Source: Arbacia lixula (lineage: Eukaryota > Echinodermata > Echinoidea > Arbacioida > Arbaciidae). From it: a DNA stretch of 64,000 nucleotides. The stretch's first letter is position 1; the number at the start of each line of letters is the position of its first letter. The notes beneath the pieces were generated by a model, which worked only from the letters and a program-made list of their open reading frames with translations, did not search any database and was not told the origin of the DNA. Below are positions 1-64,000 of this stretch, one piece after another. The stretch spans positions 15,746,678-15,810,677 of the forward strand of contig OZ022583.1 in the NCBI GenBank assembly GCA_963669155.1, read 5' to 3'. Position numbers and translations under genes: made by a program.

Positions 1-983
1 TCTACTCATCAGCTCTTCACGCTTTCTGGTTTACAGTCCTTTTCAGGACTACACTCATTTCAAAAGAATACTCTACTTTCAAATCTCCACTTTCTCGCCT
101 TTCCATTTCACCTTCAATTCTCTCCACGTTTCCTCATCTCAGTCCTCCCAGGACTTTACACATGGTGTACCGTAAACCTCTCTCGTGATAATTTATCATG
201 TTTTACTAGATACTGTAAGCTAGGATTCTAGCATACCACCTTATATTAAGGTCATGGTATTCCATGCACTGTTTCCCCCACACCGTTTTTCATCTGCTTT
301 GCTTCACATCCTATACTTAATTGATTGTGTTTATATTCATTTTCCTTACCGAGACTTGATGCTTCTATGGGCAGGTACTGAGGTTCGGGTAGATATAAAT
401 TCAAATTAATTTCAGGTTCTGAAAAGTCAGAATTGGAATTGAGAGGAAATGCAAGCAGTGTATATACAGACATTGAACTGCATGACCCCTTTAATAGTTG
501 AGGTCAGCATCTATAGAATTACATAATACAGAGGTTTATGTTCATGTTCAACTTTAAGTTGGCAACAATGTTGCATTCCCTTTAAGTCACAGAAGTGCTA
601 CCACGTGACCACGTTGTTCAACAGTACCATGACACATTGCAGTGTTTTCTTATTGGTCACTTCTGCGGGTGCACTTGTGATTTGATCTCGAAATGACATC
701 CTGTATTTATAAGCATCCTTTCCTTATCTAGTGAGAGTGGCGTGGTGTAGTAATGGGTCATTCCTATGGTACTTAGGAAGGAGAGGGTTTTAACCCAGAA
801 GCTGCCACTTGTGTTTTCCAGCAAAACATTGTAATCAACAAAGCTGCTCTATATGTTGTAGAGATATAGGGACCTGGGAGGATCCCTTGATCCAGTGACT
901 GGGATAATAATGCAGTGCCCGCATAAAAAGCAGTGTTATCAGTACTTTGAATAAGACCACAATTATTATTATCATTTTTATCA

Positions 984-985
984 TT

Positions 986-1028
<43 letters not shown>

Positions 1029-1220
1029 GTCTGTCTGTCTTTTTCTTTCTCTCCCTCCCTCTCTCCCTCTCCACCCCTCTCCCCCTAATTCCCTATCCCC
1101 GTATTTCTCTCCCCCTCTTCCACCCCACCTCACTCCACCCCTCCACCCCTTCTGCCTCCCCCTCCATACCCCTCCTTACTTCCCCACCACTTCTCCCCAC
1201 CCCTTCTTCTCACTCTCTCT
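984..1220. repeat. (CT)n microsatellite and pyrimidine-rich tract
   Basis: A near-perfect CT dinucleotide run (about 984-1024) is followed by GTCT repeats and an imperfect C/T-rich stretch to about 1220. The open frames on both strands here (poly-Leu/Ser and poly-Arg/Glu) are products of the repeat and are not genes. Confidence 0.95.
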
Positions 1221-1879
1221 GATGCAAAGTGTAACACACAGTCTCCAGTTTAAGATAACAGACTAATTTACATGCCATTGACGTTCCTTCCTGGTATTGT
1301 TCCGTAATGATTTAATAAGACCCTTGGAGCTATGGGTACTTGAATTTAATTGTCTGGAAAGTCGTGCGTACAGCATCATGGCCCTGATAGTGCATGTTTA
1401 CAGAGTGTTTTGATGTATTCATGTTTTATCGTTGCTCAACTTACTATGTTGTAAAATAAATGTTAGCAAGAAACATTAATGATTAGTTAACCAGTTAACC
1501 CCACATGGTACCTTTCGAACAGAGAGCAAGAGTGGACTTGTCTGCTTGATGTATAAAGTACAAGTGTCTTTATTCTGGAATACTTTCGATTATATATACA
1601 GGGTATAATATTTCCATCATTAGGCATCATTGGTACTGGTTGATACAACGAGATGTGGGGTGAGAGAAGTAAGGGAGTGACCAGTGGCAGGATGCTGTGG
1701 TCAAGTGAATACATAAATTGGAATGCGGGAATAAGAGGAGAACTGAGAGTTTGAGATAGAGTTAAGTACAAAGTGAAAGTGTTACATGCAAGGCATGGTT
1801 GAAACTTATTAAAGGAGCATAACACAAAGATACATGAAACATGGATGTGCAATATATCTCATAGCAATCATGTAGTTCA

Positions 1880-1960
1880 ATACACTACAGTTCCAACCTT
1901 GAAACAGCCCATTGACTGAAGTACACATTTCATGAAACTATGGCATAGAGGGGGTTTACA
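1880..1960 (+). mobile_element. Relic of a short TTAA-type MITE (same family as 58710-58790)
   Basis: This stretch aligns by eye with 58710-58790. Shared blocks in the same order are AGTTCCAA, GCCCATTGACT, GTACA, a CATTT block and a GGG-rich end. The flanking TTAA sites clear at the 58.7-kb copy are not intact here, so this is probably an old, degraded copy. The family assignment (piggyBac-like, from the TTAA sites) is inference. Confidence 0.5.
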
Positions 1961-3847
1961 TTCCATTTGATGTCTGCCAGAACCATAGGGCCTACATAAA
2001 TGTTGTGTTTATAGCTAGAAAGGATCCACACATGTACTTACACCATTAATTAACCATAAGAATAGCAAATTGAGGTGAAATTCTCTCCTGACATTTATCC
2101 TAAATAACGGTCTTTGGCTAAAATGGATCACCGTGCTAAAATGATTTGAATTGAACTGAGCTGAACATTCCGACCAAACATTCTGTGAGAAATGTTAATC
2201 CTGCTACAGCTGTTTTGTAATTCAATTGGTGTTCACACACCCCTATCATATGTTTATCTGTCCTCATTTAATTCACCTATCTTACCAGGTCTATTCTGCC
2301 ATACTTTGACAAAAGGAGGCAACTTACAAAAGAGACTTTTCTTGTAAGTGAGCAAAATGTGTCTGTCACTTGCATTGCCATCAGTGCAACACCACATCAT
2401 GTTAGATTGAATATCTCACAGCAAGATTAATATCTCTTCTCCAGACTTAGCCTACATGTATATGTAGAGGATGATGGGTATAATCTACGAAAAGATTGCC
2501 AATAGCTCAAATTTGATTGATTTGTCATTTGCTTCCTTTTGTCACAGTAGGACAGTATTGTAGTTGCCAATTCAAATTGACCTTCTTATCAGCCATGTTT
2601 CTTTTACCTCACAGGAGTAATGGAATTGTTTTGTTCAAACCCTAAATGTGATATCAGCGAATTTCAGTCTCTATAGATTATATTCTTTTTCTGGAAAAAA
2701 AAATATTTGTAAAACGTGCATCCCTAAAATAATTATTCTTTCATTCACCCTTCGATTGTTATTTGGGATTACACAATGCTTCCTACATGGCTAGGCAGTT
2801 GATGTTTGGATTTGTGATGTTTTACATCCAAATCCCAGCTGGGCTTTCTCATGCCATTCAAAACACTCAAGGGGGGGGGGGGGGGGGGCCCTCATACAAA
2901 GCGCTTGTCACAATATTTGCCCACACCAGATTATGTTTGCCCACGTATAATTTCTCCCTAATTGAGGGCATGAGTACAAAGAAAAGCCATCAGTTACAGC
3001 TCAGCGGTCTATGGCTGGCCCCCTGCATGCTATTATTGCTTGCACAAACTGCAGTCTTCTGCCCATTCCATTCATGATACTTATTCAATCATTGCATTGT
3101 GAAATTTTGAATGCTATTCATATCATCTAACTTAACCTCTTATCAATATTCGAGGATGTACAAGTTAAGCCAGGCGTGTTTGCTTTTTCAATGATTTATA
3201 GCAGTTTTGCCCATAATTTGATTTATTAAGAATGGATTGTTGCCAGCAAGTCTTCATTATTTAACTCTTGGGAGTGAAAAAGGAAAAAAGTATTTCACGT
3301 GACTGATATCATGCATGATTTGATACTACTAACCTCAATAAAAAAAAATGAAACTTTAGGTAATACTATGTGGTTACATTCTTGTATCCTGTTATGGCTA
3401 CCGAGATATGAAAACAACCCTGATGTTTAAGAGGAAAAACAAACAATGACATGTGAGCGTCAATCATTATTGTAGTATAAAAAACTGGAGGCCTCTTTGT
3501 GGGTTCAAGATTCGACTGGTAAAGTTCACTGGATATAAATAGTGCATTACACTGCAGGGATAGGAAGTGATGGCACTGCACCAAGTGTCTTTGTGTCCTA
3601 TATAATGTGTGAAGTCACTCTTCTGCATTATGTATAGCATGCATGCATTCTATATGTGTGTGTGTTGTGTGTATGGTGGGGCAGATTTATAGCTCAGTGT
3701 GAACAGCTTGCCCAGCGCATGCAGAGATAGCACAGATGGTGATTGACCTGAATTGAGGTCAAGGCTAGGTTTGTTTACATTGAGTCAGCCTGGCCTGGCT
3801 GGCCTCTGAGCCTGCCTGCCTGCTGTAGCATTATAGCCCTGCCTTGC

Positions 3848-3850
<3 letters not shown>

Positions 3851-3884
<34 letters not shown>

Positions 3885-3918
3885 CCTCCCTCCCTCTCTC
3901 TCTCTCTCTCTCTCTCTG
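3851..3918. repeat. (CT)n / (CCCT)n microsatellite
   Basis: An uninterrupted pyrimidine tract of CT dinucleotides with an inner block of CCCT repeats. Confidence 0.95.
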
Positions 3919-4020
3919 TACTCTATCTCTCAGCATGGGAAGTTGGATAGTTATCACCACTAAGCTGTATGATATTCAAGTGTAGTTCAGTGAGTGGAAT
4001 AGGAAGTAAAACCTCATACA

Positions 4021-4186
4021 CAGGGTGTCCCATTTGCAAAAGTCATGAAACTCGGCAGGAATCTGCAGTATACCCTAACGATAAGATGTATGAAATCTCA
4101 CAGTCATAGCTTCAAGAGCATGTTCAGGAAAAGTGAAAAACTATCCTTGTTTATGTTTGAAATCTAGCGAACATAGTCTACATTCT
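4021..4186 (+). repeat. Dispersed repeat, copy 1 (5' part only)
   Basis: This starts CAGGGTGTCCCAT and matches 38241-38400 closely over about 160 bases. Shared blocks are ATGAAACTCGGCAGGAAT, GCAGTATACCCTA, ATGTATGAAATCTCACA, TTCAGGAAAAGTGAAAAACT, ATCCTTGTTTATGTTTGAAA and CATAGTCTACAT. A more diverged copy lies at 61874. The three copies are in the same orientation. This copy ends shortly after the CATAGTCTACATTC block, while the other two continue. A CAGGGTGTCCC start is common at the ends of mariner-type and other DNA transposons, but I see no matching inverted end, so the class is unknown. Confidence 0.85.
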
Positions 4187-6822
4187 TAAGCGTTAAGAAA
4201 ATGTGATTACATTCTGAACGTTGTTGCATAAAGCGAAGCTATAAAGGTGATATTTCTCTGAAAATGAATGAAGTAGAGGTAGATGGGGGTTGAATTCTTG
4301 CAGAAGAGAGGTTGGGTTGCGAATACGTCATGCTGTGAAGCATGATGGGAGGAAGTATTGCTTGAGATGACGATTGAAGGGTGTTATGGAAGTCGATCAG
4401 AAAAAAAACTTGACCCTCTTTTCGCACACACTCTCTCTTTCTCACTCTCACAGATCCACATACATCTACTCCTCAATCAGTATGTTGAAGATCCCTCTGG
4501 GTTTAAAACACTTTTATATTTTAATAAGCACATATTACAATATGAAATACCTCATTCAATAACTATTGCTTGTAAAGGTAGAAGAGTTTGTTATTGTACT
4601 CTTAGGAATGCAACTCATTGGGAGGAGGGTTTTATTTGTAGTTTCTCACTTAAAGACAACAATCTTTGAAGGAAAATATCTACCAATCGAAACTATCCAA
4701 TCAGACGCTGAATTACCTTCAAGGAGTTGTGATACGATTCTGGAGAGGAAAAAAGAACAACCATCATTCTCGTTTTGACAAGTAAGTCTTAACGACATGG
4801 AAAGCAAATTTAGATTTACACACCAGGGTGAATATATTGAAACACAATTTTAGCTGAAATTGAAGAGAAAATTGAATTTCTTCTTCTTTCTTGTCGAGTT
4901 GTCTCCCTTACTCCCTCTCTTGACCTCTCTCCTATCCGTTTTCCTCTTGGGCTCGACTATCCTGGTAAGTGATTCTAAATTAAATTCCAAAAGCAGTCAC
5001 ACAGAATTACCTGTGTATTATGCCGTGGAGTGCAGCGACTATCTCAATGAACTGGAGAGAGAGAGAGAGACATCAAAAATGATTATTACATTTTCTTTCC
5101 GCTGACAAATAACAGAATATCTTGTGGAGCAGCACGCTCGACAACGGGGTCTGTATGGAAATATTTGGCAGCGGCACAGCCACTCCCCCGAGGGGAAAAT
5201 AAATCTGCGGAAAGATTTGAATTATTGGTGGCGCAGACTGACACACAAAAAACATATGGGTCTCTTGGAGCAGGCAAGCGTCAAGAAAAGCATTGTAATT
5301 TTATGGCACATAGAATGATGAATGCAGAGATTATTACACATAATTTATCACATTCTCTGCAGAGAAGGATAATGATTACTGTACGGGATAATGTTTCCAT
5401 CCGTGTTCAATTTCGGTCGGGTGTGTGGTTCTATGGGAATTCACTTACAAGTGCAGCTGCCATGCTATGCTTGCTGATCAACGCTGATCCTTTTAAGACT
5501 TTAAGACGCGGATCTTACACGTGTGCTTAGGATGGCTCAAAAAGTAATTTTTGTTCGTTTTGTGCATGTATTGCATAGCTTTAAGCCCCTTTCAATGGCG
5601 ATGTTTCATTCTCGTGATGAATTTGACCTCATTTTTCTGTCAGGTTGGGTGCGTAATGTAAGGAGAGACGAGTCACTCCATTGATTTATATGTGTTCTGG
5701 GGAGATGGATTTCGAGACCGATGTTGTTGGAGAAATGAATCTTCGACAGTGCCAAAATTAGTCTCATGTGGGGTAATGCTGCCAGCAGGGGCTCTCCATC
5801 CGATAGCAATTGACCCGTTTGTTCAGTTCATTCGTGGAATTAGGTAAAGACAGCGCGGGGATGCCCGCCATTAGGTGTCCAATGGAGAAAGAGAGTTGTT
5901 AAGAGGATGAGCTAAAGAGGACAGAGCCGTTGTATAGATACTCACTCTGTTTAGCGTCCGTATGGAGGAGTAAATCGATGTGACGGGCGAGGAAGGGAGC
6001 TCCGTTTCCATGACCGACACCCCATTTTCCGTTGATGAACTCTGTCCTGCCTGGGAGTAATAACATCAATCACGAATCGGACACCTTTTATTTCATTACC
6101 AACAAGGTCTATATCTCTCTTTGGGATCACCCAGATAGGCAACCTTTGACATTCAATAGCCTCGCGTGCCCCTCTTTTCCCCGCCCTCGCCCTTCTCTTC
6201 CTCCCCGCTCACTGGGGTGGAAGCGGTGGGTGCAATAATCAGCCTCCTAATGAATTTGCAACCGACTCTAAATCACACCAAATTGAGCAAGCCCTGTCAA
6301 GGCTAGCGCGTTTGCTGATGCCGTGCTGCGGAGCACAAGTAAAAGCCCAAATTGTTTTAATCACGTAGGATGCTGCATTGCCATTTATTAATTTGCCGCA
6401 TTAATCTCCACAAACTAGCTCCGCTTTTCTTGCACGGAACCTGTATGTGTCCTCTTTTTTTCTCCTATGCCCCACCCTCCCCCACCTATCCCCGCCTGCT
6501 TATATGCACGCTCATCCGAGTTGGTTACCAGTAAAATACGCATGCAATGCAAATATCCGGTACGAGTAATCAGGTTTGATCGAATGCTTAATGCCTTTGA
6601 GGAGGTTGGGGGAAGCGGCAGGACGGGAGAGCGATCACGGAACTGTAATTGGCCTTGTTCGCTCGGGATAAACCGTGATCCGCTTTGATCTGCATGGGCA
6701 GGTCGCAACTCCCAGACTCACGCCCCCGCCCACGCCCCATTCCCCCCCCCCCCCCCCCCTCCCCCTTCCTTGCTTCAAATCTTAGCTGGCCAGGCCTGCC
6801 CTGGCATTGATGCATTGGAGTA

Positions 6823-6957
<135 letters not shown>

Positions 6958-7671
6958 TTCACCCAGCAGGCAAAAGCACACTACTCATTTTATATTTGGC
7001 CTTCCACCGTGGGGGAAAACCAGCAAGCCATCCATTGTACAAGCGGATTACGCCTCAAACTATTCCAATCAAATAAAACTACATTTCTAGGCTAGAGCCC
7101 TCTCTCTTGAACTAAAAAATACTCCTCCATCATTCCATTTCCTGGCGTAATCATTCACCGTAATAAAAAAAGAACATGTGAAGATTGTGAAAACTTGAAA
7201 ATGGTGTTGACAGTTAAGGCTTTAAAAAGTAATTAAATAAGGTATCATGAATAATCATGAGACAGATGTAAGAAACAATTAACTACATTACACTCTGCCT
7301 GGTTGGCTCAGAGTCTTGGAAACATTGCATGGTTGTCTAATATTGGAAATGCCTTGCATAATTTTTCACAATGTTATGCATGAGCAGTACATTACATTAT
7401 CGTGCATTTCAAGTGGAAAGTGGTGTATTATTAGTTCTAAAAAAATATTAATTGCACTCCTTTTTAGGTACTCAGGACACTACACATGCCCCCTGGCATG
7501 AAAAGGGTGTTCAATTACGCATGTTTACAATGAATTTTAAACAAGCGTTCTCATTCAGGTTATTGAGCAGTATTCAGAGACCACTGTTCTGATGAGAAAT
7601 TGAATTAGCAAGAGGGGTAAATGCCCCCATAGGCTGGTTTCTATGACAGACTGCTAAGGGGTTTAGAGATG

Positions 7672-7675
7672 GAGA

Positions 7676-7720
<45 letters not shown>
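7672..7720. repeat. (GA)n microsatellite
   Basis: An almost perfect GA dinucleotide tract of about 50 bases. Confidence 0.95.
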
Positions 7721-7725
<5 letters not shown>

Positions 7726-10700
7726 GAACTAAAATAGATGATTGGGATTGAGATAGAAGAGAAAAAGTACCAATAGGCACGGGGGATCAGGGGGTGAAAC
7801 TAATGAATTATAATCACAAATTCTAATGGAATAATTCAGCATAATGGGCGGGCTGATGCCAGCAAAGTACTACCATTGCCTGAACGATGGCTACCCAAGG
7901 CCACTGAAGCCTCTCTCTCTGGTAGGCTTCCTCTATCCAATGTTAATGCCTAAATGGGCCCATCTGAATAGCCCCCATTTTTAAGTGACACAATTGGTGA
8001 GTGGAATTACCTGGGCGGGCGGGCGAGAGGATGAGTCCTGTTGATCTGGGAACGAACATCCATGGAATTCAAGAGAGATATACCCCCTTGATCTCCCCCT
8101 CCGTATCTCACGCCCCCCCACCCCCCCCCCCTCCCCCCGAAGCACCACCCCCCACCTGACCTACAAAAACACATTAGATGTACAGACACAGGGCTTTTGT
8201 GTTGCAGTAAATGTATGTGTTTGATTATGTATGTATTCCACAGGGTTGCACTAATAAGTCGCTTTTCACTCCCCCATGGTTTCGCAACTCTGCGCGTTTG
8301 TTGTTCTTTTGTAGGGAAATGGATGGAAAGTGTTTAGAGCGACTGCAGAGAGGATGCACCGGGGCAGAAAATAAATGATGTGAATTGCGTTTCGTCTTCG
8401 CCTGCGTTACGGCGTTATTTGTTCTTGGCGACGAGGTGTAATTGGAAAGAGAATTCCCATGTTGCCTTTGCAATGATGTGAAATTAGGCTGTTTCCCCCT
8501 ACAGCCAATTGCATTTCCCGACCGTAATGCATGCAAAATGCAATTACAATCCCCAGGCCGCGAGGGGGAACACTTTTATGGATTTCTGTCTGCGAGGGAC
8601 ACCTCGAGTGTTCTCTCTCCCCACTCTGTGCATCCCCTGAGTGGTTTGATCGGGACGGTTAGCCCCATCTCGTGTTTGTATTTCATCCCCGAGTTATGTT
8701 TTGCCTCCCTCTGGCCAGCGGGGAGGGATATGTTGCGATGATTCGCAAGCCACCGATGGCTCGGGGTCATAATCGGAACCAGTCTAGCGCGCACTCAAAT
8801 GTAATTTGCCATGTAGCAACCCAGCGCTCTGTCTAAACAAGGCAGAGCGCGGGGGCAGGCTTGTTATTCCAGCATGCCCCTGTCGGGATTAATTCGGCGT
8901 GAAAAATGCCAAATGTGTCAGGGAGCAGTTGGAGGAATTGTATTGATAATTGACTGGCTTTGATTTAGTTATGAGTTGGTCCGCTGCCCTCCTGCAAAGG
9001 GGAGAGGAAAGAGGAGGAGGAAAAAGGTTAAGAACCTATCGTACTCTCTTCGCTTCAAGAAGGAGAAGACGAAGAAGAAGGAGGAGGGGGAGAAGAGAAA
9101 GAACGAGGGGATGGGGGTTTTAGTCAAGACTTCTTGTGTTTCTTTTAGCATGCATGAGTAGCAGTGAGCGGGGTTCTACAGGGACTAGTGTCCGCTGCAG
9201 GGGGGGGGGGGGGGGGCGGGAGGAACAAACCCGTTTTGCTCTCCTCTAATTCCAGCAGATTTTCTCTTTGCGCCCAGCGTGCATGCCCTCAGAGTCTGTT
9301 TACTTTATTTGCCGCAATCAAATGGAGTCTGATGATTAGGCAATGCAAAAATAATGCCCAGAGTGATTTTTATTCATTGGGTGTTGACACGATTAATCCA
9401 TTCTGTGGGAAAGCAATGGGCTGCTGGAGTGGAATGGGGATGTGTTAAGTGGAGCGGAGGGAGGGGAGGGGGGGTGTCTGTAGGGGGGTTTATTTTCCTG
9501 CGCGGGGACCTGGTGGCGAGCTGTCGGCAGGGAACACACCGCCGTCCATTGATCCCCACAGCAGGTTATTCGCACTTTAAGCCTCCTCCTACTCGTCCGC
9601 TCGACGACGCGGCCATGTGTTCCCGTCAGAGGGGGTGGCATACGGGAATAAAACCCCATCTTTGTGCTCAAGCACCTTTTGGAGAGGGACAAATGAAAGC
9701 CAACTGATATTATGCCAGAGACTCACTTCAGCGTTTTCACGTCGTCGACAGTCCCAATCGAATTACTGGCCGGGTTTTATTTCCTCCCTGTGGGGTTTTC
9801 TCGCTCGCTCACTGGGCTCTCTCCTCCTCTCTCCCTCCTCTCTCACACTAACGCTGAGCCCCTCCATACTCATTCAAACCCCCTTGTGAAGTGTGTCTGT
9901 GTGTAAGCACACGCCACCACCGCTAACACCATCGCCGTCGCCTCCACGCAGCTAGCTAGCAGCTCTCTGTGTCTCTCCTCCTCCCCTCCTCCTCTCCTCT
10001 CACTCAGTCATAGCTCAGCTGGAATTAACAATACAGCAAGGGGCTTTGGTCTGTGCTCTGCTAAGCCCTCACGCTAACGCACGGCTCGCCTGCGTGCCCT
10101 GCTCAGCGCTCAGAAGCCAGCTAACCCAGCGTGGCAGCTAGATGTGTAGAGACAGTCTCCCAGCGAGCTAGCTCCTCGTTACCTATACACGCCTCTGTGG
10201 AGCCTGCCCTCGCATGCCTGCCTGCCTGTTTGCCAGTCACAGACATCCACACTGCGGCCAGTCTCATTGTTGTGGACAGCTTGCTGAGAGTGAGAGCACA
10301 CCGCTATCATGTGTGACGTTGATTGTGCCGGGGTGACGAGAGAGTAGAATCGACGGCTTTTCACCCCCAGTCTTTCTTTCTTCCTCTCCCCCCATCACGA
10401 CTACCAGCATCACCTCCCCCATCCCCCCCCCCCCTCTCTCTCTCTCGCTGACTCTCTCTGTGTGTCAGCAGCCATTGTAGTGCAGCTCCAGTCTAGGGTA
10501 TGCAGCCCGCCTCGCGCTGCTACGCTACCGACCCTCACTTCCCTACAGACAGAGCATCACGCTGGCTGCTGCAGTCTCCGCTCCGCTCTAACGCAGCCAT
10601 CTTTTCAGAGAGATAATCGCTCATCGTCTCGCAAGCATCACCTCCTTGCCTGCGCCTCGAAACACACGGACGGAGTACTCTCGTGGAATACTACGTGTAG

Positions 10701-10820
10701 TAGATACACTCGTGGTGGTGTTGCCTCTGATATACCGGTACGCCGGTGTCTACATACAGCCTTGTGTTGTGTTGTGCTCACATTTGCTCCTACTGGGACT
10801 TCCGTGCAGGATTATATGCC

Positions 10821-10827
10821 TATAAAA
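10821..10827 (+). promoter_or_regulatory. Candidate TATA box of the AUTS2-like gene
   Basis: TATAAAA occurs here in a CpG-richer region (about 9.7-11.05 kb). About 30-40 bases downstream is GGCTCACAGC, which could serve as an initiator. A strong splice donor follows at 11050. Together these suggest a core promoter with a first exon of about 190-200 bases. The pyrimidine-rich stretch from about 9.8 to 10.5 kb also looks like an upstream promoter or a longer leader, so the true start may lie further left. Confidence 0.4.
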
Positions 10828-10854
10828 CGAGGCCCAAGCATTAGTGAGATACTG

Positions 10855-11049
10855 GCTCACAGCAGTCGTTGAATTGTCATTAGTCTGGATTATCCCCACT
10901 CCATCTGATATCTGTGGGGAGCTGGTTGATTTGACGCTGCGCTGCCATGCATTCTGTGATTGGATCTGTACCCAGTGAATACTAACAGGATTATAGTCAG
11001 TGTGAGCTGTGTGCATTCAGAACATTGTGCAGCGGTTCTCGGTCCATAG
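10855..11049 (+). other. Candidate non-coding first exon (5' UTR)
   Basis: The 3' end is set by a strong donor, ATAG then GTAAGCA, with the intron starting at 11050. The 5' end is only inferred from the TATA box at 10821. The exon has no long reading frame: its ATG in GCCATGCATTCTG opens a 12-codon frame that stops inside the exon, which would act as a short upstream frame. It is the best candidate for the leader of the AUTS2-like gene because it lies upstream on the same strand and no other gene is evident. It could also belong to an unrelated non-coding transcript. Confidence 0.4.
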
Positions 11050-11942
11050 GTAAGCACATCATTGAGACTCAATGTTCTTTGTCGGTTTGCAACCTGAGAG
11101 AGTATTTAGGAACATTACTATTTGCATAATAGTGAAACGTTGTTGTAGTTTTTACCCTGCTTTGAGCATACATATACACAGTGGTAGTGCGGTGTTTATG
11201 CTTACCACACATAGCCTCTTGCTACCTGCCTATATTTCATAGATATACCCTTCAATTTTAGGCTATTTCTACCCTGTTTACTGATGATATTGAGCTCTAT
11301 CAGATGTCCCTTAGTTTGCCAGGATCTGTATGTTGTGGTTTACATTTTGTTGGGCTATATTTACCTCAGATATTCATATGCTAGACCTCTGCTTGCAAGC
11401 TGTATAGATAATGCTTGACGTGTGATGACATACGTGAACTAGGTCGTGAGAACATTGCATTATATCACACTTGGCACTGTCTATTCGTTGTCCTGATCAA
11501 TATGGATTTCTTTTCCCCCCTCCTGTTTTCTTCATTACCAGAGTTATCACATGTAATCTCACTTTCATTAAGAAGTTTATTAAACGGGTACACTTATACT
11601 AGATTTAGGTTTCCACAGTTCAAGATGCAAAGTCTTCACGTGCCTGAAAAAGATGGTCATTTGTAACCATGGTCATAGTCGTTACTACCATCATCATCAT
11701 TATCATTATTGCCATGGTCATGGTTGTTACTATGATCACTATCTCCATTATCATCACGACCACCATCAACTCCATCACCATCATACCCATCATCATCATC
11801 ATCATCATCATCATCACCACCATCACCACCATCAACACTATCGCCACCATCATATCCAACATCATAATTATTGCCATTATCACCACCATCATCATCATCA
11901 TTATCACCACTATCATAACAACTATCATCATCATCATTACAC

Positions 11943-11985
<43 letters not shown>

Positions 11986-13085
11986 GTCATCATCATTAAC
12001 TCTATCATTGTATTTCCACTGCCAATGATTCTACCATATTCTCTTTGCCTGCATAATGAACATTTTCTCTATTTCAGTGCCCTTAACAATCACCACATAC
12101 CTTCTTTTTTTTTGCTTGGGCTTATAGTGGTGTCACATAATTACAAGTTCTGCTCTGTTAGAAACCTAATGATCCAGGGTGACAGCTTCATGCAGACAAA
12201 GAGGAAAAACATGAGGAAAATATGCCCAGTAAGTGGAGTAATATATTGGCCTCACAAGTCTGCGTGACAGAAGCCTTAGAAGGAGCTGTTACAGAGAAGA
12301 AGCCTCTTAAGTAGGCCGATTCTAGACTCAAAGGAATAAACAACCCTTCATTTATAGGCCCTATTCCTCCTCTCCCGTACTGCCACTTCATACAAGTGCT
12401 TCATTTTTGCAGCCTCCCAAAGATCAAAACGAAGGAGCAGAAGAAAAATAGAATCCTGCCTTAGTCCCACTCATAGCAACAAAAGAGGCTGTATAAATCA
12501 CCCCAAGGTATGCAGGAGAGTCAATTCAGAGCACATGAAAGGGATAAATTGGCCGGGGCCTGCGCTTGTAAGGATTGGAAATCAGAGGTGCTCTGTCGTT
12601 TGTCATCTCCTCTCCTTCCTCGCAACCACCGCCGCCGTTTGCACGCAGAGCAAAGAATCCTGCGCAGGCAGTCGCAGCCTTGCGGAAGAATGCTGCCAAT
12701 ATTGGAGACGCAAGCTCCCATTCTGATGAGACATTGTCTGAGATTCATACCAAAATAAATACGGGTTAGATTAGTTTGGTTAGCCTTAAGTGCACACAAA
12801 CATTTTGTGTGTTTGTGTCTTGGGGCGGATTGAGTGTGGTTCGAGCAAAGCGCAGCTAATGGCTAGACCTCGCTGTATACCTTATTCTGCTGACATTTGC
12901 TTTACCGGAGTGGAATTGGGGACAAACGAAAATAAGTGCAAATACATTACAAGAATGCAGTTTGCATGGGTTTGCAAATGTTGCGGATCACATTCATTCC
13001 TCAAGGCCTTATATATATATATATATCATGTATCGCCCAACGAGTTGATCGAGTTATCCCATCTGCATCATTCATAAATATGCAG
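11050..13085 (+). other. Putative intron 1
   Basis: It runs from the donor at 11050 to a weak acceptor at 13085. It contains a long (CAT)n tract, a short (TA)n tract near 13010 and otherwise unique sequence. A possible exon at 12078-12229 (acceptor TATTTCAG, donor GTAAGTGG) stays open in one frame but matches nothing I recognise, so it is not called. An expected upstream exon coding for the conserved DIIDGFA-type motif of vertebrate AUTS2 was not found. Confidence 0.35.
11680..11998. repeat. Imperfect (CAT)n / (CAC)n trinucleotide tract
   Basis: About 320 bases of CAT triplets with CAC, TAT and CGT variants, ending in a nearly pure CAT run (11945-11990). One frame reads poly-His and others poly-Ile or poly-Ser/Thr. 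These long open frames are artefacts of the repeat. Confidence 0.95.
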
Positions 13086-13138
13086 GCTCCATTCGCTTCA
13101 AGCCACTCGACAAAGAAATGGGACTTTGTGTAATGAAG
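13086..13138 (+). CDS. Candidate early coding exon of the AUTS2-like gene
   Basis: The 53-base segment ends in an excellent donor (ATGAAG then GTAAGA) but begins after an acceptor with a poor pyrimidine tract. In the frame that ends in phase 0 it reads SIRFKPLDKEMGLCVMK. This recalls the human AUTS2 stretch TFEALEKDVALKPQ, with the pattern F-x-x-L-[DE]-K-[DE]-[VM]-[AG]-L. Phase 0 at its 3' end suits the next candidate exon at 21159. If it follows the leader exon directly, the first in-frame ATG is at 13118 in a good context (GAAATGG), which would leave the matching part untranslated; an undetected upstream coding exon is therefore needed if the resemblance is real. The match is short and from memory. 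Confidence 0.3.
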
Positions 13139-13461
13139 GTAAGATGAGGAACGGGGTGTATTCCTAATGGATGTAAACTTCTCTGCAGAACTTTTCGGTA
13201 TGGACAAATGGGGATGTATGTACAGACCTCTGCTTTCTTGTTTCTAGCCCTCTATCATGCTATATCAAGCCCAAATATTGGCCATTAATTGCACCATATG
13301 CTGCCCTGTAGAGAAGCTAGTGCCCACCTAATTGGCGATGCTAATTATGCCTTGAGTGTTTCAAGGATAAAAGGGCCATGATCGAGAGCACAATCAGGGA
13401 GGGTCCCAGGAGGAGGTGAGCCATGGAGAGCATGGCAAACAAGGCCAGAGAGAGAGAGAGT

Positions 13462-13719
13462 GGGGGGGGGAGAGGGAGAGGGGGGAGGAGGAAGAGGAGG
13501 AGGAGGAGGAGGAGGAGGAGGAGGAGGAGGAGGAGGAGGAGGAGGAGGAGGAGGAGGAGGAGGAGGAGGAGGAGGAGGAGGAGGAGGAGGAGGAGGAGGA
13601 GGAGGAGGAGGAGGAGGAGGAGGAGGAGGAGGAGGAGGAGGAGGAGGAGGAGGAGGAGTGAGGAGGAGGAGGAGGAGGAGGAGGAGGGGGAGGGGGAGGA
13701 GGAGGAGAGAGAGAGGAGA
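13462..13719. repeat. (GGA)n polypurine tract
   Basis: The plus strand is uninterrupted purine from 13462 to 13658 (197 bases), almost all GGA triplets. After a single T it continues to 13719. This lies only about 320 bases after the candidate exon end at 13138. Frames through it (poly-Glu, poly-Arg and poly-Gly on plus, poly-Ser on minus) are artefacts. Tracts of this kind can form triplex or G-quadruplex structures. Confidence 0.97.
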
Positions 13720-14544
13720 TGGGCAGACAGAATGGACAGAGATAGAGAGAGATAGAGACAGAGACAGAGAATGAGAGCAGGGGGGGGGGGGGGTAAGTCA
13801 GAGAGGGGTGAAAAAAAGAGAGAAAGAAAGAAGGGAGAAGAAAGATAAGATGAGAATTGGGGAGAGGGAGAAACAAAGAGGGAGAGGAAAGATAAGAGAG
13901 GGGGAGAAGGAGAGAAAGAAAGAGATGGATGGAGAGGGGAGAATAGTATGGAGAGATATGAGCAGAACCGCTACATAATGCACTCTCCCGAGAGAGCTTG
14001 GCATGCGCCTACAAGTGTTAGTTGCGCTTGATTATTGAGAAGTTAAGTACCGCTCTCATGCCCAGGCTCATTAATCACAGCAACTGACAAGAGTGTCTGA
14101 AAGGGACGCAAGAGACCTCGCGATCCAACTCACCCTTTATTCCCATCTCCCTCGCCAGCCGAAAAACTTGAGCCCCATCATCCATTAAAGGGGGTAAATG
14201 TCGCATAGCTGCGGATTATTAATCTTCACGGCGAGGCGACTGGATTCCACCTTCAAGCCCGGGACGCACATTGTGTTGGGGGACCACGGTGTATTTTGGA
14301 GGGTGTCGTGTCGAAACGAGCACCCCGAGAATACACGGGAGAGTGGTCCCCAGTCCGACAAAATTCACTCGCTATTTACAAGCGACGCGCAGGAGGGCGT
14401 GAATTTCGGCAGCCCGACGTCGGATGGAGTAATCAGACTCGTACTCTGGTGGTTCGCAGAGACTGGTGTGAGAATGGGCTCCCTTCTTCCCAGGCTACCT
14501 ATCTTCTAATCTGTCTTTCACCCATTTCAGACCCTTCTCAGCGA

Positions 14545-14545
14545 C

Positions 14546-14577
<32 letters not shown>

Positions 14578-14606
14578 GCACTACCACCACCTTCACCATC
14601 ATCATC

Positions 14607-14638
<32 letters not shown>

Positions 14639-14774
14639 CATCACTACCACCACCTTCACCATCATCATCATCATCATCATCATCACCATCATCATCATCA
14701 CCATCATCATCATCACTACCACCACCTTCACAATCATCATCATTATCATCATCATCATCATCATCATCATCCTC
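14545..14774. repeat. (CAT)n minisatellite
   Basis: CAT triplet runs are punctuated three times by CACTACCACCACCTTCACC-type segments near 14578, 14643 and 14714, with periods of about 62-71 bases. It is therefore a minisatellite built on a CAT microsatellite. A Ser/Pro-rich frame runs through it but is compositional. Confidence 0.9.
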
Positions 14775-15159
14775 ATAATTGGAAGCAGCATCAGCAGAAG
14801 TTACGCTATAGATATATTTTAGCTATGGTCGTTTAATGTTAATGCTCTTACACACACACACATACATATAAACAGACATACGCTGATGCATACACATTCC
14901 TTTCTTATTCTTTAATCTTCTCTCATTCTGTCTCCTTTCATCTCTCCCTCCCTAAATTTGTCACTTTCTATCCCCCACCTCTCCTCATCTCACTCCATCT
15001 ATACCCATCTCTCTCATCACCACCCCCCCCCCTTTTTCCCCATCACTCCCCCCACACCACCACCCATCTCTTCCATATCCCATCTCTCTTCAGCTCTTAA
15101 CACAAGATGGGTCATCATACCCACCTATCAGTTTCATCTTGACATTCTAGGACACCATC

Positions 15160-15163
15160 ACCC

Positions 15164-15195
<32 letters not shown>

Positions 15196-15196
15196 G
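15160..15196. repeat. (CAT)n microsatellite
   Basis: A short, nearly pure CAT run beginning CACCATCACCCTCATCATC. Confidence 0.9.
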
Positions 15197-17122
15197 CTCC
15201 ACTCTTTATCAGTTTGCTTACGTTATTCATTCAGATAGCCTGTTCTCCAGTCCTTTCATCGCACCCCTCAAGATGTTACGTGTTAATCTCCACACAGTCC
15301 CCTGTAATATACTCCCACTGCTGAATGTAATATATCCACAGATATTGTATATATACTCCTAGATTGGATTTCAATTGCGCCAGCTGGATCTACGTGACAT
15401 CATTTCATCGCCCAAGAAATCATGCCACTTAATCTTCTCCATCTCCAGCTTGGGTCATGTATGTCATTTTAAATTCCTCCTCGTACGTGGCCGGTGTGTA
15501 TGTTAACACCGGCTTAATGACCCTTTAATGATTGTCTTCCCTCAGCAACTCAGCCAAGCATGCCTAACGTAGCCCTCATTACGATGTATGGAAGATGCGC
15601 CGTGCATGCCCAAGCACAGCTAGATGTAGCAACTTTTCGATGTGTGTGCTTCACGTCTACGTGAACGCATAAAATGGGTTCCATGAAGAATATTCCTTAA
15701 TATCATGGATTGACATCCAATACATGTTGCGAAGAAATGATCGCTAACGTTTGTTGTCATCAATGTTATATTACCAGTGAGTACTGTAATATCAGCTTAA
15801 AAGGAATCATCATACATACGTACATTGATTGCCATCATTGCATAAGTGTCGATATAGTGTCTGTGCACTGTCACCTCGGAGAGTTCTCACGTAATTTGTT
15901 ACTTTAGTGAATACATAATGAAACAATCTAACAAAGCTATCAGCAAGATCTATCTCAAGTATGTCATGCATTTTGAAAAAAATAATGCAACACAAAACAT
16001 TCTTGTTTTCCATCAAATTTACATTGGTTGAGCCAATTGCCCCTTCGCACCAACACCACTCGATCCAATATTCAGTTGGACCCTTTTTGACCAAATAATA
16101 AACTTCAATTTCGCTGGATTCGCTGAAGAGAACTATGAACTTCTGAAAACCAATCCCCCGCAATATCACCAAATAAACACACTTTGCCTCATGAAAAACC
16201 CTGCAAAATGTCTACAAGAGAACAAGAGAGAGAGAGAAAAACAGAGAGAGAAAGAGGCTTGAGTATTATCTTCTGCTTTCCTGTATTGGGGGGGATATTA
16301 CTTTTGACAATCACGTTGGACTTCGTTTTTTATGAAATTGGTGTCGAAAATTTGGCTGCGATCACACTCCCCTCAAATGTTGTCTGGCGGAAGATGATTG
16401 AATTTGTGATATTTATTCTGGAGTACGGATTCCTCCACATGCCACACGAAGCTCTTGTTATATTTTGGGGGGAATGTACCATCGGAATAAGTATCGAAAA
16501 TCCAAAGGGGAAAAAAAATGGACTTACCAGCCGGCCGGCCGTTTCGTGCTTTGACTAAAGCTGATAGGAATCTTGGTTGAGATTTGTGCAAGCCCCCTGG
16601 TTTTGTGTTTGCCTTTATATTTTTCAAATCAAGTCGGCTGTGGCGTTATCTCCCCCTTGTCTTCGTAATGCCCGTCCCGCCATTAGGATGTTTCCCGTGC
16701 AATCTCAGCACCCTGCCCCCTGCCAATATGTTGCCAATTTGATTGAATTGGATTATATTACTTCATGTGGGGGGTAATACGGCGCTCGATAAATATAGAC
16801 CCTTCTCCAGTCGTGACGTTACCAGACCTTAGGGAGCTTTTTTTTCGGGGGGGGGGGGGCATATTTTGTAAGGGAGGCAGGGGTGGGTGAAGGTGGGGGG
16901 GAGAATTTCAAAGGGAAAGGTGAGAGAGGAACATTTAGATGAGGAATTGAGGCTATGTGGAGTGGGTAACATGCATCTCTGGAAGTCCTTTGATAACACT
17001 TGTGTGTATCTGGTTTGGAGGGGTTTTATCTCTTCTAGTTTTGTCTCTCTTTCTCTCCATCTCTTCTAGCCTTATTGTCTCGCCCACCGGAGGTGAAGGC
17101 GAGACTAAGGGATCCAAATGGC

Positions 17123-17224
17123 GTCCGTCCGTCGTCCGTCCGTCGTCCGTCCGTCGTCCGTCCGTCGTCCGTCCGTCGTCCGTCCGTCGTCCGTCCGTCG
17201 TCCGTCGTCCGTCCGTCGTCCGTC
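17123..17224. repeat. (CCGT)n/(CGT)n microsatellite inside the transposon
   Basis: Alternating CGTCCGT and CGTC units fill about 100 bases between the left hairpin and the first 157-bp unit. On the opposite strand it reads ACGG/ACG, like the microsatellite core of pearl-type elements. The open frames on both strands here are repeat-derived. Confidence 0.95.
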
Positions 17225-17230
17225 ACAAAT

Positions 17231-18356
17231 GTTAAAGTTTACCTGCAAGACTCTCTTATGACCCATAACTTCACATGGGTTGCTTGGATTACAACCTAAC
17301 TTGGGTCATAGATGCACTGGGGGTACCTTCATGTTATGGTGGCGTTGGAGGTCACAGGATAAGGTCAAAGGTCATTTGAGGTCATACGTTAAAGTTTACC
17401 TGCAAGACTCTCTTTTGACAAATAACTTCACATAGGTTGCTTGGATTACAACCTAACTTGGGTCATAGATGCACTGGGGGTACCTTCATGTTATGGTGCT
17501 GTTGGAGGTCACAGGATAAGGTCAAAGGTCATTTGAGGTCATACGTTAAAGTTTACCTGCAAGACTCTCTTTTGACAAATAACTTCACATGGGTTGCTTG
17601 GATCACAACCTAACTTGGGTCATAGATGCACTGGGGGTACCTTCATGTTATGGTACCGTTGGAGGTCACAGGATAAGGTCAAAGGTCATTTGAGGTCATA
17701 CGTTAAAGTTTACCCGCAAGACTCTCTTTTGACAAATAACTTCACATGGGTTGCTTGCATTACAACCTAACTTGGGTCATAGATGCACTGGGGGTACCTT
17801 CATGTTATGGTGGCGTTGGAGGTCACAGGATAAGGTCAAAGTTCATTTGAGGTCATACGTTAAAGTTTACCTGCAAGACTCTCTTTTGACAAATAACTTC
17901 ACATGGGTTGCTTGGATTATAACTTAACTTGGGTCATAGATGCACTGGGGGTACCTACATGTTATGGTGCTGTTGGAGGTCACAGGATAAGGTCAAAGGT
18001 CATTTGAGGTCATACGTTAAAGTTTACCTGCAAGACTCTCTTTTGACAAATAACTTCACATGGGTTGCTTGGATTACAACCTAACTTGGGTCATAGATGC
18101 ACTGGGGGTACCTTCATGTTATGGTACCGTTGGAGGTCACAGGATAAGGTCAAAGGTCATTTGAGGTCATACGTTAAAGTTTACTAGCAAGACTATCTTA
18201 TCACACATAACTCATCACATGTTGCTACAATGGCAATCAAACTTGGATGATGGATGCACTGGGGGCACCTGCATGTTATTGTGCTGTAAGAGGTCACATG
18301 ATAAGGTCAAAGGTCATTTGAGGTCATACATTAAAGTTTACTTGCAAGACTCTTGG
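17231..18356 (+). repeat. Seven-copy 157-bp tandem array with AGGTCA half-sites
   Basis: Unit starts (GTTAAAG or ATTAAAG) fall at 17231, 17388, 17545, 17702, 17859, 18016 and 18173, and a partial eighth unit at 18330. The spacing is exactly 157 each time, so there are no net indels. Units 1-6 are nearly identical, while unit 7 is clearly diverged. Near its 3' end each unit has four AGGTCA half-sites separated by 7, 1 and 4 bases (unit 1: 17349-17354, 17362-17367, 17369-17374, 17379-17384). Only one of 28 is altered (AGTTCA in unit 4). A variable triplet after ATGGT reads GGC, GCT, ACC, GGC, GCT, ACC in units 1-6, revealing a 471-bp higher-order duplication. Confidence 0.97.
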
Positions 18357-18604
18357 TGAAGGCTTCCTAACTTGTGCACAGAATTGTGTGAGCATGTGTG
18401 AGCATTACTGATGTAGATTTAGGCAAACATTACTCATGCACATTTATGCAAATTTATTCAAAGTCACTATTTTGCACCTGATTTTGATGTTGTCTGTTTA
18501 AAGTTGCTTATTTGTTTGTTTCAGTTTTCTTTTGCGTAGCAACGGAGATCGCGATATCTCTGGTTATTTTCGCAAGTGGGCGAGACACAATATTGCTAAT
18601 GCCT

Positions 18605-18816
18605 TGTTCTTTCTCTGTCTCTCTTCTCTCTGTGCCTCCCTCCTCTCCCTCTTCCCTCTCTCCCCCATCTCTCCCCCATCTCTCCCCTCTCTCCCTCTCT
18701 CTCCCTCTCTCTCTCTCTCTCTCCCTCTCTCTCCCTCTCTCTCCCTCTCTCTCCCTCTCTCTCCTTTTCTCTCCCTCTCTCTCCCTCTCTCTCCCTCTCT
18801 CTCCCTCCTTCTCTCT
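18605..18816. repeat. (CT)n / (CCCTCTCT)n pyrimidine tract
   Basis: From 18679 to 18816 the plus strand is uninterrupted pyrimidine, mostly CTCTCTCC octamers. It begins about 20 bases after the right end of the 1.5-kb transposon. Ser/Leu/Pro frames on plus and Arg/Glu frames on minus are repeat artefacts. Confidence 0.95.
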
Positions 18817-19275
18817 ACCTGGGGAGTGAAGATTTGTTTTTCCTTGCGAGTGGGATGTGCAAACAGGCCAAGTGGGGGAGAGTATATTTGTTTGGGAGCA
18901 GTGCCCGTGCCGGAAAGAAAAGCCCGCTTCAGGTGTGGAGAAAAGGCCCAAGAATGCTATTTCCCTCCCTCTGTTCTCTGTGTACTTTAATGCTGCTCCA
19001 AAACCTGATACGTGATCCGTCATCCCGTTTGAGCGAATGAACCAGAAAAGATACCCAAGCCACGATGCCCCGTGCATCCATGTTTAAACAAAAAGACAGC
19101 AGTTGATGAAATCAAATTTTGCAGTTTGTGAATATATTTCACTTAGAGTGTGTTGCTTCTGCAATTTGTGAGTAGATTGCTTGATTGATGTGTGTTGATA
19201 GTTGATTATCTGTGGCAACCTTGTAAAGTGCATCTGCCTTTGGATTCATTAGGTGTCACTGCTACATAGCGTGCT

Positions 19276-19442
19276 GGTGTGTGTGTGTGTGTGTGTGTGA
19301 GTTTGAGTGTGTATGCTTGTGAGTGAGTGTGTGTGTGCATTTGATGTAGCATAAATAATGCATCCATTTTTGTTTCCTCTATTTCCCTTTCTTTCCAATC
19401 TCCTGTTCACCATACAAAACCATACCAATACCATGCAGTATG

Positions 19443-19478
<36 letters not shown>

Positions 19479-19519
19479 ACACACACACAAACACACGCAC
19501 ACACACTCACACACACATG
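19276..19519. repeat. (GT)n and (CA)n tracts in inverted arrangement
   Basis: A GT run at 19276-19298, with further GT-rich sequence to about 19340, faces a CA run at 19444-19473 and CA-rich sequence to about 19517, with about 100-150 bases between. The two tracts are complementary and could pair. No coding content is evident. Confidence 0.9.
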
Positions 19520-20061
19520 TGATCTCTTTCACTCTGTTGTTCTCTGTCTCAATCACTCCATCTGTTGAACTCCCCCTTCATTTCTAAACATTCAACTTCT
19601 TTAGACTGCTATGTTCTATATGTTGCTCTACCTCTAATTTCCCTCCCCCACCCCATGTCACCACTTCACTATAGTCTGTCAGTGTGTCCTCACACACAAA
19701 AATTTCTATCAAAACGCTATAAAGAATCGTTGTTTAAGAATTTTGTATAGCAGCGAACAGGGTGTCCACGCACAATAAAATATATCCCGTAACTCAATAA
19801 GAAATCATCGTATAGGGACCAGAGTGTCCACACTAGATTGCTACTGCGCGTGCTGTTCTTTCTGCTGTCTGCCTGTCTTCTGTGAGCATGCACTGGTTTA
19901 AGTTGATTAGGGCAAGTCTTACTTAGCTCCGCCCTATTATACTACATATCGTTAGTGAGAGCCCACACACACTGTGAACAGTGATTCTTATACGGTTTTA
20001 GTTATATCCAGATCCTAGTTTCTTTGTACAACATTTTGTTATTCCATGTATCATTAGACAG

Positions 20062-20137
20062 CGTCCACACACAGATTTTTATCTAAAAGCTATACCATTT
20101 TGGTATAGCTATACAATGAATTTTGTGTGTGGAAAAT
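20062..20137. mobile_element. Short hairpin element (possible mini-MITE)
   Basis: GTCCACACACAGATTTTTAT at the left is matched in inverted form by AATTTTGTGTGTGGA at the right, and the centre AAAGCTATACCATTTTGGTATAGCT is itself nearly palindromic. The whole 76 bases can fold into one imperfect hairpin. Related CAG-x-GTGTCC-CAC motifs occur upstream near 19679, 19758 and 19822, so this may be the end of a larger, degraded element. Confidence 0.5.
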
Positions 20138-21158
20138 GGGTTTGGTCCCTCTCCCCTCTGTCGGTTTCAACGTCAATCCACCCTCTGTAGAATCTTGCTC
20201 TTTTTCTCCATCTTAACCTCTGTCATCAAAGTCATTTCCACAAAGTACAATCCATAAATCATAGTCCTCTTATGATTGAACGTATTTGTTTCTCCCAGTC
20301 CATCAATCTTCAGAACTGTGTGTGATCCTCGTCAAAGAGAGGAAAAGAAAAGAAAGAAATCTGTTCTCATCTTGTATTATTCATGCCGTCCTACCCCAAT
20401 CCTTCCGTCCTCCGCAGATGGGAAGAAAAGAAACGTGTCTCTCTTTATTCATTGCCCATTCATTAATCAGCCCTAACTGGAAGCAGACACAGAGAACCTC
20501 ATGCTAGTAAATATCTCTCAGCCACCCTATCTGCAGTTTTGATTTAGACAAGTCTTTAATTCAATTTGAATCGTAATAAATCCCAATTCGGCCCGACTTG
20601 GCTACCTGACAAACTGAATTACTGTGACATAGCTCCTCTCCCCAGACATAACTCGGCTTAGTTTCGTCGATTCAAACCCTTGCAGTCACCTGCGCCGACT
20701 TTACGTACACATGTTATTCAGACAATGAGTAAACGTTGGTCTATCATGGTAGGCAGATTGTTATTCAAGTGCTATATCAAACTATGGCTTCTGTTTTTAA
20801 TTAGGCATCTTAGGGTGGAGATTCGATGATGAGTAGCGGCCCGAGCTGAGAAGTTGTCTGTATGCCGAGAATAGGCTTGGCTTCTACAGGGCGGCTTTTG
20901 TCCGTTGAATTTATTTGCCTTCCGCGGGTTGACATAAGCGAGCTTGTTCGGTGGGAGGGACGGCCGACAAATGTGCGGCGGGGCGAGGGGACGGTAGTGG
21001 GAGCTGGGGATCGGCCTAGAACAGCGGACGTAATTCTGCCAGAAGTCCGCCCAAGAACGGAGATTCCACTTGTCAATTCTCGTTAGTGCCCCTAATCATG
21101 ATCCCATTTTTGCCAAAGTGAACAAATGGCTAGCAGTGACTCCCTCTGCCCTTTGCAG

Positions 21159-21269
21159 GAGAAGAAGCACATGGAGGGGAGGAAAAAAAAGAGCGTCTTC
21201 AACCATTTCTTGGGCCATTTCTCGAGGAGCCGCAGTCGTATTTGCTTACTTGTCGGCCACCAAATCCAG
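21159..21269 (+). CDS. Candidate coding exon of the AUTS2-like gene (basic segment)
   Basis: The segment follows a good acceptor (CTGCCCTTTGCAG) and ends before a moderate donor (ATCCAG then GTGATC). It is 111 bases, or 37 codons, phase 0 at both ends and open. The frame reads a basic segment starting EKKHMEGRKKKS and containing HFSRSRSR. Against human AUTS2 (EKRQTPLTKKKREAL, then FHSKKSR) the EK, KKK, F and SR positions fall at the same spacing. This resemblance is short, basic and low-complexity, so chance is possible. Its position, strand, order and phase agree with the flanking candidates. Alternatively it is intronic sequence with fortuitous splice sites. Confidence 0.33.
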
Positions 21270-22588
21270 GTGATCAAATACCTGGCTTAATGTAGATGTC
21301 ATCTTGTGTTATCCTGGCTGCTTTTCTCTGCTGCTGCTGCTACTGCTACAGCATTGTTGCTTGCCCTGCACTTTCACTCGTGTCTCTGACCCCCCCCCCC
21401 TCCCCCCCCCCCCCCCAACCCTCTCCATGTAGCCTGTGGCCTTCCACTACAGTACAACCCCAACACACCAGCGTGGAGCAACATTAACACTGATACCAAC
21501 CAATAACCTTTTTGTCACTCAGCTCGGCAAACAACACATCAAATAGATTTATCTCTTCATCACCCGCCAAGCCTCGGAGTAGCCCATAGGACCGTTTCCT
21601 GAGCTGTCAGGTCAGCTCCGAGGAGAAAACTGTTAGTTCTGCCAAATTCATATTGGGAGGGAGCAGAAACTCGATCGCCGCTGATCGACAATTCGTCATA
21701 ACTGGCAAACAAACCGAGTTCCTCCCCCCACTTGATAGATAGTTGTTGGTAAACCCTGCGACTTGCGGTAAATCATTTCAAAAGGAGGTTCTTTGCACTT
21801 TCCTATTCCTGTTACACGAATCTGATCTTAGCATATTTGTGCGCATGGAGCGAGGAAAGGAACCCTGTTTTTGCTTTCCCTGTCAAGTACTAGTAGGTTG
21901 TCTCGAAGAGGTTTACAGCCCAGTTATCCAATATTCTTCACCAGGAAACTTGCACCTCAAACTCTTTTAGATTTGAGGTGAACCTTTCTAGAATTGCAAC
22001 CATGTGACCTATGTCTTGTGAAAAGTTTCAAGCGGTATGGAGGTTCTGGGGCTTTGGATTGATTTGATTTGATTTCTGTGTTACAACGGTAAAAAGTGTA
22101 TGGACATCTCAATGTTCAATCCCTCTTATGCAGTTGTTTACCTGAGTGCCATGTGGGTTCAGTGTTAATTGTATGAGAATTAGGATAACTCAGGAGTGAG
22201 CAGGTTAACCGCTACTCACAGGATGAAATTAATTAGGGTTTACCATATGCACTGTGATCAACACAAGTTTTCTAAAAAGTGATCTTAACTTTTTCTTGGG
22301 AATATAAATAGTCACAAGTGACTTTATACATATGAGCCCAAACTCTTTTAAGTATTAATAGTGTCCTTCCTAACATATTTGTGTCCATGCGTACAGAAGT
22401 AATTGAAAAAGTGATGCTGGGTATCATGTCCGTATTTCCACTGAATTATAAATACTCATCGTGTGATTACTGTGTAGCTTTTATGGTTTATTGGTAAGAT
22501 TACAGCTGGAATCCTGGATAAATTGAGTGGGATGATGGATCGGATGTAGGTTGTGTGTCCTATGTGTCTTTGTGTGTTCTTTCTGCAG

Positions 22589-22615
22589 GAGCATTTTCTG
22601 GAACACAGTACAAAG
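22589..22615 (+). CDS. Candidate 27-base microexon of the AUTS2-like gene
   Basis: The segment follows a strong acceptor (TGTGTTCTTTCTGCAG) and precedes AAAG-GTGAAA, an acceptable donor. It is 27 bases, and in phase 0 it reads EHFLEHSTK, which joins in frame to ASETGSD of the exon at 22911. In human AUTS2 the residues before the homologous ASDASSEKLF are acidic and end in EEK, so only the final Lys agrees. It is supported mainly by splice signals, phase and closeness (295-base intron) to the next exon. Confidence 0.35.
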
Positions 22616-22910
22616 GTGAAAGATAAAGAAACTATTCACATTGTTTTCTCAATGGACATCATCATCAATGCGGCTTAGGAAATCATATTTATGCCATCAA
22701 AAAGTGTGTCATTTCAAATGGGTTCAAAGAATTTCTTTTGTCACAATACTGTCTCCTGCGGTCGTGCCTAATGATATTGATATTTTTATACTTTCAAGCA
22801 AGGCATACATGGATTTTGTTTTAGAATTTGTGTAAATATTTTGAAGACATTTTTCAACTCAAATGTTTTAACCCTTGTTTTTTATATTTCTTATTTTTGT
22901 TCATCTGCAG

Positions 22911-22962
22911 GCTTCAGAAACTGGGTCCGATCTGTTCACCACTGCCAATGCTATAAACAGAA
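22911..22962 (+). CDS. AUTS2-like: AUTS2-like gene, small exon (ASETGSDLFTT segment)
   Basis: This 52-base exon has a clear acceptor (TTTTTGTTCATCTGCAG) and a near-consensus donor (AGAA then GTAAGT). Read from phase 0 it gives ASETGSDLFTTANAINR plus one base. That base joins the phase-1 start of the exon at 45108 to make an Arg codon followed by DPVPNL. Human AUTS2, as I recall it, has ASDASSEKLFNTVIVNK followed by DPEL. The Ala-Ser start, the LF core, the basic residue preceding Asp-Pro and the length (17 codons) all agree. Agreement of phase and sequence across a 22.1-kb intron is the main support. The human sequence is from memory. Confidence 0.72.
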
Positions 22963-25900
22963 GTAAGTCAACATTACATTGGCATCATATATCAAATTGT
23001 AACATATAAATGTTTATCTGTGTGTTGATGACGCAAGAATGAAGTTTAGTGATTGGTGGGGAGAGGAGTTGGATGCAGAAGTGAGCAAAACTTTCAGGAG
23101 GATTAAGAAAGAGCCGAGAAAGAGTTTTGTTATAAAGGCTCTTGAAAGCATCTTCATGCTGGGAAAAAGAAGAAGGAGGAGAGACAGAAACAGACATGAC
23201 AAGATGGTGAGTGAGAGGAATTGAGTTGGTAGTAGAAAAAACGTTTAAATGCTATAAATATTGCAAGCAATACCGAGAATTAGTTAGGGAGAGAGACTGA
23301 AATACGGAGACGCATCAAAGACGAGAGGGGGTGAGACAGACATTTTGTGTCAAGAAGCAGAAGAAAGGATGATTCAGCGATGGATGTAGACTGAGACTGA
23401 GACTGAGATGGGTGTTTGTGATGTAGCTGGAGAGGAACACGTGACAGAGGAGGAAGGGAAGAGGGGGAAGCATTTCAAAGATGGTTTGTCAAAAAGATGA
23501 TGAATGAGATCAAAGGAAGAGAGGGAAGAGGAAGGGGGGGGGGCATCCAACAAGTGGTTTGCATTATCACATGATGGTGGAGCGGATACCACATTAGAAA
23601 GAATCACAAACATACAAGCAAGGGGAGTGAGGTGGGGGAGATCATGGCAGGAGATTACGAGTATTATCCTTTAAAAGTCATCTCTAAGGGCTCCAAGGAA
23701 AAAGGGCGTGCTTTGTATATTCTGCTCCAGTGGGGACGCGTTTGATGCCATCAGCTTCATCTTCTTTGTGGCGTTGCAGGAGTTTGGCCAGAGATGGTGA
23801 GTGCTGGCTGGAAGATTATCTAAGGGAGTAGGCTTATCTGTACCTGGATGTTGGGGTGGTAAGGGGGGGGGGGGGGGGTTGAGAAGAGATATGCATCTAT
23901 CATCACTCGGGCTAGAGGACACAGACACATCCATGTCTTCATCCTTCTTCTTTATCCTTGTCGAACAAAGAGTGCATTTTCTAAAGGTCGGGGGGGGGGT
24001 TGCTTTTCTTCCCCCCTCGTCCTCCTCAAAAATATGCAATATTCCTCACCTGTCCTGCAGTTAGTTTTAGAACCGGATGTAAAGGCCAGGGGGGGGGGGG
24101 GGGTAGGAGTTGCCCACCCATTTGAAAGAAATTGTTCTCTACCCTAATTGATTCACATAAATTTCTTTGGGGAAGGTTTTGGGAGTGCACAGAGGCCTTT
24201 TCGTGTTGAACAGTGTGTCCATCATAGAACTTTAAACCGGTTGCATTCAGTAAGAGCAATTCATGCACATCTTTCAAACAAAAGCTTACAATACGTTACA
24301 AAGCTTGTCTGAGGTTTGTCAGACCAGCAACACATTGCCCCCATTGAACCTGCATCAATCGACACAGCTGAATGTTATCACATGTTACCACGCAGGTAGG
24401 GCAAAAGTTGTGAATACATTAAGACAACAACTTCTTGATCACATGTGAAGGTTTTTTTAAAGTAACATTTGCTTTCAATGTGCATATTGGCTGCTGCCCA
24501 TAAAATGCAAGCATGTCCATAATTGCACCAATAGCAGAATTTAGAAACAGGAAGGAGGTGTGGGAGTAGAGAGAAAAAGGGAGAGAAAGAGAAGCCAGTA
24601 ACCATGCCAACAAGGAGGAGAAGTGAGTTAGCAAAAACCTCGCTAGCACTGACATGCAGATTAGCCTTGAAATTAGCCCACAGGAAAGCGCCAAACAAGC
24701 AGACGAAATGATTCGAGGGAGATACTCACTCACACAAGGGGCATTGCTCAGGTTTTGTTATCGGGACTGCGCCTTCCCGTGGCATACATACCCGCAGCTT
24801 CAGGTAGATGGGTCAAAATAACCTTGTCTAGCGTGGTTGTGAGTCACCCGAATTCTAGTAGCAGCGTGGCGTGGCGGCATGGCTGCGTGGCACTCTGGCT
24901 GTAGGTACTAGGTCAGAGGAAAAGTAGGTTTAGAGAAATAGGTCAAATAGCTTGATGACAAATACTGCAGATGGATGCTCACTCACACTACCCCTCCCCT
25001 CTTCTTGACTTCCCCCCCCCCCCTCCCCTACCCCACCCCTATCAACATTTGTTAGTAGCTGCATGCCTGTATATTTTCAGGTTATTAGGATGTTATCTTT
25101 GTGTTATGATATCACGCTGTTTTGGCCCGAGTGCTTGTCAGAGAGCATTGTGCATATTTGGCGGCATGTAACAGGCCCTCTTCCCCCACTGCATGCTTGG
25201 CACCACGGGTCAAGAAGGTCCAGCGAAATATTTATTGACCACATGGTCCAGTTCTAGAAGGTTTTTGTTTCAGGATATGTCTCTTTCACCTGGTACGTTG
25301 TCAGGCCACCACAAACACACAGTTTTGCCAAGTTTTTGCAGTTGTGAGAAGGCACGACAAGGATTGTGATGTCATCTTCTGCACAAATCCAATAACCGGG
25401 TGCTACGATTCAGCCAGTTGCACAGTGGTACCACTGATCAGATAGTATCATCTGCAGTTGCCTTGAAGAGGTATAGGGTTTTGATAGTTACAACATGACG
25501 TGTATCTGTGATAAATGACGGGAGCTGTACGCCCACAGTGAAGATCACAAAGAATGGAGGGGAGAATGGGCAGACCTTCAAGTCACCAGAATACTAGCAA
25601 GTACCTGCTCCAAAGTGTAAACATCACTTGTGTGGGATGCCATTGCAAAGGCAATTTTCTTCTGATTCAAACGATGTTGAATTCCATTGTCCTGCCTTGT
25701 CGCTAGGGACTTCCTGTTGCTTCAATGTCTGGTTGTGCAGGGAGCTGGCATTTTTTAGTCATTTGTAAGCCCAATGGCCTTGCATCTTCACTAAACACCG
25801 AACAAAAACCTCATGTTTGTCACATTCCAACAATATTTTACTGACCAGCGATTTATCTTCCCTCCTCGAATATTCCTTTCATATGTTGTTGAAGTCCTGG

Positions 25901-26505
25901 TAAAAAAAAAAATCATTTATTACTTGCGATAAGGATGTCTAATAAGGATGGTTGCCAGCCACAGATGGCTTTTTAATCTTGTTTACCAGCAGAATGGAAC
26001 CGTTTAGATTGTTTGCAGATGTCGAAATGAAAACCGACATGTTTCAAAAGAGTCCGAGTGAGGGTTGGAGAAACACAAGGAGAATGTTTTGGAAACGGAT
26101 CCGCGGTGGGGGAATGAACCCAGGGCGAGTGGGACTTGTAAAGTCAGGCTGCAACCAGGAGAGCAAGATTGCACCCAAATTACCACCAGTGACCCTGAAA
26201 GTTTGAGTCATTTTTCTTGCAAATTGGACATGATGGGGCGAATCAGGGAGAACGGTGGGTGGGCTCTCTCCAGTCAGGAAGCTTTGAATGAAACGGAAAG
26301 AGAAGAGCCATCATCGCAGAGAGACTTGGAAAGTAGAATCCTGATGGGCCATGTGGAGAAGAGATGGTCTCAGTAGTCAGAAAACACACATTGTCTGGCA
26401 GTATTCTTTTATCTTCTTCATCTTTCATGTTTCCTGCTATCACTGTCAATAGTAATAGAATACAGTAAGTAGAAGTACCACTACTGAATTAATAGTAGTG
26501 GTAGG

Positions 26506-26660
26506 AGTATTAGTAAAAGTGGTAGCAGCAGTAGTAGTAGAAGTAGTAGTAGTAGTAGTAGTACTCACAGCAGCTGAAGTAGTAGAACTAGTAGTAGTTG
26601 TCATAGAAGAAGTAGTAAAGGAAGTAGTGTAGGTAATAGTACAGTACTTTCAGAATTAAA
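26506..26660. repeat. Imperfect (AGT)n trinucleotide tract
   Basis: AGT (and AAGT-AGT) repeats with the purest run at about 26530-26562, then scattered GTAGT motifs for another 80-100 bases. Confidence 0.9.
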
Positions 26661-27144
26661 AAGAGTTGTAGGAGCTTATTGCAAATACAGTTTTTTCATT
26701 TCCCGTTCTCCCATTATTGGCATTTCTTCAGAATTCCTTCTTAGTTCTTTTCTTTTTTAAAAATCAAGTCAAAATTCATCGAACACTTATTCAGGAATTC
26801 TTCCCTGCTTTGCTCATGCTGCCTTGTTTTGCCAAAATAGTTCACAATTCTTTGTATCAACAACCACAAATCAAAATAACTGTGTGAGCTAAATCAAGTG
26901 CCTGAGGGTGAATTTTGGTGGACAAAGAGAATTTTGTTTTCTTACTTTCATGTCCTGGAGAGGCGATTGCTCGATACATTTGTTTCTTTATATACCTTTA
27001 TCAAATTCTATCCTTTCCTTCATTCATACCACATCCTATATGACTAGAATATAGCTAGCTATTCAATCCGCTGTGGCTACTCTTGATATTACCTCCAGCC
27101 AAGTGCATATTCTCAAGTAAAACGTAATATATTGATTGTGATGA

Positions 27145-27690
27145 TTTTTATGCACAACTTACGAAACTCACAAAATGTCACCCCACCCCCCTCTCAACCA
27201 GATTACATGGTCTCGGCTTGAAGAATTACCTTCCTTGAACATTTAATATAAACACTTGATAAACCAAAGTTCTTTCCTTCTAGCAAGAGCCGCCGTAATC
27301 CCATACGTAATGTAGCCGTTATGGTGAAATAATCTTCTAGATTCATGCTATACATTTAAACAATTCAAAAGATGTTTTCCTCTTATTCAGATCCAGATTA
27401 CATGATCGTCAGCTTGAAGAATTGCTTTCCTGAAAATTTGATATAAACACTTGATAAACCAAAGTTCTTTCCTTCTAGCAAGAGCCGCAATAATCCCGTA
27501 CGTAATGTAGCCATTATGGTAAAATGATCTTTTATACTCAAAGCTCACCTTACAAAAATCACAAAAAGGTTTTCCCCCTTCATCCTGATCTAGATTACAT
27601 AGTCTCAGCATGAAGGATTGCATTTCATGAACATTCGACAAACCAAAGTCCTTTCAGCAGAGCAGAGCTGCTGTAACAATCTCTTATTTC
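27145..27690. repeat. Three-copy tandem repeat, period about 195-197 bp
   Basis: GATTACAT(G/A) landmarks fall at 27201, 27396 and 27593. The first two copies share long blocks: AACACTTGATAAACCAAAG, TTCTTTCCTTCTAGCAAGAG and CGTAATGTAGCC. The third is more diverged and truncated at its 3' part. On the minus strand the units encode related peptides (HNGYITYGI, then AALARRKELWFIKCLY), and one 84-codon open frame spans copies 2-3. Because in-frame stops occur in copy 1 and between units, I treat the frame as a property of the repeat, not a gene. Confidence 0.88.
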
Positions 27691-28214
27691 TACTAGCCGC
27701 TGCTGACATATGCATGTATTACAATGTAATATGGGTTGGCCCTGGCCGGAACAAAACAAATCGTGGATCGAATCTGCATTTCTTTGGAGATGAGTGCAAA
27801 TTCCCAGAAGAAGATTATTCTGGAAGCCCTTATATTGCAAATGGGATTTTGAGAGTGTCAACTTGCTACTACAGTTTTTTTTTTTTTTTTTTTACAAAGC
27901 AGCTTGCCTCTCTGTATGCAACAGGTGTATTACTTTTGTACCAGTAATGTAGACAAAACTCATAGCACATCAGTTTCTCTCGCACACAAAGGGTTAATCA
28001 TATCTATCCTGCTTCTAATGTGTCAAGGGGCTTGCAGTAGACGGGGGGAAAGACCATGGTAATTTTGGGACAGTGTCAGGTGAGAGTGAGTGGAGAGTAG
28101 ATGGATAGCCTGAAATCATCTTCCCTGCGGACTGCGATCAATTGCAGTGATCGATTGCAGTCAGTGATTCCAATCACAGGGCAAGTGTGGTCCCAGGCTG
28201 AGCTGTAGTTCAGA

Positions 28215-28351
28215 CCCTGTTGCATAAAACTCTGTCATCAATGGTAACTACCATGGTAGCATTGCTCAACAGCCAATCAAATTCAACTTTTCCATACAAG
28301 TTGTTATTGGTAGCAGAGTTCACCATCAATGGTAAGTTGTATGCAACAGGG
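28215..28351. mobile_element. 137-bp MITE with CCCTGTTGCATA ends
   Basis: The left end CCCTGTTGCATAAAACT is repeated in inverted form at the right (AGTTGTATGCAACAGGG). Inner parts ATCAATGGTAA also recur on both sides, so the arms are about 35 bases with mismatches. There is no coding capacity. Ends like these are frequent in short repeats of echinoderm and other deuterostome genomes as I recall; the superfamily is not determined. Confidence 0.8.
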
Positions 28352-30391
28352 CCCTGATCTGCTGTAGATGTGGACTCACTGCAATACATTGATCCTGGAA
28401 TGTTGCTGTTGTGGACGGAACCATGATGCCAGCTAGCATATGACTTTCGGGTGGGAAAGTTAACCCTTACATAACTGGCCCTTGAAAGCCCCATTGGCTT
28501 ACTACACATCTGTATGGCAATAGTAATGAAATAGTTAAAGCATTGCCTTCGCTGTGAAGTTGCCATAGTTAAAGTTACATGCTACGATGCAGAATGCCAG
28601 CTGGACCATTGTAAGAGTATTCACAACTTGAATGTAAAGGGGGTTATAAGTAGGTTTTAGCCTGTATTCTGTGTGTTTTGCTATTCCCAGGATCGGCTCT
28701 GTATAATTGTGCATCTTCCTGATGTCTTCACGTCCAGGCTGCTAATGCCATGTAATGCCAGCTTAAGGTACAAAGCTGATCCAACTAGGAAAGAGGAGTG
28801 AGAATGATTCTTGAGCCTGGGGAGGGATGCATGGAGGCAGGGCATCCTGGAAGCAGTGAAGTGCGGTTGTGTGTCCACCCCGCCCTGCCTTGCCCCATCT
28901 CCTGCTTGTTCATGAGAGAAAGGCGTATGCAAATGCTGCTTTCTACAGCCATCTGTTGTCTAATTGTTTCTCCCATTAAAAGACCTAGATTTAGAGTGCA
29001 GTAAAATGCTTGATTTTGTGTGTGGGTTTTTTTTTTTTTTTAGCTGAGAAACAGTATCTGAATATAAATGTCCTCGAGGCAGATCTGTGGATGAATCACA
29101 AAAGAAGTCTAAAGTAGTCAGGTTTATTTCTAATCTGCTGTAGTTGCATAGTGTGCAACAATGAATATGTGTAATGTGGAGAAATAAGATGTTTCTGCTC
29201 CTGAACAAACAATGCTTAAAAGTCATCGCCTGTCTCCATGGTAATGATTGTAATTGCATCATAGTCGTGGGTGGGGGAATTTCCCATATCCCTGTTGACA
29301 TTTAAAGTTTGTGTCCGTGCTTCTTTGGTCGTAATTCTCAAAGTCTTTAATTGGTTTGAAGGAGGGTGAATTAGCTTTTTGAAGCACAGAATTTGTCTAC
29401 ATTTTCAGATATGAATAGTAAGAACTGCTTCTCTCCTCTGCCAACTTAAAGCAATAAAGTGGTCTTTAAATCAAATTTTGAAAACTCAGACTGCATTGAT
29501 AATAACTATCCAATTTGGGGAGGGTCTTTCTCGTTTTGCTATCCCCAAGACTATAAAAAAAAACTTGTTTAAATTTATTAATGAAACGCCACTTTATTCT
29601 TGCTTTGCTTGTGCACACATGTCAGGTGGCTCCCAAGCTATCAGGGTCTTAGCTAGATTTGGCGTCGGAATGAAATTTAAGATGACATACTTAAGATGGA
29701 TGAGAGGAAACTCCCCGTCTTGCAGCTGATGAAGACAGCCAATAACATCTTTCACATCTTAGAAAGAGTTGCATAAAAGGAAAATGGGTTCCGCAGCTCA
29801 TTGTTGAGCTGGCAGGAGTTCTAGCTCTAAGCTGGGATTTACCGGGAAATTGAAGAACTTGCATGGGATGGGGATAAGAAGTAATATCGCTGGGATCCGC
29901 GCAGGATGAGGGCCGGGGATTAGTGGGATGAGGGGAGAGGATTAACGGGAGCTGCCACTTTAGGCCAGGGATTAGGCCAGGTTTGGGACCAATTAGCATA
30001 GATATTGGGGATAAGGAGGAGAGCTGTGTTGTCACAAGTAGGCTTAGGCACTCTGAATCCTACCTGCAGAATCCTTCACATTTTGCATGTTCCTGGAAGG
30101 AAACATCGCGAAGAGTTTCCCCCCAAAAGCAGGAAAAGGACGCTGCCTCATACATTTAAATGGAATGTGTCCCTCCCTACCTGAATAAGACATCAACCAT
30201 TGAAAGTGATGTATTTAACCTTTTCTGTCTAGCACACACCACACACTTACATGCTCTCAATATGGTAAAAAAAAATCATGAAATGCCACCATCATTTGTG
30301 TACATGACATTATTTTTAAGAAACTTGACTGATGTGCATTTAAATGTTGTACAACCCCAGTATCAATGTCATGCAACATTCATCAGTATGT

Positions 30392-30508
30392 TTTGGTAGT
30401 ATTCTTTTGATCTTATGTGGAATAGTACATTGGTAACTATTTGTGAGGTTTGGTAGCATTCTTGTGATCATCTGTGGAGTAGTACACTGGAAACAATGTG
30501 TGAGGTTG
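30392..30508. repeat. Two-copy direct tandem repeat of 57 bp
   Basis: GGTAG landmarks fall at 30395 and 30452. The copies share TTTGGTAG-ATTCTT-TGATC, TGTGGA-TAGTACA-TGG and TGTGAGG with about ten differences. It looks like an old local duplication. Confidence 0.8.
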
Positions 30509-32097
30509 TTGAAACATCACAGAAGGCAGACTATTTGAGCAGATTTAATTTTTATATGATTGCACACTCAGATTCAATCTTACTTTGCAAATGAGCTTTT
30601 CGAAAATTGTTTTTCTTGTCTGTTGTGAAAGTATGTCTGTGATCCAGTTTGTATTCCAAATTAAAATGTCAAATGCGGGACGAAGCGAGATGGGCTTAGA
30701 AGCGATTAAAGATATCTGCCGTAGCACAATTCCATTTTTAGGATAATGTTAAGTTCTTGAGAATGCTATTGCTATGAAATATCAAGTTGGAAGACGACAA
30801 CCTAGATCCTAGCTAATCCATACTCTCAGTGTACTACTAGTAACCAATAGGTTGTGTCTACTTTATTCTTTAAACTTTAAAAGTATTACCATTCCGGGGG
30901 TGGGGTTCATTTTACCAGTATTAATTTTTCAAGAAAATTTGTAAATTGACAGATTGACATAGCCATTGGCAAATTTTGATTTAGTACACGTTCATTTCCT
31001 GCAAAAAGCTTTTCTGAGGCTTTTTGTGTCATGAGATTGAAGAAGATGAAAAGCCTCTGCTTTAGGGGAAATCTGATATAGAAATTGAAGCTTTCAAGAG
31101 TTTTATAGTAAGTCTTTGAAATCCTACATTCGGTATTTGTGTAAGCTCGTCCGAGAACTGCAGGAAGTTTTCCTTTTTGCTCGTGATTTTGATATGTGAT
31201 GCACCACGCGTTACCCCGGGGTAGCGCATTGTGTAGCACCATCTCGCGTCCACTCGAGTACAATGTATGGAGTGCGTGTACATAGTTCCGTGGTATCTCT
31301 ATGGTGTATACTATGCATGGTGTGCATGCATGCACTGCTCACGCTATAGCGCTCACTCACGATCACAAGCGCACTACGTTGGCTATCGCACACTATAGTG
31401 CTAGCTAGCTCCGGCTTCCAGTCCCGACCCGCGGCTATTTTAGAACTTGATGTTATTGCACGTACGTATTATTTTCACTATGAACCTGCCAAGTTATGTA
31501 CAGTACCTTCTGGAGCCTGTATTCTCCTCATTCTTGCCAAGACAGAAAATAAAAGATAATACCACTTCATAATAAGATTTTCATTTTTATTATTCAATTG
31601 GAAAATGTGTTTATTCACAACACATGAGATTATCATGACTGCTGTACACAGATAGCATCATGACACAAAATAGAACTTTCATTTATAATTAATAATTTCG
31701 ATTATAACACAATAATAATACAGGGTGTATCATAACAGCATGAAATGATATCAATAATAGAATAATTACTCATAACAACAATGAATGTTACAAATAAAGG
31801 ATTTTTTACAAGAACATTGGACACAATTGAAGGTTGAAAAAATCACACAAAAATAATTTCCCACTTTTTGGTAACCCAGGGTACAGCCTCCAAAAAAAAA
31901 AAATTCAACAAAATGGCCGATTTTTTTTTTTGGTACCCCAGGGTAGCATTTATGTAATCATGTAATGCATCATAATCCAAACCTAGCCTTCTTCAGCAAA
32001 AGGGAGCAAGTGACAAATTACTCAATTTGGGTTTTTATATTTGTTTGGAATATACTTGATAATACCCACCTGGATATTAAGGTAAATATTCAGCATT

Positions 32098-32188
32098 TTA
32101 ACCCTTTGTGTGCCAGCTTAAATGCTGTTCTTTGTGGGTTGTCTGTAAAACTTGTGAGAAAAGGCAGATTGGGCACACAAAGAGTTAA
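32098..32188. mobile_element. 83-bp piggyBac-like MITE flanked by TTAA
   Basis: TTAA (32098-32101) is followed by CCCTTTGTGTGCC. At the right, GGCACACAAAGAG is followed by TTAA (32185-32188). The 19-base arms including TTAA match 18 of 19. TTAA target duplications next to CCC/GGG ends are the signature of piggyBac-type elements. There is no coding capacity. Confidence 0.75.
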
Positions 32189-32429
32189 AATCCATATTGT
32201 AACATGTTGTGGTATTCTATTGATGCCATCACAAAGACACTGTTCATGTATGAGAAAAGGCATGTGGGTAGTTGCTACCTTATGCCAAAATATGACAGAA
32301 TTGACCTCATATGTAAGCAAGTAACTATTGTAACTGTATTTATTTACTTGCCTAGTGTACTTATCTTCCCACCTTGTGTGAACATATGTTGTGATACAGA
32401 GATGGATATATACATCTATAAAATAGATG

Positions 32430-33072
32430 CAGTTGAGGCCAAAAGTTTACATACACCCATGGAATTCAATGTAATTTGTTCGCTTGCCAAATATCGTAAG
32501 ATTTACTATATCTTCAGAAATATAAATACTACCATGACAAATTTGGTATCATATGAAAGAGCGTATTTAGCTCTTTCACATGATTGGAATGCTGCTGGGA
32601 TTAGATTATATTTCAAGTGGAATTTTATTTGAAGAAAAAAAAGTTATATTAGTGGCAAATGTATTCTATTGTTTGTTACTATATTTTCAAACATCGTTCC
32701 ATAGAAATATATAAATGTCAAATGTATGATTTATATTTTCTATCATGATATGTCACCAGTGAACAAACAATGTAATCTGAAATGTTTGTGCTGAGAAGTA
32801 ACTATCACAAATATGAAATTATTTTGTCAAGTTTTTATTTTTTAATTTGTCTGAGGTATGAAGATTTATTGGAAAAAATTACACCTAAATATTTTTTCAG
32901 CTCCTGATGACAAAGCAATGTGATGAAGGGGTCTGGCATACTCATTTGTTTGATATCAAATTCGTCACAATTGCACAAATATTTCATAAGATACAGTAAA
33001 TTTTATGATGTTTGGCAAGTGTCAACTTTTCTTAGAATTTCGTGGGTGTATGTAAACTTCTGGCCTCAACTG
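32430..33072. mobile_element. 643-bp Tc1-like MITE with Sleeping Beauty-like ends
   Basis: The left end CAGTTGAGGCCAAAAGTTTA and its continuation CATACACCCA recur in inverted form at the right with one difference over about 30 bases. The pattern CAGTTGA-G-C-AGTTTACATACAC is that of Tc1-family ends such as Sleeping Beauty. Pairing continues inward: TTGCCAAATATCGTAAGATT is matched by the inverse of AATTTTATGATGTTTGGCAA, giving long arms of roughly 150 bases. A TA follows the right end; the left flank reads TG, probably a mutated TA. No transposase frame is present, so it depends on an autonomous relative. Confidence 0.93.
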
Positions 33073-33585
33073 TACATAGGTACATGATAGAGTTCCATTT
33101 TCAATGGAACTGTAACACATGTAATGGATTGGGTTCAGGATAAGTACATCAGGTAATAAAAAACAGAAAGAAGAAAATCAAAGAAATACTGCACATAACT
33201 TTGGAAATATTTCCATTTCCTGTGTGCTTATAATTGGTGGGATATCATGTAGAAAATGCATCGTTTGGCTCACTGCACAGACCTGTCAAGTTCTAACCCT
33301 TACACCCTCCAAAGCGTCAACTCCAGAAGTTTTTCCCTCGTGCTCGACTGCCACCCATCACAAGTTGTGTTCAGTTGCATAAGCCATGGAGTTCCAATCA
33401 GGCATCAAGAAAAGCAAAATTGTATGCATTTCTGGAGACCTTTGCGGTCTGAAAGTCAAGTGGACCTGCCAGTTTTTTAAATGGTCAGGAGGGATATGTG
33501 CATTCTACGTTCTCAGATGCTTTTATCGAGATTATACACATCATTGAGAGGAGGTGGTGTGTTTTCTCCCCTTCCCCATCTTGTG

Positions 33586-33915
33586 CTTTCACTTTTGTTT
33601 CTCTTCTCTCTTTCCTCTTTCTCTTTTTGCTCAATTTTCTTTTCTCTTTCAATTCTTCATTTCTTCCCTCTTGCTCTCTGTCTCTCTCTCTATCTCTCTC
33701 CCTCTTTTCCTCCCTCCATCTTTGTGTGTTTGTGTGTCTCCCTCCTTTTCTCCCTTTCTCTCTTTCTTCATTTCTGTGTATCTCTCGCCTGTCTCCCTCT
33801 TTCCTCCCCCTCTTTTCCCTTCTCTCTCTCTCTGTCTCTCTGTTTATATCTCTGTCCGTCCCCTTTCTTTCTCTCCCAGTCCTCTCCCTTTCACCCTCGC
33901 CCCTTCTCTCTTCCC
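33586..33915. repeat. CT-rich pyrimidine tract
   Basis: An imperfect C/T tract with frequent CTCTCT blocks and a few GTGTGT interruptions. Four overlapping long open frames of Ser/Leu/Phe (plus) or Arg/Glu (minus) are compositional. Confidence 0.92.
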
Positions 33916-36900
33916 TTCCATCATCACTCCATCTCCCATTCCCCTCCGCCCTACAATCACTCTGGATCCAGCCCATCCTATATCACGGCTTCCAAGCTTC
34001 CTGCCCCCTTTCAGCCGAGTAAACCCAAACCAAACCCCCATCTCCTCCGAGCGGAGTGGGCCCCGGAACCATAATCTGAAGTTATCTTCCCCAGAGCTGC
34101 CTGTTAGCATTCTCAAACAAAGCGTAAAGCTGTAAGGAGCCTCAGAAACTCCCACTAGACTTCCCCCCTTCTCCATCATCTAGTATTCTGCCAGCGTTCA
34201 CCCTACTGTACGCCTATCTACTTCACCACATAAGTACAATGCACTTCACAGAAATCCATTTGTTTTGTTAGCCCCAAAACGTACCACCTGTCTACCCGTT
34301 CCAACTCGGAGTTTCTCACTTGAGCTATATCTGATAGCTTTTAATATCTGTATTAAGTGGGTGGAAAGGACAGGAAAATCAAGTATGAAGCATTTTCCCC
34401 CACTGAAATACAAAATTGGTTGGGAGAGCTTTGTTAAATAAAGAACTGTGATATGACTTTTGGGGAACTTACCACTAAACGAATGATGCCACATTGTTTT
34501 GACGTTCAATAGGTGACACAATCAGCAAGTAATCCTTCCCAATCTGATGCAGAGAGTGGGGCCTCTTAATCCTTGTCGTTTCAATGTATAAAAGATTTTT
34601 TATTTTGAATAATAAATGAAGGAATTTTTTACTCCTGAAATAGAAGAAAGAGTCCCCAAAGATTAGAAAATAGCACCTTTAAAAAATCTGATTCTCACAT
34701 CCATGATGTATAATGCTAAGGTTCCACGTGTATGTGTAATGATGTCAGACTTCTGAAGCAGCCCCGAGCTGATATCCATTTTGGTCATCTCATCTTGCAA
34801 GTTGCGCATTGAAAAGATCAATTCCCCACATGAAAAGCATGAATATATTATGGCTCTACATACATTCACACAGTGGGAATGGTCTCCCAGCTGCTTCAAA
34901 TGCCTCTTTAGCCGTACATCAATATATTTGTCAATGTGAACAATGCTTTGAAAGCTGCAGTAGGCCTGAGACACAGGCTGAGGGACAATGTGAGAAATGT
35001 CCCTTCAAGTATGTTAGATTCATGAAAAAAGGAGAGAAAATTGATTAAATGATATGTTCAATGGGGCAATCCAGAAATGGACGGCAGTGCTTGGTGCTGC
35101 TGCTATGAAGTGTTAAGAGGGTGAGGCGTTGTTAGAGAAGGTTGTCATGGCGGTGACAGATGTTTCATTGGCTGCAACAGCCCTTCTCAAGTACTTCTCC
35201 ACAGCCCTGGATTTATGTTTCATAATTCCTGCATCATGTGAAGTGCTTATTAACCACTCTAACCTGACATCTCCTCCCCACGCTGGCTGGCTGCGCAAGC
35301 CTCCGCCATCATCATCACCATCACCATCATCATCACCTCCCGTCCAGACAGGAGTGGTGGTTGCCAAGGCAACAGGAGCGTCCGCCTGCCCGCCTGCACC
35401 CCCCCCCCCCCCCTAACGCCCGACTCTCCGTGGGCGGCTGCAAGGTTCGGCGGTGGCCCGGGCTGGTTGTGAGACGAAATGGAATGGTTGGGATCGGGAG
35501 CTGGGGTAATCCCTCGGACGGACTCATTTGTCTACGTGATGACACCTTTCCATTACCGCCCGCCAGCAGGCACGATTACCAGGATTACGGACGACTCTCT
35601 AGGCATGGATGGGGGCTTAGCGGGGGCTTTACCCGCGGCTTACACCCCTGGGCTACGCCATCTGCGCGGTGTGTGGCACACTGTCTGTCCCCATTCTTCC
35701 GAAGTGCTCTCTCTCCTTTTTTCCCCTTCCCCTTTCCCATCCCCCTTCCTCTTCACACTTGGGGGAATGGATACCGTTTTCAAGGAGAGTATCTCTCCCC
35801 TCTTGTGTGTGTCTCTCTCTCTCTCTCTCTCGTATGTGGACGGGAGTCGCTGTAATAAGGTTTGGTATTGAGATGCCATTCTGGTGGTGAGTTGATCCGC
35901 CCGGGTCAGGCCCCATAATCCCTGCCTGCCCCTTGAGGAATTTAAACTTGCACGCATCCTCACCCGCGAGGGAGGTGAGAGAGAATGAGATGGCGCGGGG
36001 GGAAAGTCAATATCCATATTCATGGGAGCTTTAATAACACAGGGCGAGGATGGCCCATCCCCTACATTAGTCGGCCAAACGCTCGAGTGACGCTAATTCC
36101 CCGCGACACATCAGTTGCACTTTTTCGGGAATCAATACGACAGTGCTTAATTACGCTTTTCCTCCCCTTGCGCGAGCCCGAGACAGTTGTCCGAAATCAA
36201 ACGCTCGAGGGAGCTGCAAGGAGAGCCCCCAGTGTTTGTACGACAAACGTGACTCTGTCGGGATCATGCTCACAAGTCCAATGTGACAGGATAAACCCTC
36301 CCCCCAGACAGATAGATGCTTGCATGAAGTCAAGATCCCCTTCCAGAAGTCACCTAGCTTTGTCTCTGCTAATTCCCACAAATTTGTTAAACCGTGTTGA
36401 TTTATTTGGCGCATTTCCACCGACACCCCCCCCCCCCCTCCTCCCAGACTAATTCTCTCTGTTATTCTATCCCATCAGCTTGCATGCTGCCCTATGTCTA
36501 AATTCTAATAGCCCCGATGAAGTCATAATAGAATTAGCGCCAATAAAGACGAAGCGTGTTTTCTTCACAGCATGTATGCGCAGTGGGGCCAGAGTATTAA
36601 CTCTTTTTCGGTGTTGGGAAGGGGGGGAGGGGGTCGCCGTCACGCTGGCATAACAAATCCAATCTGACATCTGTTGTTGATAAAGTCAACTCGGATCAGC
36701 CTTGCAGAGAAATGCCGAGCATCTGTTGAAATCTTTAAAATTCTACAAGTGATTCATTGCCAAGTCTGTTAAGCGTTATTTTCTGTGCTATTAGGACTGC
36801 GGGATGACGAAGCCCCTCTGCTATCTCATTAACCTGCCGTCATCAGAGGGAAGGAAACTCAATTATTTACCTTGTACGCTTGAAAATTGCCCTCTTGCAC

Positions 36901-37019
36901 AGCTCCCATTTAAAGTGTAATGAGAAGACATCACCAGGTTAGTCTAGGGAGAAATATCATGCCTTCGCTATTTCAAATCATCGTTAACACTATTATCTCT
37001 CGATATAACTCTTGTGTCT

Positions 37020-37360
37020 TTCCCTCTGTCTCTCTCTCTCTGTCCCCGTTTCTCCTCTCTGCTTTAATATCTCTATCTCTGACTATTCTTTATTTCTATC
37101 TGTCTCTTTCTCACTCTTATTCTCACACACACACTTTCTCTCATCCCCATATACCTCTCTTTCTCTCCCTCTTTCTTTCCCTCTCTATTTACCTCTCTCT
37201 ACCTTTCTCTTTCTTTCCATCTATTCCCCCCTCTGTCTCCCTCTCTCATCTCTCTCTCCCCCTCTCTCTATCTCTCTCTCTCTCTCATCCCCTCTCTCTA
37301 TCTCTCTCCCTCTCCCTCTCCTCCCTCTTCCTCTCCCTCTCCCTCTCCCTCTCACGGTCT
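37020..37360. repeat. CT-rich pyrimidine tract
   Basis: TCTCTC and CCCTCT blocks with an internal CACACA stretch near 37125. Long Ser/Leu/Pro frames are repeat artefacts. Confidence 0.92.
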
Positions 37361-38240
37361 CTGTCCACCAATGTCTCTGTCTCTCCCTATCACAGCCCTG
37401 TGCGCCTGAAGCAGTCAGTACTGCCATGTCATAATTGCAAATTAGTGCTGTTTCCGTAGCCCCGCTGAGACCTTAATTCGACCCTGTCAAATTCAACATT
37501 CATTGCCTCAAATGCTGGAGCATGTCGCATGCGAGCGACAACAAGCAACGTTCCTATCCCCATGCATGTTCTTTGTCTCATCCCATCTCCAGCTACAGGC
37601 CGCAATCAAGGTTGTTTCTTCCTCTCATTTCACGGTATTTATTCTGTAACTGACATGCGCCCTGCAAAAGAAATACATGGATAGATCAACAAACAAAAAT
37701 TGTGGCTGAAGATTCCCATGGCTCAACCACCCCGGGCTCAATAAAAATATAGAACTATGTGTCTGGGAGATGATTAGTAAGTTATTAGCTTTTGAAGTGA
37801 CCATTCTGCTTGATTTTGAATGGTTGGAATAATTCTATCGCCCTCTGGCGATCATTAGAGGTTAAAGAGTCTCGACTGCAGCTCAGAATACCCTCTGGTA
37901 TTTTTAATCAAGACGGTTTTATGTCGCCGGCATAAATCAACAAGGGATGTGGATATTAGAAGCAATCATTCGTCCTTATTATTAGACTTCTGCTTTGATA
38001 TTGAGTGCAGGGTGCAATTTCTAGGAGTGTTTTTTTTTTGTCTCACATGATTTAAAAATCGAGCACTTTTGTTTTGTAAGCTTTTCATTGTATGCTCTAC
38101 ATTTGTTTCTTAAAAGCCTCCATTTCACATTAAAGGTAAGGGGGAGAAGCGGTGAAAAATGCAGGAAACCAGGAAAGAGTCATCTCAAAATATTTGAATT
38201 GTTGAAATTGAACTATCCCTCAACTTTTAGGTGTTAAAAA

Positions 38241-38740
38241 CAGGGTGTCCCATCTACAAAAGCCATGAAACTCGGCAGGAATTCGCAGTATACCCTACTT
38301 ATAACATGTATGAAATCTCACAATCATAGCCTCACAAACCTTCTCAGGAAAAGTGAAAAACTATCCTTGTTTATGTTTGAAACCATAGTCTACATACACA
38401 ATCTTATTGCCCCTGTCAGTGCGCAGGCATTGCTCCCATTGAACGCATGCACTGTGGTGTGCACCAACAAACTTGGGTCTTCAGTCTTTAGTCTACAAGG
38501 ACTGGGAGGTTCTGGATGACACGTCCAGAACCTCCTCAAAATGTAGCGATGGCCATAATTCTGTTATTTTTCAGTTTCTAGTTCTATTAATGGAGGGAGG
38601 TTCTTATCAAGTACTTTCTTCCATTTTCCATGTTGTTTTTTTGGTTTTTTTACAAAATTCTATCTGTCTGACCTGCAAAAGGAATACCATCTTAACTCAT
38701 GCTGTACCAGACGAAATGATGCTCTATGGGACTTGTGTGT
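38241..38740 (+). repeat. Dispersed repeat, copy 2
   Basis: It starts CAGGGTGTCCCATCTACAAA and matches copy 1 (4021) over 160 bases. It then continues with blocks shared with copy 3 at 61874: TTATTGCCCCTGTCA, a GGAGGTT-GGA-GAC block, TTCTTCCATTTTCCATGTT and GACCTGCAAAAGG. It is therefore at least 500 bases long. No long reading frame of recognisable type is present, and the class is unknown. Confidence 0.8.
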
Positions 38741-41700
38741 ATTAATCATCCCCAAAGCATGTCAATAACACATGAAGGGTTAAGACACGTGTTGCCCCTA
38801 GCGATTGATTCCTGATGAGATGCCTCAACCACTGGATACTTATCCATGCAAATGAGATGGAAAGGAAATGCATCGTGGGTAAACTTGACTGAAAAATGAC
38901 TCCCGTACTGTATATGGGTAGACAATTGTCATAGTAGATTTATTGTACTTATTCTAGCACTGCAATATTTATGATCAAATGATATGTTATGGAGGAAATC
39001 GATGTGAGGAACATCTGTCAGTCTGAATAAAATAGCTATTTGAGGGGTTTATTAAGAATGTCAGTTTTCTGGCAAAAAGCTTGGAAATTGAAGGAGTCCC
39101 TGGCATGGTATATTTTGCTCTGCCCCATTTCCCAGGTTTTTTGTGTTAGCGTTGGTTGGGTTATTAAAATGTGTTGATGTGATAGAACCTGTGTCTTCGT
39201 AATCCATCCTTTACTGAGCCCACATACGTATTTGTGGGCTGGCTTTTTTCCATTTTGATACTGAGCAGCGCGAATTCAGCATAATTTTCTGTATGGGCAA
39301 TAAACGATAAGCTATTACTAAAAAGTAAATGCCATGTAGGGTCCAATTAAGCCACACACCTTTGGTTACCTGCAATTCCATGACAAATTTTGATGCCCTA
39401 ACTCGACTAGGTTCACAAAGCCAGAAAATTAAACCGTGAGCAATGGGTTGACACTATGTTACCTAGTGTTCGCATGTTGGTTGTTGGAGCCATGAGATAA
39501 AAAAGGACTCCACTGTGAAGCAAGGAGAGAGGTTGCTTGCTAGCTGGTTGTGGAGTCATGCCAGGGGATGCTAATGTCCTAAAGTTCATGCATATCAAGC
39601 AAAGTTACCAGGGATAGAAAGAGCTTGAGGGCTTCTTAGAGATATATGCACATGAGCATGCAGATGCACCTGCAAAGTGTTGAAATGTACATTGTTCTTT
39701 CTTCATCTTAAGTTTCTGTGTGTGTTTGTGTGTGTGCGTATGGAGAGCTTATGAAATATTTACAGTGCGAGATGCTATGGTCAGGTGTTGCCTTTTTCCG
39801 TCTGAAAATCAAATCTTTCACCTTCAGCCGCGAGACTACATTATTCATGGGGCTAATCCTTCATGGCGAGATTGTCCGTGGAATATTCAATGTCTCCCAG
39901 GGCACTGCTTAGTCGCTCTTAATGCAGCCCCTAAATGGGTTGTTTAAATCACAGCCACTAAATAATTCAAGGGCCCAGAATTGAAGAATGCAGCCCGGTT
40001 GGCGAATTACAGTGCGCCGAGGGACGCGACACCCCGCGCCCGAACTCAGCATCATTTATTCACGCAGCCCCACATTTCAGGTTCGGTGGCGTTCCCCCGC
40101 GAGGATTGGCGCTCCATAGTAAATGAGTTATGGCCAATCACTCGCACATTTATCTTGGCGAATCTGATCTGCTTGTCTTTTATCACGCGCTATTCAATTC
40201 GGCTCCCGCGAGGGGGCTGTAATCCCGGCGAATCCCGCGGATGAAGAGTTGTCGACTCCGTGGATGTCAGCTAGGTAGACACTTCATATATCACTCAGGG
40301 TTAGTATGAATTACAGCTCTCTGGCATCTACCAAGGGGGCTTTAGCTGCATCTCCAAGGGTCATTAAAGGACGGAGAGTTGAGTCTTATAAAGAGGCAAT
40401 TCAGAAAGAAACGAATCGCAACGAATAATAGAGTCTACCCACTTAAGATATTTTACCAGCTTGAGTAGAGATTTTTATCCCCATCCATATTGCAACTTAT
40501 CCTTGATTTTTTACTACCATGGCAACCACTACAATACCTAACCTGTTTTTGCTGTTGGTATAGCAGCAAAACCTCAGAATGTTTTTGAGGATAATAATGA
40601 TAAAATAAAGCCATTTTGAGGATTAATCATCCCACTTTTTGTTTTATTCAGTCATGTGGCCTAAGCTCTGTGACACTTCATATGCTTTTATTGAGCTTAG
40701 GTATCATTCATATAGCATTCAGTTCTTTGATATCTTTTACAAAAAATTGTTTAAGATATACAACAACTCTCACAAAAGTACTTTCCTTCATGCGCAGATA
40801 TATTTATATTTTGCCAAAGCCAGTACATTTTAAATGGAAAGGAAAAATATTTTCTACCATTTGCTCATTGTGCCATTGTAGGATGACGATTTTATTGATT
40901 AAACGTGATAAAAACAAATATTGTGTTGGGAATGTGTGATAACAAGCAAATTGCTGACTGAAAATGTGAAATTCTTTTCAAGTAGGCTCACAAGCAAACC
41001 ATGTCAATAAGTATCCATGTTTGTTTGGGAGGGGGGGAATTGAGCCCTCATAAGAGATAATCCAAACAGGGCTGGTTTGATTAATGGCTGACCAAAGCGG
41101 TGCCTTTTTAGCCTAGAGAGATTAGACAGTGGGAAAGCAGCCCCATGTCCAGACTGCAGATGAGCTTGTAAAGCCAAGGTCACGACTCCCATCCAAAGCC
41201 TTAACGGCTCATCCCGACGCTCTGTCGTTGACACATGATTTATACCTCGCCGTAATCAAATTATCCGTCAACCCAAATATCTCCCGCGCGCCCCATGTCC
41301 CATCCCGTCGCTGCCGCATGCTGCTGTTAGCGGCGTGTCGCCGCGCCTCGGCCGACTAAATTTGTCAGTTTATGGAATAATTGTTGGGATCATCAGCCAC
41401 AGTGGCACGTAGCAAAGCTGGGGAAAATCTAATTGATTTGCGTCGATGAGCGGCGTGATAGATTTGACCCAAATTCTCCCCATGAGCATCTCTCTCCTCT
41501 GGCGAGCTGCGCATTGATGCTCTGATTTGATCTATTGATTTAATTATGCACAGACATTTTGTTTGGAGATATTTTTTTTCTTCTTTTGGGGGGTGATTTG
41601 ATATGGGGATAGCGCGGCGTAGATCTATTGCTTCCTTTCTCGCTCTCAGTGAGGAGCTGGTTTGATGGGGGATTGGGGATTTGAGCTATGGCACCGCTGC

Positions 41701-42709
41701 TGAGTGCTTGGTGTTTTCATTACGCCGCATTCCCCTGATTATATCTGTGTCACGCGTATGCGCTTTGTTTCATGCGGCGCGGCATATTTCATTAGCACCC
41801 AGTGGTGTGACCTTCGATTGTTGTGTTTTATTTGTTCCGTCTTTATATGATTCTCTGTTGCTCTATTTCTTTCCCTCTCTCACCCGTTCTCTGTTCATTG
41901 CTCTGTACCCACACCCTTCCTTTTTTTATCCCCCTCCCCCCTTCCTTCTCTCTTATCCTTCTAGCCTTTAAGACAAACTAAGGTTGATCTGCTTGAAAGT
42001 ACCGTTTGCCATTCGCAATTCGCACTAGTATAAAAGGGGTATACATGGACTTCCGTTCTCTGTAATTGTAGGATTTCTCACTTAAGTCCCCTGTTTTGCA
42101 GATCCTTCGGCTGTCCAACAATGAACCTTCCCTCATCAAATCAATTCTAAAGTGGTCTAGAAATCAACAAGGACCTGGTAATCATCTTTAAACAGCACAA
42201 TGGCTACTTCTGATCACTTGATAACAGCAGGGTGTGCTGAACAGTCGACAAATTTTTCACCACCTGAAGCATAGCTTTATAATAATCGTATTTAATGGTG
42301 TTTTTCTTCCAAAGAATTCCAACAAGAAATGCGGTGAATCAACAATTTAAATGATCCTCTATAAATAAAGAGGCTACAGCTAGTTGAAGCAGATTTTTTT
42401 TTTTGGATGATCCTGGCTCTTTCCTTACAAATAGAAATGTTCTGTAGTTATATCAAGTCCCCTTCGTGACTTGAAATAGGAATGGTAGTTTTTGGAAGTT
42501 ATCTTTGGGAATGAAGGGCTGTAGATATGAGAGGATTTTGGAGTGTTTCATCTCCTGAAGATGCATTCTGTCAGCTGTGTTTCCCCATACAGGAACGGCC
42601 TCAGGGCACTCCTTGGATTGTTTGCTCCCTTCCTTCTGCACTTTGCAACTCTCCTCTCGATCCCTACTCCTACCTCCTCCTACCTCCTCCCCATCCCATC
42701 TCACCAACG

Positions 42710-42919
42710 CCCCTTCCCCCCCCCCTCTCTCTCTCTCTCTCTCCCTCCCTTCCCCACCCCCTTCTCTCTTTCTCTTCCTCCCTCTCCCTCTCTCTCTCTC
42801 TCCCTCTCTCTCCCTCTCTCTCTCTCCCTCTCTCCCTCTCTCCCTCTCTCCCTCTCTCCCTCTCTCCCTCTCTCCCTCTCTCCCTTCCCCACCCCTTCTC
42901 TCTTCCTCTACCTCCCTCC

Positions 42920-42974
<55 letters not shown>
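42710..42974. repeat. (CT)n / (CCCTCTCT)n pyrimidine tract
   Basis: Long CT and CTCTCCC octamer arrays with two short CCCCACCCC interruptions, ending in a pure (CT)n run (about 42935-42974). All frames through it are repeat artefacts. Confidence 0.95.
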
Positions 42975-42980
<6 letters not shown>

Positions 42981-45107
42981 ATTTTCTTATATTGATATGC
43001 TCTTGTTAAAAAATAATATTTAAAAAAAAATGTTTTTTAATATAAATAAATTACAACCCTGGCTGCAATTCTTCTTTCTTGCTTTGTCTTTAATAAATCC
43101 CTTCATAGAAGATGTGGGTAAAAAAAAAATCTTGAACCTTATTAAAAAGAAAAACTCTCTCCTGACTTCTCCTCCTCTTCTTCCCCCTCGCAACTCAATA
43201 TTACTTCCTCCCGACACATACACATAGAGAATAATCCACCCTTGGGTGTGTGTGTTTGTGTGTGTGTGTAATCTGCATTCCAGCGTCTGATTAGTCCTGA
43301 AAACTAAGCCCGGACTTCATTAGTTTGCAATTGTGGCCAATTTGGCATTGCTACATCTGATCAAGGCTGCTACACGTCTTGCCCGGAGTGATATGAGAGT
43401 TCATTCCACAAGGACGGTGCATGTTTTTTGTGTGACCTGCACAATTCTCATGCTGGAAATTTTACAAGCAATCATACTTTCTGTTGCCAATTTGAGGTTC
43501 TTGGAGCATGCATTCATGATTTGTATTTTACTGTCTGTGTTGGAGTAAACAATTTCAATTCAATGAATTCACAACTCACCTTTCTATCTTGGAACTACTG
43601 GGGGAAAAAAAGTATAAAAATAGAAATAAATTATGTTGAATATGTTTTGCAGTACTACACACTTGATCGTATTTTTGTAAACATTTAAATACCCAACAAA
43701 TGCAGAGACTCACTTGATCTCTGTGAATCAATCTGAATTGCATTTAAAGCTGAGTGCACGATTTCAAATAGAATTGCATACTCAATGGAAATGCACTGTA
43801 AGAGGCTCTTATTTCTAATTGCATTTGTAGTAGTTCAGAATGGACTGACGGTTGATACAAGGTTTCTAGAGTAAACCATCGCTCTCAGATGTGTCCTAAC
43901 TGAACTTTCCTACTGGGAAAAACGATTATTGCGAGATGAGTTCTCCATGAGGCAAGATAATCTGTAGAGCCCTCGTAATTGAAGATTAGCCTTTCTTTAT
44001 GATGACTGATTGCCTGGGGATTTCACTTAGTGCAGGTACCATAAAGAGGATAGAAGTGCTTATCAAGGAGGATGGAGCAGAGAGTGTGGGTGGAATGGAA
44101 GGCAGGCGTTGAGTAGCTGAGGTCTCTTTTATCAAGCGATTGTGTTCAGTTGATGCTCGACTCGTTCAAAAGCTGATCAGGAGAAGTGGTTGGGATGATT
44201 TCAGCTGAGGAGGGTAGACCACTGATGGATGTAATGTAATTCAGCCTCAATTTACCCGGAATCAGGCCCAGATTTAGTTTCAATTTGGAGATTGATCAGT
44301 CTCGAATAGGGAAAGGAATACCACAACATGTTTAGAAACAAACGGCTGTAATCGAAGCTCTCCTCTAGCGGGGTTCTTTCCCGGCTGTAGCGGAAGATTG
44401 GAAGGAGCAGACGCTAGGGAGGTGAGGCAAGACCCGATAGAGAGAGGGGAAGCGGTGGATTGAGCCCGAGATAGAGAATAGAGCGCGCTCAGTGGATGCC
44501 AATCTAAATTGGTAGGTTAATTATTTCCCCCAGAGTGTGCGAATTCAATTTGGTGTCAATCTGCGATCCGGGCTAAGTTAGATTACGACTTGATCAGATT
44601 AGCCGCGCACTGGGGCGCTCACTTGTTTGTTACCTGCCTCAAACAATTTGGGTTCCTGTAACACGATGTAAATAATGCAGCGCTCTGTCCGAGTGGCCGC
44701 TGCAGTTGTTGTTGTCTCTGTCTCTCGCCTTGTTTGACGGTGAAGGTGATGTCACGCATGTAGCGGCGGGGAACTAATGGGGGAGACTGGGTTGGGGGAA
44801 AGCGTGAGGAGATCAGTGGTAATTGGCAGCGATGGGAGTGGTGAGAGGGGTGATGATATTGTCTGTGCCCATATTCTTATCACCCTATTACAAGAGGGGG
44901 ATATCAAATGGATGTTGTGTGTGAGCTGTGAGAGTAATGGGTGCGAGTTTGCGCTCGTGTTGCCTGGTATGTAATGCCCGCTGACTTTCAGGGTTGCACT
45001 TGATTTCTGTTAATTTGCATTCTATCATCTGACAAATTAAATTTGGGGTGAAATGTGATGCTGATTGGCATATTTCTGTTCTCTCCCCCCCCCCCTCTTT
45101 TCTCCAG

Positions 45108-45690
45108 GAGATCCTGTGCCAAACCTCAACTCATCCACGACGCAGCTCAACGGGGATACGAGCCCCTCCCCCCGGGATCCAGCCGCGCCTCCTTCTACCG
45201 GTCACCAGTATCCTCCGGCTAGCATCATCGTCGCCAAGACCGAACCCGTCGTCGGGAGCAACGCTCCACCCCTGCCGACACCCATCACCGCCACACCCAC
45301 TTCTACCACTACTACCACAACCACGCCCACTGCCATCCCTCCTGCCCATAGTCTCAGCCACAGCGGCCACAATGTCATCCAGCCGAACCCCGCCCACCAT
45401 GCCAACCTGGCTGCCACGCCCGGCCCCCAGCAAGGCCTAGGGGTGCCCCTCCACCCCCCTCATCATCCACCGCCGCATCAACGCCCAGGCCCCCCAGGCC
45501 AGGGCCAGGACCGCGCCCCTTCCGCCCAGGAGCCCGGCCGACCGGAGCCCCACCACGCCCCCTTCGAGAGGAAGGAGAAAGGGGAGAGGGAGCGGGAGCA
45601 ACAGCTCCACCTCCATCGGGAGAGGGAGCGGCAGAGATCTTTGGACAGGGAGCGAGAAAGCAGCTTCAACAAGGCACCCGGTTGGACCAG
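45108..45690 (+). CDS. AUTS2-like: AUTS2-like gene, proline-rich internal exon
   Basis: This 583-base exon runs from a strong acceptor (C/T tract, TTTTCTCCAG) to the donor CCAG-GTATGG. It enters in phase 1 (GA completes a codon) and leaves in phase 2 (AG). The frame begins DPVPNLNSSTTQLNGDTSPS and is Pro/Ser/Thr-rich, with a seven-Thr run, His-Pro stretches (HPPHHPPPHQRPGPPGQ) and a charged 3' part (FERKEKGERERE, HRERERQRSLDRERES). It ends NKAPGWT. Arg-Glu repeats and Pro-rich linkers are typical of AUTS2-family proteins, which are largely disordered. Identity rests on exact phase agreement with the next two, better conserved exons. A related frame shadow on the opposite strand (45131-45433) is not a gene. 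Confidence 0.9.
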
Positions 45691-48600
45691 GTATGGATTC
45701 CCCTTACTTCCCATTTAACCCTCGCACTCCCAGAGGCAATCAACTCTGTTGGAGTTAACATTGGACTCTGATGGTTGGTACTCAGAAGATGAAACATAAC
45801 ACTCACATAGATGCAGTTTGCCGCTGTTTCATTATGTGCTTGCTATCATGGCAATTGTGCACACTGATAACAAAAAATAATGGAGATATTAGCACCGCAA
45901 ACTGCATGCCACAAACAGCAGTATCTAATGGCTTCTGTTTGAACATTCATATATTCTATAACATTGTGGGCTACAAAAGCATGGATGGACACACTTCCTG
46001 ATTGCCAAGTATATGTTCTAGCCACTTTTCTTATCAGATATCATGAGATTGCATCAAAGTACTTTCCGTTTCATATTCGTTGTCATCTTATATGTTATTT
46101 GGCTCTCCATCCATTAACCCTGTACCCAATACTTTGTTGCCCGTACTATTGTCTTTCACTACTATTAACATTCTTTCTTGTGAATTTCATTTCTGTTCTC
46201 TTAAAAAGGTGATATATTTTACAAACAGAGATTTGAATTGTTTTCTCAGACTGGCATGTTTCTTAGTGTCTGTCCTCTTGTGTATTAAAAGAAATGAAGC
46301 TTCATGACTGCTTAACCATTCTGCCTATCATGGGGACTGTACCTGATGATTAAGTAAAACTGCTCTCATCGATTTCATCATTGACAAATGAAGACAAAAC
46401 ATAATCTATATTGAGGAGAGGGCGTAGTGTTACAGGAGTGGGACGATGCACTGACAATTGTGAGAAAGCTAGTTTTCCTTTCAGAGCTCTTGAAAACAGA
46501 ACGACAGTTCTTCTCCAATTTATCACCAGGCCTTGAAGTTGATCCTTGTGACTGTTCATTTCTGGTTGTGAGTAGCAATAAAGACCTCTTGAACTGAAAG
46601 GCAGAAGGAAGTCTGTGCAATCAGATTCACATTTAGGGTAACATGGGGCAACTGTGAAATGTATAAGTTTGACCCCATGATGGCAGCATACTAGAATGGG
46701 AGGATGTGGGGAGCATGTGTTTTTTCCCCCCTCATTGGATCATCGAGAGGGGAGCTCACTCGCATCCTTCATATCGTCAATGAGTCACGCTTGATAGATG
46801 TCGACTTATTGAAAGACATCTTGATACATCTACTCGTTTAAATGTCTCCTAGTGTAAACAGGAGTAAAGTGCATTTCAATCCATTCCGTGTGATGTCATT
46901 TTTGTCCTTGAGTTGGACCTCATATTGAAGATGGGATGCATAAAATGTTTACAGACACAACAGACAGTCATTTTGATCAGAATGGAAGCTGTTAGTTCAA
47001 AATATTCAAAGTAGAAATTTTTCATGTATGCTAGAAATCATATTTTTATGGTCGAGAATTATTCAGTATTTAGTTGCTTGCGTATTAAAAAAAAAAAAAA
47101 TTCACAGGATTTCTTCTGTTCTTGTAAACGTCTCATACATAGTCAATGTTCCCATGCTTTGAAACAGAAGGAAAGGCACGCAAATTATCAAAAGGCATGG
47201 TTTATATTTAGGATGACAGTAAGAATTTAAAACAAGCACTGTTGAAGCCAGTTAATTTAAAAATGAGCTTGTCATTTGAGCAAAGCTGTTGATAAAAACA
47301 GTGAAAAGGATAACAAGAAAAATATGGATTTGTGAGCGACTTGTCAGCGAGCTAAAGGGATAATTTACCACGTCTGAGATTAGTGAAGTGTACCAGCTAA
47401 CAGCATTAATCAGCATCTGTCTCATAGAGTGTAAGGGACTCTTAGGCATCGGTTAGTCTCAAGTGCTTGTTCCATTTTCGTTAGAAGTAGCACTTCGCGG
47501 AAGGAAAGGGGTCATGGCATAATAAAGCCCCCACAAAGAGATGGAAAGTGAAACGGGAGAACTATTTATTGGCTGTTGAACTTCATGTTTACTCTGTAAT
47601 GATCATCTTTGTGATTAATGTTTTGAGTTGCTCTATCACTTATGTGGGTACTTATTCTTATTGAGGTGGTTATTAGAATACAATAGGAAATGTTAAGTGT
47701 GTCCTGTAGTTTTTAGTTTTGCTTCATAATGAGAATCGTTTATTGAAGTGGTACTTCCTTATGTTATAAAGACAGAGTACTGCGTAGATCACAAGACGGA
47801 GCATATACTTGCTTTACTTTTTCAGTACATTTGTTTTTTGTTTAGGTTAGCACATGTATGAATCTCCCTCCCACTCACCCTGTGAAGAATGAATATGACA
47901 TCTGCGTACAATATGTGCAGAAACATGAAACTTCACAAAATTGTCTTATTGTTGGCTTGATCTTCCAAAACTTTATCAATCTGCGTTTGAAGAATGTGTA
48001 CCTATACAACGTTTCTTTATAGAGTTTCAGAGTAGATATTTTTGTGTGTGAACACCAATTTAGGCATATGATAATTCTTTATTGAGTTACAGGATAATTT
48101 TTTCTTGTGAGTGGATACTCTGTTCACAGTACATCGATTCTTTATGGTACGTTTCTTTATCGAGTTTGGGTATAACTTTGTGGACATGCTGTGAGAGCTT
48201 GAGTCTCTCAGAGCCCCTCCAAACCACCAACCCCATCCATGAGCGGTGGTAGCACCTGTGAGCGTGACTCAGGCCTGTGGAACCCCTCATCCATTACCAC
48301 TCTGATTCACCCAGCAGGTGGAGCTAGGGAGGGGCAAGCCCGCACCCCCCTTCTCTTCTTCCCCCATCCAACACCCCTACAGACTAATTGAGGGCGCTAA
48401 TTAGCGGGGAGATTAACGGGCCAGTCTGCAACCAAAACGCACCCCCCCCCCCCATTTCGTCCATCCTCTCTGTATTATGTGTGGAGAGATAATCTCCGGC
48501 AATTAGTGGTGGGACGGGATAGTTCGCGCGGCCATAAGAGGGGAATGCCCTTGTGTGTCATCCTTCTCTTCCTTATTTACAACAAATTAGTCGAGACACC

Positions 48601-51281
48601 TCCTGTCTTGGAATTCCTAAGGCATTCTACAACTCCACCCCTCTCCCCTTCACCCCTTTTTAGATTAGATTAATACAAGTACATTTGTGAAAGCAATATT
48701 TTGTTTCTTTCCTTGAAGAATTAAAAAGTGACTCTGTATTATATTATCCTGTAAATTGATAATTTTCAAGATCCTTATCTAAATCCCTCCCCCCCCCCCT
48801 ACTGCTTAGCTTCTGACTTACAACCTTTCTCACCTCCTCACCTTTTTGCCTGCCAGTGTTTGTTGTGTAGTATCCATGCGTTTGAAACTCAAGTACTCTG
48901 GTTTTTAAAGCCAGGTATCCAGTATTCCATCTCACTCCGTGAATCAATACCCCCCTCATAGTCCTTGCCCTCTCCGTCCTCATCCCTCTCCCTCTTTTCC
49001 TAATCCCAGCCTAGACCTGTCCAAGATCTCCTTTACCCTAGATCTCTCAATTCTGAGCTACACTATCCCCTAGATAATGTCTACAGGTATCCAGTTTGAA
49101 AACGAACCCATCTCCCCCTCCCCCACCCCTCAACTAAAAAAAAAAAAACTCCTGTAAAATCGCATATCCACCCCTCTCCATATCCTCCGCTGACCCCTCT
49201 GTAATCCCCTGTCTCCTTATCTTGTGATCTATACCCCTGTCCCAAGCCTATGCTGAGGATTAGCCAGGATTGCCCTCTGGTAATTAGGAGAGGATATTTG
49301 TCATGCTCTGCTGTCCAGCCCAATTCAGCCCAGACAAAGATTTAACCCTTTCTATTCTAGATTACGTATTAAAGGGACACGTCACTGAGCAATCGACAGC
49401 GTTAGGTGTGGAGCGTGGCCCGGCTCGGTTAACTTTCGGAAATCTCCATATAACTTGGCAAACAAGCACGCAGTTGTAGTGATACAGGTGACTTTACATG
49501 TGATATGTGTTCATTTTGTGTACATGCACCAAAGCATGTCAAAGACTGTTGCTAGTGACACACACGACGCTAACACAGTTTTGCATATCTTGAGGGTGGG
49601 GTTGTGCCAGCACTGGGGTGGGGCTGATAAGACCCCCTGCCGAACGTCGTCGATTGCAGTGCCCTCTATAAACAATATTTAAACCTCTCAGTTCCATAGG
49701 CAATAAATGGTGTTATGATTAGCATGAGACTATCAAAGTCTGGTACTTGAATGGTTAACCCTGTATGTGCAAGTATAATGGATCAGGGATTATTTTGGCA
49801 GCGAAAGACTTAGACTCTAATGGTTTTATTGTCATAATACCTTTGTCACATGACCTATTTTTACAATGGATTAGTGTAATATCTACAAGATTACAAGAAC
49901 GGTATAGTTATAGGGCAAGGGGAGGGGGGATGGTTCAATGAATGGGGGCATTATTATAAAGATATAATCCAATGGCACTAAAATTTTTGTAAAAAACTTT
50001 TTAATTCCTTATGAAGGTACGATGCACCGTGATACTTAGTGGGGTTTTCTTCTCAAGTGATAGCTTCGTGTGTCAAATTTGTAGGATTTGTATACACTTC
50101 TCACCATGGTGCTTTGCGGCATCGTAAACGTCATGCCATATGTGAAAGTGCCCTCACCAAAGCTGGCACGGAGTGATAGGAGGAGGAGAAGGAAAATGTG
50201 TGACTTTTAGAGAGCGGGCAAGGGAATGTCGGCAAATGGAGATAGTGATCTGCGTGCCCTAAGAGGACATCTCTAATTTTAGATGGTTTAAGGAGGATGG
50301 GTTCCTGTTTACTGCTCACAGGATGGTCATAGATATGAATGGGTGGCATTGCTGTTTTATGCTGCACACCCCCCCCCCCTCCTCATTCCACCTCCAAGTT
50401 TGTACAAAATACACCTTGTGTTATCAATCTTAAAATGGGTAGCATTATAGTGATAAGCAACCTCACTTTGCCCAGTTATGCATTAAATGCATCTTGAACT
50501 GCCCTAGTTTTATTTAAGAATTACAAACTATGATTTAGGAAAATGAAGAGGATGAAGTGTCACATTAATGAGATGTCCATCACCGTTGTCTGGTCATGGC
50601 GCCACGGCTGTCATCACATGGTTGGGAGGTGAATGAGCTCCTGGCCGATGCGGGGTAGGGTAAAACACAACACAGCACTCCAACATATCATGTACGCTAT
50701 TTCTGTGAGTGTATTTCAAAATCAACCTACTTGCAAATCCCCCCCCCTTCCCCTCGTTCTCTGCCCCCCCTGCCCCGCCCCAAAGTCATAATTGATTGAT
50801 TTGTGAGGAAATTGGGGACAAGTCTCTTGGTTGAGCCCCCACACCCCCACCTCAGGAGAGAGAGAGGTATAGACTGTGGCCCCGATGGGGTGGTGACGGG
50901 GTAAGGACGGAGGGACGGATGGCTCATCGTTCCAGCCAGGTATTCCCACTGGCTGCTGGTCTCCACAGAGACGTGTGTTTATGCCCGGGTCGTAATTAGC
51001 AGGAAATGTGGTTAAATTGGGTCATTCCTCGCTACAAAGCATCATTGATTCCTGTGCTCTGATAGGGGCGCTTAACGGCCCATTACCTCGCTCTTCCCGA
51101 CATCATCATCATCATCATCGTAGTCGTTGGTTCGTAACTCGGATTACCTTCTGCGGGCATGACATACACCGCGCAGGAAATGTGACAAACCGAGTTTGTT
51201 CCAGTTTATGAGAAAGCGCCTCAGCAGTAATTGAATTTCGCTGGTTGGTTGTTGCCGTTATTCAGGGGTGGGGTCACAGAC

Positions 51282-51312
<31 letters not shown>

Positions 51313-51635
51313 TCCCAAAGCTTGGACGGCTGCCTAGAAGGGTGTTATGTGGAAGATCATATTTTTAGTAGGATGCCTTTTTTTACGCTTCCCTCATAGC
51401 CTTGTATGTCCTCCCTCCATACATGCCTATGCCTATGTCCATGTGTCTGGGTCTGTGTCTGTGTGTGTGTGTGTGTGTGCGACGCATTAGCATCAACTGA
51501 CAAAAGGAGTGATGAGTGTGGAACCCGGGGGACAGCTGAGCGCGTTATTCATCCATTAATCTCCTGCTCGTAATGACTCTGCAGTGTATCGTCACTAATG
51601 CTCACGTTCTCATGGCAGGCGGTTACAGCAAGAGC

Positions 51636-51672
51636 AGCAGGAGTAGTAGTAGTAGTAGTAGTAGTAGAAGTA

Positions 51673-51708
<36 letters not shown>
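51636..51708. repeat. (AGT)n microsatellite
   Basis: AGT repeats with two AGAAGT interruptions, about 70 bases, within a CpG-richer island. A poly-Val/poly-Tyr frame is repeat-derived. Confidence 0.95.
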
Positions 51709-54700
51709 AGGAATACATCTCTGTCTCTCTCTGATACTGCCGACCCTAGTGTTTACCTCTCTCTCTGCCGGAGCGCCCCCCGTAGGGTGCTGTCCCTGTA
51801 CCCCCATCCACCACCGGTCGGCCCAGGTGAACCCAAAACGGCAAATGGTGCTGCGAAGGGCTTTCCGTGGGATGAGCCCAGGGTGAGATTAAGTTGCCTT
51901 GGGATCAAGGAGACGCTACCCTACTTCCCCCTTCTTAATCCGGACAGCTGAACTCGCAAATTCTCGGACTTAAACTGGAGCGAAGGGATGCTATAAGTCC
52001 GCCGCTTGGTGAGCTGATCCCTCCCGTTATTAGGTGAGTGAGAGGGTAAGGAGCTGCAATAGAGAGCCGAGAGAGACCCCGTATTTTGAGACGCTGACAA
52101 GACATCACCGTTGGGATTTGGGAGTGAGTCGCCGGGATATATGCCTCACTCGATCACGCAGCAGGGACGACCAAACACTTCCTCGGCCTGCAACCTTAGC
52201 TGGGTGCTTGGGAGGCTCGTGGATTATGTGTGTGGAAATACCCTGCTAGCTCGCAGCACCGGGTTCAAGTTCGTGGAATTGCCGGCGGAACGTGATACGC
52301 AGTCCGCCCCTGCCCCATGAGGGGTTTGCCCTCACCCCAGAGACTGGATTAACTGTGAATTATACCAGGCCTTGCTGCACCCCATCTCGGATTGAACTTA
52401 TCTCATAGCGGATTATGAAGTGAATGAATGGTCATCCAATTTCTCTGTGAATATTTCTGTTATTGAACGGGGGTAAGTTAATACGCAAATTCATACAAGC
52501 TGAATTAGCATGTGTATACATGTTTTTATTATACCACATATGTTTTCTACACAGATCTAAAGCAGGGCATTGTGCTGTGTGATTGTTTTGTATTGGAATA
52601 GAAATAAAGTTTTTAAGAGGTCATAAATAATATCTTTTTATAAGCCTGGATTATTATTATTATTATACGTGACAGCTGTTTACAAGACTGGCTTCATTCC
52701 TAATTAGCACAATAAACACTTCCATTTGTAATGGCATTGATACTGATTTGTTGCTGCGAGATGGCATTACCTAGAGATAACTATTTGTTTACCATTGCAC
52801 CATGTGGTACAAATTGCCAGTAATGGCTTTTGTTGAATTCATGGGATTCAATTTAATGACCCTATTAGGAAGTGATCATAACAGTGATAATGAATTCATG
52901 GATGTAGAGATATTGCAATGTTATTTTGGTACTTTTTTTTTTTTGGTTGCAGTTTTGTCAGCTGTGTTTCAGAGGAAGTCGTCGTATTATCCCCGTGGTT
53001 CCTCTGCACAGGAAAAGAATATTAAGAACAATTTTGCCGCACGAGCCACAAGATAAAAGGGCTTCCCTCCAAACACAGTTCCAAGTTAAATCCTACTCCT
53101 AGGTGTACATTACGTAGTTATGTGTACCGGGTACATGTGATGGTATTGTAATGGAAAGGTATACCAACGATCACATTGATGGATGGATGTGTATGTTAGC
53201 AATAGTGCAATGTGTGCAACAATAACATTACCCCACACCACAATATCCATGTACCTGAAAATCATGCAAATGACTGCAAATTATGATCTCAAGTTTCTGA
53301 GGTTTCCTTTAAGAAGACAGAGCAGCACATGGTGCAAAAGAAGCGGGACTGACATGAAGGCTCGGCGATCCGCTGCAAATCCTCTTTCGGTTAAGTCCCC
53401 CTAAAGCTGGGGAGGAGATCCGCCTACGATGGCGCGGAAAGCGCAACTTCCGTGCGGGGTCTCGTCTTTCCTCCACGTGGCAATGGTCCCTCGGTGCGTG
53501 TGACGATCACTCAGCAGTGTTTGTCGCTTAATATCGGGGCTCTCTAGACTTTCAGGGATGCTGTAGATGGCCCACCTTGCTAATTGGACAAGAGTTAATA
53601 CTCTCAGCACCGACCAATGTGACCAGTGTGAATTACAGCACCATTCCTTGCCTATGGGACTGAGAGAGTTCTGAAAGAGGACAGGGCACAATGACAGACT
53701 ATTACTGAATTGTTGTATGGATTGTGATTGGCCTGTATATATGCACCAAGTGACTGGGGACAGGACATTGCTTTGTGTGGGTTTATATGTGGAGAGCACT
53801 TGCTGATAGTAAGGATTTTGATTTGATTCATGTTCTCTTGATTTTTTGTCTGTTTTTTCTTGAATCTTTGTGGATTTTTTTTTTATGACATGAAGTGCTT
53901 GTAGATATTGCCCACTCTGACTGTGATGTAGTAAAAATCATGAACATTACTCAGCCTAAATGGCTTCTAAATGCAACTAGGCTCGGAAGGTTTCAGGAAA
54001 ATGGCCCCTGTGTCTATGTGAAAGATGATAATTAAAGAATAATGACATTTATTTTGTCCATTTGAGCTTGATTGTAGTTTCTAAATTCGCTCAGCTTTCT
54101 CAGTCATGGCGTGGCTCTCCTTCTTAGAAGCGAGTGGCTTTGCTTGACAAGAGAATCTAGTTTGCTTCACAGGATGTGGTTTTGTACCGTCTCAATCAAC
54201 ATGGAGACGCAACTAAAACTTACATTAATGTACACTCTTTGAAGTTTGCTGAGTGAGCGTAATCAACCAACTTCTCAATTACACACAGACATTAATCATC
54301 TCTTCTCCCAGAAAAAGGGTTTTTGCCACAAGATTGAAGAGTATAATTCATAAAGAAGGAAGGGGGGGGGGTGGTGCCAGACACAGGGTGAAACAACTTT
54401 TTTTGAAAATATGGGATTTGTTTTTTGACTTGCAGCATCATCAGCCAATGTTGTGGTAAGATTATAAATCAGAAACACGCGCACACCCCACCCGTAGCTC
54501 CCGCACATTGGCCGAGTAGAGAAAGCGTGTTTATTGGGGATAGGAACGAACGGCAGTGCCCGAACATGCGCCAACCGTTGCTACCCCCCCCCCCCCCCCA
54601 CCACCGGCGACTGGGGGAAATGGCAGAATCAATAAGGATCAATGGGGATAGTAGCCTCCAGTAGGAAATGAGTTGGGAAGCCTGATTGGGAGAGGAATCA

Positions 54701-55757
54701 CTGCGTTTATTGATGAGGAGTATGCTGACGTTGTAGAGCAGCGAGAGAGAGAGAGGAGAGGCGCTGCATGCAGATCTGCATCCTACCCCGAATGCCACGG
54801 CTGAACGGCATAATGTTTAGTGATTTCATTTCCATCCAGCAATAATTCCCCCCTGCATTTTCATAGCAGATGTAATAATTTGTTGGGATTATGCAGGATT
54901 ACGTTTAATCTACCATCCAGGGTGGGAGGGGGGGGGGGAATCGAGGACAATATTTGTAGGGATTTAACTCGTAGTATCAGCATATACCAGGGATCCTTCT
55001 TGTGGAGAGATCATTCTCATTTGTTGAGATTACGGGCAAATTGATTTTAATCCACCTCTCTGAAGAGAAGAAGTGGACATCGTAGGTTGTACATTTCCAT
55101 GCAAATACATTTCTTTTATCAAAGCTTGCTAGTAGGCATTTTTGTAATTTGTTGCCGATACCTATTCTAGATCCTGCATTGTCTTAAAGGCTATTACAAC
55201 ACATACACACCCCAGTTCATGTGGTGCTTCATTCAGAGGTCTCACAAGCTGAGTAATTTAGCATTTTAGAACAACTTGTATTGAAAAATGTTACAAAAAT
55301 ACACTTGTCTTTACATCAATGTTGAATTGTATACTAGTATTTGCATTCACATTACTGCAGATTGTGGTTGAAACAGGTTTTCTGTCTAGTTTCTGTTTTT
55401 ACTCTATCATTGTATACTATGACATCATAGTTTGTACCAACCATTTCATTGGTTTTGGTTGTGTTTTGGAAAATGCTTTTCGCTTTTCAATTTCATTGGG
55501 ATTTTAATCACTAGATGAGAAGAGGGCAATCAAATTGATATCATTATGTTGTAATGGATTGGTCATTCATTTGTTGGTATACTGCAAATTTTATGAGCAA
55601 TATTGATGGGGGACTTCCCCAATAAATATTGCTGTACTAGATGATATATATGTGTACACGTATTCCCCTGCATATATATGAACTCTTGTTTAATCCTAAT
55701 ATAATGTATTCTCTATCTTTCTGTCCCTCTGCAGATGTAGAATATATATTCAGATTA

Positions 55758-55984
55758 TACTGTATACGCCATATATTTTGTGGGGGGGGGGGATTTTCGC
55801 GAATTTCGTGAGTCGGGTTCTATTCGCAAATTTAACAACATGCAAAACTATGAATATGATATGCACAAGCACATAAACTAATAGTACTAGTACTCCATAA
55901 TCAGGAATTCAACCACTCGCGAAATTGTAGAGAAGTCCTGATTCGTGAAAAATTAGACTCGCGAAATATATGCCGTATATAGTA
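55758..55984. mobile_element. 227-bp MITE with TACTGTATACG-type inverted ends
   Basis: The left end TACTGTATACGCCATATATT is matched in inverted form by AATATATGCCGTATATAGTA at the right. Internally, TTCGCGAATTTCGTGAGTC and GACTCGCGAAAT also face each other. A poly-G run interrupts the left arm. It is non-coding. Short repeats with TCGCGA cores and such ends are familiar from marine invertebrate genomes. Confidence 0.85.
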
Positions 55985-56169
55985 AACAAACTATCCAAAT
56001 CTCATGTATTCACTGTCTTCCTCTGTCTGTGTAGTGGCAGTTTATATACAGTAAACATAATGCTTACTTGCAATTTATAGTATTCTTGTGTGCATTACTC
56101 TTCAGCCTGGTATAAAAATGGTTTATCCCACTTTATATATCCTATGTCTCCTTTCTTTTCTCTCTGCAG

Positions 56170-56498
56170 CAATTCGGGCCACATCGGCCCGCCCACACCA
56201 GGGGCCCGAGGCACCCCGAACCAGCATCAGCGAACTCCCCACCAGCCCTACCCCAGCACCCCTTACCCTCCTCCTCCTCCTCCTCCACACACCCACGGTC
56301 AGCCCAAACCCCACCCTCACCCACACCCTCACCCCCACCCCCACCCCCATCCACACACCCCTTCCCACCCTGCCCCCAACCCCCATATGTTCTCGTCCCC
56401 ACTGCTGCCCCCACCTCCGCCACTGACATCGAGCACCCCCCTCGCTCCCAGCGCGGGCCAGCCGTCGCTCTACCCGGATACGCCATCTCACTACTCAT
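56170..56498 (+). CDS. AUTS2-like: AUTS2-like gene, His-Pro-rich exon with PPPPPLTS motif
   Basis: This 329-base exon runs from a good acceptor (CTTTTCTCTCTGCAG) to a near-consensus donor (CTCAT-GTAAGT). It enters in phase 2, completing AGC (Ser) with the previous exon, and leaves in phase 1. The frame starts NSGHIGPPTPGARG, then PHQPYPSTPYPPPPP, a long His-Pro alternation, and [20 protein letters not shown]. It ends YPDTPSHYS. Human AUTS2 has [20 protein letters not shown] and a downstream TYS before its RQELN motif, so the end of this exon is homologous and in the right order. The His-Pro run is likely length-variable. Confidence 0.93.
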
Positions 56499-56636
56499 GT
56501 AAGTTGGTCCTTTCTTCTTAAACCCTCTCACTACCATGCCATAAAAAGCATACCAAATCATTATACATTGAAAGAACCCATGATATTGAGAGCCTTAAAC
56601 GCTGCACGCATAATGTTCGTTTTTTCTCATCCCGGA

Positions 56637-56767
56637 GCCCTGTCTTTTATAAAGATCTGCGATTTATCGCAACTTGTGTTCCTATTTATTTCAACCGTAA
56701 CTCTATACATAAGAGATAGGGATTTGCGATTGATCTGAATCGATCGCAACTTTTTATAAGACAGGGC
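56637..56767. mobile_element. 131-bp MITE with GCCCTGTCTT ends
   Basis: The left end GCCCTGTCTTTTATAAAG and right end CTTTTTATAAGACAGGGC are inverted copies with few mismatches. Inside are the palindromes GCGATTTATCGC and CGATTGATCTGAATCGATCG. It is similar in size and CCCTGT ends to the element at 28215 but different internally, so it is probably a sister family. Confidence 0.85.
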
Positions 56768-58709
56768 CTAGAATTACAAATAATTTTAATGCTTGTGTCA
56801 TTCATACAGTATAAACATCTCTAGTAAAACTGATTCAATCGATGTTTCAACCAGAATCAGGCAAACAGAAAACTAAGTGCATAATTACATTTAGCATTTG
56901 CCGGTTCTCTGATCAAGATGACAGTGAAGCAATACAACAAATATTTAAAGATAAGGGACAGCGTAGACATCCCAAGAAATGTACAAACAGTTCAGGGCTC
57001 TTTTATATCATGATCCACCTCCCCAAACTTTTCCCCCTCTTGTCATCAAGCTGAGAACCCTTCTTTGTAAAGCAACAAGGTGTATCTTGAATAAATCAGG
57101 TATTACTCAAACACAACAAGAAATCCAATCAAGTAGAAACATAGTACAGTTCATTTAAGTCTCAAATTGCAATACATAAAGGGCATATGAATTTAATGTA
57201 ATTTGCTCAAAGTAGAGAAAACGAGCGGCCGTATTGTTAGCCGTAATGAAACTAGATATGCTCGCAGATTGCAGCGAAATGGGCAAATTGAGATGGCCTG
57301 ATTGTTGTCGTATTTGCGCGAGGTTTAGCGTTCATCATAACGTCGCCGTCATGGGTCACGATGTGGTCAGAGAGGAGAGAGAGGGAGGGGTCAGTGATCG
57401 GTCATTGTTCTCTGAGATATCTTGATCCATTTGGGGAGAGTAGATGTCCAGTAATTCGTGGTTGATAAGGAAGAAGAAAGAAGAGGGGAAGAGTTCGCTG
57501 TGCCCTTTCAGGTTATTTCTTTGGTTTTTTTTTTTTTGGTTTGACAAGCACGCCTCTCTTACTAGGCCCTGATTTAACCCTTGTTCCAAGCCCTCTACTG
57601 CCTTATGGGATATTTGTGTCTATTACGTTTGCAAAGATGCACTGAGTACACGTTAAGTGTTAATCTTGAAATATCCCTCAAGTGTACTGAGAAGAAGGTC
57701 CAAAATGAAGTCACTGATTATCCATGAAATTGCCCTTTGTCAGTAACTTTTTTATGTTTAGAAGATGTGAGAAAGTTGGCTACAAAAAAATGTGGGCAGA
57801 TTGTGTTCGACATCATCATTAATTTCCTTTCATATGATACTAACAAAAGTCAGAATCTTTGTCATGTCTATTAATAGGGATTCATGAATAATGGATTGAA
57901 ATTATGATTTGCCTGATCTGTTGAGCCCTTGAGTATGAATAAAAATGTTAGGGGGGAAATCGAAATGTTGCGTTATTGATTTCACATCACCACTGTTCCA
58001 TGATAAAGACGAGCGGTATAAATATTGTTAGGTGGTTTTGACATGAAGCACTCAGTGACTGATGAAGACCTGCCTGGCTGCTACTACCTCAATATTGATT
58101 GGAAAGCCTGCAAACGAAAAGTTTCTGAGAGAGATTTATTTGATAGCACGGCCCCCTTGAGCTAGTACTGTGACCTTGTCCGTGATATCACGACATCTCC
58201 CTTTTGACGAGCGCACGTACCCTATCGTCAACTATATATAGACACCCTTGGTATCTGCATAGGATCAAGATCTATACTGAGCGTCATATGCTGCGTACAT
58301 GCCTGTAATTTGATTGGCAGGGTGCTGTGTCTGTGTGTATGGGGTTTAGGGATGGTGAGGGGTGGGTGTGTGGGCGGTGGGTAGGGGGGGGGGTCGGTGG
58401 TCGTGGGGAGCAGGGGGTTGTTCCTGCTGGAGCTTGAAACAAATATTGAGCTGGGATTGCCGAATGCAAAGTGCCGTTATCCCCCGCTTCCTGTGCTATG
58501 TGAGTGGAAGTCATGGGGAGTACACAGTGAGAGGGAGATAGAGAAGAAGGGATTGCGTTAGATTGCGACAAGCCTTATCGATGCTTTCTCTGATTCTGAT
58601 GCCGACTTTGCAGATGGTACGTTTGCCGATCTGTGGATAGGGCGATATGATATGACACGTATGCAGCTACTGTTGCCTTCCTCTGCCTTTGTGATTAGAC
58701 TTTCAAACA

Positions 58710-58790
58710 TTAACACTCATAGTTCCAAGCCAGAAAAAGCCCATTGACTATGTACATATTTTCATTTACCTATGACTTTGGGAGGGTTAA
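58710..58790. mobile_element. Short TTAA-flanked MITE (family copy of 1880-1960)
   Basis: TTAA at 58710-58713 and 58787-58790 bound 73 bases starting CACTCATAGTTCCAAGCC and ending GACTTTGGGAGGG. The inverted match between the ends is weak. The call rests on the paired TTAA sites and on the related copy at 1880. Confidence 0.55.
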
Positions 58791-61700
58791 AATACACTGC
58801 AATATTGAACATGTGTTTATAGATACATCATACATGATCATTTGTTACTCCCACCTGGCATGTCATTCTTGTGAAATAGACCTGCAAGTCTAATATGACG
58901 CAATTTGTTACATTTAAAGAAATATGTTTTATTTTTTCAATCATCATTAACTAAAATTCATTTCCTGTTCAAACAAAACTAAAAAAACAATATTTCCAGG
59001 GTTTCCGGTAAGAGAGATCAGCCAATATCCATTGGTGGTGTGGGGGGGGGGGGGGGGCATACATTTTATTTGCATATCATAATTCATGCATTGTATTTAG
59101 GGTGCTTTTTTTTTCTTCTGAAATGGATCAAACTAGAATGACAAGAAGTAACTCTTTGATGTATGAGTGCGTGTTTACTGGTAATAAGAAAGGGAGCCAT
59201 GTTACACAAAACCATTGTCACCCCAAAACTAATGTTGATAATCAGTACATATGTAATAAAGAACAGCTTGCATGCTTCTTTTACTGCAATCCACACATGC
59301 AAAAGAAGATTTATGTAGATTGGATGAATAAAAGGTGTCTAAATAACAAGTAATCAATTTGTGACACAGTGCACCAAGTATAGTCATCACCATAACCATA
59401 TCGGGTAGCCGTTTTAATTTGTTTTGCAGAATACATGTTTGTTTGTGAACCGCGATCAACAAATCATGTTCTATTTTTGTACCGACACGCTAATTTATCA
59501 TGAACCAGCCTCCATGGATCTATATTTTTGTCTTTAGTTGACAATCTCCCAGCTTAGTAGGACTAGCCGCAACAGTAGCTGCAGAAATCTAGAATCTCTG
59601 CCCCTCAAAACCTCAGCGATGGTATCTCTATTGTCACGGAGTGTGGCGCGACGAAATGACATAATTGATCGGTTTCCTTTCGGTGGTGGAAAGTAAGCTT
59701 TCTGTACTCAGACACTTCCTGGAGCAGCGAGGGAGAACAAGTTAAGAGTCTCGCTTGAAGGCTGCACAGCCAGTAGGCAACCAGAGATTTTTTAGAAAAA
59801 CGCTTTAAAGGACTGACTGAATTCAATGTGGATGTTGTTGAATTACCCATGGGTTCCTTCAATTGTTCTACTCATAGTGTTTTTGTTAGTTGGTTCATCT
59901 TGCTGCTATGATTTTCTATATGAAAGGAAGCGGTGTCATGCCTTTCTTTGAAATACATGTGAGAAATGAATAATTGAACAAATTAAAAAGGGTGATGAAA
60001 GTACCAGTAATAAATATGATAATGATGTTACTCTTAAGAATGATTATGAAAAAGAATTGAAAATTATATATTTAAATCTTCCTGATTAATTCATTACTCA
60101 ATGTAACAAGTGTAACAAATCAAAGTGATTCACCCATAACGAATGGCACAAAAACACTAGGGAAGAGACCTAAGATTGACTTGAGATTTTAGTCCTTGAT
60201 GAGGCTGTAATACCTGACCAGCTGTCATCATTATAGCCTTCAGATGACCCCTCGTCAGGAGATATGTTGTCTGTAATCCAGGGGATCTCCATGGGATTAG
60301 CATGGAGATTAGTGAGGGAGTAACCCCATCTAACCTCTACTTGATATCTCCCTCATGACTGACTTAATAGCCGTGTCCTTACCGGTCATTTAGTGTCCAC
60401 TACGTGTGAAGACGGGCTGTAGAGAACAGGGTTATTACGCTGAATTCAAAATATCCCCAATACGATTTGGAAATGGTTTTAAAGATTCAAACTTAATGCA
60501 AAACTTTCCTGCTTCACATTTCATTTAGTCTCCCGAGCACTGACTATACATCATTGCTCTTCCACACACAATATTTTTGTTATTTATGAAAATGCATTCA
60601 CATCATTCAAATAATATGTTATTCATTAACCTCTTTGTTCATCGGAGGTATGTTCGAGTAGCAACAATAGATTCAGAGTGCATTCCATCCATTAAAATTG
60701 AATCACAAAATATAAGTTAATGTAATTGTTTAGTATAAAACAGTATAGTATATCATTTTTTTTATTTCAATTTACTGCATTAATTGTAGTGTGGTTTTAT
60801 AGCCACTGTACAAAAGGATAGAGAGGTTGTTACATGCCTGCATGCATTCTGAAGCATTTCATCTGATAATTGATCTAATGTGATTTTTTTTTTGCAATGG
60901 ATGGTTTAATATCATGACTGATGAGCACTAAATGTGCGCCGGCCGGACATGCAAGTAATCCTATACCGAGATGATCTCTTGACTGTGTGTCTGCGGCAGC
61001 ATGAAAATAGATGATTAATTAATCCCGGCTCTATCAAATAGAACTCTCCTAATGACACCCAAGGACGCACACAATGGCTGCACTTAATGGGGTGTAATCA
61101 CCCTGTTTGCATGCACCCAACACTCAGACAATTAACAGCTTGGTCGTGTTAACGTGCCACACCAAACCAGATTTGATTTGCAATCCCTACTGAGAATATA
61201 ATGAGGGCATATCACACCTAATTAGCTCCCTGATTTGATTAGGGCTGGGGCGCGTCTGATTATTCCAAAGCTGTATTTGGGATGTGATTGTGCGAAAGCA
61301 AATCTGATTTTTAATTTGGTTGAGTCCACACTGAAGGCGTCTGGATTAACACTGTTTCATGTTTGCGTTCTTGCGCTAGTAACACACCCAATTCCCATAC
61401 TTTACAATATGTTTGACAGTGTGTAGTATTATTATTACAAATATTATCATTAGGAATACAATGCTTCTCCTGTAATGCCCAAAGCACTTACAATTAATCC
61501 AAATCAATTTTCTACAGGTTTGGATTAGATGCAAAACGAACACACCCAAACATAAAGGGAAGAAAAAAATTAAGATTAAAGGTTTAACCTTCGAATGGGC
61601 AACATCATGGTATGTAACATACACGGCTCAACAACAAGGCCCATAGTTACAATTACTGACCACGTCATTCGACACATAATTCTAGAAAATGATGCAAGCT

Positions 61701-61873
61701 ATAGGCGACGTGGCCTTGCTTGTGTTCTTATCTAAAAGCAGTGGATGAGTGCCATTTATTGAGCCATTATGGCATTCAATTATTTAGTGTTATACTGGAA
61801 ACGCATATTGCCACTTCCTATTCAGCTGGCAATTTGCTACACAAGTTAAACCTCAGACTTGTATAGACGGTAG

Positions 61874-62515
61874 CACATTTGCAATAGACTTGAAATTCGG
61901 CAAGAATCAGCTGTATACACAAACGATAACGTGTATGATATCTCACAATCATGGCTTCAGGAATCTTTTCAGGAAATATGAAAAGCTATCCTTGTTTACG
62001 CTTGAAATTATTTTGTAGTGGACATAGTCTACATTCATAATCGTATTGCCCCTGTCATACGGAATACATCGCTCAGAGCCTTGAATGCATTCACTGTTGT
62101 GCATACAGCGGTCTCCCATCTCCAAGCTACAGTAACCAGGAGGTTTCGGACGACCCGGCCAAACCTCTTTGAAATCTAGCTATCGCTTTAATTCCACTTA
62201 GAGTCAGTTTCCATTTTTATTATGAGGAGGGAATTGCTTATACACAATTTTCTTGCTAAAGTAGTTGATCTTTCCAGGCAAATGCCTGACGAAGACTAGC
62301 AGTTGCACTCAAAATGTCGCAATTACCAGTTTGCCTTATCGTAAGACAAAAGATTAACTACTTTAGCAATGTTATTACCATGATGATCAACATCTTCCGC
62401 ACTATTTTCTTCCATTTTCCATGTTTTTTATACACAAAAAATATAGACCTGCAAAAGGCCTACCCTGTCTATAAGGCTCTATTTCTCCATTACACCCAAT
62501 GGAAGATGGAGTGAT
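61874..62515 (+). repeat. Dispersed repeat, copy 3 (most diverged)
   Basis: It matches copies at 4021 and 38241 in order: CACATTTGCAA, TGAAATTCGGCA, GATATCTCACAATCATGGCT, TTTTCAGGAAA, CTATCCTTGTTTACG, CATAGTCTACATTCATAATC, TATTGCCCCTGTCA, AGGAGGTTTCGGACGAC, TTTTCTTCCATTTTCCATGT and GACCTGCAAAAGG. It is interrupted by a separate 117-bp inverted-repeat element at 62253, so that element inserted later. Confidence 0.75.
62253..62369. mobile_element. 117-bp inverted-repeat element nested in the dispersed repeat
   Basis: TTGCTAAAGTAGTTGATCTT at the left pairs with AAGATTAACTACTTTAGCAA at the right, with one mismatch over 20 bases. The middle contains CCTGACGAAGACTAGCAGTTG. Copy 2 of the host repeat lacks this segment, which supports insertion. 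The family is unknown. Confidence 0.75.
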
Positions 62516-63176
62516 TTTTCCTCTTTTTGTACTGCTTTTAATTCATACAAAGTGTACTTGATAATAGCTGAGGTGTCCATTTTCAAAATGAATTGATTGA
62601 TTTGTATATTCATTTCATGAAAGTATTGCTCCCCAGATAATATTTCATAGTCGTGAGGTAGTCTGAAAGGTAAACACTTGATAATGAAATATGATGCATT
62701 GCTAATAAATTAGAACTGCAAAGTTTGTACAAAAATTTAGAAGTATAGAAAAAATATGAATGATTATTGCAGCTTCTCTTGTGTTGAATGGATGCAGTAT
62801 ATTTGTGTAATGTGACATGAAAATGTTGTAGCTAATGTATGAATGAACACATAAAAACTTAACTCCTGCAAACCATGTTTGATTTATGCATCATTAATTG
62901 TTCTTTCCACATTGGTATATATATAACTTTCCCCCACTTAGTGCCAAACAAGGAAAGATTAATTCTTTCATCCTCTAACATGAATTTATCTGATTACTGT
63001 TGCTTATATTTATTCACGTATGTTGTTAAGTTATTAGCCCCGCTCATAAGCAGATTAACTTCTTTCAGGTCCATACCCTAATTTTATGTTTGTACATACC
63101 GGGTATGTTGTATTTTTGTTTTTATAATGGTTAAATAAATAAAAAGATTGCATCTTCTTTCTCTTCCCATCTACAG

Positions 63177-63655
63177 CGAGTGGACCCCCGCCGCCTACAT
63201 CAGGCCGGACATCCCAGCCACCCCCTCCCCCAACTCCCCACTCCCACCATCAAGGGCCTGGGCCGCAGCCACAGCAGCCCCCGCCGCCACAGCCACCCCA
63301 CCCCCACCCCCAGCCGTCGCCCCAACAGCAACACCCCCAACAACAGCAGCAGCAGCAGCAACACCAGCAACAAGAGCTGCTGCGGCAGGAGCTCAACAAC
63401 CGCTTCCTGGCGTCGCACAACCCCAGTATGTCGGTGGGGCCCCCTCCGTACCTGCGCCAAGAGACCCACATGCACCAACACATGCACCAACACCAGCACA
63501 CCCACCAGCACTCCTTCCTCCCGCCGCAGGGGGCCGCCGCCGCCGCCGCAGCTGCAGCAGCCGCCACCGGCCTGGTGCCCAGCCCCGCCGCCGCCACCAC
63601 CGCGCCGCCGCACGTGGTGCGCGACGCCGAGAGGCTGCGACAGCAGGCGCTTAGG
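63177..63655 (+). CDS. AUTS2-like: AUTS2-like gene, exon with [18 protein letters not shown] and the HX repeat
   Basis: This 479-base exon runs from acceptor CTTCCCATCTACAG to donor CTTAGG-GTAAGT. It enters in phase 1 and leaves in phase 0. It reads [18 protein letters not shown], a Pro/His/Gln-rich linker with a poly-Gln tract ([12 protein letters not shown]), [26 protein letters not shown], the histidine-X repeat [20 protein letters not shown], a poly-Ala run and [11 protein letters not shown]. Human AUTS2 has ILRQELNTRFLASQS, GPPPYLRTE and [15 protein letters not shown] in the same order, so family membership is very likely. In vertebrates the HX repeat is linked to P300 recruitment and gene activation. 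The Pro/Gln insertion before LLRQELN is longer than in human. The exon is very GC-rich compared with its AT-rich flanks. Confidence 0.95.
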
Positions 63656-64000
63656 GTAAGTACCGTCTCTCTCTGTCTCTCAATGTCTCTCTATATTTCG
63701 TTTTGTGTTTATTTGCAGGCTTACAAGAGCTTTATTGTACGGTTTCGGGAACAATACAACGTAATGAGGGCCACCACAGACAACTCAATTTTGCCACAGT
63801 TCTAGTACGACTAGAAATGTGACTTATTACTCAAATGGAATGACAAGGTCCTGCGATTCAGCCAATCATTTAACTGATTAGAACGTGTCGTCTGTGTTGG
63901 CCTTTTTATCCTTTATTTTGTCAATATTATGATAGTCAAAATGTAAGTCATAGGAGTAATTCAGGACCAAGGATTTTTGAAGCAGAACTTTATCACTATT
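63656..64000 (+). other. Start of the next intron, or in-frame extension, at the window edge
   Basis: GTAAGT at 63656 starts an intron by normal rules. The reading frame of the previous exon nevertheless stays open through 50 further codons to a TAG at about 63805. The rest is AT-rich with no other feature, and the window ends before the conserved C-terminal half of the gene. Confidence 0.6.
63719..63760 (+). CDS. Possible 42-base exon after a 63-base intron
   Basis: TTTTGTGTTTATTTGCAG is a good acceptor ending at 63718, and AAC-GTAATG is a weak donor at 63761. The segment is 14 codons, phase 0 at both ends, reading [14 protein letters not shown] in frame with the preceding exon. I recall no AUTS2-family counterpart. 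A 63-base intron is very short beside the other introns here, so this is more likely chance or an alternative 3' end. Confidence 0.15.

Follow-up and report, generated by a model that had tools for sequence, protein, structure and literature searches.

A very probable HINE-type transposon family with receptor half-sites in its central repeats, represented beside an apparent AUTS2 orthologue in Arbacia lixula

Transposons that carry transcription factor sites are ordinary in kind, examples being Alu DR2/HNF4 sites, the heat-shock elements of Helitrons and ISX, itself a Helitron. In the available parts of the Alu reports (PMC1785376, PMC3252374), 90% of the genome's consensus DR2 sites lie in this repeat, and for HNF4 the idea of a receptor sink is brought up. 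The Helitrons of Caenorhabditis are described as holding more than half of their genome's copies of the heat-shock element motif, in overlapping tandem sites with demonstrated binding of HSF-1 (PMC6927752, in excerpt), and ISX disperses factor sites in Drosophila miranda, again with binding demonstrated (PMC4384637, in excerpt).

The structural plan described for HINEs consists of a subterminal inverted repeat (subTIR) set back by two to four bases from the 5′ terminus, a 3′ palindrome and insertion between flanking T residues (PMC4067079, in excerpt). In the oyster Crassostrea gigas, Cg_HINE elements have a left module with a subTIR, a complementary inverted repeat (IR) and often a GTCY/GTCC microsatellite, followed by central repeats mostly of 140–180 bp and a right module with the 3′ subTIR and palindrome, and they insert into T-rich DNA; some otherwise dissimilar monomers have two conserved segments in common (PMC7492417, in excerpt). 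Among the publications listed in literature searches none was, by title and beginning of abstract, on receptor direct repeats in Helentrons, which is not proof that none exists, and motif-pair scans of viral and prokaryote sequence collections gave 0 matches.

We analysed a window of 64,000 nucleotides from A. lixula, which contains an element of 1,536 bp whose features are given in Table 1. We consider it very probable that the element belongs to an abundant family of HINE type, in which non-autonomous Helentrons carry central repeats resembling a satellite, a reading held jointly with the drift of single copies and the DR1 core shared between repeat families that are described below. Its anatomy and boundaries agree with the published HINE plan. 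Its span follows from comparison of copies, which places the ends at TTNT before TGTCTCGCC on the left and at GCCTTGT on the right; loci L001–L060 supplied 55 distinct junctions at the 5′ end and 53 at the 3′ end, in copies that had themselves been found with these ends. The four bases before the 5′ subTIR are T in 55, 54, 45 and 54 of the 55 junctions, and the base preceding them is mixed.

Table 1. Positions of the element and its parts in the window
Feature	Position	Strand	Remarks
Whole element, very probably HINE-type (non-autonomous Helentron), 1,536 bp	17072..18607	+	Ends where copy similarity stops
5′ terminal T-rich tetranucleotide	17072..17075	+	TTAT in this copy; mostly TTTT in the family
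5′ subTIR TGTCTCGCCCAC	17076..17087	+	12/12 complementary to 18576–18587
Left IR GGCGAGAC	17098..17105	+	Complements part of the 5′ subTIR
GTCC-type microsatellite	17122..17224	+	Found by TRF; located as in oyster Cg_HINE elements
Central tandem array	17231..18329	+	Seven 157-bp units: unit 1 near first type, units 2–6 middle type, unit 7 last type
Half-site block, unit 1	17349..17384	+	Four AGGTCA, DR7-DR1-DR4
Half-site block, unit 2	17506..17541	+	
Half-site block, unit 3	17663..17698	+	
Half-site block, unit 4	17820..17855	+	AGTTCA as third site (17840–17845)
Half-site block, unit 5	17977..18012	+	
Half-site block, unit 6	18134..18169	+	
Half-site block, unit 7 (last-type unit)	18291..18326	+	
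Start of eighth unit, 24 bp	18330..18353	+	Box of these 24 bp opens and closes the array
Right flank module (tail)	18354..18575	+	
3′ subTIR GTGGGCGAGACA	18576..18587	+	12/12 pairing with 17076–17087
3′ palindrome CAATATTG, 8 bp	18588..18595	+	
3′ end CTAATGCCTTGT	18596..18607	+	T opens the flank in 41/53 junctions

The characters of a HINE seen here are paired subTIRs (12 bp, within the 11–15 bp usual for HINEs), a left IR, a microsatellite followed by 157-bp central repeats, and a T-rich insertion site. HINE-Mo, DINE-1 and other HINEs have the same subTIR and T-flank features and a 3′ palindrome, to which the 8-bp palindrome here may correspond (PMC4067079, in excerpt), and the modules of Cg_HINE match those of the window element, with a different host and sequence and with monomers compared by description (PMC7492417, in excerpt). 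The distance from the 3′ subTIR to the end is 20 bp here against about 38–60 bp in the mite HINE (PMC4067079), and a left IR complementary to the 5′ subTIR, present in oyster, Drosophila and the window element, is absent from the mite HINE as described in the available part of the source. As a single strand, the 3′ palindrome folds no more stably than shuffled sequences (z 0.12).

The genome contains 43 Rep matches, one of which, on C7, carries the Helentron-type Rep signature VEYQARGSPHIH, the published Helentron Rep form (PMC4067079, in excerpt). A score of 128.4 bits is common to 20 of the 43 matches, including that on C7, and this identity suggests recent activity. At C7:23919700-23927399 (L091, L092, L095) there is a large Helentron frame of 3,278 aa with a GSPHIH Rep motif and, by eye, an OTU-like stretch. 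It was considered as autonomous partner; neither element end occurs in the stretches read around it, which stop short of 3.5 kb of its interior, and from these stretches, at one of the 43 Rep matches, no autonomous element ending in this way emerged.

TRF reports a 157-bp unit in 7.2 copies at 17231–18353, with AGGTCA at unit positions 119, 132, 139 and 149 and hence spacers of 7, 1 and 4 bases, as had been claimed from the letters of the window. The unit offers consensus half-sites at the right spacing for DR1 (AGGTCA-A-AGGTCA) and DR4 (AGGTCA-TTTG-AGGTCA). The accompanying count was also correct: 27 of the 28 half-sites in the array are exact, the exception being the third site of unit 4, and all four are intact in unit 7, in which 29 of 157 positions depart from the seven-unit majority, one of them at a spacer base of the 36-bp block and none inside the half-sites. 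The 28 sites do not represent 28 independent events, since their regular placement reflects tandem copying of one unit. Across the whole window AGGTCA is not enriched (47 occurrences against 38 expected, a number reached in 11 of 100 shuffles). A second tandem repeat at 27198–27635 (195-bp unit, 2.2 copies) lacks half-sites.

The array had been placed in an intron of a chromatin-regulator gene. The only match in the genome to the Auts2 domain (PF15336) lies downstream on the same strand at G000:C8:15842069-15842143, 31.4 kb past the end of the window, so that the element adjoins an apparent orthologue of AUTS2, a chromatin regulator; its position within an intron is likely, not proven. It looks like an insertion in or upstream of this orthologue, in T-rich DNA. 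Two long open frames on the + strand, 45065–45718 and 63143–63802, have the look of exons of an AUTS2 orthologue, and the latter contains HQHTHQHSF, which we take to resemble the AUTS2 histidine stretch. Pfam scans of the exon-like frames in the window gave nothing useful.

Copies are dispersed in large numbers. A unit query of the genome gave 644 first-look candidates and a tail query (18340–18592) 908, with 40 scored in each case. Exact four-half-site blocks number 9,862 genome-wide against 0 for a reversed control, and the 23-base DR1-DR4 segment with at most two mismatches occurs 11,674 times, again with 0 for the reversed pattern. The suggestion of a transposon that carries half-site arrays through the genome was right, as the block counts show. 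The 60 loci examined reduce to 53 distinct elements once 7 duplicates are removed. The number of units varies between sampled copies, and the 53 elements have 2 to 11 box intervals, some of them truncated where the locus ends.

The original prediction read the intact half-sites of the diverged unit 7 as conservation of the sites relative to the rest of the unit. This does not hold within the family: of 23 complete copies, 19 close with a unit of the unit 7 type and 4 lack it, it is present in 41 of the 53 elements, and its intact sites therefore count as one old event. The comparison of substitution inside and outside the sites gives a similar answer. We counted private variants, present in one element only; variants found in two or three elements, one of which falls in a half-site, were placed in neither class. 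Units not spaced at exactly 157 bp or with more than 15 changes from their type were dropped, and the first units of L001–L030, being the query match, were set aside. In 223 middle units the half-sites have 12 private changes against 12.7 expected (p 1.0), the chance rate; the figures are 0 against 2.1 in 21 first units (p 0.15) and 3 against 5.4 in 42 last units (p 0.35). An earlier rate estimate for middle units (0.0034 per site in half-sites, 0.0270 in the rest) was discarded, because unit types and shared variants had not been kept apart in it.

Depending on unit class, a unit carries roughly 0.001–0.008 private changes per site. All loci were chosen as best matches, so that the sampled copies are young, and intact sites in young copies need no selection. 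A control segment in the box, with as many fixed letters (23) as the four-site block, occurs intact 10,979 times in the genome, against 9,862 for the block; part of this gap arises because a fourth unit type, described below, passes the control and fails the block. When up to two mismatches are allowed, the block segment is slightly ahead (11,674 against 11,042), but last-type units there use up both mismatches of the control. With private changes at the chance rate and a block no more intact than the control, there is no sign of selection on the copies.

Differences between unit types bear on older constraint. The first type differs from the middle type at 5 positions and the last type at 27. 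The fourth type, followed by a 34-bp extra piece, opens some arrays, as in two elements among L086–L090 (L086, minus-oriented, 865; L089, 1179), and five intervals of 191 bp occur among the 100 control-segment matches listed. Compared with the middle type it shows 34 differences, of which 5 fall in the block. One lies in a half-site: ATGTCA replaces the second half-site of the block, which is the first of DR1, so that DR1 is imperfect in this type. Thirteen variants are common to at least four elements, 12 in middle units and 1 in last units. When the four types and the shared variants are pooled, half-sites take 1/48 variable positions compared with 15/132 private changes (p 0.07), and the block 5/48 compared with 20/132 (p 0.48). 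A test that had appeared significant (0/36 in half-sites, p 0.04) was rejected, as it omitted one shared variant and the fourth type. The sparsity of between-type changes in half-sites is not significant, and within the window family there is no significant lineage-level constraint.

A scan of 96 sequences for clusters of three half-sites outside the window family led to two loci. One (L054, minus strand, about 2345–3144) is an element of a second, HINE-like family, whose ends are different (GGGGCTCCGCCAC, GGCGGAG) and which has degenerate repeats after a fashion of its own and a GTCY microsatellite; the other (L017, minus strand, from about 2880) is a third repeat with a period of about 168 bp and GGGTCA-A-AGGTCA in its units. 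This third repeat sits shortly past the 3′ end of a window-family copy. Window-family units align to both other families with local scores of 53–74, compared with 34–43 for the maxima of 200 letter shuffles, over most of the unit. In an alignment of six rows (three window-family unit types, the second-family consensus and two third-family units) the longest invariant run is GGTCAAAGGTCA, the DR1, over 12 columns. The core common to the three families is RGGTCA-A-AGGTCA. Of the DR7-DR1-DR4 layout, DR1 thus recurs in the other two repeat families, in which the DR7 and DR4 spacings were not encountered.

Two more second-family elements (L096, L097), chosen from DR1 matches, gave 18 units in three elements. 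These units were excised by the DR1 segment with at most 8/25 mismatches, and the sample is therefore biased towards units that keep DR1; within it, mean column identity is 75% and that of DR1 97%, which ranks first of 167 windows. Taken element by element, the windows as good as DR1, itself included, number 1, 6 and 6. Conservation extends past DR1 into adjoining bases (AATGAACTTTG). In L096 and L097 the order of units is similar by eye, and the second-family repeats differ strongly within each element.

When another segment was used to locate the second family, all 16 units in three elements had a DR1 with at most two mismatches. A terminal stretch of L054, located in the same way, exceeded this limit. 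Of 12 matches to this anchor elsewhere, one is a window-family unit and 11 are 4–6 mismatches from DR1, which we read as chance or decay. An old-looking second-family copy in L020 appears to have lost DR1. Genome-wide, the second-family DR1 segment occurs 9,283 times and a comparison segment of equal length (26 bases) 5,079 times, the latter selected with the profile already known. At L058 (2650–2800) there may be a further element with GTATCC/GGATAC inverted ends and the motif CAAATTTGGTA, and no DR1. In the sequences compared, DR1 rather than DR7 or DR4 remains the apparent core common to the families, which were met through half-sites or DR1 and so carry that bias.

The perfect DR1 AGGTCANAGGTCA occurs 28,986 times in the genome (reversed pattern 144) and the DR2 AGGTCANNAGGTCA 366 times (reversed pattern 112), a ratio of DR1 to DR2 of 79 to 1. 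These counts mirror copying and do not represent independent origins. Among the first 100 DR1 places listed, by position, 46 are in window-family copies, 46 in other clusters and 8 alone.

The intact half-sites and the shared DR1 can be explained in several ways. Maintenance by the host, with selection keeping single copies as receptor-binding arrays through which nuclear receptors regulate nearby genes, would fit the perfect consensus DR1 and DR4 and the 27 intact half-sites out of 28, and transposons that supply factor sites are a precedent (PMC1785376, PMC3252374, PMC6927752 and PMC4384637, each in excerpt). We nevertheless regard it as very unlikely, given half-sites that acquire private changes at the chance rate in middle units, a block no more intact than the control and copies young enough to be intact without selection. 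Plain common descent, with DR1 surviving by chance or gene conversion from one ancestral repeat, functionless and made prominent by the route of its finding, is a serious possibility that we would stop short of calling probable: the families align over most of the unit, between-type differences are also few in its first 27 bases (4/48), and the families were chosen through half-sites. It accounts less readily for a DR1 window that ranks first of 167 over 18 units, and for the presence of DR1 within two mismatches in all 16 second-family units located through another segment.

The two remaining explanations give the repeat itself a role. Direct repeats of 7 bp (AGGTCAA) might be places where slippage or recombination occurs, through which arrays are built and kept homogeneous, the likeness to receptor sites being incidental; a doubled AGGTCAAAGGTCAAAGGTCA with 7-bp steps is present in the second family and unit number varies between copies, yet the array is bounded by the 24-bp box, not by DR1, and each window-family unit has one DR1 only, and we find this reading rather unlikely. 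Retention of DR1 for the benefit of the element, through a host nuclear receptor that affects germline accessibility or transcription so that lineages keeping DR1 leave more copies, appears unlikely. No invariant run across the three repeat families is longer than DR1, which comes first of 167 windows in the second, is among the best 1, 6 and 6 windows per element, and exceeds DR2 79 to 1; against this, the families were met through half-sites or DR1, conservation spills into the adjoining bases, and one window-family unit type has ATGTCA for the first DR1 half-site.

Under the reading that we prefer, an abundant HINE-type family with drifting copies and a shared DR1 core, a Helentron Rep/helicase supplied in trans would move the element by rolling-circle replication, as its family membership suggests, and tandem units would come and go, perhaps through slippage or through unequal exchange between the 24-bp boxes at either end of the array. 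The AGGTCA block would have arrived with an ancestral central repeat. Single copies drift with no detectable selection on their sites, and such drift gives no sign of the host keeping the sites as a class; constraint, if any, would be on the lineage of elements. Were it real, the DR1 core would most likely benefit the element, for example through a recruited DR1-binding receptor (of HNF4, COUP-TF or RXR type) thanks to which copies stay open in the germline or early embryo, a step that we consider unlikely.

The window element can thus be set beside the transposons with which we began. HSF-1 binding to Caenorhabditis Helitrons (PMC6927752) and binding to ISX (PMC4384637) have been demonstrated, the former through another motif, whereas here the sites are known from their motifs; the Alu sites (PMC1785376, PMC3252374) are not in a rolling-circle transposon and do not form tandem arrays, unlike those of the window element; and some otherwise dissimilar Cg_HINE monomers (PMC7492417) likewise have conserved segments in common, two in number. 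Because maintenance by the host predicts constraint on single copies and benefit to the element predicts constraint on lineages, the case offers a clean test between host and element in the matter of transposon factor sites.

It is conceivable, though we think it distinctly unlikely, that the Helentron-type central repeats in this genome are an old superfamily built on DR1 and kept across families by the action of a host receptor, with most of the perfect DR1s, in tens of thousands, lying in arrays that would act as a receptor sink or as a ready response network. A search of this genome by motif for HNF4, RXR or COUP-TF targets would mostly return repeat copies unless these were masked. If the DR1 core is truly kept by Helentron-type lineages, a group of rolling-circle transposons would be tied to the hormone-receptor system of its host.
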